From: Arthrobacter sp. PGP41
GTDB taxonomy: Bacteria; Actinomycetota; Actinomycetes; Actinomycetales; Micrococcaceae
DNA length: 64,000 nucleotides
Reading direction: 5' to 3'
Assembly (NCBI RefSeq): GCF_002953935.1
Contig: NZ_CP026514.1
Span: 682,001-746,000, forward strand
The notes under the pieces were generated by a model. That model had not been told where the DNA came from and ran no database searches. It saw only the letters and a list, made by a program, of their open reading frames with translations. The stretch's first letter is position 1. The number at the start of each line of letters is the position of its first letter. A program made the translations under genes and the position numbers. Shown here piece after piece: positions 1-64,000 of the stretch.

Positions 1-86
1 AAATCGTCAGCTGACGTCCGAAAAACGGCAGTGGTCCGGACCATAACATTTAGGACACACCGATGAACCCGAGGAAGGGAACCGTA

Positions 87-1922
87 ATGGGCGATCTGGC
101 ACAGAAGCCGCTGCTTGAGAAAGCACCCACCACACATGCCGGCCTGCTGGCATGGGTCGAAGAGGTTGCCGAGCTTACGCAGCCGGACCGGATCCACTGG
201 GTTGACGGATCCGAGGCGGAAAACACGCGCCTCACAGACGAGCTCGTGGCTGCCGGCACCCTGACCCGGCTGAACCAGGAACTGTTCCCCAACTCCTTCG
301 CCGCTTTCTCCGACCCCGCGGACGTTGCCCGTGTGGAGGAGCAGACCTTCATCTGCTCGGAAAACAGGCGCGACGCAGGCTTCACCAACAACTGGATGGC
401 ACCGGCCGAGATGAAGGAGAAGCTGCGCGGACTGTTTGCCGGCTCCATGCGCGGCCGAACCATGTACGTCATCCCGTTCGTCATGGGCCACCTGGACGCG
501 GAGGACCCGAAGTTCGGCGTCGAGATCACGGACAGCGCCTACGTTGTTGCCTCGATGCGGATCATGGCCCGCATCGGCACCGACGTGCTGGACCGCATCA
601 CTGAAACCAACGCGTTCTACGTCCCCGCGCTGCACTCCCTCGGCGCCCCGCTGGAGCCCGGCCAGAATGACGTGCCGTGGCCGTGCAACCCGGACAAGTG
701 GATTGTCCACTTCCCTGAGGAGCGGTCCATCTGGTCCTTCGGCTCCGGCTACGGCGGCAACGCCCTGCTGGGCAAGAAGTGCTATGCCCTCCGCATCGCC
801 TCCGTGATGGCCCGCGACGAAGGCTGGCTGGCCGAGCACATGCTCATCCTGAAGCTGACCTCCCCCGAGCAGAAGACGTACTACGTCTCGGCAGCCTTCC
901 CGTCTGCCTGCGGCAAGACCAACCTTGCGCTGCTCGACCCCACCATCAAGGGCTGGAAGGTGGAGACCCTCGGCGACGACATCACCTGGATGCGCTTCGG
1001 CAAGGAAGGCGAGCTCCGCGCCGTCAACCCCGAAGCCGGCCTGTTTGGCGTGGCCCCCGGCACCGGCTGGGGCACCAACCCCAACGCGATGCGTGCCATT
1101 GCAAAGGGCAACAGCATCTTTACCAACGTCGCCCTCACTGACGACGGCGGCGTGTGGTGGGAGGGCATGACCGAGGAAGTGCCCGCGCACCTCACCGACT
1201 GGCAGGGCAACTCCTGGACTCCGGATTCGGACACGCCTGCTGCGCACCCGAACTCCCGCTTCTGCACCCCGATCGACCAGATCGACATGCTGGCCGAGGA
1301 GTACCACAGCCCCAATGGTGTGGAGCTCTCCGCCATCCTGTTCGGCGGCCGCCGCAAGACCACCATTCCGCTGGTCACCGAGGCGCGCAGCTGGTCCAAC
1401 GGCATCTTCATGGGAGCAACCCTGTCCTCGGAAACCACTGCAGCAGCAGCCGGTGCCGTAGGCGTGGTGCGTCGGGATCCCATGGCCATGCTGCCCTTCA
1501 TCGGCTACGACGCCGGCGACTACCTGAACCACTGGGTCAACCTCTCCGCAAAGGCCAACCCGGAGCGCCTGCCCAAGATCTTCCTGGTCAACTGGTTCCG
1601 CCGGAACTCCGAAGGCGGCTTCGCATGGCCCGGCTTCGGCGACAACGCCCGCGTCCTCAAGTGGGCCATCGAGCGGCTCGAGGGCAAGGCCGACGCCGTC
1701 GAAACACCCATCGGCTTTGTGCCGACGGGCGATGCCATCGATCTCGACGGCCTGGACATGACCCCGGCGCAGGTTGAGGAAGCCGTCAAGGTGGACCCGG
1801 TCGAGTGGGCCACGGAGCTTGCGTCCATCGAGGAATGGTTCGCCAACTTCGGCGAGTCGCTCCCGGCGGCACTTCAGTCCGAGCTGGCCGGCCTGAAGTC
1901 CAGGCTGGGACAGGCCTCCTAG
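87..1922 (+). CDS. pckG: Phosphoenolpyruvate carboxykinase (GTP)
   Basis: A 611-residue cytosolic enzyme that converts oxaloacetate and GTP to PEP, GDP and CO2, the entry step of gluconeogenesis; it may also run anaplerotically. The length matches the GTP-type family. The P-loop SACGKT sits at residues 273-278 and includes the family's hyper-reactive cysteine (Cys275). A GDDITWM metal/nucleotide segment and an FGGRR segment follow in the usual order. The longest frame opens at position 63, but the ATG at 87 is preferred because GAGGAAGG lies 8 nt upstream of it. The gene stands alone and ends at a strong two-way terminator shared with hmp. The family call is firm; physiological direction is inferred. 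Confidence 0.97.
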
Positions 1923-1945
1923 GAACAGCGGCGTTCCTCAGCGGG

Positions 1946-1994
1946 ACGACGGCGGCCCCGCACCTTTTCGCGAAAGGTGCGGGGCCGCCGTCGT
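1946..1994. terminator. Bidirectional terminator between pckG and hmp
   Basis: Perfect 22-bp inverted repeat (arms 1946-1967 and 1973-1994) with a 5-nt loop. It lies between two convergent genes, so it can end transcription from both sides. Confidence 0.85.
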
Positions 1995-2000
1995 TGGCTT

Positions 2001-3161
2001 CTAGCTGGCGAGCCAGATGTCCGGGCCGAAGACCTCATAGTGGATCCGGGCGGCCGGGATGCCGGCGTTGATGGCTTCGTCACGGATGTTCTTCATGAAC
2101 GGCAGCGGGCCGCAGAGGTATAGGGACGCCTCCGCCGGCAGGTCCACCTCACGCAGAGACATGAAACCTTCCTTGGCTCCGGCCGCGGGCTGTTCGAGCC
2201 AGAGCTGCAGCTTGGCACCGTCCAGACGATTGACGTCGTCCGTCATCTGGCTGCGCAGGGCCCAGCTGTCCAAGGTGCTTTCCGCGTGGAGCACCAGCAC
2301 TTGCCGTTCGGATCCGGACTCTGCCAGGGACCGAAGGATGGACGCGGTAGGGGTGCAGCCGATGCCAGCGGAAGCCAGCACCACCGGCCCGTCACCGTCC
2401 TTCAGGGTGATCTCGCCGTAGGGGTTGGAGATCTCCAGGATGTCGCCGACCTGCACGTTGTTGTGGAGCACGGGCGAGACTTCGCCGCCGTCGTCCAGTT
2501 TGGTGGTGAAGGTGCGGCCGGTGCCGGCGTCGCCGGAGAGGGAGTACTGGCGGACCTGGCGAAGGCCGTCCGGCAGCGTGACCTTGACGCTGATGTACTG
2601 GCCCGGAAGCGCTTCGGTGATGGGGGTGTCGTCCGCGGGCTCCAGCGTGAAGGTCATGGCACCGGTGCCGGCGGGGGTTTTCGCGGCCACGCGCCAGGGA
2701 GCCCACATCTTGCTGTTGGCCTGGCGTGCGTACAGGCCCTTCTCGATCTTGATCAGCGCGTCGGCCATGAGCCAATAGACCTCGGTCCATGCCTCGGCGA
2801 TCTCGGGGGTGATCACCTCTGAGAGGTCATCGGCAATGGCAGCGAAGAGGTGCTCGTAGACTACCTGGTACTGCGGTTCAGTGATACCCAGGGACGCGTG
2901 CTTGTGGGCGATCCGGGAGAGGACGGTCTCCGGAAGGGTGCCCGGGTTGTTGACCAGGTGGGTCGCGAAAGCGGCGATGCTTCCGGCGAGAGCCTGCTGC
3001 TGGTTGCCCGAGCGCTGGTTGGAGCGGCTGAACAGGCCGTCCAGAAGCTCGGGGTGCGCTGCGAACAGGCGCGCGTAGAAGTTGGGGGTGATGGCGCCGA
3101 TCCGTGAACCGACCAGGGGCAGCGTTGCTTCGATGACGGGGCGGGATTTTTCCGAGAGCAT
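2001..3161 (-). CDS. hmp: Flavohemoprotein, nitric oxide dioxygenase
   Basis: A 386-residue cytosolic protein that oxidises nitric oxide to nitrate using O2 and NAD(P)H. The N-terminal globin domain (about 1-140) has the distal tyrosine at Tyr29 and the proximal haem histidine in the AHKHASL segment (His88). The FAD domain has RQYSLSG, and the NAD domain has GIGCTPTAS followed by a C-terminal YEVFGPD segment. The frame stays open 27 codons further upstream, but the ATG at 3161 begins the canonical globin (MLSEKSRPV) and has AGGAG just ahead. It lies 142 bp downstream of the Rrf2 regulator gene, with a 12-3-12 palindrome between them, so NO-responsive control by that regulator is likely. Confidence 0.95.
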   Translation of the reverse strand: MLSEKSRPVIEATLPLVGSRIGAITPNFYARLFAAHPELLDGLFSRSNQRSGNQQQALAGSIAAFATHLVNNPGTLPETVLSRIAHKHASLGITEPQYQVVYEHLFAAIADDLSEVITPEIAEAWTEVYWLMADALIKIEKGLYARQANSKMWAPWRVAAKTPAGTGAMTFTLEPADDTPITEALPGQYISVKVTLPDGLRQVRQYSLSGDAGTGRTFTTKLDDGGEVSPVLHNNVQVGDILEISNPYGEITLKDGDGPVVLASAGIGCTPTASILRSLAESGSERQVLVLHAESTLDSWALRSQMTDDVNRLDGAKLQLWLEQPAAGAKEGFMSLREVDLPAEASLYLCGPLPFMKNIRDEAINAGIPAARIHYEVFGPDIWLAS

Positions 3162-3238
3162 GGGAACTCCTGAGGTAGTGACCGGGGCCTTCGTCCGGCC
3201 TTCGTGAATACCTGCATTCCATATGCTGGTTTTCATAC

Positions 3239-3265
3239 CCAACTTCTACATCTTGTAGAAGTTGG
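3239..3265. promoter_or_regulatory. Palindromic operator upstream of hmp (probable NsrR site)
   Basis: Perfect inverted repeat with 12-bp arms (ccaacttctaca / tgtagaagttgg) and a 3-bp centre, 78 bp before the hmp start. It has no T-run, so it is not a terminator. Being next to an Rrf2 regulator gene and a flavohemoprotein gene, it is the obvious candidate operator. Binding by the neighbouring protein is inferred. Confidence 0.72.
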
Positions 3266-3303
3266 AAGCAAATCGGCCGGTGGTGAAGGCGGGGCCGGGG
3301 GTG

Positions 3304-3753
3304 TCAGAGCCCCGGGCGGAGTCCGATCATGCTGAAGACCGGGGCCATTTGGCCGGACACGGGGAGGTCCGCAATGTTGACGGAATCGAGTTCCTGGTAG
3401 AAAGCCTCGCGTGCCCGGGAGAGTGCGGAGCGGAGCCGGCATTCGTTGATCAGGGGGCAGTTCCCGCCGGGAGCCACGCAGTCCGCCGCGTCGGTCCGGG
3501 TATCGAGCTGCCGCAGGACCTGACCCACGGTGGCATTGCGGCCGGCGTGGCTAAGGCGGGAACCGCCGGTCCGGCCGCGGACCACCTCGAGATATCCGAG
3601 GGTGCGCAGCTTCGCCATCGCTTTGCTGACGTGGTTGTAGGGCGTGCCTACGGAGTCGGCGACGTTCTGCGTGGTCAGCAGGGCACCCGCGGGGGCTGCC
3701 GCAAGCACCATGAGGGCCCGCAGGCTGACGTCGGCGAACGCGTTGATCTTCAT
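3304..3753 (-). CDS. nsrR: Rrf2-family Fe-S regulator, NsrR-like
   Basis: A 149-residue transcription factor. The N-terminal half is a winged helix-turn-helix (NVADSVGTPYNHVSKAM recognition region at about 31-47, then a GRTGGSRL wing). Three cysteines in the C-terminal half (C-X6-C-X5-C within DCVAPGGNCPLINEC) match the iron-sulfur ligand set of Rrf2 proteins such as NsrR and IscR. NsrR proteins sense nitric oxide through the cluster and repress hmp. Here hmp is the next gene downstream on the same strand, with a palindrome between, which supports NsrR over IscR. The regulator identity is inferred from context and the cysteine pattern. Confidence 0.85.
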   Translation of the reverse strand: MKINAFADVSLRALMVLAAAPAGALLTTQNVADSVGTPYNHVSKAMAKLRTLGYLEVVRGRTGGSRLSHAGRNATVGQVLRQLDTRTDAADCVAPGGNCPLINECRLRSALSRAREAFYQELDSVNIADLPVSGQMAPVFSMIGLRPGL

Positions 3754-3768
3754 GGAGGCGCCGCCGGT

Positions 3769-4257
3769 CTAGTCCACCCAGATCGCGGGCTCGCTGGCAT
3801 CGGCCGCCAGCTCCCCGAATTCCCACGTCTGGGTTCCGGCATTGGCCGAGTAGGGCAGCACGGCAGCGAAGACAGAGCCGTCGCGGTGTTCAGCCGCCAC
3901 GTGGATGGCGTCCGAGTCCTCCTCCACCAGCAGGATGTCGCAGACCACGGCGGCAGCCCGGAAGTCCTCCCGGTTCTGCCGCAGCAGGGCTGTGAGGTCG
4001 CTGATCATGGCGTCGGCATCAAAGTCGCCGTCTGAACCTTCCGCGGCGTCTGCCGGCGAGACGGCCACCAGCCGCACCTCGCCGTCGTTCTGGACGGTCA
4101 GGGCGAAGGGCAGGAAGCCGCCGCTGCGGTGCAGCTGCTCCTGGGCGGCACTGACGCCCGTGCCCAGGAGGTTCTCCAGGTCCGTGGCGGTGGCATCCGG
4201 CACCGAGCCGCGCCAGGAGCCCTGTCCTTCGGAGCCCGGCTCCGGGGTGTCTGTCAC
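3769..4257 (-). CDS. Conserved hypothetical protein
   Basis: A 162-residue acidic soluble protein of unknown function, with no signal peptide or membrane segment. It has a proline/glycine-rich first 25 residues and then alternating predicted strands and helices (FLPFALTVQNDGEVRLVAVS, ICD-type core VVCDILLVEEDSD), compatible with one small alpha/beta domain. It starts at a GTG 6 nt after the phosphomannomutase stop, so translation is probably coupled to that gene. A short gap then leads to nsrR on the same strand. No family is recognised with confidence. Confidence 0.75.
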   Translation of the reverse strand: MTDTPEPGSEGQGSWRGSVPDATATDLENLLGTGVSAAQEQLHRSGGFLPFALTVQNDGEVRLVAVSPADAAEGSDGDFDADAMISDLTALLRQNREDFRAAAVVCDILLVEEDSDAIHVAAEHRDGSVFAAVLPYSANAGTQTWEFGELAADASEPAIWVD

Positions 4258-4263
4258 GCTGGC

Positions 4264-5682
4264 CTACGCCCGGACAATCGACAGGACCCGGTCCCGGACC
4301 TGTTCCATGGTGGCGCGGTCGGTCGCCTCGGCGTTGAGCCGGAGGAAGGGTTCGGTGTTGGACGGACGCAGGTTGAACCAGTAGCTGCCGTCGTTGGCCG
4401 TGAACGTGCTGCCGTCCAGGGTGTCGATGGTGATGTCCTCGTCCGCGAAGGCCGCTCGGACACGCTCGACGGCGGCGGGCTTGTCATCGACCTCGGAGTT
4501 GATCTCGCCCGAGCTGACGTACGGCTCGTACTCGCGGCCCAGTTCCGAAAGGGGTCCGTCCTGTTCACCCAGGGCCGCCAGCACGTGCATGGCCGCCAGC
4601 ATGCCCGTGTCCGCGTTCCAGAAGTCACGGAAGTAGAAGTGGGCTGAGTGCTCCCCGCCGAAGACGGCGCCTTCCTTCGCCATGACCGCCTTGATGAAGG
4701 AGTGGCCCACCCGCGTGCGGACAGCCCGGCCGCCGTCGTGCTCTACAAGCTCTGACACGGCCCGCGAGGTGAGGAGATTGTGGATGATCGTGGGGGTTGC
4801 CTCGCCCAGGGCCTTGGCGCGGGCAATCTCGCGGCGCGCCACCATGCCGGTAATGGCCGACGGCGAGACGGGCTCGCCCTTCTCGTCCACCACGAAGCAG
4901 CGGTCGGCGTCGCCGTCGAACGCCAGGCCGATGTCCGCGCGGTGCTCCACCACTGCCGCCTGCAGGTCGCGGAGGTTCTCCGGTTCCAGCGGGTTCGCAG
5001 GGTGGTTGGGGAAGGAACCGTCCAGCTCGAAGTACAGGGGGATGATGTCCAGGGGCAGCTTGGGGAGCAGGGTATCGCCCAGCACTGCAGGGGTGGTGAG
5101 CCCTGCCATGCCGTTGCCGGCGTCCACAACAACCTTCAGCGGCCGGGACCCGGACAGGTCCACGAGCTTGCGGAGGTATTCGGAGTAGTCCTTGAGGACG
5201 TCGCGGACACCGATAAGCCCGCGCTTGGCCGCGGCCGGGATGGCGCCGGTGTTGAGGTACTTCTCGGCGAGGGCCTGGATGTCCTTGAGGCCGGACTCGG
5301 AAGAAATGGGAACGGCGCCGGCCTTGGACATCTTGATGCCGTTGTAGCCGGCAGGGTTGTGGCTCGCGGTGAATGTGGCCCCGGCACGGTTCAGGTAACC
5401 GCACGCGAAGTACAGCTCGTCCGTGGAAATCAGGTCCAGCAGCTCAACGTTGGCGCCGCGGGTGGCTGCGCCGTTGGCGAAGGCCTTGCTGAACTCCGGG
5501 GAGGACGGGCGCATGTCGCCGCCCACCAGGATGGTTTGGCCTTCGAGCTGGAGGATGTCCACGAAGGCGGCCCCCACGGCTTCGACGATTTCGGCGGTGA
5601 TGGATTCGCCCACGATGCCGCGGACGTCGTACGCCTTGAAGGATGCCGAAAGGTCATAAGTCGTTGTCTGTTCGCTAGTCAC
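4264..5682 (-). CDS. manB: Phosphomannomutase / phosphoglucomutase
   Basis: A 472-residue alpha-D-phosphohexomutase that interconverts hexose 1- and 6-phosphates, supplying mannose 1-phosphate or glucose 1-phosphate for cell-wall sugars and glycans. All four family motifs are present: the phosphoserine loop TASHNP (about residue 104), the metal loop DGDADR (about 255), the sugar-specificity loop GGEHS (about 342) and the phosphate-binding RPSNTEP (about 442). The longest frame begins at 5826, but the GTG at 5682 starts the conserved protein and has TAAGAT 7 nt upstream, suggesting a leaderless mRNA. It is divergent from recQ. Mannose versus glucose preference cannot be read from the sequence. 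Confidence 0.92.
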   Translation of the reverse strand: MTSEQTTTYDLSASFKAYDVRGIVGESITAEIVEAVGAAFVDILQLEGQTILVGGDMRPSSPEFSKAFANGAATRGANVELLDLISTDELYFACGYLNRAGATFTASHNPAGYNGIKMSKAGAVPISSESGLKDIQALAEKYLNTGAIPAAAKRGLIGVRDVLKDYSEYLRKLVDLSGSRPLKVVVDAGNGMAGLTTPAVLGDTLLPKLPLDIIPLYFELDGSFPNHPANPLEPENLRDLQAAVVEHRADIGLAFDGDADRCFVVDEKGEPVSPSAITGMVARREIARAKALGEATPTIIHNLLTSRAVSELVEHDGGRAVRTRVGHSFIKAVMAKEGAVFGGEHSAHFYFRDFWNADTGMLAAMHVLAALGEQDGPLSELGREYEPYVSSGEINSEVDDKPAAVERVRAAFADEDITIDTLDGSTFTANDGSYWFNLRPSNTEPFLRLNAEATDRATMEQVRDRVLSIVRA

Positions 5683-5695
5683 GGGCTTTATCTTA
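5683..5695 (-). promoter_or_regulatory. Leaderless -10 element of manB
   Basis: TAAGAT at 5695-5690, then 7 nt, then the GTG start. No ribosome-binding site is visible. Confidence 0.55.
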
Positions 5696-5813
5696 CGTGG
5701 GCCGCGAAAGTGGCTGTGGAGGACGGGTGGGGACAGGCGTATGTGACACGAACCTGCGGTGGCGGGGTTTCCACATAGGACGCTCCCGTGCGCCTGGTGT
5801 CGGAGGCGGCTGG

Positions 5814-5825
5814 GATACTGAATCA
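5814..5825 (+). promoter_or_regulatory. Leaderless -10 element of recQ
   Basis: GATACT at 5814-5819, then 6 nt, then the ATG at 5826. There is no Shine-Dalgarno sequence. Confidence 0.45.
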
Positions 5826-8036
5826 ATGGTCGATAACCAGCACGCCACCAGCCTCATTGAACCCGTACCCGTTCCTGAACCGGCAAACAGCAACATCCTT
5901 CCGTCTTCGGCGACCCACGCGCAGGCGCTCGCCGTTCTCCGCGAGCTGGTGGGCAACCCGACGGCCGGTTTCCACGAGGGCCAGTTTGAAGCCATCGAGG
6001 CACTGGTCGACGACGGCCGCAGGGCGTTGGTAGTGCAGCGTACCGGTTGGGGAAAATCGGCAGTCTATTTCGTGGCCTCCTTGCTCCTGCGCCGCCGCGG
6101 GGCCGGGCCCACGCTCATCGTGTCGCCACTCCTCGCCCTGATGCGGGACCAGGTAGCCGCGGCGGCCCGGGCAGGAGTGCGTGCCGTGGCCATCAACTCC
6201 GCGAACCAGCTGGAATGGGACACCGTCCGCGAACAGCTCGCCGCTGACCAGGTGGACGTCCTGCTCGTGTCCCCCGAACGGCTGACCAACCCGTCCTTCC
6301 GCGAAAACCAGCTTCCCGAACTCATCCGGCGCACAGGCCTGCTCGTCATCGACGAGGCACACTGCATCTCCGACTGGGGCCACGACTTCCGGCCCGACTA
6401 CCGCAGGATCGCGGACCTGATTACCCGGTTGCCGGATTCGGTTCCCGTCCTTGCCACCACAGCCACGGCCAACTCCCGGGTGGTCCACGACATTGAAGAG
6501 CAGCTCGGCGCCGGCGTCCTCACCATCCGTGGTGCGCTGGGCAGGGATTCCCTGCGGCTGGGGGTCCTGTCACTTCCTGATGCCAAGCAGCGCCTGGGCT
6601 GGCTGTTGACGCATCTGGCCGACCTTCCCGGAAGCGGCATCATCTATACGTTGACGGTGTCCGCGGCGGAGGATACAGCGCGCCTCCTGGCGGAGGCCGG
6701 CCACGAGGTGCTGGCCTATACCGGGCGCACGGACCCCGCAGACAGGGAACGCGCCGAACAGCTCCTGAAGGACAACCAGGTAAAGGCGCTGGTTGCCACG
6801 TCCGCACTGGGCATGGGTTTTGACAAGCCCGATCTCGGCTTCGTGGTCCACCTCGGAGCGCCGTCCTCGCCGGTGGCTTACTACCAGCAGGTTGGGCGCG
6901 CCGGCCGCGGGGCGGCAAACGCCGATGTCCTGCTCCTGCCGGGCCCCGAAGACCGGGACATCTGGCAGTACTTCGCCACGGCCTCCATGCCGTCGGAGGA
7001 AAAAGCCGCCGCCGTCCTCACGGCGCTGGCCGAAGCAGGCACCGCACTGTCCACGGTCGCGTTGGAAGCCAGGGTGGACCTCCGACGCACTCCGCTGGAA
7101 CTGCTGTTGAAAGTCCTCTCGGTGGATGGCGCCGTGGAACGCGTGGGCGGCGGCTGGCGGTCCACCGGCCGGCCCTGGGCCTACGACGCCGAGCGGTACC
7201 GGCGGATAGCGGAGGCCCGCGTGGACGAGCAGGACTCCATGGTGATCTACCAGGACACTGCCGGCTGCCGGATGGAATACATCACGTCCGTCCTTGACGA
7301 CGAGACCGCCCACGCCTGTGGCAGGTGCGATAACTGCGCCGGCAGGTGGTTCCCGGCAGAGATTGCCGAGCATGCCACCGCTGCGGCCGGCCAGACCCTC
7401 AGCAGGGCGGGCGGGGTGCTGGAACCACGGCTGCAGTGGCCCAGCGGCATGGACCGTCTTGGTGTCCCGGTGAAGGGAAAGCTCAAACCTGCAGAAGGAG
7501 TCTCCGAGGGGCGGGTCCTCGCAAGGCTGACAGACCTGGGCTGGGGCGGGGCACTGCGGGAGCTGTTTGCGGCCGGCGCGGGGGACCGGCCCGTTGACCC
7601 CGGCATGCTTCAGGCATGTGTCCAGGTGCTGCGCGAATGGGGTACGGGCAACCCCGGCAATCCCGGGTGGAGCGGGGCGGGACGGCCGGCGGCCATCGTC
7701 AGCATCCCCTCGCGGGGCAAGCCTGAGCTGGTGGGATCCCTTGCGAAGGGAATCTCGGAGATCGGCCGCATCCCATACCTGGGCGAGCTACAGCTTGCCC
7801 ACGGGGGCCCCACGGGAAGCCGCGGCGGCAACAGCGCCTACAGGCTGGCGGGGGTGTGGGACCGCCTGGTGGTGGGGCCGGAGCTTGAGGCCGCACTGGG
7901 CCCGTTGCAGGGCGGCAGCGTGATGCTGGTCGATGACATCGTGGACAGCAGGTGGACGCTCACCGTGGCCGGCCGGGCCCTTCGCCAGGCCGGGGCTGGT
8001 GCTGTGCTTCCTCTGGTGCTGGCCCAGGCGGGCTGA
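5826..8036 (+). CDS. recQ: RecQ-family ATP-dependent DNA helicase with C-terminal phosphoribosyltransferase-like domain
   Basis: A 736-residue DNA helicase, expected to unwind 3'-tailed or branched DNA in repair. Walker A is RTGWGKS (about 72-78), the DEAH box is at 176-179, and helicase motifs continue to about 390. Four cysteines (one at about 481 and the CGRCDNC cluster at about 498-505) match the RecQ zinc domain. A winged-helix-like region follows. The last 120 residues look like a phosphoribosyltransferase fold, with a PRPP-loop-like VMLVDDIVDS at about 701. There is no HRDC domain. The frame opens at 5697, but the ATG at 5826 is preferred: it gives a normal N-terminus and has a GATACT element 6 nt upstream. 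Confidence 0.88.
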   Translation: MVDNQHATSLIEPVPVPEPANSNILPSSATHAQALAVLRELVGNPTAGFHEGQFEAIEALVDDGRRALVVQRTGWGKSAVYFVASLLLRRRGAGPTLIVSPLLALMRDQVAAAARAGVRAVAINSANQLEWDTVREQLAADQVDVLLVSPERLTNPSFRENQLPELIRRTGLLVIDEAHCISDWGHDFRPDYRRIADLITRLPDSVPVLATTATANSRVVHDIEEQLGAGVLTIRGALGRDSLRLGVLSLPDAKQRLGWLLTHLADLPGSGIIYTLTVSAAEDTARLLAEAGHEVLAYTGRTDPADRERAEQLLKDNQVKALVATSALGMGFDKPDLGFVVHLGAPSSPVAYYQQVGRAGRGAANADVLLLPGPEDRDIWQYFATASMPSEEKAAAVLTALAEAGTALSTVALEARVDLRRTPLELLLKVLSVDGAVERVGGGWRSTGRPWAYDAERYRRIAEARVDEQDSMVIYQDTAGCRMEYITSVLDDETAHACGRCDNCAGRWFPAEIAEHATAAAGQTLSRAGGVLEPRLQWPSGMDRLGVPVKGKLKPAEGVSEGRVLARLTDLGWGGALRELFAAGAGDRPVDPGMLQACVQVLREWGTGNPGNPGWSGAGRPAAIVSIPSRGKPELVGSLAKGISEIGRIPYLGELQLAHGGPTGSRGGNSAYRLAGVWDRLVVGPELEAALGPLQGGSVMLVDDIVDSRWTLTVAGRALRQAGAGAVLPLVLAQAG

Positions 8037-8066
8037 ATCTGGGTGCCCTGACTTAGGCCGGCAGGG

Positions 8067-9500
8067 CTAGACCCGCTGGGCTTTACCTCGGCTGACTTCC
8101 GCTCCGGCATGCCGCGGCAGGAACAGGCTGTCCGCCGTGCTCGCCAACATCAGCACTGCCATGGCGAGGAACGCGCCGCGGAAAGGTCCGGCTGCGTCAG
8201 CTGGAAAGCTGTTGAGCCCGTCGAACAGGCGGATGAGCAAGGCCCCGATGGCAATGCCCGCAGCAGTGGCGAGCTGGACCAGTGTGGCAGAAACAGTATT
8301 CGCCGAGGTGAGCTGTGCCGGCGCGATGTCGGCGTACTGGACTGACGCGTAGGCAGAGAACCCGATCGAGCGGAAGGCGCCGCTGCAGACCAGCAGGGCA
8401 AACGTCAGCGGCCCTGGCGTTTCTGCCGTGAGCAGGGCGCAGAGGATAAACGTGGCCGCAGAAGCAAGGGAGGCAAAGACGAGCATCGCCTTGAAGCCAA
8501 AGCGCCGGATCAGCGGAGTGGTGGCCGGCTTGATGCCGATGTTGCCGATGAAGACGGCCGCCACCATGGCACCTGCGTGCAGCGGGGACCAGCCGAACCC
8601 GGCCTGGAACATCAGCGGCAGCAGGAACGGGACGGAACTGATGGCCAGCCGGTAGGCGAACCCGCCGGTGGCCATCGCCCTGAACGTGCGGGTGCTGAAA
8701 ACCCCGAGGTCAAAGAGCGGGTTAGGGGTCCTGCGCATCCAGAACACGGCGCAGGCAACGGCCGCCACGCCGAAACCAGCGCTCAGGGCCGCCCAGGGAG
8801 CGTCAGGGTGGGCGCTCACCAGTTCAAGGCCCGCCACCAGGGCGCCCACGCCCAGCGTGGTGAGCGACAGGCCCAACCAGTCCAGCCGCCGCCCGCCGTC
8901 GCCCACGGCAGCAGGAACCAGCCGGAGTGCCGCAAGCAGTGCGGCCGCACCCAGCGGGAGGTTGATCAGGAAGATCCAGTGCCAGGAAAGATAGGTGGTC
9001 AGGGCCCCGCCTACCAGCGGTGCGAGTACTGGCGCCAGGAGCCCGGGCCACACCAGGAACGCAGTGGCGCGGAGGAGGTCCGCCTTAGGGGTCCCGCGGA
9101 GGACCAGGAGGGTTCCCACCGGAACCATCATGGCGCCCCCGAACCCCTGCGCGGTCCTGCTGAGGGTGAGGGCAACCAGGTCCTGGCTGAGCGAACAGGC
9201 CAGGGATGCTGCCGTGAAGATGGCGATGGCAAGGCAAAATATGCGGCGGGCGCCAAAGCGCTCAGCCAGCCAGCCGCTGAGCGGAATGCCCATGGCGACG
9301 GTCAGCAGGTAGGCCGTCATCGTGATGTTGACGTCCGCGGCGGGAACCCGGAAGTCGGCAGCGATGTTGGGGATGGCCGTGGTGAGGACGGTGCCGTCCA
9401 GGAACTCCATGAAGAAAGTGGCAGCCACCAGCAGCGCCAGGCGGGGGCTCCACGCCTGCACCGCGCCGTGCGCCTCATCCACCGTGTTGCTTGCTGCCAT
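8067..9500 (-). CDS. MFS drug/proton antiporter-type transporter (DHA2-like)
   Basis: A 477-residue integral membrane protein with many hydrophobic segments and the DHA2 signature early on (FFMEFLDGTVLTTAIPNIA, first helix). A GIPLSGWLAERFGARR loop between helices 2 and 3 is the conserved MFS motif A. It probably exports drugs or metabolites using the proton gradient; the substrate is unknown. The frame runs upstream through the tRNA-Ser gene, which cannot be coding, so the ATG at 9500 is chosen; a CAGGAT hexamer lies 6 nt upstream. It is convergent with recQ, with 30 bp between them and no evident terminator. Confidence 0.88.
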   Translation of the reverse strand: MAASNTVDEAHGAVQAWSPRLALLVAATFFMEFLDGTVLTTAIPNIAADFRVPAADVNITMTAYLLTVAMGIPLSGWLAERFGARRIFCLAIAIFTAASLACSLSQDLVALTLSRTAQGFGGAMMVPVGTLLVLRGTPKADLLRATAFLVWPGLLAPVLAPLVGGALTTYLSWHWIFLINLPLGAAALLAALRLVPAAVGDGGRRLDWLGLSLTTLGVGALVAGLELVSAHPDAPWAALSAGFGVAAVACAVFWMRRTPNPLFDLGVFSTRTFRAMATGGFAYRLAISSVPFLLPLMFQAGFGWSPLHAGAMVAAVFIGNIGIKPATTPLIRRFGFKAMLVFASLASAATFILCALLTAETPGPLTFALLVCSGAFRSIGFSAYASVQYADIAPAQLTSANTVSATLVQLATAAGIAIGALLIRLFDGLNSFPADAAGPFRGAFLAMAVLMLASTADSLFLPRHAGAEVSRGKAQRV

Positions 9501-9512
9501 CCGACAATCCTG
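9501..9512 (-). promoter_or_regulatory. Possible leaderless -10 variant (CAGGAT) of the MFS gene
   Basis: CAGGAT at 9512-9507, then 6 nt, then the ATG at 9500. The same hexamer and spacing recur before the aldo/keto reductase at 20849. Confidence 0.35.
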
Positions 9513-9592
9513 CCACCGCCGGGACGTGCAAGGCGCCGGGTGTCCGTCCCACGGACGGATGCGTCCGGGGTGTTGGACATGCCGGGGTACGC

Positions 9593-9619
9593 AAAAGGCC
9601 CCGGTCCAGGACCGGGGCC
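9593..9619 (-). terminator. Terminator of tRNA-Ser(GCT)
   Basis: GC-rich inverted repeat with 11-nt arms (9597-9607 and 9609-9619), followed on the minus strand by TTTT. It lies just after the tRNA 3' end. Confidence 0.8.
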
Positions 9620-9624
9620 AAACG

Positions 9625-9712
9625 CGGAGACGGGGGGATTTGAACCCCCGGTGGAGTTGTGCCCCACACTTCATTAGCAGTGAAGCCCATTCGGCCGCTC
9701 TGGCACGTCTCC
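9625..9712 (-). tRNA. tRNA-Ser (anticodon GCT)
   Basis: An 88-nt type II tRNA with a long variable arm. The acceptor stem GGAGACG pairs with CGTCTCC (9712-9706 with 9632-9626), and the discriminator is G at 9625. The anticodon stem TTCA/TGAA flanks loop CTGCTAA, giving anticodon GCT for AGC/AGU codons. The T-arm GGGGG TTCAAAT CCCCC is perfect. CCA is not encoded. A terminator follows directly. Confidence 0.96.
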
Positions 9713-9782
9713 AATTGCTATTCCTAGCCCACCAAGGATACGCAGAACGGGGCATGCAGTGCAAAACGGGTCGCCCGGGCCT

Positions 9783-10337
9783 TCAGGGGACTCCCTGGTT
9801 GCCCGGTGAGCGCTTCACTGCGGGGGGCGGTCCGCCCCGGACCATCCTGATTTCGCGAAGGTCTTCCCACCCGGGAATCACGTCGGCGGCGCCGTCAGGT
9901 TCAAACCCGAAGTGCCGGTAGAAGCCAATGGCGCGCTGGTTGTCGGCGGCCACCCACAGGCTCGCCGCCTCATTGTCCAGCGCTGCCACCAGGAGGCGGC
10001 GGCCCAGGCCCAGCCCCTGGTGCGACGCCAGCAGGTACAGCCCCCACAGTTCCAGGTCGCCGGACGACGGCGGCGCAAAGCCGTGCGAAGCGGCCCCCGG
10101 CTCCCTGCGGATGCCGGCGAACCCGACTACCGTGCCGTCGTCGGACGCCACCCAGGCATGCGCGGGTTCCGCGGCCACCAGCAGGTGGCGCCACAGCGGC
10201 AGCCGCGAGCCGGTATTCTGCGAGGCCAGGAACCTGTCGGACAGCATTCCGCGGTAGGTCTCCTGCCAGCAGCGGACGTGGATCTCGGCCAGCCGCTCCA
10301 CGTCGGACGCCACCGCCCGCCGCACCTCGAGCGCCAT
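9783..10337 (-). CDS. GNAT-family N-acetyltransferase
   Basis: A 184-residue acyl-CoA-dependent acetyltransferase with unknown acceptor. The N-terminal GNAT pattern (VRRAVASDVERLAEIH) and the acetyl-CoA loop region (GLGLGRRLL, matching Q/RxxGxG/A) are visible, followed by ALDNEAASLWVAADNQRAIGFY, the usual end of the fold. The frame could begin at 10370, overlapping the peptidase gene by 31 bp. The ATG at 10337 starts directly after the peptidase stop and is preferred. The two genes are probably co-transcribed. Confidence 0.82.
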   Translation of the reverse strand: MALEVRRAVASDVERLAEIHVRCWQETYRGMLSDRFLASQNTGSRLPLWRHLLVAAEPAHAWVASDDGTVVGFAGIRREPGAASHGFAPPSSGDLELWGLYLLASHQGLGLGRRLLVAALDNEAASLWVAADNQRAIGFYRHFGFEPDGAADVIPGWEDLREIRMVRGGPPPAVKRSPGNQGVP

Positions 10338-10339
10338 CG

Positions 10340-12583
10340 TTACGTGGCCCCGCCAGCCAGCGCCTTCCACAGGAAGTGCTGGCTGCGGGCCTGCAGCGCC
10401 GCGGCCTGCCGGTTGTCCGAGGCGCCTGCGTGTCCGCCCTCCAGCGCCTCGTGGAACCAGACGTTGGGGATGCCCATGGCCAGCATGCGGGCTGCCATCT
10501 TGCGCGCCTGGACGGGGCCGACCCTGTCATCGGAGGTTGCCGTCCAGATGAACGTCTCCGGGTACTCCACCCCGTCCTTGAGCAAGTGGTAGGGGGAGAA
10601 AGTCCTGATGTACTCCCACTGCTCCGGGACGTCGGGGTCGCCGTACTCGGCGATCCAGGAGTGGCCGGCGGACAGCCTGGTGTAGCGGCGCATGTCCAGC
10701 AGCGGCACTCCGCAGGAAACGGCCCCGAAAAGCTCCGGGTACCGGGTCATCATGTTGCCCACCAGCAGGCCGCCGTTGGACCCGCCCACGCACCCCAGCC
10801 GCTCCCGCGACGTGACGCCACGGGAGATCAGGTCACGGGCAACGGCAGCGAAGTCCTGGTACGCCTTGTGCCGGTTCTCCTGCAACGCTGCCCGGTGCCA
10901 CGCGGGCCCGTATTCGCCGCCGCCACGGATGTTCGCCATCACGTACACGCCGCCGCGGGAGTGCGGTGCTTCCCCGTCCGCCCCTTGCGCGCCGGAGGTC
11001 CTGCGTTCCAGCCATGCCCTGCCGACGGTGCCGCTGTAGGCCGGTGTCCGGGAAACTTCGAATCCGCCGTAGCCGGAAAGCTGGGTGGGGTTCTCGCCGT
11101 CCAGTGGCAGGTCCCGGGAGGCAACCTGGAAGTAGGGAATCCGGGTTCCGTCGTCGGATACGGCGAAGTGCTGCTGCACTTCATAGTTACCGTCATCGAA
11201 GAACGACGGCGACGCCTTGACCACCGCGTGCCGGCTCACCACGCCGGGCGTACCGGACGCCGCACGCTCCAAGGTGCCGCGCAGCAGGGTGGTCGGGGTG
11301 GTGAAGCCCGTGGCGACGAGCCAGAAGTCGTTGCCCGCACCGCCGTCGGCCTCGTCTTCGTCGTCCACTGCGTAGGCGTTGACGTCATGCAGCGGCGGGC
11401 AGGCATCCAACGCCGACGACGCCCACGCAGCCTGGGCATTGTGCGTCGGCCGGGAGGGATCCAGCACCCGGATTTCGGAGGACACGTCCTTCAGGAGGTT
11501 CAACAGCAGGAAGTCCCGGGTCCAGCTCCAGGACTGCAGGGACGTATTCGCATCCGGGGTGAACAGCACGGCTATGTCCCGGGAGCCGGCCAGGTAATCC
11601 TCGAACCGGGCAGCGAGCAGCGAGCCTGCCGGGTACGTTGATGTGCCCAGCACCCAGTCCTGCCGGGGCCGGAACAGCACCCATTCCCGGTGCGCGCTGA
11701 CGTTTACATCGGTGGGGACGTCGATCTGGATCCAGGATCCTTCACGCAGCACCAGGTTCCTGCGGTTGAAGAAATCGATGTAGTCAACGGCGAAGGTGCG
11801 CTCAAAGCCCGGAGTGGAATCGTGAACAACCACGGCCATCATGTGCTGCTCGGGCACCTCGAACAGCCGCGGCGCTCCGGGCAGGGAATCCCCGCGTTTG
11901 AGCGTGACAGCCGTCCGGGCGTAGGAGGAGGCGGTCTTCGGCAGTCCGTCCGCCGTGGAGGCCACCAGCAGCGTGTCCGCGTCCAGCCAGGAAACGTGTC
12001 CCTTCGCCGTCGGCAGGTCAAAGCCGCCCTTCGCAGGGTCCACAAAGGCACGGGTCTCCACGTCGAATTCCCGGTACCGGTTGGCGTCGCCGCCGTCGGG
12101 GGAGAGGGCCAGCAGTGCATGCCGGTACGGTTCCCCGGAAGCGGGGCGCAGGAAGGTGGCGCCGTGGAAAACCCACTCCTGGCCCTCAGCTGCCGCCAGC
12201 GCATCGACGTCGAGCAGCACATCCCACTCGGGGGAATCCGTGCAGTAGCTCTCCCAGGTGGTGCGGCGCCACAGGCCCTTGGGGTTCTTCGCGTCCTTCC
12301 AGAAGTTGTAGTACCAGTCGCCGCGCTTGCCCACCATGGCGATCCGGTCCGTGGAGTCCAGCACCTCCAGGATGCTGCTTTCCAGCCCGGCGTAGTCCGC
12401 GTCCTCCAGGAGGTCCTCGGTGCGCGAATTCTGCTCCTTCACCCAGGCAAGCTGCTCCTCGCCGTAAATGTCCTCGAGCCAGGCGTTTTCGTCAGTGGGC
12501 TCGGGCGCGATGCCCTGCGGGTCGGTGCCGGAAGGGTTGCCGGAACCGGGGGCGGGCGCTGGATCAGCTTCAGTGGTGGTCAT
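10340..12583 (-). CDS. Prolyl oligopeptidase family serine peptidase (S9A)
   Basis: A 747-residue cytosolic-type peptidase, expected to cleave short peptides after proline. It has an N-terminal beta-propeller (about 70-480) and a C-terminal alpha/beta-hydrolase domain. The catalytic triad is readable: Ser in GGSNGG (about 603), Asp in SDDRVG (about 686) and His in GGHAGA (about 717). No signal peptide is present. The frame opens at 12877 inside the divergent gene; the ATG at 12583 gives a family-like start (NAWLEDIYG). It is divergent from the FAD/NAD-binding protein and probably co-transcribed with the GNAT gene. Confidence 0.92.
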   Translation of the reverse strand: MTTTEADPAPAPGSGNPSGTDPQGIAPEPTDENAWLEDIYGEEQLAWVKEQNSRTEDLLEDADYAGLESSILEVLDSTDRIAMVGKRGDWYYNFWKDAKNPKGLWRRTTWESYCTDSPEWDVLLDVDALAAAEGQEWVFHGATFLRPASGEPYRHALLALSPDGGDANRYREFDVETRAFVDPAKGGFDLPTAKGHVSWLDADTLLVASTADGLPKTASSYARTAVTLKRGDSLPGAPRLFEVPEQHMMAVVVHDSTPGFERTFAVDYIDFFNRRNLVLREGSWIQIDVPTDVNVSAHREWVLFRPRQDWVLGTSTYPAGSLLAARFEDYLAGSRDIAVLFTPDANTSLQSWSWTRDFLLLNLLKDVSSEIRVLDPSRPTHNAQAAWASSALDACPPLHDVNAYAVDDEDEADGGAGNDFWLVATGFTTPTTLLRGTLERAASGTPGVVSRHAVVKASPSFFDDGNYEVQQHFAVSDDGTRIPYFQVASRDLPLDGENPTQLSGYGGFEVSRTPAYSGTVGRAWLERRTSGAQGADGEAPHSRGGVYVMANIRGGGEYGPAWHRAALQENRHKAYQDFAAVARDLISRGVTSRERLGCVGGSNGGLLVGNMMTRYPELFGAVSCGVPLLDMRRYTRLSAGHSWIAEYGDPDVPEQWEYIRTFSPYHLLKDGVEYPETFIWTATSDDRVGPVQARKMAARMLAMGIPNVWFHEALEGGHAGASDNRQAAALQARSQHFLWKALAGGAT

Positions 12584-12655
12584 GCGCCCCATCCAAACAA
12601 CATCCGCGGACGGCTGGCAAGTCAAGCGTTCAGCGCACACTTTGTTTGCAGCCCG

Positions 12656-12668
12656 TACGCTGGATGGC
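12656..12668 (+). promoter_or_regulatory. Leaderless -10 element of the FAD/NAD-binding gene
   Basis: TACGCT at 12656-12661, then 7 nt, then GTG at 12669. The same TACGCT hexamer precedes the gene at 32619. Confidence 0.5.
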
Positions 12669-14609
12669 GTGGAAAAAACGCAGAGCATCCGGACCGCCAT
12701 CATCGGCGCAGGTCCGCGGGGCACCAGCGTGCTGGAACGCCTGCTTGCCCGCTGCGCCGCGCAGATCGCTTCCGGTGCAGGAACGGTGCGTCTCCACATC
12801 GATGTCATCGACCCCTTTCCGGCGGGCCCCGGGCACGTGTGGCAGCCGCAGCAGTCCCGGCTGTTCCTGATGAACACGCAATCCTTCTACCCCACGCTGA
12901 TCCCGGAGGCCCCTGACCTGGCGCCGCCGGTCGCAGGAACCACCTTCGACCAGTGGCGGGCCCGGCAGCAGCGCGACCCCTCGCCGTCCCTGGCCGAGGA
13001 CGAGCTCGCTGAACTGGCCGTCCTGGGCCCGAATGACTTTCCCAGCCGCGCCCTTTACGGCCGCTACCTCCGCAGCACGCTGGAGGAGCTGGCGTCCAAA
13101 GCGCCCGACGGCGTCACCATCGACTTCCACGAAACGTCGGCACAGTCCGTGCGCCCCGCGGGGGACGGAACGTTCGACGTCGGCCTGGCCACGGGAGAGA
13201 CGCTGAGCACCAACGCCGTGGTGCTTGCCTTGGGCCACGTCCCGTCCCGCCTGAACCCTGAGCAGCGCGAACTGCAGGCGTCGGCCAAGCGGTTGGGCCT
13301 CCAATACTTCCCGCCGGCTGTCCCTGCGGACGTGGACTGGTCCCTGGTTCCCGCAGGGGAGCCCGTCCTGGTCCGCGGCATGGGCCTGAACTTCTTCGAC
13401 ACCATGGTGCAGCTGACCGAGGGCCGCGGCGGAAAATTCGTCAGCAACGGAACGGTGCTCAGGTACGAGCCTTCGGGCCAGGAGCCGAGGATCATTGCTG
13501 CCTCCCGACGGGGCACGCCCTACCGGGCGAAGGCGGCCCTGAACGGCTACTACCCGGCGTCGGTAACCCTGCGCTACTTCACCGAAGCGGCGCTGGAACG
13601 ATTCCGCACGGCAGGAATCCGCCCGGCGTTCGACCACGATTTCTGGCCGCTCCTGCACCGTGACGCTTTGTGGGCGTATTACTCCACCCTGGTACGTTCC
13701 CAGCCGAACGCGGTACCGGATCCGGCGGCCTTCCTCGCCGCCCTGGATGAGGCGCTCCATCCGCACGCGCACAGTGCCGTGAACTGGGAAGACAGTGTGG
13801 AGAGCGTGCTGGCCGTGCACGTGGGGCCACGGCACCGGCTGGACCTGCCGGCGCTCGCCGCCCCCCTTGCCGGACGATCCTTTGCCTCACGCGCCGAACT
13901 CGATGCCGCCGTCGTGGACTATCTGCTGGATGACGCCCGCCGGTCCGCGCTCGGGGAGGATGACCCCGTGAAGATGGCCATCGGGGCACTCCACCACGGG
14001 CGTGCCGCGCTGAAGACAGCAGTGGCCGACGGCGGCATCACCGATGAATCCTGGGTGGCGGGACTGCGTGGCTGGTTCGAGTCGTTTGTGGAAGGACTCG
14101 CCAGCGGTCCTCCGGCCCTTCGCTCCGAGCAGCTTGCGGCGCTGGCCAGGGCAGGAGTGGTGAGCTTCGTAGGCCCGGACCCCAAGTTCGCAGTGGACCG
14201 GAAGAACGGCGCCTTCACGGCGTCGTCCCCCTGGGTGGCCGGAGCTCCGGTGGCTGCCCGGACCATGGTGGAGGCGCTCGCGCCCGGTAACCGGGTCTCG
14301 GCCAGTGATTCGCCGGTGCTGGAGCAGCTGCTGGCAGACGGCCTGGTGCGGCCGCGGCTCATGATGACGGTGGAGGGTGCCCCCGTGCAGTCCACCGGCC
14401 TGGACGTGGTGCCGCATCCCTACCGCCCGGTCGCAGCCAACGGCTCCGTGACCGGAGGCCTGTACGTGCTGGGGCTGCAGCTCTCATCCGTCCAGTGGGG
14501 CACCGCCATCGCCGCCGAGGCCGTCCAGCCCGGCGGGCCAAACTACCGCAGCGGCCAGCGGACCCTGCGCGACGCGGACGAGATCGCCGGGGCCATCCTG
14601 GCGCTGTAG
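12669..14609 (+). CDS. FAD/NAD(P)-binding domain protein
   Basis: A 646-residue soluble flavoprotein-like enzyme of unknown substrate. The N-terminal Rossmann motif IIGAGPRGTS (about residues 10-19) and an internal VLALGH segment are typical of the FAD-NAD(P)-binding family (NAD_binding_9 type) found beside amino-acid and secondary-metabolite genes in Actinobacteria. The frame begins at 12468 within the divergent peptidase gene. The GTG at 12669 is chosen because it starts directly before the Rossmann strand and has TACGCT 7 nt upstream. Nothing in the neighbourhood points to a pathway. Confidence 0.8.
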   Translation: MEKTQSIRTAIIGAGPRGTSVLERLLARCAAQIASGAGTVRLHIDVIDPFPAGPGHVWQPQQSRLFLMNTQSFYPTLIPEAPDLAPPVAGTTFDQWRARQQRDPSPSLAEDELAELAVLGPNDFPSRALYGRYLRSTLEELASKAPDGVTIDFHETSAQSVRPAGDGTFDVGLATGETLSTNAVVLALGHVPSRLNPEQRELQASAKRLGLQYFPPAVPADVDWSLVPAGEPVLVRGMGLNFFDTMVQLTEGRGGKFVSNGTVLRYEPSGQEPRIIAASRRGTPYRAKAALNGYYPASVTLRYFTEAALERFRTAGIRPAFDHDFWPLLHRDALWAYYSTLVRSQPNAVPDPAAFLAALDEALHPHAHSAVNWEDSVESVLAVHVGPRHRLDLPALAAPLAGRSFASRAELDAAVVDYLLDDARRSALGEDDPVKMAIGALHHGRAALKTAVADGGITDESWVAGLRGWFESFVEGLASGPPALRSEQLAALARAGVVSFVGPDPKFAVDRKNGAFTASSPWVAGAPVAARTMVEALAPGNRVSASDSPVLEQLLADGLVRPRLMMTVEGAPVQSTGLDVVPHPYRPVAANGSVTGGLYVLGLQLSSVQWGTAIAAEAVQPGGPNYRSGQRTLRDADEIAGAILAL

Positions 14610-14666
14610 CCGTCCAGCGGTTGCATCAGGCAGCCGGAACCCGGCGCCCGCGGGCCTTTGCAGGGC

Positions 14667-14712
14667 AAAAGAAAGGACCCCTGCCGGTCAGCATGCTGGC
14701 CGGCAGGGGTCC
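14667..14712 (-). terminator. Terminator of tRNA-Ser(TGA)
   Basis: Long hairpin (outer arms 14675-14687 and 14700-14712, with further pairing inside) followed on the minus strand by a T-rich run. It may also stop transcription from the gene ending at 14609. Confidence 0.8.
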
Positions 14713-14719
14713 TGTTTCG

Positions 14720-14807
14720 CGGAAGGTAAGAGATTCGAACTCTTGGTACGGGGTTACCGCACACTAGTTTTCAAGACTAGCTCCTTCGGCCGCTCGGACA
14801 ACCTTCC
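14720..14807 (-). tRNA. tRNA-Ser (anticodon TGA)
   Basis: An 88-nt type II tRNA. The acceptor stem GGAAGGT pairs with ACCTTCC (14807-14801 with 14727-14721), with discriminator G at 14720. The anticodon arm CTAGT-CTTGAAA-ACTAG gives anticodon TGA. A long variable arm and a T-arm AGAGTTCGAATCTCT are present. CCA is not encoded. No integrase or repeat of the tRNA end is seen nearby. Confidence 0.96.
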
Positions 14808-14914
14808 TCACCCAGTAGTGTTTCATAGGCACTTGCCTGCAACAAAACAGAACCCGGAAGGCGTCCGGTGCACACTGGTTGCACGCAGTATTCAGTCAGA
14901 AACGGGAGTGTTCC

Positions 14915-15898
14915 ATGAAAGCCGTCTACATTTCGGAGCCGGGCGGCCCGGAAGTTCTGGAGGTCCGCGAGGTGGAGGCCCCGGTACCGGGTACCGGAGA
15001 GGTGCTCATCGACGTCGTGGCTGCCGGCCTGAACCGGGCGGACGTGCAGCAGCGCAGGGGCTTCTACCCGCCGCCTCCCGGCGCATCGGAAATTCCCGGC
15101 CTTGAAGTATCCGGCCGGATCGCCGGGTTCGGTCCCGGCGTCACAAAGGCATTCTCCCTCGGTGACAAGGTGGTGGCGCTGCTGGCCGGCGGCGGGTACG
15201 CGCAGCAGGTGGCGGTCCCGGCCGAGCAGGTCCTTCGGGTGCCCGACGGCGTTGACCTGGTGACTGCGGCCGCCCTTCCCGAGGTTGCGGCCACTGTCTA
15301 CTCCAACCTGGTGATGACGGCCCAGCTGCAGGCGGGCGAGACCGTCCTGATCCACGGTGCAACGGGCGGGATCGGCACCATGGCCATCCAGCTCGCCAAG
15401 GCCCTCGGCGCCAGGGTTGCCGCAACTGCAGGATCCGACGAAAAAGTGAGCACGGCCAAAGCCTTCCTGGGGGCCGACATCGCCATCAACTACGCCGAGG
15501 AGGACTTTCCGGAAAGCCTTCGCCGCCAGAACGGGGGCAAGGGCGCCGACGTGATCCTCGACGTCGTGGGCGCCAAGTACCTGGCCCAAAATGTGGACGC
15601 GCTCGCTGACTACGGACGCCTGGTGGTGATCGGGCTGCAGGGCGGAACGAAGGGGGAGCTCGACCTGGGGCAGCTGCTGAAGAAGCGCGCCGCCGTCGTT
15701 GCCACCGCCCTGCGCCCACGCCCGGTAGCGGAAAAAGGCGCCATCATGAACGCCGTGCGCGACGCCGTGTGGCCGCTCGTCAGCGACGGATCGGTCAGGC
15801 CGCTGGTGGCAAAGACCTTCCCGCTGGACCAGGTGCGCGCCGCCCACCGGTATTTCGACACCGGCGACCACGTGGGGAAGGTCCTCCTGGTCATGTAG
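14915..15898 (+). CDS. NAD(P)H:quinone oxidoreductase, zinc-independent MDR family
   Basis: A 327-residue medium-chain reductase of the quinone-oxidoreductase/PIG3 type, which reduces quinones with NADPH. The N-terminal GroES-like domain begins MKAVYISEPGGPEVL and includes AAGLNRADVQQRRG. The nucleotide-binding fold has GATGGIGTMAIQLAK (about 147-161). The catalytic zinc ligands of alcohol dehydrogenases are absent, as expected for this subfamily. The ATG at 14915 follows GGGAG at a good distance; an upstream in-frame start at 14879 lacks one. The PadR regulator gene follows 51 bp later on the same strand, and may respond to compounds handled by this enzyme. Confidence 0.9.
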   Translation: MKAVYISEPGGPEVLEVREVEAPVPGTGEVLIDVVAAGLNRADVQQRRGFYPPPPGASEIPGLEVSGRIAGFGPGVTKAFSLGDKVVALLAGGGYAQQVAVPAEQVLRVPDGVDLVTAAALPEVAATVYSNLVMTAQLQAGETVLIHGATGGIGTMAIQLAKALGARVAATAGSDEKVSTAKAFLGADIAINYAEEDFPESLRRQNGGKGADVILDVVGAKYLAQNVDALADYGRLVVIGLQGGTKGELDLGQLLKKRAAVVATALRPRPVAEKGAIMNAVRDAVWPLVSDGSVRPLVAKTFPLDQVRAAHRYFDTGDHVGKVLLVM

Positions 15899-15949
15899 GT
15901 TCCGTACACCGATGCCCGCGCTACACGGACGCCAAGAACAAGGAACAGC

Positions 15950-16483
15950 ATGTCCATCCGCCACAGCCTCCTCGCCCTGCTGGAGGACCAGCCCCGCTAC
16001 GGCTACCAGCTGCGGATTGAATTCGAGAACCGCACCGGTGCCACCTGGCCGCTGAACATCGGGCAGGTGTACACCACGCTGGACCGGCTGGAACGGGATG
16101 CGCTGGTGGCCAGGGACGGCGACGACGGAAACGGCCATGTGGTGTACAGCATCACCCCAGCCGGCAAGGCCGAAATCCGGAACTGGTTCGCCGCCCCCGT
16201 GGAACGGAACAACCCGCCACGCAACGAGCTGGCCATCAAGCTGGCGCTGGCCGTCACCCTGCCCGGCGTCGACGTCAAGGCCATTATCCAGAGCCAGCGG
16301 CTGTCCTCCATGAAGTCCCTGCAGGACTATTCGAAGGCCCGCCGGGACACGGCGCTGAACCAGCGCGCGGGTGACATCGCATCGCTGCTGGTCCTGGACT
16401 CCCTCATATTCCAGGCGGAGGCGGAAGTCCGGTGGCTGGATCTGTGCGAGGCCAGGATGATCCAGCAGGGGCTGGCGAAATAA
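15950..16483 (+). CDS. PadR-family transcriptional regulator
   Basis: A 177-residue repressor-type protein. The first 80 residues are the PadR winged helix (LLALLEDQPRYGYQL, then GQVYTTLDRLERDALV and YSITPAGKAEI). The C-terminal half (LKAIIQSQR-type helices to the end) matches the PadR C-terminal dimerisation domain found in phenolic- and drug-responsive members. AAGGAA lies ahead of the start. It probably regulates itself and perhaps the adjacent quinone oxidoreductase; the ligand is unknown. Confidence 0.9.
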   Translation: MSIRHSLLALLEDQPRYGYQLRIEFENRTGATWPLNIGQVYTTLDRLERDALVARDGDDGNGHVVYSITPAGKAEIRNWFAAPVERNNPPRNELAIKLALAVTLPGVDVKAIIQSQRLSSMKSLQDYSKARRDTALNQRAGDIASLLVLDSLIFQAEAEVRWLDLCEARMIQQGLAK

Positions 16484-16577
16484 GTAACACAATTGGGTCT
16501 TTTTGAATGCCCCGGACAGGCATACCGTAAGTTCCACGAACCGTCCGGCCGGGCGGTGGAACAAACGGAGGAAGCTC

Positions 16578-16862
16578 ATGACAACGCACGTCGCCGACTG
16601 CAGCGTAACGAACTGTTCCTTTAACGACCACACCAACTGCAATGCCGCCGCCATCACGGTGGGCGGCGCCGAAAACCACGCACACTGCGCCACGTTCATC
16701 GAGACCGGAATCCATGGCGGACTGCCCAAGGTCCTTGCCGACGTCGGGGCGTGCCAGCGCTCCGAGTGCGTCCACAATGACCACCTGATGTGCAAGGCCG
16801 CAGAGGTCCACGTAGGCCCCGGCGCGGACAACGCTGACTGCCTCACCTACTCACACGCGTAG
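16578..16862 (+). CDS. Tandem DUF1540 cysteine-rich protein
   Basis: A 94-residue small soluble protein made of two DUF1540 units (about 7-44 and 59-93). Each unit has the same layout of four cysteines: CSVTNCSFNDHTNC..HCATF, then CQRSECVHNDHLMC..DCLTY. The pattern suggests metal binding, most plausibly Zn or Fe, but no function is established for the family. GGAGG lies 6 nt before the ATG at 16578; the frame opens earlier at 16503 without such a site. It is monocistronic and followed by a hairpin terminator. Confidence 0.85.
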   Translation: MTTHVADCSVTNCSFNDHTNCNAAAITVGGAENHAHCATFIETGIHGGLPKVLADVGACQRSECVHNDHLMCKAAEVHVGPGADNADCLTYSHA

Positions 16863-16890
16863 GGGCAGCTTTACGCTTTTCCCGCGAGCC

Positions 16891-16925
16891 AAGGCCTCCG
16901 CCCGGACCTTCCGGACGGGGGCCTT
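16891..16925 (+). terminator. Hairpin terminator after the DUF1540 gene
   Basis: A 15-bp stem (16891-16905 with 16911-16925, two G-U type mismatches) and a 5-nt loop. Only a weak T-rich tail follows. Confidence 0.55.
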
Positions 16926-17086
16926 CTCTGCGTTGGTGCAGGAACGGTGGCAGCCCGCTCCGGTCGTCGCCGCGTCCACTCCGCTCACCGCACGTTTCTG
17001 CGGCAGCTGGAAGAACGCCTCCGGATTATGACTCCGGCTTGGTAGGGTGCGTGACAGAAGACGCATAACAATCTCAAGGAGGAGAC

Positions 17087-19387
17087 ATGGCCAAGACGCC
17101 TGATCAGCGGGGTAGTGCATCCGGAGGCAGGGGCGTGGCCGCCACCGACCCGGCGCTGCCGCCGACAGCGGTGGATGACGAGGTCCGTGAGGCCGAAGAA
17201 CGGAAATGGACACCGGGAAAGATCGCGCTCTGGGCTGCGATTGCACTCCTCGGCGGCGTGGCGTGGTTCATGCTGGCCATCATCCGCGGCGAAACCGTGA
17301 ACGCCATCTGGTTCGTGTTCGCCTCCGTGTGCACATACCTGATCGGCTACCGGTTCTACTCCAAGGTCATCGAGCGCTACATCACCAGGCCCGATGACCA
17401 CCGCGCCACTCCGGCGGAGTACAAGGCCGACGGCAAGGACTATGTCCGGACGGACCGCAATGTCCTGTTCGGCCACCACTTTGCCGCCATCGCCGGCGCC
17501 GGCCCGCTGGTGGGCCCGGTCATCGCGGCCCAGATGGGCTACCTGCCCGGAACTCTCTGGATCATCATCGGCGTCGTCCTGGCCGGCGCCGTCCAGGACT
17601 ACCTCGTGATGTTCTTCTCCATGCGGCGCGGCGGCCGCTCCCTGGGCCAGATGGCACGCGAGGAACTAGGCGTTATCGGCGGCACTGCCGCCCTCATCGC
17701 CACCCTGCTCATCATGGTGATCATCGTGGCCATCCTGGCGCTCGTCGTCGTCAACGCCCTGGGCGAGAGCCCGTGGGGTGTCTTCTCCGTCGGCATGACC
17801 ATTCCGATTGCGCTGTTCATGGGCATCTACCTCCGCTACCTGCGGCCCGGCAAGGTGATGGAGGTTTCGCTGATCGGTTTCGTCCTGCTGATGGCTGCCA
17901 TTATCGGCGGCGGCATCGTGGCGGAAACCCCGTGGGGTGCGGACATCTTCAGCCTCGATAAGGTGACCATCGCCTGGGGCATCATCATTTATGGCTTCAT
18001 CGCGGCCATCCTGCCCGTGTGGCTGCTCCTGGCGCCGCGTGACTACCTCTCCACGTTCATGAAGATCGGTGTGATCGTGATGCTGGCGCTCGCCATCATC
18101 GTGGTTCGGCCGGAGATCACCGTACCCGCCTTCAGCGAGTTCGCCAGCAGGGAAAACGGTCCGGTGTTCCCGGGCGCCCTGTTCCCGTTCCTGTTCGTCA
18201 CCATTGCGTGCGGTGCCTTGTCCGGCTTCCATGCACTGATTTCGTCAGGTACCACACCCAAGCTGGTGGAAAAGGAGCGGCAGACGCGTTTCATCGGCTA
18301 CGGCGGAATGCTGATGGAGTCCTTCGTGGCCATCATGGCCCTGGTGGCGGCAATATCAATCGACCGCGGCCTTTACTTCGCCATGAACTCCCCGGCAGCG
18401 CTGACCGGCGGCACGGTGGAGACAGCAGCCACCTGGGTCAACAGCCTGGGCCTGGCCGGGGTGAACATCACGCCTGACTTCCTGAGTGAAACCGCCGCCA
18501 ACGTGGGCGAAGAAAGCATCGTTTCGCGTACCGGTGGTGCTCCCACCCTGGCCGTTGGGCTCGCCCACATCATGCAGCAGTTCATCGGCGGGACGGCCAT
18601 GATGGCGTTCTGGTACCACTTCGCCATCATGTTCGAAGCCCTTTTCATCCTCACCGCAGTGGACGCCGGTACCCGTGTTGCCCGGTTCATGCTGCAGGAC
18701 TCGATCGGCAACTTCATCCCCAAGTTCAAGGAGCACTCCTGGCGGCCGGGTGCCTGGCTTTGCACCGCGGTCATGGTCGGGGCCTGGGGGGCCGTGCTGC
18801 TCATGGGCGTCACCGATCCGCTGGGCGGCATCAACACGCTGTTCCCGTTGTTCGGCATAGCCAACCAGCTGCTTGCCGCGATTGCACTGTCCGTGTGCCT
18901 GGCCATCGTGGCAAAGCGGGGAACGTTCAACTACCTGTGGATCGTCGCGCTGCCGCTAACGTTCGCTGCCGTGGTCACCATCACGGCGAGCTACCAGAAG
19001 ATCTTCTCGTCCACGCCGGCCGTGGGCTACTTCGCCAACAACGCGGCCTTCAGCAAGGCCCTGGCCGACGGGAAGACCGAGTTCGGTACTGCCAAAACGG
19101 TGGCTGCAATGGAGGCCGTGGTCCGCAACACCGCCATCCAGGGCTGGCTCTCGGTGATCTTCGTGGTGCTCAGCATCATTGTGATCGCGACGGCGCTGCT
19201 TGCCACGATCAAGTCTTTCCGCAGCCGCAGGTCGGGAGCGGTCATCACGGACAATGAAGATCCCGCCAAGCCTTCACGTGTCTTTGCCCCTGCCGGACTC
19301 ATTCCCACTCCTGCCGAGCGTGAACTGATGGCGGAATGGGAGAAGGTTCCGGCTAAACTCCGCTTCGAACGGGCAGGGCACCACTGA
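17087..19387 (+). CDS. cstA: Carbon starvation protein A, peptide/pyruvate transporter
   Basis: A 766-residue polytopic membrane protein. After a soluble first 45 residues there are many hydrophobic helices across the length, matching CstA, which imports peptides or pyruvate during carbon limitation. Conserved CstA segments are visible (HHFAAIAGAGPLVGP at about 126-140, FHALISSGTTPKLVEKE, GGTAMMAFWYHFAIMFEALFIL). The ATG at 17087 has a strong AAGGAGGAG ahead. Its TGA overlaps the ATG of the next gene, the usual cstA-ybdD arrangement, so both are made together. Confidence 0.96.
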   Translation: MAKTPDQRGSASGGRGVAATDPALPPTAVDDEVREAEERKWTPGKIALWAAIALLGGVAWFMLAIIRGETVNAIWFVFASVCTYLIGYRFYSKVIERYITRPDDHRATPAEYKADGKDYVRTDRNVLFGHHFAAIAGAGPLVGPVIAAQMGYLPGTLWIIIGVVLAGAVQDYLVMFFSMRRGGRSLGQMAREELGVIGGTAALIATLLIMVIIVAILALVVVNALGESPWGVFSVGMTIPIALFMGIYLRYLRPGKVMEVSLIGFVLLMAAIIGGGIVAETPWGADIFSLDKVTIAWGIIIYGFIAAILPVWLLLAPRDYLSTFMKIGVIVMLALAIIVVRPEITVPAFSEFASRENGPVFPGALFPFLFVTIACGALSGFHALISSGTTPKLVEKERQTRFIGYGGMLMESFVAIMALVAAISIDRGLYFAMNSPAALTGGTVETAATWVNSLGLAGVNITPDFLSETAANVGEESIVSRTGGAPTLAVGLAHIMQQFIGGTAMMAFWYHFAIMFEALFILTAVDAGTRVARFMLQDSIGNFIPKFKEHSWRPGAWLCTAVMVGAWGAVLLMGVTDPLGGINTLFPLFGIANQLLAAIALSVCLAIVAKRGTFNYLWIVALPLTFAAVVTITASYQKIFSSTPAVGYFANNAAFSKALADGKTEFGTAKTVAAMEAVVRNTAIQGWLSVIFVVLSIIVIATALLATIKSFRSRRSGAVITDNEDPAKPSRVFAPAGLIPTPAERELMAEWEKVPAKLRFERAGHH

Positions 19388-19590
19388 TGGGCGCGGCTCT
19401 CACCGGACTCTCCAGTGGGTTCAAGGGCTTCGCCCGCTACCTTGGCGGAGTCCTGGGCGCGGACGCCTACGCCAATTACCTCGAGCACCACAGGGCGGCC
19501 GGGCACGGGGAGGCACCCCTGACCGAGCGTGAGTTCTGGCGTGACCGGACCGACCGCCAGGACAACAACCCCCAGGGCCGGTGCTGCTGA
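19387..19590 (+). CDS. ybdD: YbdD/YjiX family small protein
   Basis: A 67-residue soluble protein of the YbdD/YjiX (DUF466) family, nearly always encoded directly after cstA-type transporters and thought to be needed for their activity. The family core YLGGVLGADAYANYLEHHR and the terminal EREFWRDRTDRQ are visible. The start ATG overlaps the cstA stop by one base (TGATG), giving tight translational coupling. Confidence 0.92.
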   Translation: MGAALTGLSSGFKGFARYLGGVLGADAYANYLEHHRAAGHGEAPLTEREFWRDRTDRQDNNPQGRCC

Positions 19591-19668
19591 TTGAGCTTGC
19601 AGCGTACAAGCCGCCGGGAGGGATCATCCAGTGGGTTCCGGGTGGATTGCTCATGAGAGTATGAACGC

Positions 19669-20301
19669 ATGAGCGATCCACAAGGCACTCAGTCAGCTGA
19701 GGACCTCCCGGTAGAGGGCACTCCCGTCGATGAGTGGCAGCCGCAGGTGCCCCCGCCGTCCGCACCTGCCGGTGGCAGGAAGCCCAAGGGCAGCAATGTC
19801 CAGGACCTGGTGGATGAACCGGCCAAAGTCATGCGGATCGGAACCATGATCCGGCAGCTCCTGGAAGAAGTGAAGTCTGCGCCCCTGGATGAGGCTGCCC
19901 GGGGCAGGCTTGCCGAGATCCATGCCCGTTCCATCAAGGAGCTGGAGGACGGGCTGGCTCCTGAACTTGTGGCGGAACTCGACAGGATCAGCCTGCCCTT
20001 CCCCGATGCGGGTACGCCTTCCGACGCTGAACTCCGGATAGCGCAGGCCCAGCTTGTCGGGTGGCTGGAGGGATTGTTCCACGGCATCCAGACTGCCATT
20101 GCTGCCCAGCACGCGGCCCGTGAGCAAGCGGCCGCGCAGATGCAGCTCCGCCAGCTCCCGCCGGGCACCATGATTGCCCCGGGAGTGGTCATCGGCGAGA
20201 ACGGGGAGCCACAGCGCGCCGGCGCCGGTGCGCGCTCCGGAAGCCCGGCACGGCCTGGCCAGCGGGACGACCCGGACCACGGTCCCGGACAATACCTGTA
20301 G
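19669..20301 (+). CDS. bpa: Bacterial proteasome activator Bpa (PafE)
   Basis: A 210-residue ATP-independent activator of the 20S proteasome. Bpa forms a dodecameric ring that opens the proteasome gate and promotes breakdown of unfolded proteins. The four-helix core (VMRIGTMIRQLLEEVKSAPLDE to LVGWLEGLFHGIQTAI, about 54-150) is typical. The protein ends in GQYL, the gate-opening motif that docks into the proteasome alpha ring. A proline-rich N-terminus and a flexible tail precede it. The proteasome genes themselves are not in this window. A helical hypothetical gene begins 7 nt after the stop. Confidence 0.95.
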   Translation: MSDPQGTQSAEDLPVEGTPVDEWQPQVPPPSAPAGGRKPKGSNVQDLVDEPAKVMRIGTMIRQLLEEVKSAPLDEAARGRLAEIHARSIKELEDGLAPELVAELDRISLPFPDAGTPSDAELRIAQAQLVGWLEGLFHGIQTAIAAQHAAREQAAAQMQLRQLPPGTMIAPGVVIGENGEPQRAGAGARSGSPARPGQRDDPDHGPGQYL

Positions 20302-20308
20302 GCTCCGC

Positions 20309-20785
20309 TTGGGCTTTTTCAGCGCCGCCAGGCAGGGGCGCAAGGACGACGCGGAACTGGGCCAGGGGCTGTGGCGCCGGGCCCATGACCGTTTCCAGCG
20401 GGGGCTGGACCGCTTCCACCAGGTTCTCGAGGGCGTGGAGGATGACCAGCTGTACGCCGAATTGCTGGAGATCGCCAATGAATTGGCCAGCCTCCTCGAA
20501 CGGGTGCGGCTGGTATGCATGGAAGCGCAACGGCGTTCACCCAACGACGGCCTCGATATCCCCGTGGCCCTTTCCGGGGTTCACCGTGCCCTGTCCAAGG
20601 CGGGCAATTCGCTGGCCACGACGGCGGAAGCGGCCGCCATGCTCCGGCTCGCCGTTGGCCCCATCCCGGTAGGTGCAGCCTCCGTCCGCCGCCGGGCCGA
20701 GTCCGTTTTCCAGCAGGTGGCCGACGCCGAACGGCACCTCAGCGAAGAGGATTCAGGGCCGCAGCAGTCGGGTAGTCCCGATTAA
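20309..20785 (+). CDS. Conserved helical protein downstream of bpa
   Basis: About 158 residues, almost all predicted alpha-helix (HDRFQRGLDRFHQVLEGVEDDQLY, LLEIANELASLLERVRLVC), with no signal peptide or recognised domain. The open frame extends back into bpa in another phase. The likely start is the TTG at 20309, which gives LGFFSAARQGRKDD and sits 7 nt after the bpa stop. The spacing implies co-transcription and perhaps coupling with bpa. A role linked to proteasome activation is only a context guess. Confidence 0.65.
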   Translation: MGFFSAARQGRKDDAELGQGLWRRAHDRFQRGLDRFHQVLEGVEDDQLYAELLEIANELASLLERVRLVCMEAQRRSPNDGLDIPVALSGVHRALSKAGNSLATTAEAAAMLRLAVGPIPVGAASVRRRAESVFQQVADAERHLSEEDSGPQQSGSPD

Positions 20786-20836
20786 GCGCCTGGCTTACTT
20801 CACGCCCGTATCCTCCGGGTGGAGCCGATAGTTTGG

Positions 20837-20848
20837 CAGGATGGACGA
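20837..20848 (+). promoter_or_regulatory. Possible leaderless -10 variant (CAGGAT) of the aldo/keto reductase gene
   Basis: CAGGAT at 20837-20842, then 6 nt, then ATG at 20849. It has the same form as the element before the MFS gene. Confidence 0.35.
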
Positions 20849-21694
20849 ATGACTCTTTCACCTACCTTGACCTTTAATGACGGAAACACCATCCCCCAGC
20901 TCGGCTACGGCGTGTGGCAGGTTGAGGACGGCGTGGCTGAAAAAGTGGTCCGCCAGGCGTTTGAAGCGGGCTACCGCCACATCGATACCGCCAAGATCTA
21001 CGGTAACGAGGCGGGTGTGGGCCGGGCGATTGCCAGTTCCGGCCTGTCCCCGGAGCAGCTCTTCATCACTACCAAGCTCTGGAACGCGGACCAGGGATAT
21101 GAGTCCACGCTGGTTGCCTTCGAGGAATCCATGGACAGGCTCGGGCTGGAGACCCTGGACCTTTACCTGATCCACTGGATGCAGCCCAAGCAGGACAAGT
21201 ACGTGGACACCTGGAAGGCGCTGATCGAGCTGCAGAAGCGCGGCCGGGTCAAGTCCATTGGTGTTTCGAACTTCACGGTCGAGGGCCTGCAGCGGCTCAT
21301 CGATGAGACCGGCGTGGTTCCGGCCATCCACCAGATCGAGCTCCACCCGTACTTCAGCCAGCGGGAACTGCGTGGGTTCGGCGCGGCCAACGGCATTTTG
21401 ACGCAGGCGTGGTCGCCCCTGGGCCAAGGCGGCGAGCTGCTGGACGACGGAACGGTCGCTTCGATCGCAGCCAAGCACGGCGCCACCCCGGCACAGGTTG
21501 TCATTGCCTGGCACCTCGCAATCGGCAACGTGGTGATTCCCAAGTCCGTCACCGAATCCCGGATCCGGGAAAACTTCGCAGCGCTTGAGGTCAGCCTGGA
21601 TTCCGACGACGTGGAGGCAATCAACGCGCTGGACCGCTCCGCCAACGGCGAAGGCCGCATCGGCGCGGACCCTGCAGTTTCCGACTTCGCCTAG
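20849..21694 (+). CDS. Aldo/keto reductase
   Basis: A 281-residue NADPH-dependent (beta/alpha)8-barrel reductase of the AKR5/2,5-diketo-gluconate reductase type. The catalytic tetrad is visible: Asp and Tyr in DTAKIYGNEAGVG, Lys in TTKLWN and His in IHWMQP. The family signature SIGVSNF and the C-terminal NADPH-binding IPKSVTESRIREN are present. The frame can be read from 20819, but the ATG at 20849 starts the usual barrel cap. The substrate is unknown. Confidence 0.92.
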   Translation: MTLSPTLTFNDGNTIPQLGYGVWQVEDGVAEKVVRQAFEAGYRHIDTAKIYGNEAGVGRAIASSGLSPEQLFITTKLWNADQGYESTLVAFEESMDRLGLETLDLYLIHWMQPKQDKYVDTWKALIELQKRGRVKSIGVSNFTVEGLQRLIDETGVVPAIHQIELHPYFSQRELRGFGAANGILTQAWSPLGQGGELLDDGTVASIAAKHGATPAQVVIAWHLAIGNVVIPKSVTESRIRENFAALEVSLDSDDVEAINALDRSANGEGRIGADPAVSDFA

Positions 21695-21734
21695 CCGGCG
21701 GCCGGCGCCCGCGCCCGGGTGCCGGCCCCGCAAA

Positions 21735-21765
21735 CCGCCCCGGATTGTCCAACAAGCCGGGGCGG
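21735..21765. terminator. Weak bidirectional terminator
   Basis: Inverted repeat with 9-bp arms (21735-21743 and 21757-21765) between two convergent genes. Only TTT follows on the minus strand. Confidence 0.45.
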
Positions 21766-21802
21766 CCCGCGTTAAACGGGTTCGGCAGGGAGCTGGAACA
21801 TG

Positions 21803-21988
21803 TCAGGCGGCAGTGCGGACGTGCTCGACTGCCACTGCGTCAACGACGGCCCAGCCGTCCTCTTCGCGGCAGTGCCGGCTGGCGAAACGTTCCGCCTCGG
21901 CCAGGGTGTCAAAAACCTCTGCCCGGGCACGGCCGCAGTCGGCGTCGAAGTACGTGACGTGAAATTCCTGTACCAGTTGGTTTTCCAT
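21803..21988 (-). CDS. Small hypothetical protein (61 aa)
   Basis: A small acidic soluble protein (MENQLVQEFHVTYFDADCG at the start). The order of strand-like and helix-like segments (FHVTYFD, TLAEAERFASRH, GWAVVDAVAVEHV) suggests a compact alpha/beta fold. The ATG at 21988 is chosen over an in-frame TTG five codons upstream. No ribosome-binding site is evident. No family is recognised. Confidence 0.5.
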   Translation of the reverse strand: MENQLVQEFHVTYFDADCGRARAEVFDTLAEAERFASRHCREEDGWAVVDAVAVEHVRTAA

Positions 21989-22026
21989 GAATCCAGTCTG
22001 CAACCGGGGTCTGACATTCTTTGGAA

Positions 22027-22995
22027 TCAGCCCCGCGTGTTGCCCAGCCGGAGGACCCGCTCCTGCGCGAGCATCGCCGTCCGCTCGGCTTTGTCCGCGG
22101 CACGCACCGCCTGCTTGGCCTCCGCAGTGGTGGCCGCCAGCACTTTCCGGGAGCGCTCCAGCCGCTCTTCAACGCCCTTGAGCCGGGCACGGAGCTCAGC
22201 TGCCTCCTGAATGAGTTCCGCGATCCCGGTCCGTGCCTGGTCCGCCTGGTCCTGCAGTTCGCGGGCAGCCCGGGCCGCCTCAGCCTCGGCGGCCTGCGCT
22301 TCCGCCAGGGCGGCTTTGGCTTTCTCCAATGCAGGCGGTGACGCTGGACGCGGGGCCTGGCGGACTGCCTCTAGCCGCGGCCTGTCCGGCCTGGCACGGG
22401 CGGTGCCTGCCGTCGTCGTGCGTGTTTTCCTGCTTACTGTGGCTGCTGGCCCAGGGGACGGAGCTATCGCAGCCGGCGGCAGCGCGGAGGGAACGGCAAC
22501 AACCCCCTCCAGGTCCACGGTGTTCATTCCGTCGGCGGACAACGCCTTCAGGAGGCGCCCGCTCCGCACGGCGGCCGCTGCCCCTTCATCGGCCGTCAGG
22601 GCCCGAAGGGTCTCTTCGACGTCGCCCGCCATGGCATCGCTGATGCCCCGGCCCTGCTCCCTGGCAACAGCGCGGGCGGTCTCGACGGCGGCAGCGAGCA
22701 GGACGCGGCGCTCACGGCCCAGCTCCCGCAGCGCCCCGGCGTCCAGGGACGACTGTGCCTCGCGCATCCTGCCACCAAGGTCCGCCAGCTCCGCGAGGAC
22801 ACCGGGCTGGTGCAGGGCCAGCATGTTGACGGCCCACGCGGCGGCTGACGGCTTGGGCAGGGTGCGCACTGCTGCTCCAAGGTCCTTGTCCGACCCGGCA
22901 GCCTCCTTGGCCGCAGCCGTGCGTGCTGCCACGAAGTCTTCCAGCGGCCTGGCGTAAAGCCCGCTCGCGATCCCAGCCAGGGCCTCGTCTTCCAT
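22027..22995 (-). CDS. Conserved actinobacterial coiled-coil protein
   Basis: A 322-residue cytoplasmic protein of unknown function. The first 150 residues are a conserved helical domain (FVAARTAAAKEA, LPKPSAAAWAVNMLALH). A basic, proline- and threonine-rich linker follows (about 165-215). The last 100 residues are an Ala/Glu/Arg-rich coiled coil (AKAALAEAQAAEAEAARAAR onward). The ATG at 22995 is chosen because TAAGAT lies exactly 7 nt upstream, a leaderless arrangement; longer starts at 23004 or 23052 would overlap that element. A structural or DNA-associated role is possible but unsupported. Confidence 0.75.
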   Translation of the reverse strand: MEDEALAGIASGLYARPLEDFVAARTAAAKEAAGSDKDLGAAVRTLPKPSAAAWAVNMLALHQPGVLAELADLGGRMREAQSSLDAGALRELGRERRVLLAAAVETARAVAREQGRGISDAMAGDVEETLRALTADEGAAAAVRSGRLLKALSADGMNTVDLEGVVAVPSALPPAAIAPSPGPAATVSRKTRTTTAGTARARPDRPRLEAVRQAPRPASPPALEKAKAALAEAQAAEAEAARAARELQDQADQARTGIAELIQEAAELRARLKGVEERLERSRKVLAATTAEAKQAVRAADKAERTAMLAQERVLRLGNTRG

Positions 22996-23008
22996 GCACG
23001 CCATCTTA
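22996..23008 (-). promoter_or_regulatory. Leaderless -10 element
   Basis: TAAGAT at 23008-23003, then 7 nt, then the ATG at 22995. It fixes the start of the coiled-coil protein. Confidence 0.55.
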
Positions 23009-23065
23009 GGTGCCGCGGCTGCCGCGGGTGCACGCCCCGCGGGCTGCCACACCCGCAGCCGGCGT

Positions 23066-24769
23066 TCAGTCCTTGCGGCGGGGGAGGACGAGGATTGCGT
23101 CGCCTACGGGACGTTCGCCCGATGCGTCGGAGGAGCTGTTGACGACCTTCCCTCCCACGGCCATGGTGGTGGATCCGCCGCCGTCGAGGTTGATGGCCTC
23201 CACCATGCCCAGTGACGTGGCAACGTCTGCCGCCTCTTTGATGCTCAGCCCAAGGGATGCCGTCTGGCGTCCGTCGGCGGTGACCAGGAGCGTGCGGCCC
23301 TGGCCGTCAACGCCGGCGATGGTGCGCGGGTTACGCTTGTGCACCCAGCCGTAGTAGAAGCTGTTATTGTCCCCGGTGCGCACCATTCCGTCCCGCTTCA
23401 CCGTGACATTTTCGGCGCCGCCGGACACCAGGACCGGGCCGCCGTTGACCACGTCCGTGGACGTATTGGTCTTCAGGGGTTTGCCGTCCCCGCTGATGAG
23501 GTCCGCATCGACGTCCAGGCGGGCGCCCACCGTTGCCAAGCTGCCCAGCGTGGCAGCGTCGGCACCCGTGGCCTGCAGCGTTCGTCCCCCGGCCGGCACG
23601 GCCGTGCCCCGGGAAGTGTTGACCGAGGTGACTGTGCCCTGGCCGTCCAGCACCACTTCCAGCCCCGGCCCGGACGGTGTGGACGGGCCGAAGTCCGCGG
23701 TGAAGGCAATGACCTCGTCAGGGTCCGTGCAGGTGTAGTCGTGCAGGGGGAGGACGGTGGGAGCATCGCCCGTTCCGCCGCAGTTCCGGATGAGCCCCGG
23801 GACACGGTTGATGCCGTCCAAGGCCAGCTGTGCATCCTTGGCGGCCTTGCCGCCGTCGTTGTTCTCCGGGCCGCCGCCCACCGCGGCCACGGTGCCCCGC
23901 CAGCCCAACCGCTGGATGCTGGACTCGTTCTTCTTGCCGTCGATCACCAGCGAGGGCCGGTCACCGACCGGTTCGCTGAGGACCTCGCCGTTGAACACGG
24001 CTGTTCCTGCGGGATCGCCGGGGGCACCGGCCTTTGGGTCCAGGACGAAGTAGCCCCCGTTGATGCCGGCGAGAGCACCATCGGCAGCCGCCAGTTGGCT
24101 GGTGGTTTCCCGGTTGACCAGGTCGGGGCCGTATGTTGAAGCCAGCTCGCCTGTGAACTCCTTCGGGTCAATGGTCAGGACTTCCAGCTTCCACTGGCCC
24201 CTTGACTGGTCAATGCTCCCGGCGTCACCGTCCCATCCTGTGTAAAGCACGGACGATGAATAGCCTGCCGCCTTGATCCGCGCGACGGTGGAAGCGCCGT
24301 CGTCCTTCGTGGCGAACTGGCCGGCGCGCACCCGGTAACCCAAATCACCGCCGGCATCGGCGAACTGCGGGGACCGCACCTTCTCCACCCTGGCTGCCAC
24401 GCCGGCTGCGATGAGTGCGTTGGCGACGGACTGGGCTTGTGCCTCACCGGACAGGGCCGACGAGGGGGCGTCCGGGTCGGGTGAATTCGCCGGGATGGCC
24501 ACTTCAGCCGTCCAAAAAAGGGAAGGGTTGGGGGTTCCGCGGGTAATCGACGTGCGGGTCAGGCCGGGCGCCAGTTCCGTCACGTCGCGCGCTTCGGGCA
24601 GGTCCTGGGCGCCGAGGTTAAGTTCGACGGCGGGAAGGGCCTGGGCGTCCCCTGACGGGAGGGACGGGGTAGCTGCGGAAGGGCCGGCGGTGGTGAGGAA
24701 CGCTGCGGGAAGCCCGAGGACCAGGGCGGTGACGGCAGCCTTGACGGGGAGTTTGTGTGGGGATTGCAT
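23066..24769 (-). CDS. Secreted SPOR-domain / phosphodiester glycosidase-family protein
   Basis: A 567-residue exported protein. A Sec-type signal peptide covers about 1-34 (hydrophobic ALVLGLPAAFLTTAGPSAA). A SPOR-like repeat lies at about 110-190 (QSVANALIAAGVAARVEKV, GYRVRAGQF), which in other proteins binds denuded peptidoglycan. The C-terminal part (about 300-560) is the NAGPA/DUF2233 domain, with its conserved INLDGGGSTTM and final GERPVGDAILVL. NAGPA-type enzymes cleave phosphodiester-linked sugars, so an envelope substrate such as teichoic acid or capsule is possible. It is divergent from phoD, with PHO-box-like repeats between them. The start has TAGGGT 6 nt upstream. Confidence 0.85.
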   Translation of the reverse strand: MQSPHKLPVKAAVTALVLGLPAAFLTTAGPSAATPSLPSGDAQALPAVELNLGAQDLPEARDVTELAPGLTRTSITRGTPNPSLFWTAEVAIPANSPDPDAPSSALSGEAQAQSVANALIAAGVAARVEKVRSPQFADAGGDLGYRVRAGQFATKDDGASTVARIKAAGYSSSVLYTGWDGDAGSIDQSRGQWKLEVLTIDPKEFTGELASTYGPDLVNRETTSQLAAADGALAGINGGYFVLDPKAGAPGDPAGTAVFNGEVLSEPVGDRPSLVIDGKKNESSIQRLGWRGTVAAVGGGPENNDGGKAAKDAQLALDGINRVPGLIRNCGGTGDAPTVLPLHDYTCTDPDEVIAFTADFGPSTPSGPGLEVVLDGQGTVTSVNTSRGTAVPAGGRTLQATGADAATLGSLATVGARLDVDADLISGDGKPLKTNTSTDVVNGGPVLVSGGAENVTVKRDGMVRTGDNNSFYYGWVHKRNPRTIAGVDGQGRTLLVTADGRQTASLGLSIKEAADVATSLGMVEAINLDGGGSTTMAVGGKVVNSSSDASGERPVGDAILVLPRRKD

Positions 24770-24781
24770 GCTGCGACCCTA
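24770..24781 (-). promoter_or_regulatory. Leaderless -10 element of the SPOR/NAGPA gene
   Basis: TAGGGT at 24781-24776, then 6 nt, then the ATG at 24769. Confidence 0.5.
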
Positions 24782-24819
24782 GCCAGGCGCTTAGCTGGAG
24801 GACGAAGCCACACGCCGGA

Positions 24820-24922
24820 GTTCAGCAGGTTGTGGCGGAGTGTTCACGGCTAGTTTCCGCTGGCAGCTGCCGCACCCCTTCATCGCTTGTTTACCGGCGG
24901 GTTCCCTCGGAGTTCCCGGCGG
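24820..24922 (+). promoter_or_regulatory. PHO-box-like direct-repeat arrays upstream of phoD
   Basis: Two groups of direct repeats in 11-nt register. In the first, GTTCAGC (24820), GTTCACG (24842) and GTTTCCG (24853) start on an 11-nt grid, with one weak unit at 24831. In the second, GTTTACC (24889) is 12 nt before GTTCCCT (24901), and GTTCCCG (24912) is 11 nt after that. Actinobacterial PhoP-type regulators bind 11-nt direct repeats of the GTTCACC kind. The array ends 38 bp before phoD and faces it. Binding by RegX3 is inferred. Confidence 0.55.
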
Positions 24923-24960
24923 GAGGCGTCCTGTTCAAGGCTCAAGGGGACGCTGGCAGC

Positions 24961-26556
24961 ATGCCCTTGATCCTGCCTGGAAACTCCCGCCTGATAGACC
25001 GCCGCCTCTTCCTCTCCGGCGTGGCCGGTGTCTCCGCCGCTGCCGCGCTGGCCGCCGCCCCGGCCACCAAGGCGGACGCTGCCACGACGCCGGCGCGGAG
25101 CAAGGATGACCCCTTCACGCTTGGCGTTGCATCCGGCGATCCCACGCCTTCCGGCGTGGTGCTGTGGACCCGCCTTGCCCCGAAACCGTTCGAGCCGAAC
25201 GGCGGCATGCCCCCCGGCCACCCCGTCGTGGAGTGGCGTGTAGCCACCGACGCCGGGATGCGCAATGTTGTCCAGGGCGGCAGCGCACATGCTCCCGCGC
25301 AGTTGGGGCACTCGGTCCACGTGGAAGTGGAGGGCCTGGAACCGGACAGCGAGTACTTCTACGAGTTCAAGTTCCGCAACCACTGGTCCCCGGTAGGCCG
25401 GACCAAAACCTTGCCCGCCCCGGGGGCGGATGTCAGGCAGCTGGATTTTGCCTTCGCCTCCTGCCAGAAGTGGGATGACGGCTTCTTCCCCTCCTACCGC
25501 CACATGGCGGCAGAGGAACTCGACTTCGTGGTGCACCTGGGTGACTATGTCTACGAGTACGAGATCTCCGCGGACGGTGGCCTGCGCCGCACACCAGTGC
25601 CCGCCGCCGCGCAGCCGGCCCCGCAAACGCTTGAGCAGTGGCGGGCCCGCTACGCCCTCTACAAGTCGGATCCCGACCTGCAGGCTGCCCACGCCCGGTT
25701 CCCGTTCATCGTGACCTGGGATGACCACGAGGTCCAGAATGACTATGCCGGAGGCTGGGAGGGCCAGACCCAGGCCTTTACCGCAGTGCGGGCCGCGGCC
25801 TACATGGCGTACTACGAGCACCAGCCCTTGCGGGCACGGTCGCTGCCCCAGGGCACGGGCATGCAGCTTTACCGGCGGTTGCGCTATGGCCGCCTTGCTC
25901 AGTTGGACGTCCTGGATGGGCGACAGTACCGTGACGCCCCGCCCTGCGGCTGGGGCGAAGCCCAGGCATGCGAAGCGGCCTACGACCCCTCAATCAGCAT
26001 GCTCGGCCCGGAACAGGAGCAGTGGCTCTACGCCGGCCTGCGCGACTCGGACGTACGGTGGAACATCCTGGGGAACAACGTCATGGTGTCCCGCCTGGAC
26101 CACGACGGTGCCGCTGGCGAGCTGCTGTGGCACGACGCCTGGGACGGCTTCCCGGCGGCGCGCAAAAGGCTGCTGGATGTTATCGCGGGGCCTGCGGTGC
26201 GCAACGCCGTGTTCGTCACCGGCGACTGGCACTCCACCTTCGTCAACGATGTCCACCTGGACTTCGACCGGCCCGATTCGCCGGTGGTGGCCACCGAGTT
26301 CGTCGGGACCTCCATCAGCTCTAACGGTGACGTGCCAGTTTACGGGCCCTACTACGAGCCCATGATCGGGTTCAACCCGCACATTAAATTCTTCGACGGC
26401 GACCGGCGCGGCTACGTCCGTTGCCAGGTCACTCCTGAGCGTTGGCGTACGGAGCTTCGGATGGCCACCGCAGTGGGCACACGGAGCGCAGGACAGTACA
26501 CGCATGCGGTGTTTGAGGTCGAAGACGGCACGCCAGGCGCAGTGCGGGTTTCGTAG
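24961..26556 (+). CDS. phoD: Tat-exported alkaline phosphatase D
   Basis: A 531-residue extracellular phosphatase/phosphodiesterase that frees phosphate from organic phosphates. The N-terminus carries a twin-arginine signal (DRRLFLSGVAGVSAAAAL, about 12-30). A PhoD N-domain follows (FTLGVASGDPTPSGVVLWTRL), then the metallophosphatase core with FAFASCQKW, HLGDYVYEYE, TWDDHEVQNDYAG and VTGDWHSTF, which carry the metal-binding Asp, Asn and His residues. The ATG at 24961 is selected although the frame opens at 24757; AGGGGA precedes it at a slightly long distance. PHO-box-like repeats upstream suggest induction under phosphate limitation, as for phoD in Streptomyces. Confidence 0.93.
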   Translation: MPLILPGNSRLIDRRLFLSGVAGVSAAAALAAAPATKADAATTPARSKDDPFTLGVASGDPTPSGVVLWTRLAPKPFEPNGGMPPGHPVVEWRVATDAGMRNVVQGGSAHAPAQLGHSVHVEVEGLEPDSEYFYEFKFRNHWSPVGRTKTLPAPGADVRQLDFAFASCQKWDDGFFPSYRHMAAEELDFVVHLGDYVYEYEISADGGLRRTPVPAAAQPAPQTLEQWRARYALYKSDPDLQAAHARFPFIVTWDDHEVQNDYAGGWEGQTQAFTAVRAAAYMAYYEHQPLRARSLPQGTGMQLYRRLRYGRLAQLDVLDGRQYRDAPPCGWGEAQACEAAYDPSISMLGPEQEQWLYAGLRDSDVRWNILGNNVMVSRLDHDGAAGELLWHDAWDGFPAARKRLLDVIAGPAVRNAVFVTGDWHSTFVNDVHLDFDRPDSPVVATEFVGTSISSNGDVPVYGPYYEPMIGFNPHIKFFDGDRRGYVRCQVTPERWRTELRMATAVGTRSAGQYTHAVFEVEDGTPGAVRVS

Positions 26557-26890
26557 CGGCTTGCCAGGTCTGGCTAGTCTTCCGGCCAGAAACACTGGAC
26601 GCCCGTCGCGGCCTGCCGCAACCGGCAAGGAGGCGGCACAAACCTCGTGGCGGGGCGCCTGGGGCCGGACGCCGGGATGGGAAAGTCCTGGAAGAAGGTC
26701 ACGGGATTCCTCGCGTTCGCTGGCTCCGACCGACCAGCGGAAAGAACGGCAGCGCCGCCCTGGTTCCCCTCCGTCGTTATCCGGCCAGTGTAGCCCTGCC
26801 CGGCCACCATCGGCGGGGATTACTGCCCAGGATGTGCCGCGGGAGGGACCGGATTCCTGATCCCTCCCGCGGCCACGGATTAGTGCCGGT
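26557..26890. other. Intergenic region without a supported gene
   Basis: Between the convergent phoD and DUF6454 genes. Open frames here have unbiased, arginine- and proline-rich composition and are not believable. The only structure is a 13-bp inverted repeat at 26836-26873 with a 12-nt loop, a candidate two-way terminator without a T-run. Confidence 0.6.
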
Positions 26891-27838
26891 TTAGGGGCGG
26901 GCTTCGAACACGAACAGCTCTGTACCGGCGATTTCTTCGCCGTCGTCCGGGGCAGCGAACATGCGCAGCACGCCGCCGTCGGACTCGAGGGCAACCGGGT
27001 TGCGGGTCATCGAGTGCCCGGCGGTGGAGAAAAGCTGGGAAGGCACCTCGTGGACGACTTCACCCGTTGCGAGGTCGGTCAGGGCGAGGCCGCCCAACTG
27101 GAACGGCTTCCCGTCGGCAGTCTTGAGGTTGGTGACACCCGAGCAGAGCTGGTGCCCGGCTCCGGCATACTCGCAGTCCTGGTAGTCGATGAAGTGGCTG
27201 GGGTTGGCCTGCGTCCCCAGCAGCGCGCCCTGGCCGTTCCAGGTGAACAGCTTGCGGGAACCCCAGCTGACGCCGCTGATCCGGTTGGTCTTGCGGTCCG
27301 CGACGACGCCGCCCACGTGGTCCGCCTGGCGGAACTGCTCCGTGACCTCGTAGGTGTCGGGGTTGATGGTGTAGACGATGGAGCTGCTGTTGGGCCGGTA
27401 CTCGGCCACCGGCACCCAGACGTTTTCGCCGTCGAAATCCGTGCCGCCCGGATGGTAGATGTCGCCTTCGCCCAGGACGATGTCCTTCAGCAGCTTGCCC
27501 TGCCGGTCGATGACGAAGACGTGGCCGCGGCCCTCGCCGGCGCTGCGGTCGTAGCCGTCCACGGGCGACGGGTAGCGCACGCTCGGTTCGATGATCTCGA
27601 CGCTGCTGAGGAAGATCTTGTCTCCCACCAGCGACATGCCCTGCGTGTGGAAGGTCGGGAAGTCCAGTTTGAGCTTCTGGACCTGGTTCCACTGGGTGTT
27701 GCGGTCAACCTTGGTGAAGGCTTCCGCTTCTGCCGTGAGGCCATTCGGTGTTTGGCCGTTGGTGGCAACAGCGGAGGTTCCGGCTGTCAGGGCGGCGGCG
27801 GCGACGGCTGCGATGGCCAGGACGCGCTTCATCTTCAT
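26891..27838 (-). CDS. Secreted DUF6454-like protein
   Basis: A 315-residue exported protein with a Sec signal peptide (KRVLAIAAVAAAALTAGTSAVA, about 4-25). The mature part has repeated beta-strand/turn elements (GMSLVGDKIFLSSVEII, GHVFVIDRQGKLLKDI, IVYTINPDTYEVTEQF) like a beta-propeller, and contains conserved HPGGTDFDGENVWVPVAEY and GVSWGSRKLFTWN segments. It resembles the DUF6454 family, whose function is unknown. Two cysteines (DCEYAG and QLCSG) could form a disulfide. GGAG precedes the ATG. A possible sigma-70-type promoter lies at 27903-27931. Confidence 0.8.
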   Translation of the reverse strand: MKMKRVLAIAAVAAAALTAGTSAVATNGQTPNGLTAEAEAFTKVDRNTQWNQVQKLKLDFPTFHTQGMSLVGDKIFLSSVEIIEPSVRYPSPVDGYDRSAGEGRGHVFVIDRQGKLLKDIVLGEGDIYHPGGTDFDGENVWVPVAEYRPNSSSIVYTINPDTYEVTEQFRQADHVGGVVADRKTNRISGVSWGSRKLFTWNGQGALLGTQANPSHFIDYQDCEYAGAGHQLCSGVTNLKTADGKPFQLGGLALTDLATGEVVHEVPSQLFSTAGHSMTRNPVALESDGGVLRMFAAPDDGEEIAGTELFVFEARP

Positions 27839-27902
27839 GTCTGCTCCAGGTGCGTGATGGGGATGCCCGGTGGCCGGGCGCGTTCAAACGTAGGCGCCCG
27901 GG

Positions 27903-27931
27903 ATGGCAGGACAGACAACGGCAGGTGTCAA
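27903..27931 (-). promoter_or_regulatory. Candidate promoter of the DUF6454 gene
   Basis: Perfect -35 TTGACA at 27931-27926 and a poor -10 TGCCAT at 27908-27903, spaced 17 nt, 64 bp before the start codon. Confidence 0.35.
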
Positions 27932-27943
27932 GAGGATTAAGAG

Positions 27944-28510
27944 TTAGAGAGCTACAGCGCGCCCGACAGCCGAACGGCAGAGGTCGTTCAGGTAATCGGA
28001 CAATGTTATAGGCGCCTGCCCGGGGCCGACAATCAGCAGGTCCCCGTGCCGTGTCAGAACCATTGCGTCGCCACGGGGTTCTTCTCCCATTTTGACGGCG
28101 AGGATGAGCTCTTCGTAGCGGTCGGCCAGGCTCGGGCAGCTAATGGGCGTCAGTCGGTGTGCGCCGCGGATGACCTGCACCGTGTGGTTGCGGACCATGC
28201 GGCCGGAGCCGTCCACCACCACCTCAGCCACCGCCGTGTCGGAAGCGGCACCGGTTGAGGCGTGATCTTGCTCCAGTCTGCCCAGAATGTAGGCGGGAGC
28301 CCAGTGCCGTCCATTCGAATCGTGGACCGGTACGGGCGTCCTTCCGGCGACGCGGAGTGTGGCCACGACAGTACCCACGAGCTCGGCCAAACGGGGTTCG
28401 AACCGCATTCGCAACTCCGGGCCGGATGCTGGCAGCAAGTCGGCCAGGGACGGGGCTGCGGCGGTGTTTCGATGGAATGCGCGGCCGAGGAAGCCTGTGG
28501 AATCAGCCAT
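27944..28510 (-). CDS. Hypothetical protein (188 aa)
   Basis: A soluble protein with no recognised family, signal peptide or membrane segment. The first 50 residues are mixed; then FEPRLAELVGTVVATLRVAGR begins an alpha/beta-like region, and SCPSLADRYEELILAVKMGEEP and GDLLIVGPGQAPITLSDYLNDL end it. ACAGGAGA precedes the ATG at 28510. It sits 105 bp upstream of the DUF6454 gene on the same strand, but a separate promoter may lie between them. Codon use looks genuine; function cannot be given. Confidence 0.65.
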   Translation of the reverse strand: MADSTGFLGRAFHRNTAAAPSLADLLPASGPELRMRFEPRLAELVGTVVATLRVAGRTPVPVHDSNGRHWAPAYILGRLEQDHASTGAASDTAVAEVVVDGSGRMVRNHTVQVIRGAHRLTPISCPSLADRYEELILAVKMGEEPRGDAMVLTRHGDLLIVGPGQAPITLSDYLNDLCRSAVGRAVAL

Positions 28511-28854
28511 GCCGGTCTCCTGTCCGAGGCCCCGCTACTTGAGCCTTCACAACAGGATGAGGCGTAGGCCTGCCAGCTGTAAAGCCTCAGCGGCCACGAA
28601 TATAGGAGGGCGGCAGCCATAGACCCATGGAGGTTAGATGCCTGCTGCCAGGGACGGTCGCCTTCATTTCGAATCCAACTCCGAATGGATGGCCTCGACA
28701 TCGTCCCAGGTAAGCTCTTTCCCTGCCTCCCAGCGCCGATAGAGACTGGGGCACGGGTTCGTGCCGATGCAGGTCCTGTAATGTCCGAAGCTCAATGACG
28801 ACGACCGGAGACAAAGTGTGGCCCGGCCCTATGGGGTGGACGGGCGTTAACCAG
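28511..28854. other. Intergenic region, mostly without a supported gene
   Basis: Between the hypothetical gene ending its start at 28510 and the terminator of tRNA-Thr. A 75-codon frame at 28587-28814 has unconvincing composition. The only protein-like reading is a short minus-strand frame at 28664-28795, listed separately. Confidence 0.5.
28664..28795 (-). CDS. Possible 43-residue peptide or gene remnant
   Basis: Minus-strand frame from a TTG (28795) to a TGA at 28664. The product (SFGHYRTCIGTNPCPSLYRR near the start, then WEAGKELTWDDVEAIHSELD) has a natural residue mix, two cysteines and an amphipathic end. No ribosome-binding site is seen, and an in-frame stop lies shortly upstream. It could be a small gene or the tail of a lost one. 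No family is recognised. Confidence 0.22.
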   Translation of the reverse strand: MSFGHYRTCIGTNPCPSLYRRWEAGKELTWDDVEAIHSELDSK

Positions 28855-28899
28855 CGAAAAACCCCGGAAACCCCTAGATTTAGGGGCTGTCCGGGGTTT
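28855..28899 (-). terminator. Terminator of tRNA-Thr
   Basis: Outer stem of 10 bp (28859-28868 with 28890-28899) enclosing a second small hairpin (28871-28886), followed on the minus strand by TTTTCG. Confidence 0.85.
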
Positions 28900-28905
28900 A
28901 TCCCG

Positions 28906-28978
28906 AGCTTCCTATCAGAATCGAACTGATGACCTTTTCATTACGAGTGAAACGCTCTACCGACTGAGCTAAGGAAGC
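28906..28978 (-). tRNA. tRNA-Thr (anticodon CGT)
   Basis: A 73-nt tRNA. The acceptor stem GCTTCCT pairs with AGGAAGC (28978-28972 with 28913-28907), with discriminator U at 28906. The anticodon arm TTTCA-CTCGTAA-TGAAA gives CGT. D-arm AGCTCAGTCGGTAGAGC and T-arm ATCAG TTCGATT CTGAT are normal. CCA is not encoded. Confidence 0.96.
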
Positions 28979-29082
28979 ACCGCATGAACCTCCGGCGGAA
29001 CCGGGCGCCTCATGCAAGAGTCAACTGTAATAGAGTCCCCGCGCCCGGGTCAAAATGGGCGCCCGGGTACAGTCGGAGGCCT

Positions 29083-30648
29083 TCAGCACACCGTGTTGTC
29101 CGTGGGAATCTTTCCGCTGACAAGGTAGGCGTCAACCGCATCCTCGATGCAGCCGTTGGACCGGCCGTAGGCGGTGTGGCCTTCGCCTTTCCAGGTCATA
29201 AGTGCCGCATTGCCCAACTGCTTGCGCAGCGATGACGCCCATTCCACCGGCGTGGCAGGGTCACCGGTGGTGCCGATCACCACGATGGTGGACCCGCCGT
29301 CGTATTCCACCGGGGCGGGGGTGCGCACGTTCGGGTACGGCCAGTCGACGCAGTTGGTGCCGCCATAGGCAAAGAAATACCCGAAGGTGGGGGAGTCCTG
29401 CATCAGGCGCTGCTGTTCGGCGCGCATCCCGGCAGTGTCGGACACCATGGGGTAATCAAGGCAGTTGATGGCGTTGAACGCAAAGGTCGAATTGGATGTG
29501 TACGTTCCGTCGGATGAGCGGTCTGCGCCGAGGTCCGCGAGCCGCAGCATAAGGCTTACGTCCCCGGTCATTGCCGCTTCCAACGCCTGCGTCAGGGCGG
29601 GCCAGCTCTGGTCGTTGTACAGCGGCGTGATGAGGCCGCTGACGAACGTGGTGGCATTGACTACACGGCCGTCCTTTGCCGTGCGCGGAGTCTGCTGGAC
29701 GGCGGCAATCAGGTCGCGGATCTGCTGGACGCCCGCCTCCACATCCCCGCTCAGCGGGCATCCGTCCTGGCCTTGGCAGCTGGCTACATATGCCCGAATG
29801 GCCCTTTCGAACGCGCGGGCCTGGCCGCTGGTCAGTTCCTCATTGCTGATGGACGGATCCAGGGCACCGTCGAGGACCATCCGGCCAACATTGTCAGGGA
29901 AGAGCGAAGCGTACGTGGACCCCAGGAAGGTGCCGTAGGAGTAGCCGAGGTAGTTGAGCTTCGCATCATTGACCACGGCCCGGAGGACGTCCAGGTCCTT
30001 CGCGGAGCTGATGGTGTCGATGTGACCCAGCACCGGGCCGGTTTGCTCCCCGCACTGGGTGGCGATCGCTTTGTTGTCCGCCAGGGCGGCAGCCAGGCCG
30101 GCATCCGTTTCGAGGTCGTAGATCTTCGCCCTGGCTGCGTCCCGTTCCGCGTCCGTCATGCAGGTCACGGGGGCGGACCGCTTCACGCCCCGCGGGTCGA
30201 AGCCCACGACGTCGAACGAATCGCGAACAGCCTGGGAGAAATGGGTTCCAGCGGCATCCTTGACGAAGTCGTAGCCGGAGGCGCCGGGACCGCCCGGATT
30301 GACCAGCAGGCTGCCCGTCTTTTTCCCCGTGCTCGAAGCCCTCAGCGCTGCGAGCTGGATTGTACCGCCGTCGGGATTGCCGTAGTCCATGGGCACAGTC
30401 ACCTTGGCGCACTGGAACTCACCCTCGCACGGTTCCCAAACGACCTCCTGGGAATAGAACTTCTCCAGCCCGGCGGGAGCAGAGGCAACGATCGACGGGT
30501 CGGCCTTGGCGGTGGCAGCCTCCTCGCTGCGGCCGCCGCCGGTGAGGAGGCTGCAGGACGCCAGAACCATGGCAAGGACCATGGCCCCAAGGGCGCGGAC
30601 GCCAAGCGCCACGGGTCGCGGCCGTGCGGGCAGGGGGCGGGCAGTCAT
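29083..30648 (-). CDS. Secreted lipoprotein alpha/beta-hydrolase, tripeptidyl aminopeptidase-like (S33)
   Basis: A 521-residue exported peptidase. The N-terminus carries a lipobox (VLASC; about residues 28-32), so it should be a membrane-anchored lipoprotein. The catalytic Ser is in GYSYGTFLG (about 236), Asp in GTTGDPATP (about 463) and His in GEGHTAYG (about 489). The last 100 residues are the TAP-like C-terminal domain (TAP_C). Such enzymes remove peptides or esters outside the cell. AAGGAGA precedes the ATG. The gene lies 16 bp downstream of holB on the same strand, so it may be read through from tmk-holB. Confidence 0.9.
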   Translation of the reverse strand: MTARPLPARPRPVALGVRALGAMVLAMVLASCSLLTGGGRSEEAATAKADPSIVASAPAGLEKFYSQEVVWEPCEGEFQCAKVTVPMDYGNPDGGTIQLAALRASSTGKKTGSLLVNPGGPGASGYDFVKDAAGTHFSQAVRDSFDVVGFDPRGVKRSAPVTCMTDAERDAARAKIYDLETDAGLAAALADNKAIATQCGEQTGPVLGHIDTISSAKDLDVLRAVVNDAKLNYLGYSYGTFLGSTYASLFPDNVGRMVLDGALDPSISNEELTSGQARAFERAIRAYVASCQGQDGCPLSGDVEAGVQQIRDLIAAVQQTPRTAKDGRVVNATTFVSGLITPLYNDQSWPALTQALEAAMTGDVSLMLRLADLGADRSSDGTYTSNSTFAFNAINCLDYPMVSDTAGMRAEQQRLMQDSPTFGYFFAYGGTNCVDWPYPNVRTPAPVEYDGGSTIVVIGTTGDPATPVEWASSLRKQLGNAALMTWKGEGHTAYGRSNGCIEDAVDAYLVSGKIPTDNTVC

Positions 30649-30664
30649 CGGTCTCCTTGAAGGA

Positions 30665-31807
30665 CTAGATCAGGCTGGCTGCCATGGACTCAATGGTCAA
30701 CAGCGGTGCAACGTTGGTGGTGGTGATGCGTTCGCGGGCTTTGTTGATGGCATCCATCCGGGCAAGAGTGGATTCCGGCGTGGAGCGGGTGGCGAAATCC
30801 TCCAATTCGCTCCTCAGCTCAACGTTCACCAGCTCCACAGCATTCCCGAGCTGGATAATCAGCACATCCCGGTAAAAGGAGAGGAGATCCGTCAGCGTCC
30901 GGTCAAGGGAATCCGTGATGGACCGCTTGGCCCGGCGCTTCTGGTCTTCCTCCAGCTGCTTGACCTGGCTGCGCATGGCAGGCGGGAGCGTCCCCGACTC
31001 GGGTGCGCCCAGTGTTGCCAGCAAGGCGGCCTTCTCGGCAGCATCCCGTTCTTCGTTGGAGCTGGTGGCCTCCGCGGTGGCGATCTTGACTAGTTTGTCC
31101 GCCATCATCACGGCAGCCGTAACGCCGCGCAAGCCAAGCGGAAACCGCACGGTTTCCAGCCGGCGTTCCCTGGCCGCAGGATCACGGGCAAGGCGGCGGG
31201 CGATGCCCACGTGGCTTTGAGCTGCCCGCGCGGCGCGCTCCGCGAGGGCCGGATCCACGCCGTCGCGCTTGACCAGCAGGGCGGCGACGTCCGCAGCCGG
31301 CGGCAACCGCAACGCCACGCTGCGGCAGCGCGACCGGATAGTCACCAGGACGTCGGCCGGGGACGGTGCGCACAGCATCCACACAGTCCGGGGAGTTGGC
31401 TCCTCGATGGCCTTGAGCAGGACGTTCGTGGTGCGCTCGGCCATGCGGTCGGCGTCCTCCACCACGATGATCCGCCAGCGGCCCGCGGAGGGCCGGTTCC
31501 CGGCAGTGGCCACCAGTTCACGGGCTTCGTCAATGGTGATGGTGACCTTCTCGGTGCGGACGAAAGTGACGTCCGAATGGGTCTCGCCCAGGATGGTCAG
31601 GCACGCGGGGCAGCGCCCGCAGCCGCGCAGGCTGACGTCCTCCTGGTCGCAGTTCAGTGCTGCGGCAAAGGCCTTGGCCGCATTGGAACGCCCGGAACCC
31701 GGCGGGCCGGTGAAAAGCCAGGCATGCGTCAGTCCCTCGCCGCTGGAGGCCTGCCGCAGCTGTTCGACGACGGCGGGCTGGCCCTGAAGGTCGTCCCACA
31801 CCGTCAC
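30665..31807 (-). CDS. holB: DNA polymerase III subunit delta'
   Basis: A 380-residue clamp-loader subunit, part of the complex that places the beta clamp on DNA. The Walker-A-like GPPGSGRS (about 34-41) has an arginine in place of the usual lysine, consistent with an ATPase-inactive delta' subunit. A zinc-binding CGRCPAC lies near 62-68, and the SRC motif in IRSRCRSV (about 160) supplies the arginine finger. The GTG start overlaps the tmk stop by 4 bp (GTGA), so the two are coupled. tmk-holB is a common actinobacterial pair. Confidence 0.95.
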   Translation of the reverse strand: MTVWDDLQGQPAVVEQLRQASSGEGLTHAWLFTGPPGSGRSNAAKAFAAALNCDQEDVSLRGCGRCPACLTILGETHSDVTFVRTEKVTITIDEARELVATAGNRPSAGRWRIIVVEDADRMAERTTNVLLKAIEEPTPRTVWMLCAPSPADVLVTIRSRCRSVALRLPPAADVAALLVKRDGVDPALAERAARAAQSHVGIARRLARDPAARERRLETVRFPLGLRGVTAAVMMADKLVKIATAEATSSNEERDAAEKAALLATLGAPESGTLPPAMRSQVKQLEEDQKRRAKRSITDSLDRTLTDLLSFYRDVLIIQLGNAVELVNVELRSELEDFATRSTPESTLARMDAINKARERITTTNVAPLLTIESMAASLI

Positions 31808-32502
31808 GGGGCGCCCCCGGCCGCCGTGGCCCGGGCCTGCGATGCGCCCGCCGGTGTTTCGTCCTGTTCGGCCAGGAGGGTATCCACCCGCTCCAGGATC
31901 CGGGCGGACAGCCCGCTGACGGATTCGTGGGCAGGCAGCACGAGGTAGGACTCCGGACGCCGGTGCGCCAGTTCCAGGAAGGCCTCCCGGATCCGGAGGT
32001 GGAACTCGTCAGCTTCGGACTCCAGGCGGTCCTCCGCCGTCTCGCCGGCCGTGCGGCGGCGGCGGCCTATCGCTGGGTCAACGTCCAGCAGGACAGTGAG
32101 GTGGGGCTGCAGGCCCGAAGTGGCCCACTCGTTGAGGGACCGCACGGCGTCCTCGCCCAAGGCGCGTCCTGCACCCTGGTATGCCACCGACGAGTCGATG
32201 TACCGGTCCGTCAGGACTATTTCGCCGCGTTCAAGCGAAGGCCGGATCACCTGGCTGGCGTGCGCTGCCCGGGAAGCGGCAAAAATCAGGGCCTCGGTGT
32301 GCGCATCAATTTCCCCGTGACCGTGGTCCAGCACAAGGGAGCGCAGTTTCTCGCCGATGGGGGTCCCGCCCGGCTCGCGGGTCAGCAGGACAGTCAGGCC
32401 ACGCGATTCGAGGACTTCTGCAAGGCGTGCAGCCTGCGTGGACTTACCCGCGCCGTCGCCGCCCTCGAACGCGATGAAAAGACCGGCCCTCTGTTTGCTC
32501 AC
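31804..32502 (-). CDS. tmk: Thymidylate kinase
   Basis: A 232-residue kinase that makes dTDP from dTMP and ATP for DNA synthesis. The P-loop is GGDGAGKS (near residue 13), followed by TREPGGTPIGE and the DRYIDSSVAYQGAGR motif. Two GTG codons stand in tandem at 32505 and 32502. The second is preferred because TAGGCT lies 6 nt before it, which would give a leaderless mRNA. It overlaps holB by 4 bp and is divergent from the transsulfuration gene. Confidence 0.95.
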   Translation of the reverse strand: MSKQRAGLFIAFEGGDGAGKSTQAARLAEVLESRGLTVLLTREPGGTPIGEKLRSLVLDHGHGEIDAHTEALIFAASRAAHASQVIRPSLERGEIVLTDRYIDSSVAYQGAGRALGEDAVRSLNEWATSGLQPHLTVLLDVDPAIGRRRRTAGETAEDRLESEADEFHLRIREAFLELAHRRPESYLVLPAHESVSGLSARILERVDTLLAEQDETPAGASQARATAAGGAP

Positions 32503-32514
32503 CACCCAAGCCTA
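32503..32514 (-). promoter_or_regulatory. Leaderless -10 element of tmk
   Basis: TAGGCT at 32514-32509, then 6 nt, then GTG at 32502. Confidence 0.55.
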
Positions 32515-32606
32515 CCGACCCCCGCCGGCAATTCCCGATTCAGCTGTGGATTCCCGCGGGCGCCATCGGGCGGGTAACGGCTTTCCGGGCCGTCCCCGGC
32601 GGACAG

Positions 32607-32618
32607 TACGCTGTCACC
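32607..32618 (+). promoter_or_regulatory. Leaderless -10 element of the transsulfuration gene
   Basis: TACGCT at 32607-32612, then 6 nt, then ATG at 32619. There is no Shine-Dalgarno sequence. Confidence 0.55.
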
Positions 32619-33821
32619 ATGAGTCTTTCTGAACAGCAGGCGGCTGCCCTGTCAGCCGAGACGGTTGTGGTTGCGGCGGGGCGTCCCCCGCGGGAACGCG
32701 ACCAGCCGGTGAATCACCCAGTGGTCCTTTCCTCCACATACTTCGGTACCGGGGCACTCGGCGACGGCGACCGCGGCTACGGCCGGTATTCCAATCCCAC
32801 CTGGGACCCCTTCGAAGAGGCGCTCGGCCAGCTGGAGGGCTCAGAACTGCCGGGCCTCCTCTACGCGTCAGGACTCGCGGCGGTCAGTTCGGCACTCTCC
32901 CTGATCCCTGCCGGGGGAGTGCTGGTCATGCCCACGCACAGCTACTCCGGGTCGCTGGTCATGGCCGCTGAGCTCGCCCAGAAGGGCTTCATCGAGCTCC
33001 GGACCGTAGACATTGCGGACACCGGCGCGGTCCGGGAGGCCCTCGCACCCCGCAGCCCCGCTGCGGGGCCGCAGGCCCGGCCGGCGGCGATGCTGTGGCT
33101 CGAAAGCCCTACCAACCCCATGCTCGGCATCGCGGATGTCTCCGCCCTCACCGACGCCGCCCACGCCGTCGGGGCCATCGTCGTCACGGACAATACTTTC
33201 TCCACACCCCTGGTGCAGCAGCCCCTGCTGCTCGGATCCGACGTCGTCCTGCACTCGGTGACCAAGTACCTTGCGGGCCATTCCGACGTCGTCCTTGGCG
33301 CCCTGGCCACCTCCAACCCGGACATTCGGTCCGCGCTGCTCCATCACCGGACTATCCACGGTGCGATTGCGGGGCCCTTCGAAGCATGGCTGGCGCTGCG
33401 CGGCCTGAGGACGCTGGCGCTGCGGATAGAACGGTCCCAGGCTTCTGCAATGGTCCTGGCCGAGCGGCTTGGCGACCACCCTGCGGTGGAATCCGTCCGG
33501 TTCCCGGGCCTGTCCGCGGATCCCGGCCATGAACGCGCCAAGGCGCAGATGAAGGGCTTCGGATCCATCATCTGTATCCAAGTACGTCCGGCGGCGGGCC
33601 TGAGCGGCGCTGACGCCGCCGACAAACTGGTTGCCGCAGTCCAGCTGTGGCTGCCCGCCACATCGCTGGGCGGTGTGGAGTCACTCATTGAACGGCGACG
33701 GCGGCACACCGCTGAGCCGGCCAGCGTCCCGGAGAACCTGGTGCGGCTCAGTGTGGGAATTGAGAACGTGGAGGATCTCTGGGCTGATGTGAAGCAGGCG
33801 CTGGACTCGCTGGACGGCTAG
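32619..33821 (+). CDS. Cys/Met-metabolism PLP enzyme (cystathionine gamma-synthase/lyase type)
   Basis: A 400-residue PLP enzyme of the transsulfuration family, likely to make or cleave cystathionine in methionine/cysteine metabolism. The PLP-binding lysine is Lys216 in HSVTKYLAGHSD. GYGRYSNPTWDPFEEAL and YASGLAAVSSAL near the N-terminus bind the cofactor phosphate. TSLGGVESLIERR near 350 is the C-terminal family signature. Synthase versus lyase cannot be decided from sequence alone. It is divergent from tmk and followed at once by the DUF2516 gene. Confidence 0.88.
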   Translation: MSLSEQQAAALSAETVVVAAGRPPRERDQPVNHPVVLSSTYFGTGALGDGDRGYGRYSNPTWDPFEEALGQLEGSELPGLLYASGLAAVSSALSLIPAGGVLVMPTHSYSGSLVMAAELAQKGFIELRTVDIADTGAVREALAPRSPAAGPQARPAAMLWLESPTNPMLGIADVSALTDAAHAVGAIVVTDNTFSTPLVQQPLLLGSDVVLHSVTKYLAGHSDVVLGALATSNPDIRSALLHHRTIHGAIAGPFEAWLALRGLRTLALRIERSQASAMVLAERLGDHPAVESVRFPGLSADPGHERAKAQMKGFGSIICIQVRPAAGLSGADAADKLVAAVQLWLPATSLGGVESLIERRRRHTAEPASVPENLVRLSVGIENVEDLWADVKQALDSLDG

Positions 33822-33831
33822 GCTTGGGCTT
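33819..33831 (+). promoter_or_regulatory. Leaderless -10 element overlapping a stop codon
   Basis: TAGGCT at 33819-33824, whose first three bases are the TAG stop of the upstream gene; 7 nt follow, then GTG at 33832. Confidence 0.5.
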
Positions 33832-34191
33832 GTGGACGTTGAACTCGTTATCATCCAGCCTGTTGAGAAGGCCCTGTTCTTTATCCTTGCCCTGGTTGCG
33901 CTGGGGCTGGAGCTCTGGGCGGTGGCGGACTGTGCCCGGCACCGTGCAAACGCGTTCGAGGCCACGGGCAAGCGGACCAAGGCTTTCTGGCTGGCACTGA
34001 CCGGCGGCGCGGCCCTGATCGGCGCCCTCTCGTTGTATAGCGGTGGTGGCGGTGCATTCTTCGGAACCTTTGGGCTGTTCGGGCTCGCCGCCGTCGTTGC
34101 TGCCTCGGTTTACCTGGCGGACGTACGGCCGGCCGTTAAGGACGCGGGCAGGGGCGGCAGCCGCAACACGGGGCCCTACGGCCCCTGGTGA
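33832..34191 (+). CDS. DUF2516 family membrane protein
   Basis: A 119-residue small membrane protein of the actinobacterial DUF2516 family, function unknown. Three hydrophobic segments are seen (about 11-31, 51-68 and 74-94), with a short cytosolic-type basic loop (DCARHRANAFEATGKRTK) between the first two. A glycine-rich polar tail ends the protein. The GTG start has a TAGGCT element 7 nt upstream that includes the stop codon of the previous gene. The gene is convergent with the methyltransferase. Confidence 0.85.
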   Translation: MDVELVIIQPVEKALFFILALVALGLELWAVADCARHRANAFEATGKRTKAFWLALTGGAALIGALSLYSGGGGAFFGTFGLFGLAAVVAASVYLADVRPAVKDAGRGGSRNTGPYGPW

Positions 34192-34206
34192 ATTAGCCGG
34201 GGTGAA

Positions 34207-35064
34207 TCAGCCGGCGCCTCCGCCGGCCAGGGGTGCCACGGCATCCCAGTCCACGGTGAGCTCCCCGAGCCGCCACCGCGAAGGCCCGTCCTGGACTGGC
34301 CAGCCCGTGTCCCGCAGGCTCCTGCACATGCCTTGCCAGCGCTGCCTGTTCCCGAAGGACGCCAGCGGCGCGCACTCAAGCCAGGCCCGGTCCATGGCCT
34401 GCAAGAGCGCGTGCACCGGTTCGCCCGGGACATTGCGGTGAATCAGTGCCTTGGGCAGCCTTTCGGCAACGTCCGAGGGAAGGACGAAGCTGCCGAACCT
34501 GACGGAGATGCTCAGGAACAGCGGCCGCTCCGCATCCAGTGCCACCCACGTCACCCGCCGCCCGATCTCGTCGCAGGTGCCATCGATGAAAAGGCCGCCG
34601 GGAGCCAGCCGGTCCTGCACCAGTCGCCAGATTCCGGCCACGTCCGCTTCCTCGTACTGCCGCAGGACGTTGAACGCGCGCACCAGGACCGGCTGGCCAG
34701 GCACGGGCAGTTCGAAGCCGCCCACACGGAAGCTGAGCCCGGGCCGCTCCAGGGGAATAGCCGCGCGGACGCGCTCCGGTTCGATTTCGATTCCAAAGAC
34801 CCGGACATCCCGGCGGACGGCAGAAAGCCGTTCATAAAGCTCGACGGCGGTGGCCGGCGCAGCGCCGTAGCCCAGGTCCACCACCAGCGGATCCGCGGCG
34901 TTCCGGAGCCGCCAGGCCTGCGGTCCCGTCAGCCAACGGTCCACCCGGCGCATCCGGTTGGGGTTGGTGGTGCCGCGGGTGACGTTGCCAACCGGCCTGC
35001 CCGGCCTGCCGGTATTCCTGCCCAAAATTTGCGGGGCGGTTACCCGTTCAGCCTTTTGCACCAC
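34207..35064 (-). CDS. Class I SAM-dependent methyltransferase-like protein
   Basis: A 285-residue soluble protein with a Rossmann-type SAM-binding motif (VVDLGYGAAP, about 61-70) and the acidic residue of the second strand (FGIEIEPERV). After that it departs from the usual methyltransferase sequence (FNVLRQYEEADV, then APGGLFIDGTCDEIGRR). It is a conserved actinobacterial protein with unknown substrate. The start is the first of two tandem GTG codons, at 35064, with TAAGGT 6 nt upstream. It is divergent from gpmA, and the 111 bp between them hold both promoters. Confidence 0.8.
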   Translation of the reverse strand: MVQKAERVTAPQILGRNTGRPGRPVGNVTRGTTNPNRMRRVDRWLTGPQAWRLRNAADPLVVDLGYGAAPATAVELYERLSAVRRDVRVFGIEIEPERVRAAIPLERPGLSFRVGGFELPVPGQPVLVRAFNVLRQYEEADVAGIWRLVQDRLAPGGLFIDGTCDEIGRRVTWVALDAERPLFLSISVRFGSFVLPSDVAERLPKALIHRNVPGEPVHALLQAMDRAWLECAPLASFGNRQRWQGMCRSLRDTGWPVQDGPSRWRLGELTVDWDAVAPLAGGGAG

Positions 35065-35076
35065 CGCCCAACCTTA
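35065..35076 (-). promoter_or_regulatory. Leaderless -10 element of the methyltransferase gene
   Basis: TAAGGT at 35076-35071, then 6 nt, then GTG at 35064. Confidence 0.55.
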
Positions 35077-35162
35077 TCCCTGCAGCACTAGGTCCTGCAC
35101 CAATAGGTGACGCCTAACCGGGCATCGCTTGTAACGCTGGGCGGGCGGCAACACTGCTCGGC

Positions 35163-35175
35163 TAGGATGAAAATC
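35163..35175 (+). promoter_or_regulatory. Leaderless -10 element of gpmA
   Basis: TAGGAT at 35163-35168, then 7 nt, then ATG at 35176. This is the best match in the window to a TANNAT-type hexamer. Confidence 0.6.
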
Positions 35176-35922
35176 ATGACTTACAAGCTGATTCTGCTGC
35201 GCCACGGCCACAGCGAATGGAACGCAAAGAACCTGTTCACCGGCTGGGTGGACGTTGACCTGAACGACCAGGGCCGCGAGGAGGCAGCACGAGGAGGGGA
35301 GTTGCTGGTTGAGAATAATGTTCTCCCGGACATCCTCTACACCTCGCTGTTGAAGCGTGCCATCAACACCGCGAACATCGCCCTGGACAAGGCCGACCGC
35401 GGCTGGATCCCGGTGAAGCGCGACTGGCGGCTGAACGAACGCCACTACGGTGCGCTGCAGGGCAAGGACAAGGCGCAGACCCTTGCCGAGTACGGCGAGG
35501 AACAGTTCATGGAGTGGCGCCGCTCCTACGACACCCCGCCGCCGCCCCTGGACGACAACTCCGAGTTCTCCCAGGCGCACGATCCCCGCTATGCAGACCT
35601 CGGAGACGCCCTTCCCCGCACCGAGTGCCTGAAGGATGTCCTGGTCCGCCTCCTGCCGTACTGGGAATCGGACATCAAGGAGGACCTCAAAGCCGGCAAG
35701 ACCGTCCTGGTCACGGCCCACGGAAACTCGCTGCGCGCACTGGTCAAGCACCTGGACGGCATCAGCGACGAAGCCATCGCCGGCCTGAACATTCCCACGG
35801 GCATCCCGTTGGTGTACGACCTCGACGAAAACTTCCAGCCGATCAAGCCCGGCGGAACCTACCTCGACCCGGAAGCCGCGGAACAGGCCATCTTGGCAGT
35901 CGCCAACCAGGGCAAGAAGTAA
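35176..35922 (+). CDS. gpmA: 2,3-bisphosphoglycerate-dependent phosphoglycerate mutase
   Basis: A 248-residue glycolytic enzyme that interconverts 3- and 2-phosphoglycerate. The phosphohistidine motif [10 protein letters not shown] is at about 6-15, [14 protein letters not shown] at about 83-96, and the second catalytic histidine is in [11 protein letters not shown]. The length fits the dPGM family. The frame opens at 35107, but the ATG at 35176 begins the conserved protein and has a TAGGAT element 7 nt ahead. The order gpm-phoU-senX3-regX3 matches other Actinobacteria. A strong terminator separates it from phoU. Confidence 0.97.
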
Positions 35923-35932
35923 GCAGTACATA

Positions 35933-35971
35933 GACGGCGGGCCGGTCACTTCACGTGACCGGCCCGCCGTC
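35933..35971. terminator. Bidirectional terminator between gpmA and phoU
   Basis: Perfect 17-bp inverted repeat (35933-35949 with 35955-35971) and a 5-nt loop, between convergent genes. Confidence 0.88.
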
Positions 35972-35987
35972 GTTATTCCGCAGCGCT

Positions 35988-36650
35988 TCAGCTGTGTTCG
36001 GTCCCTGTAGGCTGCCAGGCGCCGGTCACCAGGTAGGTGACCTTCTGGGCGACCGAGACTCCGTGGTCCGCGAAGCGTTCAAAGTACCGGCTCGCGAGTG
36101 CGACGTCCACCGTGGTTGCCGGCGACTCGGACCACTCGGGTGCTGCGATGGCCTTGAACACACTGAGGTGGAGGTCGTTGATGGCCGTGTTCGCCTTCAG
36201 GATGTCCCGGGCCACTTCAAGGTCACGGGTTTCCAGCAGGACCGTCAACTTGTTCGCAATTTCCTTGTCCAGCTCAGCCATTTGCTTGAACGTGCCGGTC
36301 ATGGATTCGGGGATGACGGTAGAGGGGAAGCGCAGGCGTGCCAGCTGGGCGATGTGCCGGGCAAGGTCGCCCATGCGCTCAAGGGAAGCGCTCATCCGCA
36401 GCGATCCCACGATCATCCGGAGATCGCTGGCTACCGGCCCCTGCAGGGCCAGGATGTCGATTGCCCTTTCATCCAGGCTGTTCTGCAGGAAATCGATGCG
36501 GGCATCCGCAGCGATGACGTCCTGCGCAAGGTCTACGTCCGCCACCTCGAAGGAGGTGGTGGCTTTGTCCATGGCCTCGCTGACCAGCCGGGAGATCTCC
36601 ACCAGCTGGTCACCAACCTGGGTCAGCTCTTCCTGAAAAACCTTACGCAC
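35988..36650 (-). CDS. phoU: Phosphate-signalling regulator PhoU
   Basis: A 220-residue all-helical cytosolic protein that links the Pst phosphate transporter to the SenX3-type sensor kinase and damps the phosphate response when phosphate is plentiful. Two three-helix repeats carry the PhoU metal-binding pattern (ERMGDLARHIAQLA at about 97-110 and YFERFADHGVSVAQ at about 190-203). The frame opens at 36725, but the GTG at 36650 gives the family length and has GGA-rich sequence ahead. It is divergent from senX3, with a PHO-box-like array between. The pst genes are not in this window. Confidence 0.95.
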   Translation of the reverse strand: MRKVFQEELTQVGDQLVEISRLVSEAMDKATTSFEVADVDLAQDVIAADARIDFLQNSLDERAIDILALQGPVASDLRMIVGSLRMSASLERMGDLARHIAQLARLRFPSTVIPESMTGTFKQMAELDKEIANKLTVLLETRDLEVARDILKANTAINDLHLSVFKAIAAPEWSESPATTVDVALASRYFERFADHGVSVAQKVTYLVTGAWQPTGTEHS

Positions 36651-36742
36651 GTAGGCGTCCTTTCCTTGTAACTCCCGCCGGCCCGGTCCGGGCAGCAGGA
36701 ATCGCGTCGCCGTTCGGCACTCCAACTACCCACAATCCCAAA

Positions 36743-36786
36743 GTCCGGTAAACGGTTAAGCCCTTGCAGGTGAACGTTAGTTGAAC
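36743..36786 (-). promoter_or_regulatory. PHO-box-like array between phoU and senX3
   Basis: On the minus strand, 11-nt units begin GTTCAAC (36786), GTTCACC (36775) and GTTTACC (36753), all on one 11-nt grid with a weak unit between the last two. This matches the direct-repeat form of actinobacterial PhoP/RegX3 boxes. The array faces phoU and lies 93 bp before its start, and 60 bp before senX3. Autoregulation by RegX3 is the likely role but is inferred. Confidence 0.6.
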
Positions 36787-36834
36787 CGTCCGCCCAAGGG
36801 GCCGGGACGCGCCGTTTGGCCTTCATATACAGCA

Positions 36835-36846
36835 TAAGGTGGACCT
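36835..36846 (+). promoter_or_regulatory. Leaderless -10 element of senX3
   Basis: TAAGGT at 36835-36840, then 6 nt, then GTG at 36847. Confidence 0.55.
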
Positions 36847-38112
36847 GTGGATCCTATGCTTATCGGCCTGGTGGCCGGCCTTATCGGCCTGGCGCTCGGT
36901 ACGTTCGGCGTGCTCGCTTTCCGGGTCAGTGAGAAACAGCGGCAATTGCTGGACGTTGACGCCGGCGAGCTCGCGCTGCCGGCGGGCGCTGCGGAGGTGC
37001 TTGCCGTCGTCGGACGCGCCTTTGTGGTGGTGGACGCGGTGGACGGTGTGGTCCGTGCCAACCCGGCCGCCTATGCCTACGGCCTGGTCCGCGGCCACAC
37101 GGTGGTCCATAAGGAACTGCTGGACATGACCGCCGGGGTCCGCCGCGATGGCGTCATCCTCGAAAGGAAGCTGGAACTTCCCCGCGGTCCCCTCGGCCAG
37201 GGAACCATCATTGTCCAGGTCCGGGCGGCGATGCTCGGGGAGGAATACATCCTGCTGCTTGCGGACGACCGCACCGAGATCACCAGGACAGAAGAGATCC
37301 GGAACGATTTCGTAGCCAACGTTTCCCACGAGCTGAAGACGCCGGTGGGCGCCATCTCACTGCTGGCCGAAGCCCTGGAGTCCTCGGCGGACGACGAACT
37401 GGCCGTCCGGCGCTTCGCCAAGCGAATGCACAAGGAATCCGGCCGGCTCGCCGCATTGGTCCAGGACATCATCGAACTTTCCCGACTGCAGGGAGCAAGC
37501 GTCACCCAGCAGGGCCGCCCGGTTGACGTCAATGCCGTGATCGCCGAGGCAGTGGACCGGTCCCAGCTTCCCGCGGAGAGCAAGAACATCCGCATTGTGG
37601 TGGGTGGCCGGACCGAGGCGAAGGTCTTCGGGGACCAGGACCTGCTGGTGACCGCGCTGCGCAACCTGATCGACAACGCCATTAGGTACTCCCCGGAGAA
37701 CACACGGGTGGGAATCGGCGTACGCAGTCGGGAAGGGCTTGTTTCCATTTCCGTTACGGACCAGGGGGAGGGCCTCAGCCCCGAGGACCAGGAACGCGTC
37801 TTTGAACGCTTCTACCGGGTGGATTCAGCCCGCTCCCGCCACACCGGGGGGACAGGCCTTGGCTTGAGCATCGTCAAACACGTTGCGTCCAACCACGGCG
37901 GGGAAGTGACCCTCTGGTCCCAGCCAGGGCAGGGCTCCACCTTCACCCTCCGGCTTCCCGAGATGGAGGGACAGGAAGGCGGGGAAGAAACACCTGCTAC
38001 CGCCACCACCGCCGCCGGTCCCGCGCGGGCGGGAACCGCAGGGTCCGAAAAGCCAACTGTTACCCAAGTACCCGGCGCCACCGGCGCCACCGAACGAGGA
38101 GCAAAAGCTTGA
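36847..38112 (+). CDS. senX3: Sensor histidine kinase SenX3
   Basis: A 421-residue membrane kinase of the phosphate-response two-component system. It has one strong N-terminal membrane segment (about 4-25) and a PAS-like region (about 50-140). The phosphoacceptor histidine lies in FVANVSHELKTP (about 161-166), and the HATPase domain has NLIDNAIRYSPE, DQGEGLS and GGTGLGLSI. It phosphorylates RegX3 when phosphate is scarce and is held in check by PhoU. The GTG start has TAAGGT 6 nt upstream. The C-terminus is a low-complexity Ala/Thr/Gly tail. The gene overlaps regX3 by 4 bp. Confidence 0.95.
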   Translation: MDPMLIGLVAGLIGLALGTFGVLAFRVSEKQRQLLDVDAGELALPAGAAEVLAVVGRAFVVVDAVDGVVRANPAAYAYGLVRGHTVVHKELLDMTAGVRRDGVILERKLELPRGPLGQGTIIVQVRAAMLGEEYILLLADDRTEITRTEEIRNDFVANVSHELKTPVGAISLLAEALESSADDELAVRRFAKRMHKESGRLAALVQDIIELSRLQGASVTQQGRPVDVNAVIAEAVDRSQLPAESKNIRIVVGGRTEAKVFGDQDLLVTALRNLIDNAIRYSPENTRVGIGVRSREGLVSISVTDQGEGLSPEDQERVFERFYRVDSARSRHTGGTGLGLSIVKHVASNHGGEVTLWSQPGQGSTFTLRLPEMEGQEGGEETPATATTAAGPARAGTAGSEKPTVTQVPGATGATERGAKA

Positions 38113-38789
38113 GCAGGATTTTGATTGTTGAGGATGAGGAGTCGTTCAGCGATCCGCTGTCCTATTTGCTGGGCAAGGAAGGTTTTGAGGTCGAAGTCGT
38201 GGACAACGGCCTGGACGCCATCACCGAGTTCGACCGGAACGGGGCGGACCTGGTGCTGCTGGATTTGCAGCTTCCCGGGCTGTCCGGCACCGAAGTGTGC
38301 CGCCAGCTCCGCCAGCGGTCCAGTGTCCCGGTGATCATGCTGACGGCCAAGGACGCGGAAATCGACAAGGTGGTGGGCCTGGAACTCGGCGCGGACGACT
38401 ACGTCACCAAGCCCTACTCCTCCCGCGAACTGGTGGCCAGGGTCAGGGCAGTGCTGCGGCGCCAGGGCGAGCCGGAGGAACTCATTTCTTCCACAGTGCA
38501 GGCCGGCCCTGTCCGGATGGACATTGAACGGCATGTGGTCAGCGTGGGCGGCGAGCAGGTGCTGCTGCCGCTGAAGGAGTTCGAGCTCCTCGAAATGCTC
38601 CTGCGCAATTCAGGCCGGGTGCTGACCCGCGGCCAGCTCATCGATCGGGTCTGGGGCTCTGACTACGTCGGCGACACCAAGACCCTCGACGTCCACGTGA
38701 AGCGGCTGCGCGGAAAGATTGAGCCCGATCCGTCGGCGCCGCGGTTCCTGGTCACCGTGCGGGGGCTTGGCTACAAGTTCGAGCCCTAG
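38109..38789 (+). CDS. regX3: Response regulator RegX3 (OmpR/PhoB family)
   Basis: A 226-residue DNA-binding response regulator. The receiver domain (1-118) has acidic residues EDE (8-10), the phospho-acceptor Asp52 in LVLLDLQ, and Thr/Lys switch residues (MLTAKD, TKPYSSREL). The winged helix (about 130-226) ends in the PhoB-type FLVTVRGLGYKFEP. It starts at a TTG that overlaps the senX3 stop (TTGA), preceded by GAGGAG. It should bind 11-nt direct repeats such as those seen before phoU and phoD in this window. Confidence 0.95.
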   Translation: MSRILIVEDEESFSDPLSYLLGKEGFEVEVVDNGLDAITEFDRNGADLVLLDLQLPGLSGTEVCRQLRQRSSVPVIMLTAKDAEIDKVVGLELGADDYVTKPYSSRELVARVRAVLRRQGEPEELISSTVQAGPVRMDIERHVVSVGGEQVLLPLKEFELLEMLLRNSGRVLTRGQLIDRVWGSDYVGDTKTLDVHVKRLRGKIEPDPSAPRFLVTVRGLGYKFEP

Positions 38790-38812
38790 AAAGGGCCACC
38801 GGCGAAGGGGAT

Positions 38813-38847
38813 GGAAAAGGAGGGGCCGCAAGGGCCCCTCCTTTTCC
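38813..38847. terminator. Terminator after regX3
   Basis: Perfect 15-bp stem (38813-38827 with 38833-38847), loop of 5 nt. A/T runs in the outer stem make it work on both strands, so it may also serve the convergent lipoprotein gene. Confidence 0.85.
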
Positions 38848-38881
38848 CTGTCCTGTCGGGCAGTGGACTCAGCCCGGAGCG

Positions 38882-39445
38882 TTAGTGGCCGGTCCCGCCT
38901 GCGCTTTTCGAAGCCGACGGCGACGGCGTGGCCGACGTGCTCGGCGAGGGCGTGCTGCCGGCCGGCAGGTACTCCTTGTACTCCGGCAGCGTGGCATCCA
39001 AGACGGGGACCTTCACCGTGTTGCTCACGTTGGTGCCGTCTTCGGTGATCTTGACGTCCACGAGGGAGCCCGGGATTCCTCCGGTGGTGCTGAGGATGGC
39101 TTCATCCGAGCTTTCGTTGAGCAGCGTGTAGGAGTTCGCCTTGACCGGAACCTCGGTCTGCGAGCCCTTTGCGCCGTTGACGGTGAGCGTCACGTCCTGG
39201 GAAGAAGAGTTGTAGACGGCGCCGATCAGGCGGCCGGGCTGGTCCTCGCCGGAGGAAATGATCAGGATGTTACGCAGCTGGATCGGGCCGAGGTCGGCGA
39301 CGATGCCGTCCGAGGCAGCGTACTGTTCGCTGGTCTGCTGGGGCGTGATGTAACCGCAGCCGGCGGTCAGCAGGCCCACGCCGAGGGCGGCTGCCGTCAG
39401 TGCCAGTTTGCCGCGCTGGGCCCGGGTCATCGCAGTGAAACGCAC
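38882..39445 (-). CDS. Actinobacterial lipoprotein of unknown function
   Basis: A 187-residue exported lipoprotein: signal peptide with lipobox LLTAGC (cysteine at about 30), then a beta-rich domain (GPIQLRNILIISSGED, AVYNSSSQDVTLTV) resembling small copper-chaperone or immunoglobulin-like folds, and a Ser/Thr/Pro tail (about 160-187) that probably spans the wall. No metal-binding His/Met motif of PCuAC type is seen. The start is a GTG at 39445 with GAGGAG upstream; an ATG five codons later is an alternative. It is divergent from carD. Confidence 0.8.
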   Translation of the reverse strand: MRFTAMTRAQRGKLALTAAALGVGLLTAGCGYITPQQTSEQYAASDGIVADLGPIQLRNILIISSGEDQPGRLIGAVYNSSSQDVTLTVNGAKGSQTEVPVKANSYTLLNESSDEAILSTTGGIPGSLVDVKITEDGTNVSNTVKVPVLDATLPEYKEYLPAGSTPSPSTSATPSPSASKSAGGTGH

Positions 39446-39703
39446 GTCGCGTACTCCTCAAAGAGTCTTGAAACATTAATCACGCATAGCCTATCCGCAA
39501 AGCAGGCCAAACGAGGATTCGAAGCTGTCACATCGGCCTTCCCCGGGACGCGGCACATGCACTATTATCCGCGTTCGTCAAGGGGGTGAAGGGGTCCGAT
39601 TTGGCCCGTTTTCCGCGTATTCCTGCGGTTCGGCGCCCTCTTCCGGGCCGGTCATATGCCTGAATCGTGATAAACTGGTCAGCGGGAAAGGGGAAATGTC
39701 CAC

Positions 39704-40186
39704 ATGGTATTTGAGGTCGGCGAGACAGTAGTTTACCCTCACCACGGTGCTGCGAAGATTGAAGAAATCAAGATGCGCACCATCAAGGGCGAAGAGAAAA
39801 TGTATCTCAAGCTCAAGGTGGCTCAGGGTGATCTGACCATTGAAGTTCCAGCAGAGAACGTTGACCTTGTTGGGGTACGGGACGTAGTGGGCAAGGAAGG
39901 CTTGGAGCACGTGTTTGATGTGCTTCGCGCCGAGTTCACCGAAGAACCCACCAACTGGTCGCGCAGGTACAAGGCAAATCTGGAGAAGCTTGCTTCCGGT
40001 GACGTCATCAAGGTTGCAGAGGTCGTCCGCGACCTGTGGCGCCGCGATCACGACCGGGGCCTTTCCGCAGGCGAGAAGCGAATGCTGGCCAAGGCCCGGC
40101 AGATTCTGATTTCAGAACTGGCGCTGGCTGAAAAGACCGACGAGGAGAAGGCTGCAAGCGTTCTCGACGAGGTCCTGGCTTCCTAA
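39704..40186 (+). CDS. carD: CarD-family RNA polymerase-binding regulator
   Basis: A 160-residue essential global regulator that binds the RNA polymerase beta subunit and stabilises open complexes, notably at rRNA promoters. The N-terminal RNA-polymerase interaction domain (about 1-60, [21 protein letters not shown]) and a C-terminal helical DNA-binding domain (about 70-155, with the conserved Trp in [14 protein letters not shown]) match the mycobacterial protein in length and order. AAAGGGGA precedes the ATG, and a TAAACT -10-like hexamer lies at 39671. It is followed by a terminator and then ispD, as in other Actinobacteria. Confidence 0.96.
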
Positions 40187-40192
40187 GAATTG

Positions 40193-40232
40193 AACCCCGG
40201 GGGCACCCAAGTGCCGCCGGGGCTTCTTTTTG
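40193..40232 (+). terminator. Rho-independent terminator after carD
   Basis: A 12-bp stem with one mismatch (40195-40206 with 40211-40222), a 4-nt loop and a T-rich tail (cttcttttt). It partly insulates carD from ispD. Confidence 0.85.
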
Positions 40233-40293
40233 CCCAAAAGCAGGCCGCGGGCATTCCTCCCGAGGTGTTCAGGCGCCGGCCCTGCAGGGGACG

Positions 40294-40306
40294 TAGGCTA
40301 GTCCGC
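40294..40306 (+). promoter_or_regulatory. Leaderless -10 element of ispD
   Basis: TAGGCT at 40294-40299, then 7 nt, then ATG at 40307. Confidence 0.55.
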
Positions 40307-41089
40307 ATGAGCGAAACACCCACCCGCCTGGTCACCGCGGTGATCCTGGTGGCAGCAGGTACAGGGCAAAGGCTGGGTTACGGCATGCCCAAGGCGGCGG
40401 TCCCCCTGGGCGGCGAGCCAATCTTGATGCATGCCCTGCGCGGCATCGTCGCATCCGGAGCAGGCAGCCAGGTGTGCGTCGCGCTGCCCCCCGGAGACGA
40501 CGCCCTCCGCAGCCTGTGCGAGGACTTCCGGCGGGAACTGGCCGACGGAGGCCCGCTACTTTCCATTGTCGACGGCGGCAGCACCCGCGCGGATTCCGTC
40601 CGGGCCGGCATGGCAGCCCTGATGGACGGCATAGAAGCGGTGCTGGTGCACGACGCCGCGCGCGCCCTCACCCCCGAGTCCGTCTTCCACCGCGTGGCGG
40701 ACGCCTTGGCTGCCGGCGCCGTGGCAGTTATTCCTGCCGTAGCGGTAGTGGACACCGTCAAGACGGTAGCTGCCACCACCGGCCCGGACACCGAGCTGGC
40801 ACCGGAGGTTGTCACCGGGACCGCTCCCCGCGAGGGACTCCGTGCGGTGCAGACGCCGCAGGGCTTCCACCTGGGCACGCTGCTGAAGGCGCACGAAGCC
40901 GCGCGGGGCCTGGGCCGGGAAGAGTCCGGCGCCGTCACCGATGACGCAATGCTGGTGGAAATGCTCGGCATCCCCGTCCACGTGGTCCGGGGGTCCACCC
41001 AGTCCCTGAAAATAACCACTCCATTGGACCTGATCCTCGCTGAGGGCCTCCTCGAGGGGCCGCTGGGCGCGCGCTGGGTGGAAGGCTAG
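40307..41089 (+). CDS. ispD: 2-C-methyl-D-erythritol 4-phosphate cytidylyltransferase
   Basis: A 260-residue enzyme of the non-mevalonate (MEP) isoprenoid pathway, forming CDP-methylerythritol from MEP and CTP. The nucleotide-binding loop [17 protein letters not shown] (about 15-31) carries the catalytic Arg and Lys. [11 protein letters not shown] and [11 protein letters not shown] are the IspD signature segments. The frame opens at 40190 inside the carD terminator, so the ATG at 40307 with TAGGCT 7 nt upstream is chosen. ispF begins 2 bp after its stop. Confidence 0.95.
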
Positions 41090-41091
41090 GA

Positions 41092-41607
41092 ATGGGATCT
41101 GCGGACATGGTTATCCCCCGCACCGGAATCGGGCTGGACGTTCACGCCTACGCCACTGAGGACCAGCCCCGCCCGCTGTGGCTGGGCGGACTCCTGTGGC
41201 CGGGCGAACGGGGCCTGGCCGGGCACTCCGACGGCGATCCGGTGGCCCATGCCGCCGCCGATGCGCTGTTTTCCGCCGCCGGGGTAGGAGATTTGGGCAC
41301 GCATTTCGGTACGGACCGGCCGGAGTTTGCCGGCGCCTCCGGCGTCGCGCTGCTGGCCGAGGCTGCGCGGATTGTCCGGGCCGCCGGATTTGAGATCGGC
41401 AACGTGGCTGTCCAGTTCGTCGCCAACCGGCCCAAGTTCGGCCCGCGGCGGGAGGAATCCCAACAGGTCCTCAGTGACGCCGCGGACGCGCCCGTCAGCG
41501 TCACCGCCACCACCAGCGACCACCTCGGGTTCACCGGCCGCGGTGAAGGCATCGCCGCGGTGGCCACTGCACTTGTCTACCCGAGGCCGCACCTTCCCAT
41601 CAGCTAA
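41092..41607 (+). CDS. ispF: 2-C-methyl-D-erythritol 2,4-cyclodiphosphate synthase
   Basis: A 171-residue homotrimeric enzyme of the same isoprenoid pathway, cyclising CDP-methylerythritol 2-phosphate. The zinc ligands are Asp and His in GIGLDVHAY (about 12-20) and a His in the [14 protein letters not shown] segment; the fold ends with [16 protein letters not shown]. The start ATG is 2 bp after the ispD stop, so the pair is translationally coupled. The ispE gene, for the step between them, is not here. Its stop TAA is part of the cysS -10 hexamer. Confidence 0.95.
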
Positions 41608-41616
41608 TCTGGAGCG
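41605..41616 (+). promoter_or_regulatory. Leaderless -10 element of cysS overlapping the ispF stop
   Basis: TAATCT at 41605-41610, whose first three bases are the ispF stop TAA; 6 nt follow, then GTG at 41617. Confidence 0.55.
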
Positions 41617-43092
41617 GTGACCCTGCGCTTCTATGACACTGCCTCCGCCGAAGTCCGGAACTTCGTCCCCATCGTCGAGGGCAAAGCCAGCCTCTACTAC
41701 TGCGGGGCCACCGTGCAGGGCATGCCCCACGTAGGCCACATCCGCTCGGCCATTGCCTTTGACCAGCTCACCCGCTGGTTGGTTCACCGCGGGCTCCGGG
41801 TCACGGTGGTCCGAAACGTCACGGACATCGACGACAAAATCCTGGCCAAGTCCGAGGCCTCCTTCGCGCCGGGCTTCACCCCGGAACCTGGCGAAGTGGC
41901 CGAGGAAGAGTGGTGGGCACTCGCTTACCGCTATGAGCAGGAATTCCTCAAGGCTTACGACACGCTTGGCGTTTCCCGGCCAACGTACGAGCCCCGCGCC
42001 ACCGGACACATCCCGGAGATGCACGCCCTCATCCAGCAGCTGATCGACCGCGGCCACGCCTATCCCGCCCTGGACGACTCCGGCGATGTCTACTTCGACG
42101 TGCGTTCCTGGAGCAAGTACGGCGCACTGACCCGGCAGAACATCGACGACATGCAGGCAGCCCCGGACGTCGAACCTCAATTCAGCAACAGGAAGAAGGA
42201 CCCGCGCGACTTCGCCCTGTGGAAGGGGTCCAAAGAAGGAGAGCCGACGACGGCGAGCTGGGCTTCCCCCTGGGGTGCCGGCCGCCCGGGCTGGCACCTG
42301 GAATGCTCCGCCATGGTCACCAAGTACCTCGGCGCCGAGTTCGATATCCATGGCGGCGGCCTTGACCTCCGGTTCCCGCACCACGAAAACGAGCTGGCCC
42401 AGTCGCAGGCGGCGGGCCACCCGTTCGCCAACTTCTGGATGCACAACGGCATGGTGACCTACGAGGGCGAAAAAATGTCCAAGTCCATCGGCAACACCGT
42501 CAGCCCTGCCGAGATGCTGCAACTGGCATCCCCCCGCGTGGTCCGCTACTACCTTGGCCAGGCCCACTACCGCTCAGTGCTGGACTACCGGCCCACGTCC
42601 CTCCAGGAGGCCGCGGCCGCCGTCGAACGCATTGATGGTTTTATTGCCAAGGCGACCGCCCGGTTCGGTACCGGCTCCGGCTCAGTTGCCGGCCCCGACG
42701 GCTCCTCCGCCGATACCTTGCGCACGTTCGCCGAGGCCATGGACGACGACCTGAACGTCCCGCGTGCGCTGGCCGCCCTGCACGAGACGGTCCGGGCCGG
42801 CAACACCGCCCTTGCCGAAGGCGATGACCCCGCCGCCCGTCTCGCGTTAGACACGGTGTCAGTCATGACCGACGTCCTGGGGCTGAATGCCGTGGCAGGT
42901 ACCGATGCCGGCAACGCCAAGGACAAGGCCGCCCTGGACGTCCTGGTGCAGGCCCAGCTGGAAGCCCGTGCCGCGGCAAGGGCGGAGAAGAACTGGGCGG
43001 CATCAGATGCCATCCGGGACACCCTCACCGCTGCCGGCATCCTGGTGGAGGACGGCCCGGACGGCGCAACCTGGAGCCTGAAGCGGGACTGA
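41617..43092 (+). CDS. cysS: Cysteinyl-tRNA synthetase
   Basis: A 491-residue class I aminoacyl-tRNA synthetase. The HIGH-type motif is PHVGH (about 38-42), the zinc-site cysteines include Cys29 (YYCGATV) and one in WHLECSAM, and the KMSKS motif is [10 protein letters not shown] (about 286-295). The helical anticodon domain follows to the end. It charges tRNA-Cys; the mycothiol ligase MshC is a paralogue, but the full-length anticodon-binding C-terminus and the ispF-rlmB neighbours support CysS. The GTG start has TAATCT 6 nt upstream. Confidence 0.96.
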
Positions 43093-43196
43093 CCGGCGCG
43101 TTTCCAGGACAAGCGGGTCCATCCTTGGCAGCCGATTTTTCTTCGGTCAGTAGACTGGTAGGCAGACTCAGTCAGCACAATCAAGGGTGGAACACA

Positions 43197-44186
43197 ATGG
43201 CCAACAATGGTCGCCGATCGGTTAAAGCGAAGAAGGGCCCAACCATCGGGACCGGTGGCCATGGCCGCAAGGCCCTGGAAGGCAAAGGCCCCACGCCCAA
43301 GGCAGAGGACCGCCCTTACCACAAGGCGCACAAGGCCAAACAGCTCTCTGAGCGGTCTGCGGCCAAGCGCAACCCGGGCGCCCGCAGCGCCGGTGCGGCC
43401 AAGTCCGGCCCCAAGGGCCGTGCCACCGAGGAAGTCGTCACCGGGCGCAACTCGGTTGTAGAGGCGCTCCGCGCCGGCATTCCCGCCAAGGCCCTGCACG
43501 TGGCCATCCGCATCGAAATGGACGACCGTGTCAAGGAATCCCTGAAGCTCGCCGCCGAGCGGGGCATTCCGCTGCTCGAAACCGGAAAGCCCGAACTGGA
43601 CCGGATGACCGACGACGCCATCCACCAGGGCCTGGTGCTGCAGATCCCGCCGTACGACTACCAGGACGCCTACGAACTGGCCGAAGATACGGTGGCGAAG
43701 TGGAAGAAGGGCCACGTCGCCAACGCCCCGCTCTTCGTTGCCTTGGATGGCATTACCGATCCCCGTAACCTTGGCGCCATCATCCGCTCGGTTTCCGCTT
43801 TCAGCGGCCACGGCGTCATTGTCCCGGAACGCCGCTCGGTCGGCGTCACCGCCTCAGCCTGGAAGACCAGCGCCGGCGCCGCTGTCCGCGTGCCGGTGGC
43901 ACGGGCCTCAAACCTTAACAACGCCCTGAAGCAGTTCAAATCCATGGGGATCTTCGTCCTGGGCCTGGACGGCGACGGCGACGTCTCCCTGCCGGACCTG
44001 ACCCTGGCGACCGAACCGGTGTGCATCGTGGTGGGTTCGGAAGGAAAGGGACTCAGCCGCCTGGTCCGCGAGAACTGCGACCAGATCGTCTCCATTCCCA
44101 TCGATTCCGCCATGGAATCCCTCAACGCCTCCATGGCCGTAGGCATCTCCCTGTATGAGGTCTCCCGGCAGCGCGCCGCAAAGTAG
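43197..44186 (+). CDS. rlmB: 23S rRNA (guanosine-2'-O-)-methyltransferase RlmB
   Basis: A 329-residue SPOUT-family methyltransferase that modifies the ribose of a peptidyl-transferase-loop guanosine (G2251 in E. coli). The N-terminus is basic and disordered (about 1-85). A substrate-binding domain follows (VTGRNSVVEALRAG), then the knotted SAM domain with its three motifs: LDGITDPRNLGAIIRS, VVGSEGKGLSRLV and SIPIDSAMESLNASMAVGI. An AAGGGTGG site precedes the ATG at 43197; the frame could start at 43125 but without such a site. It lies downstream of cysS as in other Actinobacteria. Confidence 0.95.
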   Translation: MANNGRRSVKAKKGPTIGTGGHGRKALEGKGPTPKAEDRPYHKAHKAKQLSERSAAKRNPGARSAGAAKSGPKGRATEEVVTGRNSVVEALRAGIPAKALHVAIRIEMDDRVKESLKLAAERGIPLLETGKPELDRMTDDAIHQGLVLQIPPYDYQDAYELAEDTVAKWKKGHVANAPLFVALDGITDPRNLGAIIRSVSAFSGHGVIVPERRSVGVTASAWKTSAGAAVRVPVARASNLNNALKQFKSMGIFVLGLDGDGDVSLPDLTLATEPVCIVVGSEGKGLSRLVRENCDQIVSIPIDSAMESLNASMAVGISLYEVSRQRAAK

Positions 44187-44196
44187 GCGCCGGGTT

Positions 44197-46308
44197 ATGG
44201 TCATGCCGCTCTTCGACACTGCTTCCACCATGGACGCCTCCACGGCGGTTCCGCTCGGTGTCAGTGTTCCGCGCGCCGGCTCGGACGGGACGGGCAGCAA
44301 CCATGCAGGACGGGCCAACGTGGCCTGCTATGCGCCTGGCGTATCCAGCCTGGAGGTCGTCTACGCCGCCCCGGGCGGGGAGTGGCGGACCCAGGCACTG
44401 CCCAACGTCACCCATGGCGTCCACCACGGCATCGTCGAGGACCTGCCGTATGGATCCCGTTATGGTTTCCGGCCCGCATCCGGCGAGCAGTCCCTGCCCT
44501 TCGCAGCGCCCACCAGCGAAATTGAGGGCGACGCCGGCCAGCCGCTGCTGCTTGATCCCTACGGCCGCGCCGTGGACCAGCAGGACGGCTTCCTTGCCAG
44601 CGTGCGCATGGCAGGCGCCTACGACTGGGGAACCGACCAGCGGCTGCGGCTGCCGTGGCGCAACACGATCATCTATGAGGCCCACGTCCGGGGACAAAGC
44701 ATGCTCCACCCCGACGTCCCCGAAGAACTCCGGGGAACCTACGCAGGCATGGCCCACCCCGCCATTATCGAGCACCTCACAAGCCTGGGCGTCAGCTCGG
44801 TGCAGCTGCTGCCGGTGCACTTCCACTTGGACGAGCCACACCTGCAGGACCTGGGACTAACCAATTACTGGGGCTACAACACGGCGGCCTTCTTCGCCCT
44901 GCATCCGGGCTATGCAACGCGCGCCGCCCAGAAGGCCGGGCCGCAGGCTGTCCAGGACGAGTTCAAGTCAATGGTCAAGCACCTCCATGCCGCCGGGCTG
45001 GAAGTCATTTTGGACGTCGTCTACAACCACACGGCCGAGGGCGGCCCCGACGGGCAGACCCTGAGCTTCCGCGGGTTGGGCGAGCAGGCGTACTACCGCA
45101 CCGACGGGCACGGGAGATACGTGGACACCACGGGCTGCGGAAACAGCCTGAACTTCGGCGAGCCCCGCGTGGTCCAGATGGTCCTCGACTCCCTCCGGTA
45201 CTGGGTGGATGAGTTCCACATTGACGGCTTCCGCTTCGACCTCGCAGTGACCCTCTGCCGGAACGCGGCCAACGAGTTTGACCCGCGGCACCCGTTCCTG
45301 GTTGCGGTCGCCGCCGATCCTGTCCTGTCCGACGTGAAGCTGATTGCCGAACCCTGGGACGTGGGCTACGGCGGCTGGCAGACCGGACGTTTTCCGGTCG
45401 GCTGGGTCGACTGGAATGACCATTTCCGGGACGCGCTCCGTTCGTTCTGGCTCACCGACCGCGCCGCCCTGGATGCTGGCGGCCACGGCGGGCCCCTCGC
45501 CAAGCTCGCGGACTCGCTGTCCGGTTCCGCCGCCCTCTTCCAGCCTTCCGGACGCTCCCGCCTGGCGTCAGTCAACTTCATCACCTCCCACGACGGTTTT
45601 ACGCTCAATGACCTGGTCTCCTTTGACCGCAAGCACAACGAGGCCAATGGCGAGGAGAACAGGGACGGGCACGGGGATAACCGAAGCTACAACCACGGCG
45701 TGGAAGGTCCTACCGAGGACGGCACGATCCTCGCCAAGCGGGCCCAGTCCCGCCGCAATCTGATGGCGTCCATGCTGGTTTCCCTGGGCGTTCCCATGAT
45801 CACCGCCGGCGACGAACTTGCCCGGACCCAGCAGGGAAACAACAATGCCTACTGCCAGGACAACTCCCTCGCGTGGCTGGACTGGACCCGTACTCCCGAG
45901 TCTCACGAAATGCTCCGCAGCACCAAGCGTTACATCCGCCTGCGCAAGGAGTTCCTCGCGGCCCAGCCCCACGATTTCCCTGTCCTCGACGAGCAGTCCT
46001 ACCTGTACTGGTTCGACCAGAACGGCCACCCGATGTCCATGGAACGCTGGAACGATCCCCACAACCGCGTGGTGCAGCTCCTCCTGGGCTCGGACAACGG
46101 CGGCTTTGCCGGGTTGATGGTGGTCAACGGCAGCGCTTCGGACCTGCAGTTCACGCTGCCGCGCGTCACGGCCGGGGCCACAGCCCTGCGCATGTTCGAG
46201 CTCCGGCTGACTACCTCGCCACTGCATGAGGAACGCCAGGGCGGGCAGGTTGCCGCAGGGGAAAAGGACCTCGTGGAGGCCTATTCCATCAGCATCTACC
46301 GCAGCTAG
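44197..46308 (+). CDS. glgX: Glycogen debranching enzyme
   Basis: A 703-residue GH13 isoamylase-type enzyme that removes alpha-1,6 branches from glycogen, feeding the phosphorylase GlgP. It has an N-terminal carbohydrate-binding (CBM48-like) domain (about 15-130), then a (beta/alpha)8 barrel. The nucleophile is Asp348 in GFRFDLAV and the acid/base is Glu385 in LIAEPWDVG; the third carboxylate is in SHDGFTLNDL. The start chosen is the ATG at 44197, 10 bp after rlmB, because the frame opening at 44155 overlaps it. A second ATG two codons later is possible. Confidence 0.93.
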   Translation: MVMPLFDTASTMDASTAVPLGVSVPRAGSDGTGSNHAGRANVACYAPGVSSLEVVYAAPGGEWRTQALPNVTHGVHHGIVEDLPYGSRYGFRPASGEQSLPFAAPTSEIEGDAGQPLLLDPYGRAVDQQDGFLASVRMAGAYDWGTDQRLRLPWRNTIIYEAHVRGQSMLHPDVPEELRGTYAGMAHPAIIEHLTSLGVSSVQLLPVHFHLDEPHLQDLGLTNYWGYNTAAFFALHPGYATRAAQKAGPQAVQDEFKSMVKHLHAAGLEVILDVVYNHTAEGGPDGQTLSFRGLGEQAYYRTDGHGRYVDTTGCGNSLNFGEPRVVQMVLDSLRYWVDEFHIDGFRFDLAVTLCRNAANEFDPRHPFLVAVAADPVLSDVKLIAEPWDVGYGGWQTGRFPVGWVDWNDHFRDALRSFWLTDRAALDAGGHGGPLAKLADSLSGSAALFQPSGRSRLASVNFITSHDGFTLNDLVSFDRKHNEANGEENRDGHGDNRSYNHGVEGPTEDGTILAKRAQSRRNLMASMLVSLGVPMITAGDELARTQQGNNNAYCQDNSLAWLDWTRTPESHEMLRSTKRYIRLRKEFLAAQPHDFPVLDEQSYLYWFDQNGHPMSMERWNDPHNRVVQLLLGSDNGGFAGLMVVNGSASDLQFTLPRVTAGATALRMFELRLTTSPLHEERQGGQVAAGEKDLVEAYSISIYRS

Positions 46309-46326
46309 GCACGGGGGATTTCCACA

Positions 46327-46800
46327 ATGCGCCACCGTTCCGTCCTGCCCCTGTTGCTGGCGGGCCTGGTGCTGCTCGCTTTCCTGGCCTTCGGCGGCAC
46401 GGGATTCCTCGGCCAGTTGACGGAAGATACGACGCCGGAGGGCACCTCCAGTGCCGTGCCTGCGCCCAGCGCCGCACCCGGGACCAGCGCCTCTCCTGGA
46501 CAGGTCAACCCTTCGGGGCTGCCGGAGGTTCGTGAGTCCGCGCTCCCCGCGGAGGGACGCAGGGTTCTCGAACTCATCCGCGCGGGCGGACCGTACCGCT
46601 ACAGCCAGGACGGCCAGCCCTTCGGTAACTTCGAGCGCATCCTGCCACGGCGGGACAGGGGGTATTACCGCGAGTACACAGTGCCGACTCCCGGGGAATC
46701 GGACAGGGGAGCGCGCCGCATCGTGGCCGGCGCTGACGGCGAGAAATACTACACGGACGATCACTACGAGTCATTCAAATACATAGCGGAAGGCAGCTAA
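46327..46800 (+). CDS. Exported guanyl-specific ribonuclease (RNase Sa/N1 family)
   Basis: A 157-residue RNase with a membrane-spanning or uncleaved signal segment (LPLLLAGLVLLAFLAF, about 7-22), a Ser/Ala/Pro linker (about 38-65), and a C-terminal RNase domain (about 70-157). Catalytic residues known from RNase Sa are all present: Glu in FGNFERILP, Arg in YYREYTV with a second in GARRIV, and His in TDDHYESF. It should cut RNA at guanosines outside the cytosol. The barstar-type inhibitor gene begins 8 bp downstream, which fits a self-protection pair. The long hydrophobic first segment leaves open whether it is released or membrane-tethered. Confidence 0.88.
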   Translation: MRHRSVLPLLLAGLVLLAFLAFGGTGFLGQLTEDTTPEGTSSAVPAPSAAPGTSASPGQVNPSGLPEVRESALPAEGRRVLELIRAGGPYRYSQDGQPFGNFERILPRRDRGYYREYTVPTPGESDRGARRIVAGADGEKYYTDDHYESFKYIAEGS

Positions 46801-46808
46801 GCATAGCC

Positions 46809-47165
46809 ATGAAGATCTACTCCGGCGACACCTGGACCCTTGAGGAACTGCAGGAGCAGGTGGCCGACGCGGGACGCCGCAGCCTGGTGGTTCCCGCAGC
46901 TGACAGCAAGAAGGCTGTCCTGGAAACCTTCGGCGAGGTCCTCAACTTTCCGGAACACTACGGCGTCAACCTCGACGCGCTCAATGATTCACTGCATGAC
47001 TTCGCGGACAGCATCACGGACAACGGCAACGCTCCGGTCACGGTCCTGTGGCAGGTGGCTGCGCCGTTCCGCAGTGACAGGGCGTTCGGGATCATCTGCG
47101 AAATCCTCCAGGACGCCGAGCGCTACGCGGGCAAGGACCTGGCCGTCACCGCCGTCCTGCTTTAA
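46809..47165 (+). CDS. Barstar-family RNase inhibitor
   Basis: A 118-residue cytosolic protein with the barstar hallmark PEHYGVNLDALNDSLHDF (about 48-65), which in barstar forms the RNase-blocking surface. There is no signal peptide. It follows the RNase gene by 8 bp, so the cell makes inhibitor together with the enzyme and protects its own RNA if RNase stays inside. The pair resembles Bacillus barnase-barstar and Streptomyces RNase Sa-type systems. Inhibition of this particular RNase is inferred. Confidence 0.9.
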   Translation: MKIYSGDTWTLEELQEQVADAGRRSLVVPAADSKKAVLETFGEVLNFPEHYGVNLDALNDSLHDFADSITDNGNAPVTVLWQVAAPFRSDRAFGIICEILQDAERYAGKDLAVTAVLL

Positions 47166-47177
47166 CGCCGTCCCGCT

Positions 47178-48959
47178 TTAGGAGCGCTCTTCCTGGCCGG
47201 TGTAGGTCGCCAGAAGATCCAGGGCCCGGCCGCCGTTCTCCTCTTCAGCCAGCGCCGTGCGCATGCTTTCCGCCTTCTCCCGGCCGGCAGGGAATGGGGG
47301 CAGCAAGGGAACTTCCGGGTCCGTCAGCACTTCGATCACCACGGGGCGGTCCGCGGCGAACGCCTGCTCCCACGCCTCCCCGATGAGGTCCGGGTCCTCA
47401 ACCCGGATGCCTTTCAGGCCCAGCAGGTCTGCGTAGCCTGCAAAAGGAAAGTCCGGCAGCTCCTGGCTTGCCGCGAACCGCGGTTCGCCCTCGGACTCCC
47501 GCTGCTCCCATGTCACCTCGGTGAGTTCCCTGTTGTTGAACACGCAGACCACGAAGCGCGGATCGGCCCACTGCCGCCAACGGTGGGCGACCGTCACAAG
47601 TTCGGCGATGCCAATCATCTGCATGGCGCCGTCACCTGCCAAGGCCACTACCGGCCGGTCCGGATGCGCCAGTTTTGCCGCAATGCCGTAGGGGAGCGAA
47701 CATCCCATGCTGGCCAAGGTTCCGGACAGGTGCGCCGGGACGCCCGGCGGAAGGACCAGCTGCCGGGCATACCAGTAAACACAACTGCCGACGTCGATGC
47801 TCACCAGGGCGTTCCCGGGCAGCCGGTCGTTCAGTTCCCGGACCACCCGCTCGGGATTCACCGGGCTCGCCGGGACGGCAGCCCTTTCCCCGGCCAAAGC
47901 CCGCCAGCGGGAGACTTCCCGCTCAACGTCGGTCCGCCATTGCCCTGGGCCGCGAGGTTGCAGCCTTTGATTCAGGGCCCGCAGCGCCAAAGCGGCGTCG
48001 CCCGCCAAACCCACCTCAACCGGGTAGCGGTTGCCGATCTTCCGCTCGTCGATGTCGATCTGGACAGCCCGGGCTGAGCCGGGCGGAGGATAGAACTCCG
48101 TCCAGGGATCGTTGGAGCCCACAATAAGCAGCGCATCGCAGTTGCCCAGCAGGTGCGCGCTGGCGGTGGTTCCCAGGTGTCCCATGGTGCCTGCCGCAAA
48201 CGGCAGGGTCTCATCCATATAGGGCTTGCCCAGCAGGCTGGTGGCAATTCCGGCACCAAGCTTTTCGGCCACCGCCACCACCTCCCCGGCGGCGTGCCGC
48301 GCCCCCTGGCCCACGAGCAGGGCAATCCGTTCCGAGGAGTTGAGGAGCTCTGCCGCAGCCTCCAAATCCTGATCCCGGGGCATCCTGGTTGCTGTGCTCC
48401 ACGAAGGCGCGGTGACCACAATGCCGTGTTCCTGTTCCAGTTCGGGGGCCGGTGCCGACTGGATGTCATGCGGGATGATGACCACGCAGGGTGAGGAGGT
48501 GGCCTTGGCTGTGCGGAAAGCCCGGTCCAGGACCATGGGGACCTGCTCCGGTGCGCTGACCTGCTGGACGAACTGGGCGGCCACATCCTTGAACAGGACC
48601 GTAAGCTCGATCTCCTGCATATAGGCGGACCCCAGCACGGTGCGGCTTTGTTGCCCTACGATCGCCACAACCGGAACGCCGTCGAGCTTGGCATCGTAGA
48701 GCCCGTTCAGCAGGTGGACGGCGCCAGGGCCTTGGGTGGAGGTGACCACTCCCACCCCGCCGGTGTACTTTGCGTGGCCCACGGCCATGAAGGCAGCCGT
48801 CTCCTCATGCCGGGCCTGGACGAACTCAACCCTTCCTTCGGCACGGCGCAGTGCGCCCATGAAACCGTTGATCCCGTCGCCGCTGTAGCCGAAGACGCGG
48901 TCCACCCCCCAGGTGGTGAGCCGGTCCACGATCACATCGGAGACTGTTCGTTCGGTCAT
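47178..48959 (-). CDS. Thiamine-diphosphate-dependent enzyme (pyruvate oxidase/acetolactate synthase family)
   Basis: A 593-residue TPP enzyme. The N-terminal pyrimidine-binding domain has the cofactor-activating Glu in HEETAAF, the middle domain (about 190-330) has the FAD/ADP-fold segment (LLIVGSNDPW), and the C-terminal domain has the TPP motif GDGAMQMIG..VVCVFNN. It resembles PoxB-type pyruvate:quinone oxidoreductases, which make acetate from pyruvate, but lacks a clear C-terminal membrane-binding helix; acetolactate synthase-like or oxalyl-CoA-type activity cannot be ruled out. GGAGGA precedes the ATG. It is convergent with barstar. Confidence 0.85.
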   Translation of the reverse strand: MTERTVSDVIVDRLTTWGVDRVFGYSGDGINGFMGALRRAEGRVEFVQARHEETAAFMAVGHAKYTGGVGVVTSTQGPGAVHLLNGLYDAKLDGVPVVAIVGQQSRTVLGSAYMQEIELTVLFKDVAAQFVQQVSAPEQVPMVLDRAFRTAKATSSPCVVIIPHDIQSAPAPELEQEHGIVVTAPSWSTATRMPRDQDLEAAAELLNSSERIALLVGQGARHAAGEVVAVAEKLGAGIATSLLGKPYMDETLPFAAGTMGHLGTTASAHLLGNCDALLIVGSNDPWTEFYPPPGSARAVQIDIDERKIGNRYPVEVGLAGDAALALRALNQRLQPRGPGQWRTDVEREVSRWRALAGERAAVPASPVNPERVVRELNDRLPGNALVSIDVGSCVYWYARQLVLPPGVPAHLSGTLASMGCSLPYGIAAKLAHPDRPVVALAGDGAMQMIGIAELVTVAHRWRQWADPRFVVCVFNNRELTEVTWEQRESEGEPRFAASQELPDFPFAGYADLLGLKGIRVEDPDLIGEAWEQAFAADRPVVIEVLTDPEVPLLPPFPAGREKAESMRTALAEEENGGRALDLLATYTGQEERS

Positions 48960-49017
48960 GGGTCCTCCTGCATACGGTTTGACTGCCTGCCGGGACCCTT
49001 ACCCGCGGAACCCGCGG

Positions 49018-51636
49018 CTAAGCGTTGACGATCAGTCCCAGCTCGGCCTTCGAAGCGAGGGCGTCGTGCCGCGGCAGGACCCGCACGGTGTAACCGAACG
49101 GTCCCGAGCGGTCGATCACCAGCGAGCCGCTGAACAGGTGGCGCCCGCTGCCGAGGTCCTCCTGTACCTTCAGCTCCATCACGGTGATGTCGGTGAGGGT
49201 GTCGCTTTCCTCGGCCCGTCCATAGGCCACTTCCACGGATACGTCCTCAGGGGTGAGGCTGTGCAGCGCCACGTACGCGTTGACCTGCAGCGTGTCGCCG
49301 ATCTGGGGATCCTCGGAGACGCCCACGGAGTCCACGTGCTCCACGTGCACCAGCGGCCATGCCAAACGTACCTTTGCCGTCCAGGCCGCCAGGGTGCGGG
49401 CCTGCGAGTAGGAGTTCGCGGAAGCGTTCCGCCCCGCTTCCGCGGCCGGACGGTAGAGGATGTTCACGTAGTCGCGGAGCATGCGTTCGGCGGAGACGGC
49501 CGGACCGAGGTGCGAGAGGGTGTGCTTGATCATGGAGACCCAATGCGTGGGCACCTTCTCGGCCCCCGACGTCGAAGGGCCCGCAGCGCCGGCGCCGGCT
49601 GATACCGTGCTGCCGTAGAAGCGCGGGGCCACCTGGGTTTCGAGCAGCTCGTACAAAGCTGCTGCCTCTATGTCGTCGCGTTCCTCCGGTGATGCGCCAT
49701 TGTTGGCGGTGGGAATCGCCCAGCCGTTTTCGCCGTCGTACATTTCATCCCACCAGCCGTCCAGGACGGAGAGGTTCAGCGACCCGTTGAGCGCGGCTTT
49801 CATGCCGGACGTTCCGCATGCCTCCAGCGGCCGGAGCGGGTTGTTGAGCCAGACGTCGCAGCCCGGGAACAGCGTCCGGGCCATCGCGATGTCGTAGTTG
49901 GGCAGGAAGGCGATCCGGTGGCGCACTTCGGGATCGTCGGTGAACCTGACCAGGTCCTGGATCATCTTCTTGCCGGCGTCGTCAGCGGGGTGCGACTTGC
50001 CGGCAATAACCAGCTGGATGGGATGCTCCTTGTGCAGGAGCAGTGCCTTCAGGCGCTCAGGCTCGCGCAGCATCAGGGTGAGCCGCTTGTAGGTGGGCAC
50101 GCGGCGGGCAAAACCGATGGTCAGGATGTCCGGGTCCAGGACGTTGTCCGTCCAGCCCAGCTCCGCATCAGCTGCCCCGCGCTTCTTCCAGGCAGCCCGC
50201 AGGCGGCGGCGGACGTCCTCCACCAGGGCCGCCCGCATCTCGCGCCGCAGCGCCCAGACATCGGCGTCGCTGACGTTGTAGGCGAGGTCCCACCGGCCGT
50301 TCGCCTCAGCTTCGCTGCCAAACTGGTCGCGGGCAAGCTTCGAGATGCGGCTGTCCACCCACGTGGGCACGTGCACGCCGTTCGTTACGGACGTGATGGG
50401 CACCTCGGAGTGGTCGAATCCCGGCCACAGGGCGGAAAACATCCCGCGGGAAACTTCCCCGTGCAACTTTGCGACGCCGTTGGCCCGCTGCGCGAGGCGC
50501 AGGCCCATGATGGCCATGTTGAACACGGACGGGTTCCCGTCAGCGTAGTTCTCGCGGCCGAGTTCCAGAATCCTGTCCGTGGGAACGGCGGGCGCCAGGC
50601 CGGCCTGGAAGAAGTGGTGGATCTGGGCTATCTCGAACCTGTCGATGCCGGCAGGGACCGGGGTGTGCGTGGTGAAAACAGTGGATGCCCGCCCCGCCGC
50701 AAGGGCCTCGTCAAACGTCAGCGCCTGGTCCCCGGCCATGAGTTCCTGGATTCGTTCGACGCCAAGGAAACCGGCGTGGCCCTCGTTGGTGTGGAACACC
50801 TCCGGGGCCGTGGTGCCGGTGAGCTGCTGGAAGGCGCGCAGGGCCTTGACCCCGCCCATGCCCAGCAGCAGCTCCTGCTGCAGGCGGTGGTCTCCGCCGC
50901 CACCGTAGAGGCGGTCGGTGATGCTGCGGGCAGCGTCGTCGTTGCCGGGGACATTGGAGTCCAGGAGGAGCAGGGGAACGCGTCCGACGTCGGCCCGCCA
51001 GATGTGTGCCAGCAGGCGCCGGCCGTTGGGCAGGGGAAGCGAGATCTGAAGGGGGCGTCCGATGCCGTCCGACGAAGGCTCGCGAAGCAGCGTGAGCGGC
51101 AGGCCGTCCGGGTCCAGTACCGGGTACGTCTCCTGTTGCCAGGCATCCCTGGACAGGGACTGCTTGAAGTAGCCGGCCTGGTAGAGAAGGCCAACACCGA
51201 TCAGCGGCACTCCAAGGTCCGAGGCGGCCTTCAGGTGGTCGCCGGCCAGGATTCCCAGGCCGCCTGAATACTGGGGGAGCACTTCGGTGATGCCGAATTC
51301 GGGTGAGAAGTAGGCGATCGATGCAGGGGCATCCGGGCCAAGGCCCTGGTACCAGCGCGGCTCCTCGAGGTACCGGTCAAGGTCCTCCTCAGCGGCCCGC
51401 ACACGTTCCACAACCGCGCGGTTCGCGGCAAGTTGCTGGAATTCTTCGCGGCTTACCATCCCAAGGAAACCCACCGGGTCCTGGCCGCTTTCTTCCCAAA
51501 GGCGGGGATTGAGCCCCGCGAAAAGTTCCCGCGTGGGGCGGTGCCAGGACCAGCGCAAGTTGCTCGCCAGGCGGGCCAGTGGCCGGATCGGTTCGGGGAG
51601 GACGGTACGGACGGTAAATCTGCGGATTGCCTTCAC
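49018..51636 (-). CDS. glgP: Alpha-glucan (glycogen) phosphorylase
   Basis: An 872-residue PLP enzyme that releases glucose 1-phosphate from glycogen ends, of the short actinobacterial type (GT35). The N-terminal segment has the SNLRWSWHRPTRELF motif, and PQYSGGLGILAGDHLKAASDLG follows. The PLP lysine is in GTSGMKAALNG (about residue 612), with DVWLNNPLRPLEACG just before it. The frame opens at 51759, but the GTG at 51636 is chosen because TAGTGT lies 7 nt upstream. It is divergent from glgE, as in mycobacteria, and could supply or remove glucan at the same store. Confidence 0.95.
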   Translation of the reverse strand: MKAIRRFTVRTVLPEPIRPLARLASNLRWSWHRPTRELFAGLNPRLWEESGQDPVGFLGMVSREEFQQLAANRAVVERVRAAEEDLDRYLEEPRWYQGLGPDAPASIAYFSPEFGITEVLPQYSGGLGILAGDHLKAASDLGVPLIGVGLLYQAGYFKQSLSRDAWQQETYPVLDPDGLPLTLLREPSSDGIGRPLQISLPLPNGRRLLAHIWRADVGRVPLLLLDSNVPGNDDAARSITDRLYGGGGDHRLQQELLLGMGGVKALRAFQQLTGTTAPEVFHTNEGHAGFLGVERIQELMAGDQALTFDEALAAGRASTVFTTHTPVPAGIDRFEIAQIHHFFQAGLAPAVPTDRILELGRENYADGNPSVFNMAIMGLRLAQRANGVAKLHGEVSRGMFSALWPGFDHSEVPITSVTNGVHVPTWVDSRISKLARDQFGSEAEANGRWDLAYNVSDADVWALRREMRAALVEDVRRRLRAAWKKRGAADAELGWTDNVLDPDILTIGFARRVPTYKRLTLMLREPERLKALLLHKEHPIQLVIAGKSHPADDAGKKMIQDLVRFTDDPEVRHRIAFLPNYDIAMARTLFPGCDVWLNNPLRPLEACGTSGMKAALNGSLNLSVLDGWWDEMYDGENGWAIPTANNGASPEERDDIEAAALYELLETQVAPRFYGSTVSAGAGAAGPSTSGAEKVPTHWVSMIKHTLSHLGPAVSAERMLRDYVNILYRPAAEAGRNASANSYSQARTLAAWTAKVRLAWPLVHVEHVDSVGVSEDPQIGDTLQVNAYVALHSLTPEDVSVEVAYGRAEESDTLTDITVMELKVQEDLGSGRHLFSGSLVIDRSGPFGYTVRVLPRHDALASKAELGLIVNA

Positions 51637-51649
51637 CTGCGTCACACTA
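51637..51649 (-). promoter_or_regulatory. Leaderless -10 element of glgP
   Basis: TAGTGT at 51649-51644, then 7 nt, then GTG at 51636. Confidence 0.5.
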
Positions 51650-51776
51650 ACCGACAACATGCGCGGCCGGAACCAGCCCCGGGTTTCTTTTGGGTAAATG
51701 ACAGTTGGCCGGGAAGAAATGACGGGGGACGCGCAGAAATTGGTGCGCAGGCTTAGCAATCTTGCTCTTTTCTCGC

Positions 51777-51789
51777 TAACGTCGAGCCT
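51777..51789 (+). promoter_or_regulatory. Leaderless -10 element of glgE
   Basis: TAACGT at 51777-51782, then 7 nt, then GTG at 51790. The 153-bp glgP-glgE gap has no other obvious operator. Confidence 0.5.
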
Positions 51790-53871
51790 GTGACGACTAA
51801 CTCAGGAACCAGCGCCGTATCAATGAAAATGTCGACCCGCCCCATCACTGATGGGCTGCGGTTCGGACGATTCCCGATTACCGCCGTGCAGCCCGTCGTG
51901 GAGGATGGCAAGTTTCCGGCCAAGGCCCTGCCCGGCGAAGGAATCGTGGTGGGCGCCACGGCTTTCCGCGAAGGGCATGACCAACTGGGTGTCAGTGCAG
52001 TGCTCTTCGACCCCGAAGGCAACGAGCGCCAGAGGGTCAGGCTCGCACCGCCGCGCGGGGAGCGCGGCATGGGAACGGACCGCTGGGAAGGCGTGCTCAC
52101 GCCGTCGGAAGAGGGGAACTGGTCCTTTGCCATCGAGGCCTGGCACGACCGCTACGCCACGTGGCACCACAACGCCGAGGTGAAGGTGGCCGCCGAAATC
52201 GACGTGGAGCTGATGCTGGCGGAAGGATCCGCGCTGCTCGGCGAAGCTTCCGAAGACGACTCCCGCAGCGACTGGGACCGGGGCGTGCTCCGTGCCGCCG
52301 CCGGCAGGCTCGCCGACACGTCCCTCAGCACGGAAGAACGCCTCGGGGCCGGCTTCGGCCACGACGTAGCGGGGGTTGTGGCGCACCAGCCTATCCGCGA
52401 ACTGGTGACCGTCTCCGAAAGGTTCCCGCTGAACGTTGAACGTGATCGTGCCGGGCGCGGCGCCTGGTACGAGTTCTTCCCCCGCTCCGAGGGGGCGGTC
52501 AAGGACCACACCACAGGCACCTGGACCTCCGGCAACTTCCGCACCGCTGCCAGGCGGCTGGATGCCGTCGCCGCCATGGGCTTCGATGTCCTCTACATGC
52601 CGCCCATCCACCCCATCGGCGTGCAGCACCGCAAGGGCCCTAACAACACCTTGATCGCCGGCCCCAACGATCCCGGCTCGCCCTGGGCAATCGGCGCGGC
52701 CGAAGGCGGCCACGATGCCATCCATCCGGACCTCGGCACCTTCGAGGACTTCGACGCCTTCGTGGCGCGGGCAAACGAACTGGGCCTGGAAGTTGCCCTG
52801 GACCTCGCGCTCCAGGCGGCCCCGGACCATCCCTGGGTACAGTCGCACCCGGAGTGGTTCACCACCCGCGTGGACGGCAGCATTGCGTATGCCGAGAATC
52901 CGCCAAAGAAGTACCAGGACATTTATCCGCTCAATTTCGATAATGATCCCGAGGGCCTTTCGAACGAAATTCTGCGGATTGTGCTGCTGTGGGTGAGCCA
53001 CGGAGTAAAGATTTTCCGCGTGGATAACCCGCACACCAAGCCGGTGTGGTTCTGGGAATGGCTTATTGCGCAGGTAAACAAAGAGGTTCCCGGCGTGGTA
53101 TTCCTGGCCGAAGCATTCACGCGTCCAGCCATGATGCATGCGCTTGGCCGCGCGGGGTTCCAGCAGTCCTACACCTACTTCACCTGGCGGAACACCAAGA
53201 AGGAAATCGAGTCTTACTTCACCGAGGTGAGCCACGAGTCAGCGGCCTTCTTCCGCCCCAACTTCTTCGTCAACACCCCGGACATCCTCACCGAATACCT
53301 GCAGTTCGGCGGGCCGGCGGCGTTCAGGATCAGGGCCGCACTGGCCGCGACTGCCAGTCCGTTGTGGGGGGTCTACGCAGGCTACGAGTTGTTTGAGCAC
53401 GTGGCCAGGCCCGGTGCGGAGGAGTACATCGACAACGAAAAGTTCGAGTACAAAGAACGCGACTGGGACGCTGCGGCGCAGTCCGGACGGACCCTCGCCC
53501 CGTACATCACCAGGCTCAACGAGATCAGGCACGCCCACCCCGCGCTGCAGGACCTGCAGAACCTGACGGTCCACCACAGCACGGACGACGCCACGGTGGT
53601 CTACTCCAAGCACAAGACCCTTCCGGACGGAACCAAGGACACGCTCATCGTGGTGGTCAACGTAGATCCGCACGGGACCAGGGAATCCACGGTCTCGCTG
53701 GACCTGGCGGCCCTCGAACTCGACGCCCGGGACCTGACGCATAACGGAGGCTTCCACGTGGATGACCTCATCTCCGGTGAAAGCTGGGAGTGGGGCGAGT
53801 ACAACTACGTCCGGCTTGACCCGCACGTGGAGCCCGCGCACATCCTGCGCGTGAGGAGAATGCATCAGTGA
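51790..53871 (+). CDS. glgE: Alpha-1,4-glucan:maltose-1-phosphate maltosyltransferase
   Basis: A 693-residue GH13_3 enzyme that extends alpha-glucan two glucose units at a time from maltose 1-phosphate. It has a beta-sandwich N-domain and a (beta/alpha)8 barrel, with nucleophile Asp412 ([11 protein letters not shown]) and acid/base Glu441 ([10 protein letters not shown]). The 29-residue gap between them equals that in characterised Glg[13 protein letters not shown] is a family signature. It overlaps treS by 4 bp. The GTG start has TAACGT 7 nt upstream. A stretch around 52920-53110 is clearly lower in G+C than its neighbours, although the protein is conserved there. Confidence 0.96.
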
Positions 53872-55664
53872 ATTTCAATCCGCAAAGTTCCGGCCAGCAT
53901 TTCACTCCCAAGAGCACGTTCGAGCTAAATGCCCCGGGCCTTCAGCATGATCCGCTGTGGTACCGGAAGGCCGTGTTCTACGAAGTACTGGTAAGGGCCT
54001 TTGCGGATGCCAACGGTGACGGCTCCGGCGACTTCTCCGGCCTCATTGACAGGCTCGACTACCTGCAGTGGCTGGGCGTGGACTGCCTGTGGCTGCCGCC
54101 GTTTTTCCAGTCACCGCTGCGCGACGGCGGCTATGACATCTCCGACTACAACTCGGTCCTGGACGAGTTTGGAACCATCAGTGACTTCAAGCGGCTGGTT
54201 GCCGAAGCCCACGCCAGGGGCGTCCGGGTCATCATCGACCTGCCCCTGAACCACACGTCGGACCAGCACCCGTGGTTCCAGGAGTCGCGCAAGGACCCGG
54301 ACGGCCCCTACGGGGACTTCTACGTCTGGAGCGACACCGACGAGAAGTACCAGGACGCGCGCATCATCTTCGTGGATACCGAGGAGTCCAACTGGACCTT
54401 CGATCCCATCCGCCGCCAGTTCTTCTGGCACCGGTTCTTCAGCCACCAGCCCGACCTGAACTTCGAAAACCCGAAGGTCATCGAGGCATTGTTCGATGTG
54501 GTCAGGTTCTGGCTCGACCAGGGGATCGACGGTTTCCGGGCTGACGCCATCCCCTACCTGTACGAAGAGGAGGGGACCAACTGCGAGAACCTTCCGGCCA
54601 CCCACGAGTTCCTCCGGAAGCTCCGCACCATGGTGGATGAGAGCTATCCCGGGCGGGTCATCATCGCCGAGGCCAACCAGCCGCCGAACGAAGTGGTGGA
54701 ATACTTCGGGACGGAGGAAGAGCCCGAATGCCACATGGCCTTCCACTTCCCGATCATGCCTCGGCTGTATTACGCGCTCAGGGACCAGAGGGCCGCCCCG
54801 ATCATCGAGACCATGCAGGACACCCCCGAAATACCGGACGGGGCTCAGTGGGGCACCTTCCTGCGGAACCATGACGAACTGACCCTGGAAATGGTCACCG
54901 CGGACGAGCGGGCGGCCATGCTGGGCTGGTACGCGCCGGACCCCCGCATGCGTGCCAATATCGGCATCCGCCGCAGGCTCGCGCCCCTGCTGGACAACTC
55001 CCGCGCGGAGATCGAGCTGATCAACGCCCTGCTGCTTTCGCTGCCCGGCAGCCCTTTCCTGTATTACGGGGACGAGATCGGCATGGGTGACAACATCTGG
55101 CTTGAAGACCGCGACGCCGTGCGCACCCCGATGCAGTGGAACCCGGACCGGAATGCCGGGTTCTCCAACGCGGATCCGGGCAAGCTCTACCTGCCGCCCA
55201 TCCAGTCCCTGGTCTACAACTACGGCATGGCCAATGTGGAGGCTGAGGCGGCCCATTCCGGTTCGCTGCTGCGCTGGACCCGGCAGATCCTGAGTGTCCG
55301 CAAGAACCATCCCGCATTCGGCCTCGGCGGGTTCAAGCACGTCGATGCCGACCACGACGCCGTGCTGGCCTACCTCCGCGAACTGCCGGACGGCAACTCG
55401 GCGGGAGCCGTCGCGGAGACCATCCTGTGCACCTTCAACCTCTCGCAGCATCCAGTCGCGGCCCAGTTGAAGATCCCGCAGTTCGCCGGACGGGGGCTGC
55501 GCGATGTCTTTGGCGGCCAGCCGTTCCCCGGCATCAACGAGGACGGAAACCTGACCCTGACCCTTGGCAGCCACGACTTCTTCTGGTTGCGGATCCGATC
55601 GGCTGCATCCAACCCGTCGTCCCCGTACACGCAGGCAATGCCGATCCTCTCGATTGAGAACTGA
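53868..55664 (+). CDS. treS: Trehalose synthase (maltose alpha-D-glucosyltransferase)
   Basis: A 598-residue GH13 enzyme that interconverts trehalose and maltose. Here it makes maltose for phosphorylation by the maltokinase part of the next gene. The nucleophile is Asp226 ([15 protein letters not shown]) and the acid/base is Glu268 (IIAEANQP), 42 residues apart as in mycobacterial Tre[10 protein letters not shown] carries the third carboxylate. GTG start overlapping the glgE stop (GTGA), with GAGGAG upstream. The fused maltokinase-GlgB gene begins 3 bp after its stop. Confidence 0.96.
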
Positions 55665-55667
55665 GAT

Positions 55668-58600
55668 ATGAACCAGCCAATACTCACCCCCGCCCTCACT
55701 GCCCTCCTCCAGGAATGGCTGCCACGGCAGCGCTGGTTTCCGGTCAAGACGCCCGACTTTGAGATGTCCCAGGCCGGCAGCCTGGGGCTCGAGGACCCCT
55801 CGGGCCACGCCGGGCTGGCCGTGTTCCTCCTGAGCGTCACCACGCAGACGCCCGACGGCGGCAGGCGGACTGCCGTTGTCCAGGTTCCCTTGAGTTTCCG
55901 GCAGGCGCCGGCTGCCGGGATGGAGCGTGCCCTTGTGGGGCAGGCAGCAGGAATGGATCCATCCAGGACCTGGGTCTATGACGCCGTCCACGATCCCGAC
56001 TTCGTGGGCAGTTTGCTTGAGCTCATCCGGAACCGGGAAAAGGCGCCCAACGGAACCGCCGCCGGCTTCCGCGCCGACGGTGAGCGGCGGCTGCCTACCA
56101 GCCGCGGCGTAGTGAAGGTGCTGTCAGGCGAGCAGTCCAACAGTTCAGTCATTGTGGACGACGGCGAGTCCGCCGCCATCCTGAAAGTGTTCCGGGTGCT
56201 GTCCGACGGCACCAATCCGGAAGTTGAAGTGGGCGCTGCGCTGACCGCCGCCGGCACGTTGGAAGTTCCCGCCACCCTGGGCTGGGTGCGCGGCGAATGG
56301 CTCGCCCAGGCGGCAAACGGATCGGCAGCCAACGGCACTGGTCCGCGGTATGTCCAGGGCGAACTGGCCGTGGCGCACGAGTTCCTGGCGGGTGGCCGGG
56401 ACGCATGGCTGCTGGCCGTTGACGCCGCCAGGTCCGGCACTGACTTCACGGCAGAAGCCCGCGCGCTCGGTGCGGCCACGGCCACCGTCCACCAGCGGCT
56501 GGCCGAAGCGCTGGGTCAGTCAGAAGAGCACCAGCCCGGCCAGGTCATCGCTCCCGCTGTAGCCCAGCGCGTCCGCCAGGCATGGGCGGAAGCCGGAAGC
56601 GCCGTCGGCCCTTATGACGACGCCCTGACCGCACTCCTCGACCAGCTGGACCACGCCCCGGCCGGCCCGCTGCAGCGGATCCACGGGGACCTCCACCTCG
56701 GCCAGATCCTCCAGGTCCCTGGGCCGGCGGGAGGCCCTGCGCGTTGGGCGATCCTCGACTTCGAAGGCGAACCGCTGCGGCCCGTCGCAGAACGCAACGT
56801 CCCCGACGTTCCGCTGAGAGACGTCGTCGGCATGCTGCGGTCCTTCGACTACGCGGCCGGAGCAGCCCAGCGCGAACAGGAAGGGGCCCAGGTCCCCGCC
56901 AACTGGGTTGACGACTGCGCGGAGGCCTTCCTGGCAGGGTACGCGGCTGTCACGCCCGGGCTTGTGGACAGGGAGTCGCCCCTCTTTGTGGCATTGTGGC
57001 TGGACAAGGCACTGTACGAAGTAGTTTATGAATTGCGTAACAGGCCCGACTGGTTGGCGATCCCCGTGAACGCCTCCCGGCGGCTCCTGGGCGGTAACGG
57101 CGCCGGCAATCACGCCGGGGCAGCATCGGAAGGTAACGAAATGACAGGCTCAGCACGAACTGACCGGCCGGGGGTGCCGCTGCACGTAGACGAAGGCACC
57201 CTGGGCAAGATCGCGAACGGTGAACACCACGCACCCCACTCTGTCCTGGGCGCGCACCTGGACGATTACGGCCACGTCACCATCCGTACGGTGAAGCACC
57301 TCGCGGAAGCAGTGACGGTGATAACCCCGGCGGGCGAAGTTCCGATGGAACATGAAGCCCACGGCGTGTGGGTGGCAGTCCTTGAACCGCTGCAGCAGGG
57401 GCATGTTCCCGACTACCGCCTGTCGGTCACCTACCCCGGCGCCGAACCGGTCACCATGGACGAGCCCTACCGGTACCTGCCCACTGTGGGTGAAGTGGAC
57501 CTGCACCTCATCGGTGAGGGCCGGCACGAAAAGCTGTGGGAGGTGCTCGGCGCACACGTCCAGCACTACAAGTCCGCACTGGGGGACGTGGACGGTGTTT
57601 CGTTTGCCGTGTGGGCACCCAACGCCCAGGCCGTGCGCGTCAAGGGCGACTTCAACGCCTGGGACGGACGCGAGAACTCCCTGCGTTCGTTGGGCTCCTC
57701 AGGGGTATGGGAACTCTTTGTTCCGGGCGTTTTGGCAGGGGCGTGCTACAAGTTCGAAATCAGGACCAAGGCCGGCCACTGGGTGGAGAAGGCAGATCCC
57801 CTGGCCTTCGGTACAGAGGTGCCCCCGCTGACCGCTTCCCGGGTGGTTGAGCCTTCGTACGCCTTCAAGGACGACGAATGGATGGAGGCACGCGCCCAGC
57901 GGGATCCCCACAACTCGGCGATGAGCGTTTACGAGGTGCACCTCGGTTCCTGGCGGCTGGGACTCGGCTACCGGGAACTCGCCAAGGAACTGGTGGACTA
58001 CGTTAAATGGCTCGGCTTCACGCACGTGGAGTTCATGCCCGTGGCTGAGCACCCCTTCGGCGGATCCTGGGGCTACCAGGTCACCTCGTACTTCGCGCCC
58101 ACCTCCCGGTTCGGCCACCCCGACGAGTTCCGCTACCTGGTGGACACCCTTCACCAGGCGGGTATCGGCGTACTGCTGGACTGGGTCCCGGCCCACTTCC
58201 CCAAGGACTCCTGGGCACTCGCGCAGTTCGACGGCGAGCCCCTGTACGAGCACGCAGACCCGAACCTGGGGGAGCACCCTGACTGGGGCACCCTGATCTT
58301 CGACTTCGGCCGGACCGAAGTCCGGAACTTCCTGGTGGCCAACGCCCTGTACTGGCTGGACGAGTTCCACATCGACGGCCTGCGCGTGGACGCCGTGGCT
58401 TCCATGCTCTACCTCGACTACTCGCGGCAGGACGGGCAGTGGCAGCCCAACAGATTCGGCGGCAGGGAAAACCTGGAAGCCATTTCCTTCCTCCAGGAAG
58501 TCAACGCCACGGTGTACAAGACGCACCCCGGCGCCGTGATGATCGCCGAAGAGTCCACCGCGTTTCCGGGGGTCACCGCTCCCACCAGCCATGGCGGCCT

Positions 58601-59366
58601 CGGCTTCGGCCTGAAGTGGAACATGGGATGGATGCACGATTCGCTCAAGTACATTTCCGAGGAGCCGATCAACCGCAAATGGCACCACGGCACGGTCACG
58701 TTTTCCATGGTGTACGCCTTTACGGAGAACTTCCTGCTTCCCATCAGCCACGATGAGGTAGTCCACGGCAAGGGCTCCATGCTCCGCAAGATGCCCGGCG
58801 ACCGCTGGCAGCAGCTCGCAAACCTGCGCGCTTTCCTGGCCTACCAGTGGGCCCACCCGGGCAAGCAGCTGATCTTCATGGGCACGGAGTTTGGCCAGGA
58901 AGCAGAATGGTCCGAACAGCATGGGCTCGACTGGTGGCTTGCCGACATCCCCGCACACAACGGCGTGCAACTGCTCACCAAGGACCTCAACGAGGTCTAC
59001 AGTTCCACGCCGGCGCTGTACACCAGGGACAACGAGCCTGGGGGCTTCCAGTGGATCAACGGGGGAGACGCGGACCGGAACGTCCTGTCCTTCATCCGTT
59101 GGGACAAGGAGAACAACCCGCTGGTCTGCGCCATCAACTTCTCCGGAATGCCGCACGTCGGTTACACCCTGGGGGTGCCGGAGGCCGGAGCCTGGACCGA
59201 AGTGCTGAATACGGATGCCACCACTTACGGCGGATCCGGTGTCCTCAACTCCGGTGAATTGAAGGCAACGGACCAGGGGCAGGACGGTCAGCCGGCAACG
59301 CTGAGCGTCACCCTGCCGCCGCTGGGGGCCGCCTACTTCAAGCCGGGAGCTCCGGCGGGCAGCTAG
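55668..59366 (+). CDS. glgB: Maltokinase-glycogen branching enzyme fusion
   Basis: A 1232-residue fusion of two enzymes of the GlgE pathway. Residues 1 to about 470 are a maltokinase (Mak/Pep2), with RIHGDLHLGQIL as the catalytic Asp loop and ILDFEGEP as the metal-binding motif; it makes maltose 1-phosphate from maltose and ATP. Residues about 492-1232 are a GH13_9 branching enzyme with N-terminal and CBM48 domains, nucleophile Asp908 (GLRVDAVASMLYLDY) and acid/base Glu961 (MIAEESTAFPG), 53 apart as in E. coli GlgB. The proteins are usually separate, or Mak is fused to TreS instead. An in-frame ATG at 57141 with GGAAGG 7 nt upstream could make free GlgB. Confidence 0.93.
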   Translation: MNQPILTPALTALLQEWLPRQRWFPVKTPDFEMSQAGSLGLEDPSGHAGLAVFLLSVTTQTPDGGRRTAVVQVPLSFRQAPAAGMERALVGQAAGMDPSRTWVYDAVHDPDFVGSLLELIRNREKAPNGTAAGFRADGERRLPTSRGVVKVLSGEQSNSSVIVDDGESAAILKVFRVLSDGTNPEVEVGAALTAAGTLEVPATLGWVRGEWLAQAANGSAANGTGPRYVQGELAVAHEFLAGGRDAWLLAVDAARSGTDFTAEARALGAATATVHQRLAEALGQSEEHQPGQVIAPAVAQRVRQAWAEAGSAVGPYDDALTALLDQLDHAPAGPLQRIHGDLHLGQILQVPGPAGGPARWAILDFEGEPLRPVAERNVPDVPLRDVVGMLRSFDYAAGAAQREQEGAQVPANWVDDCAEAFLAGYAAVTPGLVDRESPLFVALWLDKALYEVVYELRNRPDWLAIPVNASRRLLGGNGAGNHAGAASEGNEMTGSARTDRPGVPLHVDEGTLGKIANGEHHAPHSVLGAHLDDYGHVTIRTVKHLAEAVTVITPAGEVPMEHEAHGVWVAVLEPLQQGHVPDYRLSVTYPGAEPVTMDEPYRYLPTVGEVDLHLIGEGRHEKLWEVLGAHVQHYKSALGDVDGVSFAVWAPNAQAVRVKGDFNAWDGRENSLRSLGSSGVWELFVPGVLAGACYKFEIRTKAGHWVEKADPLAFGTEVPPLTASRVVEPSYAFKDDEWMEARAQRDPHNSAMSVYEVHLGSWRLGLGYRELAKELVDYVKWLGFTHVEFMPVAEHPFGGSWGYQVTSYFAPTSRFGHPDEFRYLVDTLHQAGIGVLLDWVPAHFPKDSWALAQFDGEPLYEHADPNLGEHPDWGTLIFDFGRTEVRNFLVANALYWLDEFHIDGLRVDAVASMLYLDYSRQDGQWQPNRFGGRENLEAISFLQEVNATVYKTHPGAVMIAEESTAFPGVTAPTSHGGLGFGLKWNMGWMHDSLKYISEEPINRKWHHGTVTFSMVYAFTENFLLPISHDEVVHGKGSMLRKMPGDRWQQLANLRAFLAYQWAHPGKQLIFMGTEFGQEAEWSEQHGLDWWLADIPAHNGVQLLTKDLNEVYSSTPALYTRDNEPGGFQWINGGDADRNVLSFIRWDKENNPLVCAINFSGMPHVGYTLGVPEAGAWTEVLNTDATTYGGSGVLNSGELKATDQGQDGQPATLSVTLPPLGAAYFKPGAPAGS
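57128..57143 (+). promoter_or_regulatory. Possible internal translation start for free GlgB
   Basis: GGAAGG at 57128-57133, 7 nt spacer, in-frame ATG at 57141. It lies in the linker after the kinase and before the first GlgB domain, so it would give a complete 741-residue branching enzyme. Confidence 0.4.
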
Positions 59367-59388
59367 GACCTGGTCCTCGAATGGCCGG

Positions 59389-59421
59389 AAGGCCCGGAAC
59401 CCGCGTGGTTCCGGGCCTTTT
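59389..59421 (+). terminator. Rho-independent terminator of the glgE operon
   Basis: A 12-bp stem (59389-59400 with 59408-59419), 7-nt loop, then a short T-run. It separates the glgE operon from the rRNA promoters. Confidence 0.88.
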
Positions 59422-59463
59422 CCGGTCTCCAGGGCAGGCCGCGGGAGGCGGCCTGCGGCCCGG

Positions 59464-59493
59464 TTGGCCATCTGGAAAAAGTGGTGGTAGAGT
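59464..59493 (+). promoter_or_regulatory. Candidate rRNA promoter P1
   Basis: TTGGCC at 59464-59469, 18-nt spacer, TAGAGT at 59488-59493. Weaker than the downstream candidate. Confidence 0.45.
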
Positions 59494-59572
59494 TTATTTC
59501 CGCGCTGCTCCACGGAGTCAGACGGAAAACCGACACTCAAGCCTTTGGCTAAAGAGAGTCGCGGACGCCGGT

Positions 59573-59601
59573 TTGACAAGTGAGAGGCCAGCGGGTAAGT
59601 T
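59573..59601 (+). promoter_or_regulatory. Strong candidate rRNA promoter P2
   Basis: Consensus -35 TTGACA at 59573-59578, 17-nt spacer, -10 TAAGTT at 59596-59601. It is 237 bp before the 16S gene, where an actinobacterial rrn promoter is expected; CarD, encoded in this window, normally acts on such promoters. Confidence 0.75.
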
Positions 59602-59661
59602 TGAAAAGTTGCTCCGGAGCGATCCACGGTGGTTTTTTGCTGGTGGTGGTGCCGGGTGTGT

Positions 59662-59685
59662 CTGTTGTTTGAGAACTCAATAGTG
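59662..59685 (+). promoter_or_regulatory. BoxA-like antitermination element in the rRNA leader
   Basis: The element centres on GTTGTTTGAGAACT followed by ATAGTG. It recurs with small changes in the 16S-23S spacer at 61711-61732. Both sites match the conserved actinobacterial rrn leader/spacer box used in antitermination. Confidence 0.7.
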
Positions 59686-59837
59686 TGCCAAGTTTGTTGA
59701 TACCAATTGTTTTAGTGATTGGTTGAATTGACCGGGCTGTCCGCCCCTGTGGGTGGTCTGGTTTTTACAGCTGGTTTCAAATTTTGTGCAGCCTTTTTGT
59801 TCCGTTTTCCCGGGGCTTGGGGTTGTGTCTGTTTTAC

Positions 59838-64000
<4,163 letters not shown>

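Follow-up and report, generated by a model that had tools for sequence, protein, structure and literature searches.

The Intergenic Region between phoD and a Divergent NAGPA Gene

The window, that is, the whole stretch of 64,000 nucleotides analyzed here, belongs to the genome of Arthrobacter sp. PGP41 (4.27 Mb, a single contig). Two divergent genes, phoD and a gene encoding a protein with a NAGPA domain, are separated by a gap of 191 bp (24770–24960), delimited by the phoD ATG at 24961 on the plus strand and the NAGPA ATG at 24769 on the minus strand. The features of this region and of the regulatory genes of the window are as follows:

23066..24769, minus strand: NAGPA gene, 567 aa; SPOR domain and NAGPA phosphodiester glycosidase domain, signal-like N-terminal segment
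24776..24781, minus strand: −10-like TAGGGT, 6 nt upstream of the NAGPA start codon
24820..24859, plus strand: distal array (cluster 1); units at 24820 and 24842 strong, those at 24831 and 24853 poor; on the strand opposite to the NAGPA gene
24878..24918, plus strand: proximal array of phoD (cluster 2); CTTCATC, GTTTACC, then after a 12-nt step GTTCCCT and GTTCCCG
24933..24939, plus strand: extra unit GTTCAAG, 28 nt upstream of the phoD start codon; score 7.0
24949..24954, plus strand: possible −10 of phoD, GACGCT, a weak match 6 nt upstream of the start codon
24961..26556, plus strand: phoD, 531 aa; Tat-type signal RRLFLSG; start taken from alignments opening at residue 1
35988..36725, minus strand: phoU, matching TIGR02135 with 160.9 bits (cut-off 130.25); longest frame, the true start being probably slightly further in
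36747..36786, minus strand: array of four units in the phoU-senX3 gap; highest-scoring array of the window (28.5), from a training family
36847..38112, plus strand: senX3-like sensor kinase gene, adjoining regX3 and phoU
38109..38789, plus strand: regX3 response regulator gene, 13 kb from the gap; likely reader of the arrays

The phoD product, one of four PhoD matches in the genome, is recognized by the Pfam models PhoD (380 bits) and PhoD_N (103.7 bits), both above their cut-offs, and scores 549 bits with the NCBIfam model AlkPhosPhoDBac, under its cut-off of 1000. The product of the divergent gene matches Pfam NAGPA with 112.6 bits (cut-off 25) and SPOR with 26.3 bits.

A preliminary description of this DNA had reported six PHO-box-like heptamers, in two clusters, in front of phoD. 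All six are present letter for letter: GTTCAGC at 24820, GTTCACG at 24842, GTTTCCG at 24853, GTTTACC at 24889, GTTCCCT at 24901, and GTTCCCG at 24912. The 11-nt grid proposed for cluster 1 holds for its three heptamers, but the grid slot at 24831 (TGTGGCG) is not a repeat. The named heptamers of cluster 2 are spaced by 12 and then 11 nt. Two further units had been missed, namely GTTCAAG at 24933 and CTTCATC at 24878, which precedes the heptamer at 24889 by 11 nt.

Scoring of the Arrays with a PHO-Box Matrix

We built a weight matrix from the upstream DNA of pstS (30 loci out of 36 matches), phoU-senX3 (30 out of 37), and phoD4 (19 out of 22), all from the genus Pseudarthrobacter. Here, phoD4 designates the phoD at position 3460198 of the genome, a gene other than the phoD of the window. 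The gap and its relatives were kept out of the training. Because refinement started from the known core GTTCACC as a seed, the resemblance of the matrix to this core is partly built in. The refined matrix describes an 11-nt unit, GTTCAcCt (8.7 bits), with a maximum unit score of 11.6. Plain 11-nt arrays are found in most training loci: GTTCAACTAAC GTTCACCTGCA AGGGCTTAACC GTTTACC upstream of phoU in this genome (36786–36747, minus strand), GTTAATCCTCC GTTAACC upstream of pstS, and GTTCAACCGGG GCTCACCCGGG GTTCACC upstream of phoD4.

In cluster 1, the slots at 24820, 24831, 24842, and 24853 score 9.4, −11.8, 8.3, and −0.3, respectively. Of the three repeats reported there, GTTCAGC and GTTCACG score well and GTTTCCG is hardly a unit; the distal array thus depends on two good units spaced by 22 nt. 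A similar strong-weak-strong pattern is observed upstream of phoD4 in distant species. The units of cluster 2, at 24878, 24889, 24901, and 24912, score 7.5, 8.7, 4.2, and 2.6.

Both arrays stand out in the window when it is scanned with the matrix. In a rigid four-unit scan of both strands, the top scores are those of the phoU-senX3 array (28.5) with its overlapping shifts, of a site in a 16S rRNA gene (20.0), and of the distal array at 24820 (15.4), which comes sixth by position and third as a separate place. If one 10- or 12-nt step is allowed, the proximal array scores 21.0 and ranks second among 127,918 positions, only a training site being higher, and the distal array ranks thirteenth. 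The 20.0 array, at 59973 on the minus strand, falls inside the 16S rRNA gene and was discarded; it is the only high matrix score of unrelated origin. The rRNA operon occupies positions 59839–64000 of the window, with the 16S gene at 59839–61361 and the start of the 23S gene from 61857.

Repeats of this kind might arise by chance in GC-rich intergenic DNA: two of the named units barely score, and the 16S rRNA gene holds a comparable rigid score. However, among 5,000 dinucleotide shuffles of the gap (24770–24960), none reached the proximal score, a fraction of 0.0012 reached the distal score, and none reached both jointly. A background set of 26 loci elsewhere in this genome, seven of them chosen for GTTCACC-like repeats, provided 172,924 positions, none of which attained the proximal score of 21.0; the distal score of 15.4 was reached at seven positions, and in 5 of 881 overlapping 191-bp tiles. 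Chance was rejected on these shuffles and background loci. The fixed positions of the sites across diverged NAGPA loci, described below (background 0.41% per position), also argue against it, and we consider this explanation hardly credible.

In the whole genome, the pattern GTTCACC-N4-GTTCACC with up to three mismatches occurs at 267 + 276 sites, compared with 105 + 111 for the reversed pattern, a count that serves as a lead only, since the pattern is too loose and does not distinguish coding DNA. The sole site with a single mismatch in this search is located upstream of phoD4.

Streptomyces PHO boxes are made of units of 11 nt built around the core GTTCACC, and PhoP needs two of these units (PMC6988585, PMC4415409). 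The proximal array similarly comprises at least two direct-repeat units with an 11-nt step and a GTTCACC-like core. The repeats are very likely ordinary PHO boxes of the actinobacterial PhoP/RegX3 type, and their PHO-box-like nature, as first described, is well supported by the matrix ranks and the shuffles. They share with the PhoP boxes of S. coelicolor (consensus from the same two papers) the unit, the 11-nt step, and the presence of arrays before pstS and beside phoU-sensor-regulator genes. They differ in belonging to another genus and being known from sequence, in the single 12-nt step of the phoD array, and in the distal array, whose two good units, 22 nt apart, read away from the gene assigned to it below.

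RegX3 as the Predicted Regulator

The preliminary description had named RegX3 as the regulator, and this protein proved the likeliest candidate. The closest solved relative of the regX3 product is M. tuberculosis RegX3 (PDB 2oqr, 361.9 bits), MtrA coming next with 204.9 bits, and its recognition segment, TKTLDVHVKRLR, is identical to that of RegX3. Its gene lies beside senX3 and phoU. No NCBIfam equivalog above cut-off was found for this product among the matches listed. The SenX3-like kinase scores 268.8 bits with PnpS and 258.2 bits with PhoR, each under its cut-off. The next regulator of the genome is 48% identical to RegX3, with a different segment, and may be MtrA.

The RegX3 box of Mycobacterium smegmatis is given as GT/GTCAcc-n4-cG (PMC7884335). 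Its core is compatible with our matrix, and RegX3 here shares the recognition segment; unlike this shorter motif, our arrays contain up to four units. The PolR regulator of Microlunatus phosphovorus binds GTTCACnnnnnGTTCaC, also near-identical direct repeats of 11-nt period located before phosphate-related genes, whereas PolS of this species is described as DevS-like, that is, from another sensor family (PMC6754071). Since nearly identical sites thus occur with a different sensor family, the motif alone cannot name its protein.

Another regulator, MtrA or a GlnR- or AfsR-like factor, might read the sites, alone or in competition with RegX3. Published MtrA sites likewise have an 11-nt period, and their motif, [GT]T[GA]ACC-N5-GT[GT]AC (PMC5650626), fits the gap at best with 2 mismatches out of 11, versus 2 out of 12 for the best PHO pair. 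MtrA may furthermore be the nearest paralogue of RegX3 in this genome, and in Streptomyces AfsR is described as competing at PHO boxes and PhoP, GlnR, and MtrA as sharing sites (PMC6988585). At phoU-senX3, however, the PHO pair is found without any mismatch and the MtrA motif with three at best, so that the mismatch count separates the two motifs there, although not at the gap. In addition, the matrix motif was learned from phosphate genes, and both target genes, judging from their families, act on phosphate esters. A reader other than RegX3 is thus rather unlikely, and RegX3 is the likely reader of both arrays.

Conservation of the Two Arrays

The nearest relatives found for the phoD of the window are in Pseudarthrobacter sp. 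GA104 (L051, 97%) and MDT3-9 (L052, 93%). The next ones, 57–67% identical, belong to other actinobacterial genera (L053–L083), and no other phoD closer than 47% was found in the 59 genomes searched. A genome outside this set carries a phoD 96% identical over 436 residues (L248). From these relatives, the genus of the window is very likely Pseudarthrobacter, within which this phoD seems to be rare and accessory. The proximal array is conserved in L051 and in L052, which reads GTTCATG, GTTAGCC, GTTCCCT, GTTCCCG, then GTTCACG; in L248, one unit, the fourth, is lost, reading GCCCCCG. The unit at 24933 is GTTCAAG in L051 and GTTCACG in L052, and L052 has CATGCT in place of the candidate −10 GACGCT. 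In the L052 locus examined, no NAGPA gene accompanies phoD, the DNA further upstream is unrelated, and the distal array is absent.

Among 206 Pseudarthrobacter genomes, 44 carry NAGPA relatives at E ≤ 1e-150, with 46 matches in total. We examined the promoters of 33 of these matches and of L144, that is, 34 loci; L141 (the same gene as L144) and the partial L142 and L145 were left out. TANNNT ending 6–8 nt before the start codon is present at 29 of the 34 loci (background 0.29% per position), which makes a leaderless NAGPA start likely. We distinguished a promoter class of 29 of the 34 loci. Among these, 28, including the window, have a unit scoring over 5.5 (background 0.41% per position) on the opposite strand at 72–75 or 83–86 nt, and 17 also have one 51–53 nt before the NAGPA start; the class was drawn after looking, and its loci are related, so these counts are not independent. 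The NAGPA proteins of the class differ by up to 38%. With start codons set by hand, the window, L132, L133, L136, L137, and L143 show opposite-strand units at 51–53 and 73–75 nt. In the five loci outside the class (L134, L140, L144, L252, and L253), the units are on the same strand as the gene; the script misplaced the start codons of L134 and L140 in the 34-locus counts, and they were set by hand for the close reading. This also applies to L133 in the promoter shuffle test, where the best array of L131 is that of phoD, as the gap is common to both genes.

A phoD gene was found in the examined flank of 4 of the 34 NAGPA loci (window, L248, L252, and L253) and was absent from that of 27 of the 29 loci of the class. 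L132 and L133 have no divergent frame of at least 110 aa within 1.4 kb upstream; the site can thus be explained without a divergent neighbor. L138 and L139 do have a divergent frame upstream of NAGPA, opening MPLTTFAL(I/V)RHG, presumably that of a histidine phosphatase.

This distribution supports the assignment of the distal array to the NAGPA gene, as its own conserved putative site, and of the proximal array to phoD. The placement of both clusters in front of phoD thus stands for the proximal one, but the distal one corresponds to the site of the divergent gene at 28 of 29 loci. The possible control of the divergent secreted hydrolase, raised with reservation in the preliminary description, is supported for cluster 1 by this conserved site. 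The gap could alternatively form one large phoD operator, with both arrays loading several RegX3 dimers and the NAGPA gene a bystander: both arrays are on the plus strand, reading toward phoD, and Streptomyces PHO boxes can reach four or five units (PMC7866108). This is difficult to reconcile with the retention of a distal-type site before NAGPA genes with no phoD in the examined flank (27 of 29) and its absence from L052, which has phoD but no NAGPA gene beside it. An operator serving phoD alone was rejected on the NAGPA loci, and we regard the single operator as quite improbable.

Array changes in two single lineages also bear on the split between two sites, although they are only suggestive. 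In L051, NAGPA sequences are found on the minus strand at about 3931–4809 and 10818–11588: the gene adjoining phoD is fragmented, and a further match is located at the locus edge. Here the distal unit reads GTTCGCG instead of GTTCACG (score 2.8 instead of 8.3) and the strength of the proximal array is kept. In L248, whose NAGPA match spans residues 1–567, the distal units are unchanged and the fourth proximal unit is the altered one.

Predicted Joint Control of phoD and NAGPA

We propose that the gap probably contains two independent PHO boxes, RegX3 activating phoD from the proximal one and controlling NAGPA from the distal one. When phosphate is short, SenX3 would phosphorylate RegX3, and RegX3~P would load head-to-tail onto the 11-nt direct repeats. 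Bound to the proximal array and the unit at 24933, it would activate phoD; bound to the distal array, it would control the divergent phosphodiester glycosidase gene. The sequences themselves show the repeats, with their statistics, their conservation, and the linkage of each array to its gene; binding by RegX3, low phosphate as the signal, and activation as the effect are what we infer from the protein families. The sign of control at NAGPA is the least certain step, as the distal array is oriented away from the promoter of this gene; the NAGPA boxes of the larger class would likewise act in reverse orientation. The usual effect is activation, with occasional repression (PMC6988585). The organization of the gap suggests that both enzymes would be under joint control in phosphate shortage.

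The NAGPA-phoD pairing is seen with two types of phoD, that of the window and L248 and a 46%-identical one (L252 and L253, from two other genomes of the genus). In L252, inspection by eye reveals a separate two-unit box for phoD, GTTAACTCCCGGTTCATC, and same-strand units for NAGPA, GTTAACC and GTTAATT. Pairing with two different phoD genes, each gene having its own array, may point to selection for joint use. Relatives of Arthrobacter have sugar-phosphate wall polymers; a literature search on such polymers gave nothing specific among the matches listed. As a tentative extension, less probable than the two-box model itself, NAGPA and PhoD may constitute a phosphate-salvage module on wall glycopolymers, with a separate RegX3 box for each gene: the NAGPA enzyme would cut the sugar-1-phosphodiester and PhoD the remaining ester. 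Such joint release of phosphate is suggested by the action of PhoD on teichoic acid and by the membership of NAGPA in a phosphodiester glycosidase family. In Bacillus subtilis, PhoD and GlpQ are teichoic-acid hydrolases of phosphate starvation, PhoD acting on wall teichoic acid (cited in PMC11488536). The PhoD described here would resemble that of B. subtilis, a secreted enzyme that in that species frees phosphate from a wall polymer upon starvation (same source), but it is paired with a NAGPA-domain protein and not with GlpQ. Should the two enzymes act on wall polymers, a hidden reserve of phosphate could be tested for.

What appears new is the NAGPA site, conserved across loci, together with the repeated association of NAGPA with phoD, both recognized by sequence comparison. 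The literature searched contained no paper joining "phosphodiester glycosidase" and "Pho regulon", other enzyme names having been tried non-exhaustively. For Arthrobacter, PHO boxes, and RegX3, the genus was mentioned solely in reviews among the matches listed. For Pseudarthrobacter, common soil bacteria, the analysis provides a PHO-box matrix and predicts that a secreted phosphodiester glycosidase belongs to the conserved part of the Pho regulon.

Candidate PHO Boxes at Other phoD Genes

The units of the window-type phoD are located 83, 72, 60, 49, and 28 nt from the start codon. Those of phoD4 are at 73, 62, and 51 nt here and about 50, 39, and 28 nt in distant species, and the phoD class of L019 has a same-strand unit 58–62 nt before the start at 23 of 27 loci. 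The distances are comparable among the phoD classes and mostly differ by multiples of about 11, which would fit a factor touching RNA polymerase.

Besides the three Pseudarthrobacter loci, 30 far phoD promoters were tested against 200 shuffles each, L053 having been dropped (63 bases upstream). An array matched by at most 2 of the 200 shuffles is present at 11 of them, on the same strand in six and on the opposite strand in five; eight are no better than chance, at least 70 shuffles doing as well. With promoters of far orthologues so mixed, the box may not be universal for this phoD.

By eye, we noted in L017 (2335–2385, upstream of the fourth phoD of the genome, at genome positions 108432–110093, and on the strand opposite to it) the heptamers TTTTGCC, GTTCACC, GTGCCAC, GTTCTCC, and GTTCCGC on an 11-nt grid, in an opposite-strand orientation resembling that at NAGPA. 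L022 carries two back-to-back phoD genes, 45% and 38% identical to that of the window.
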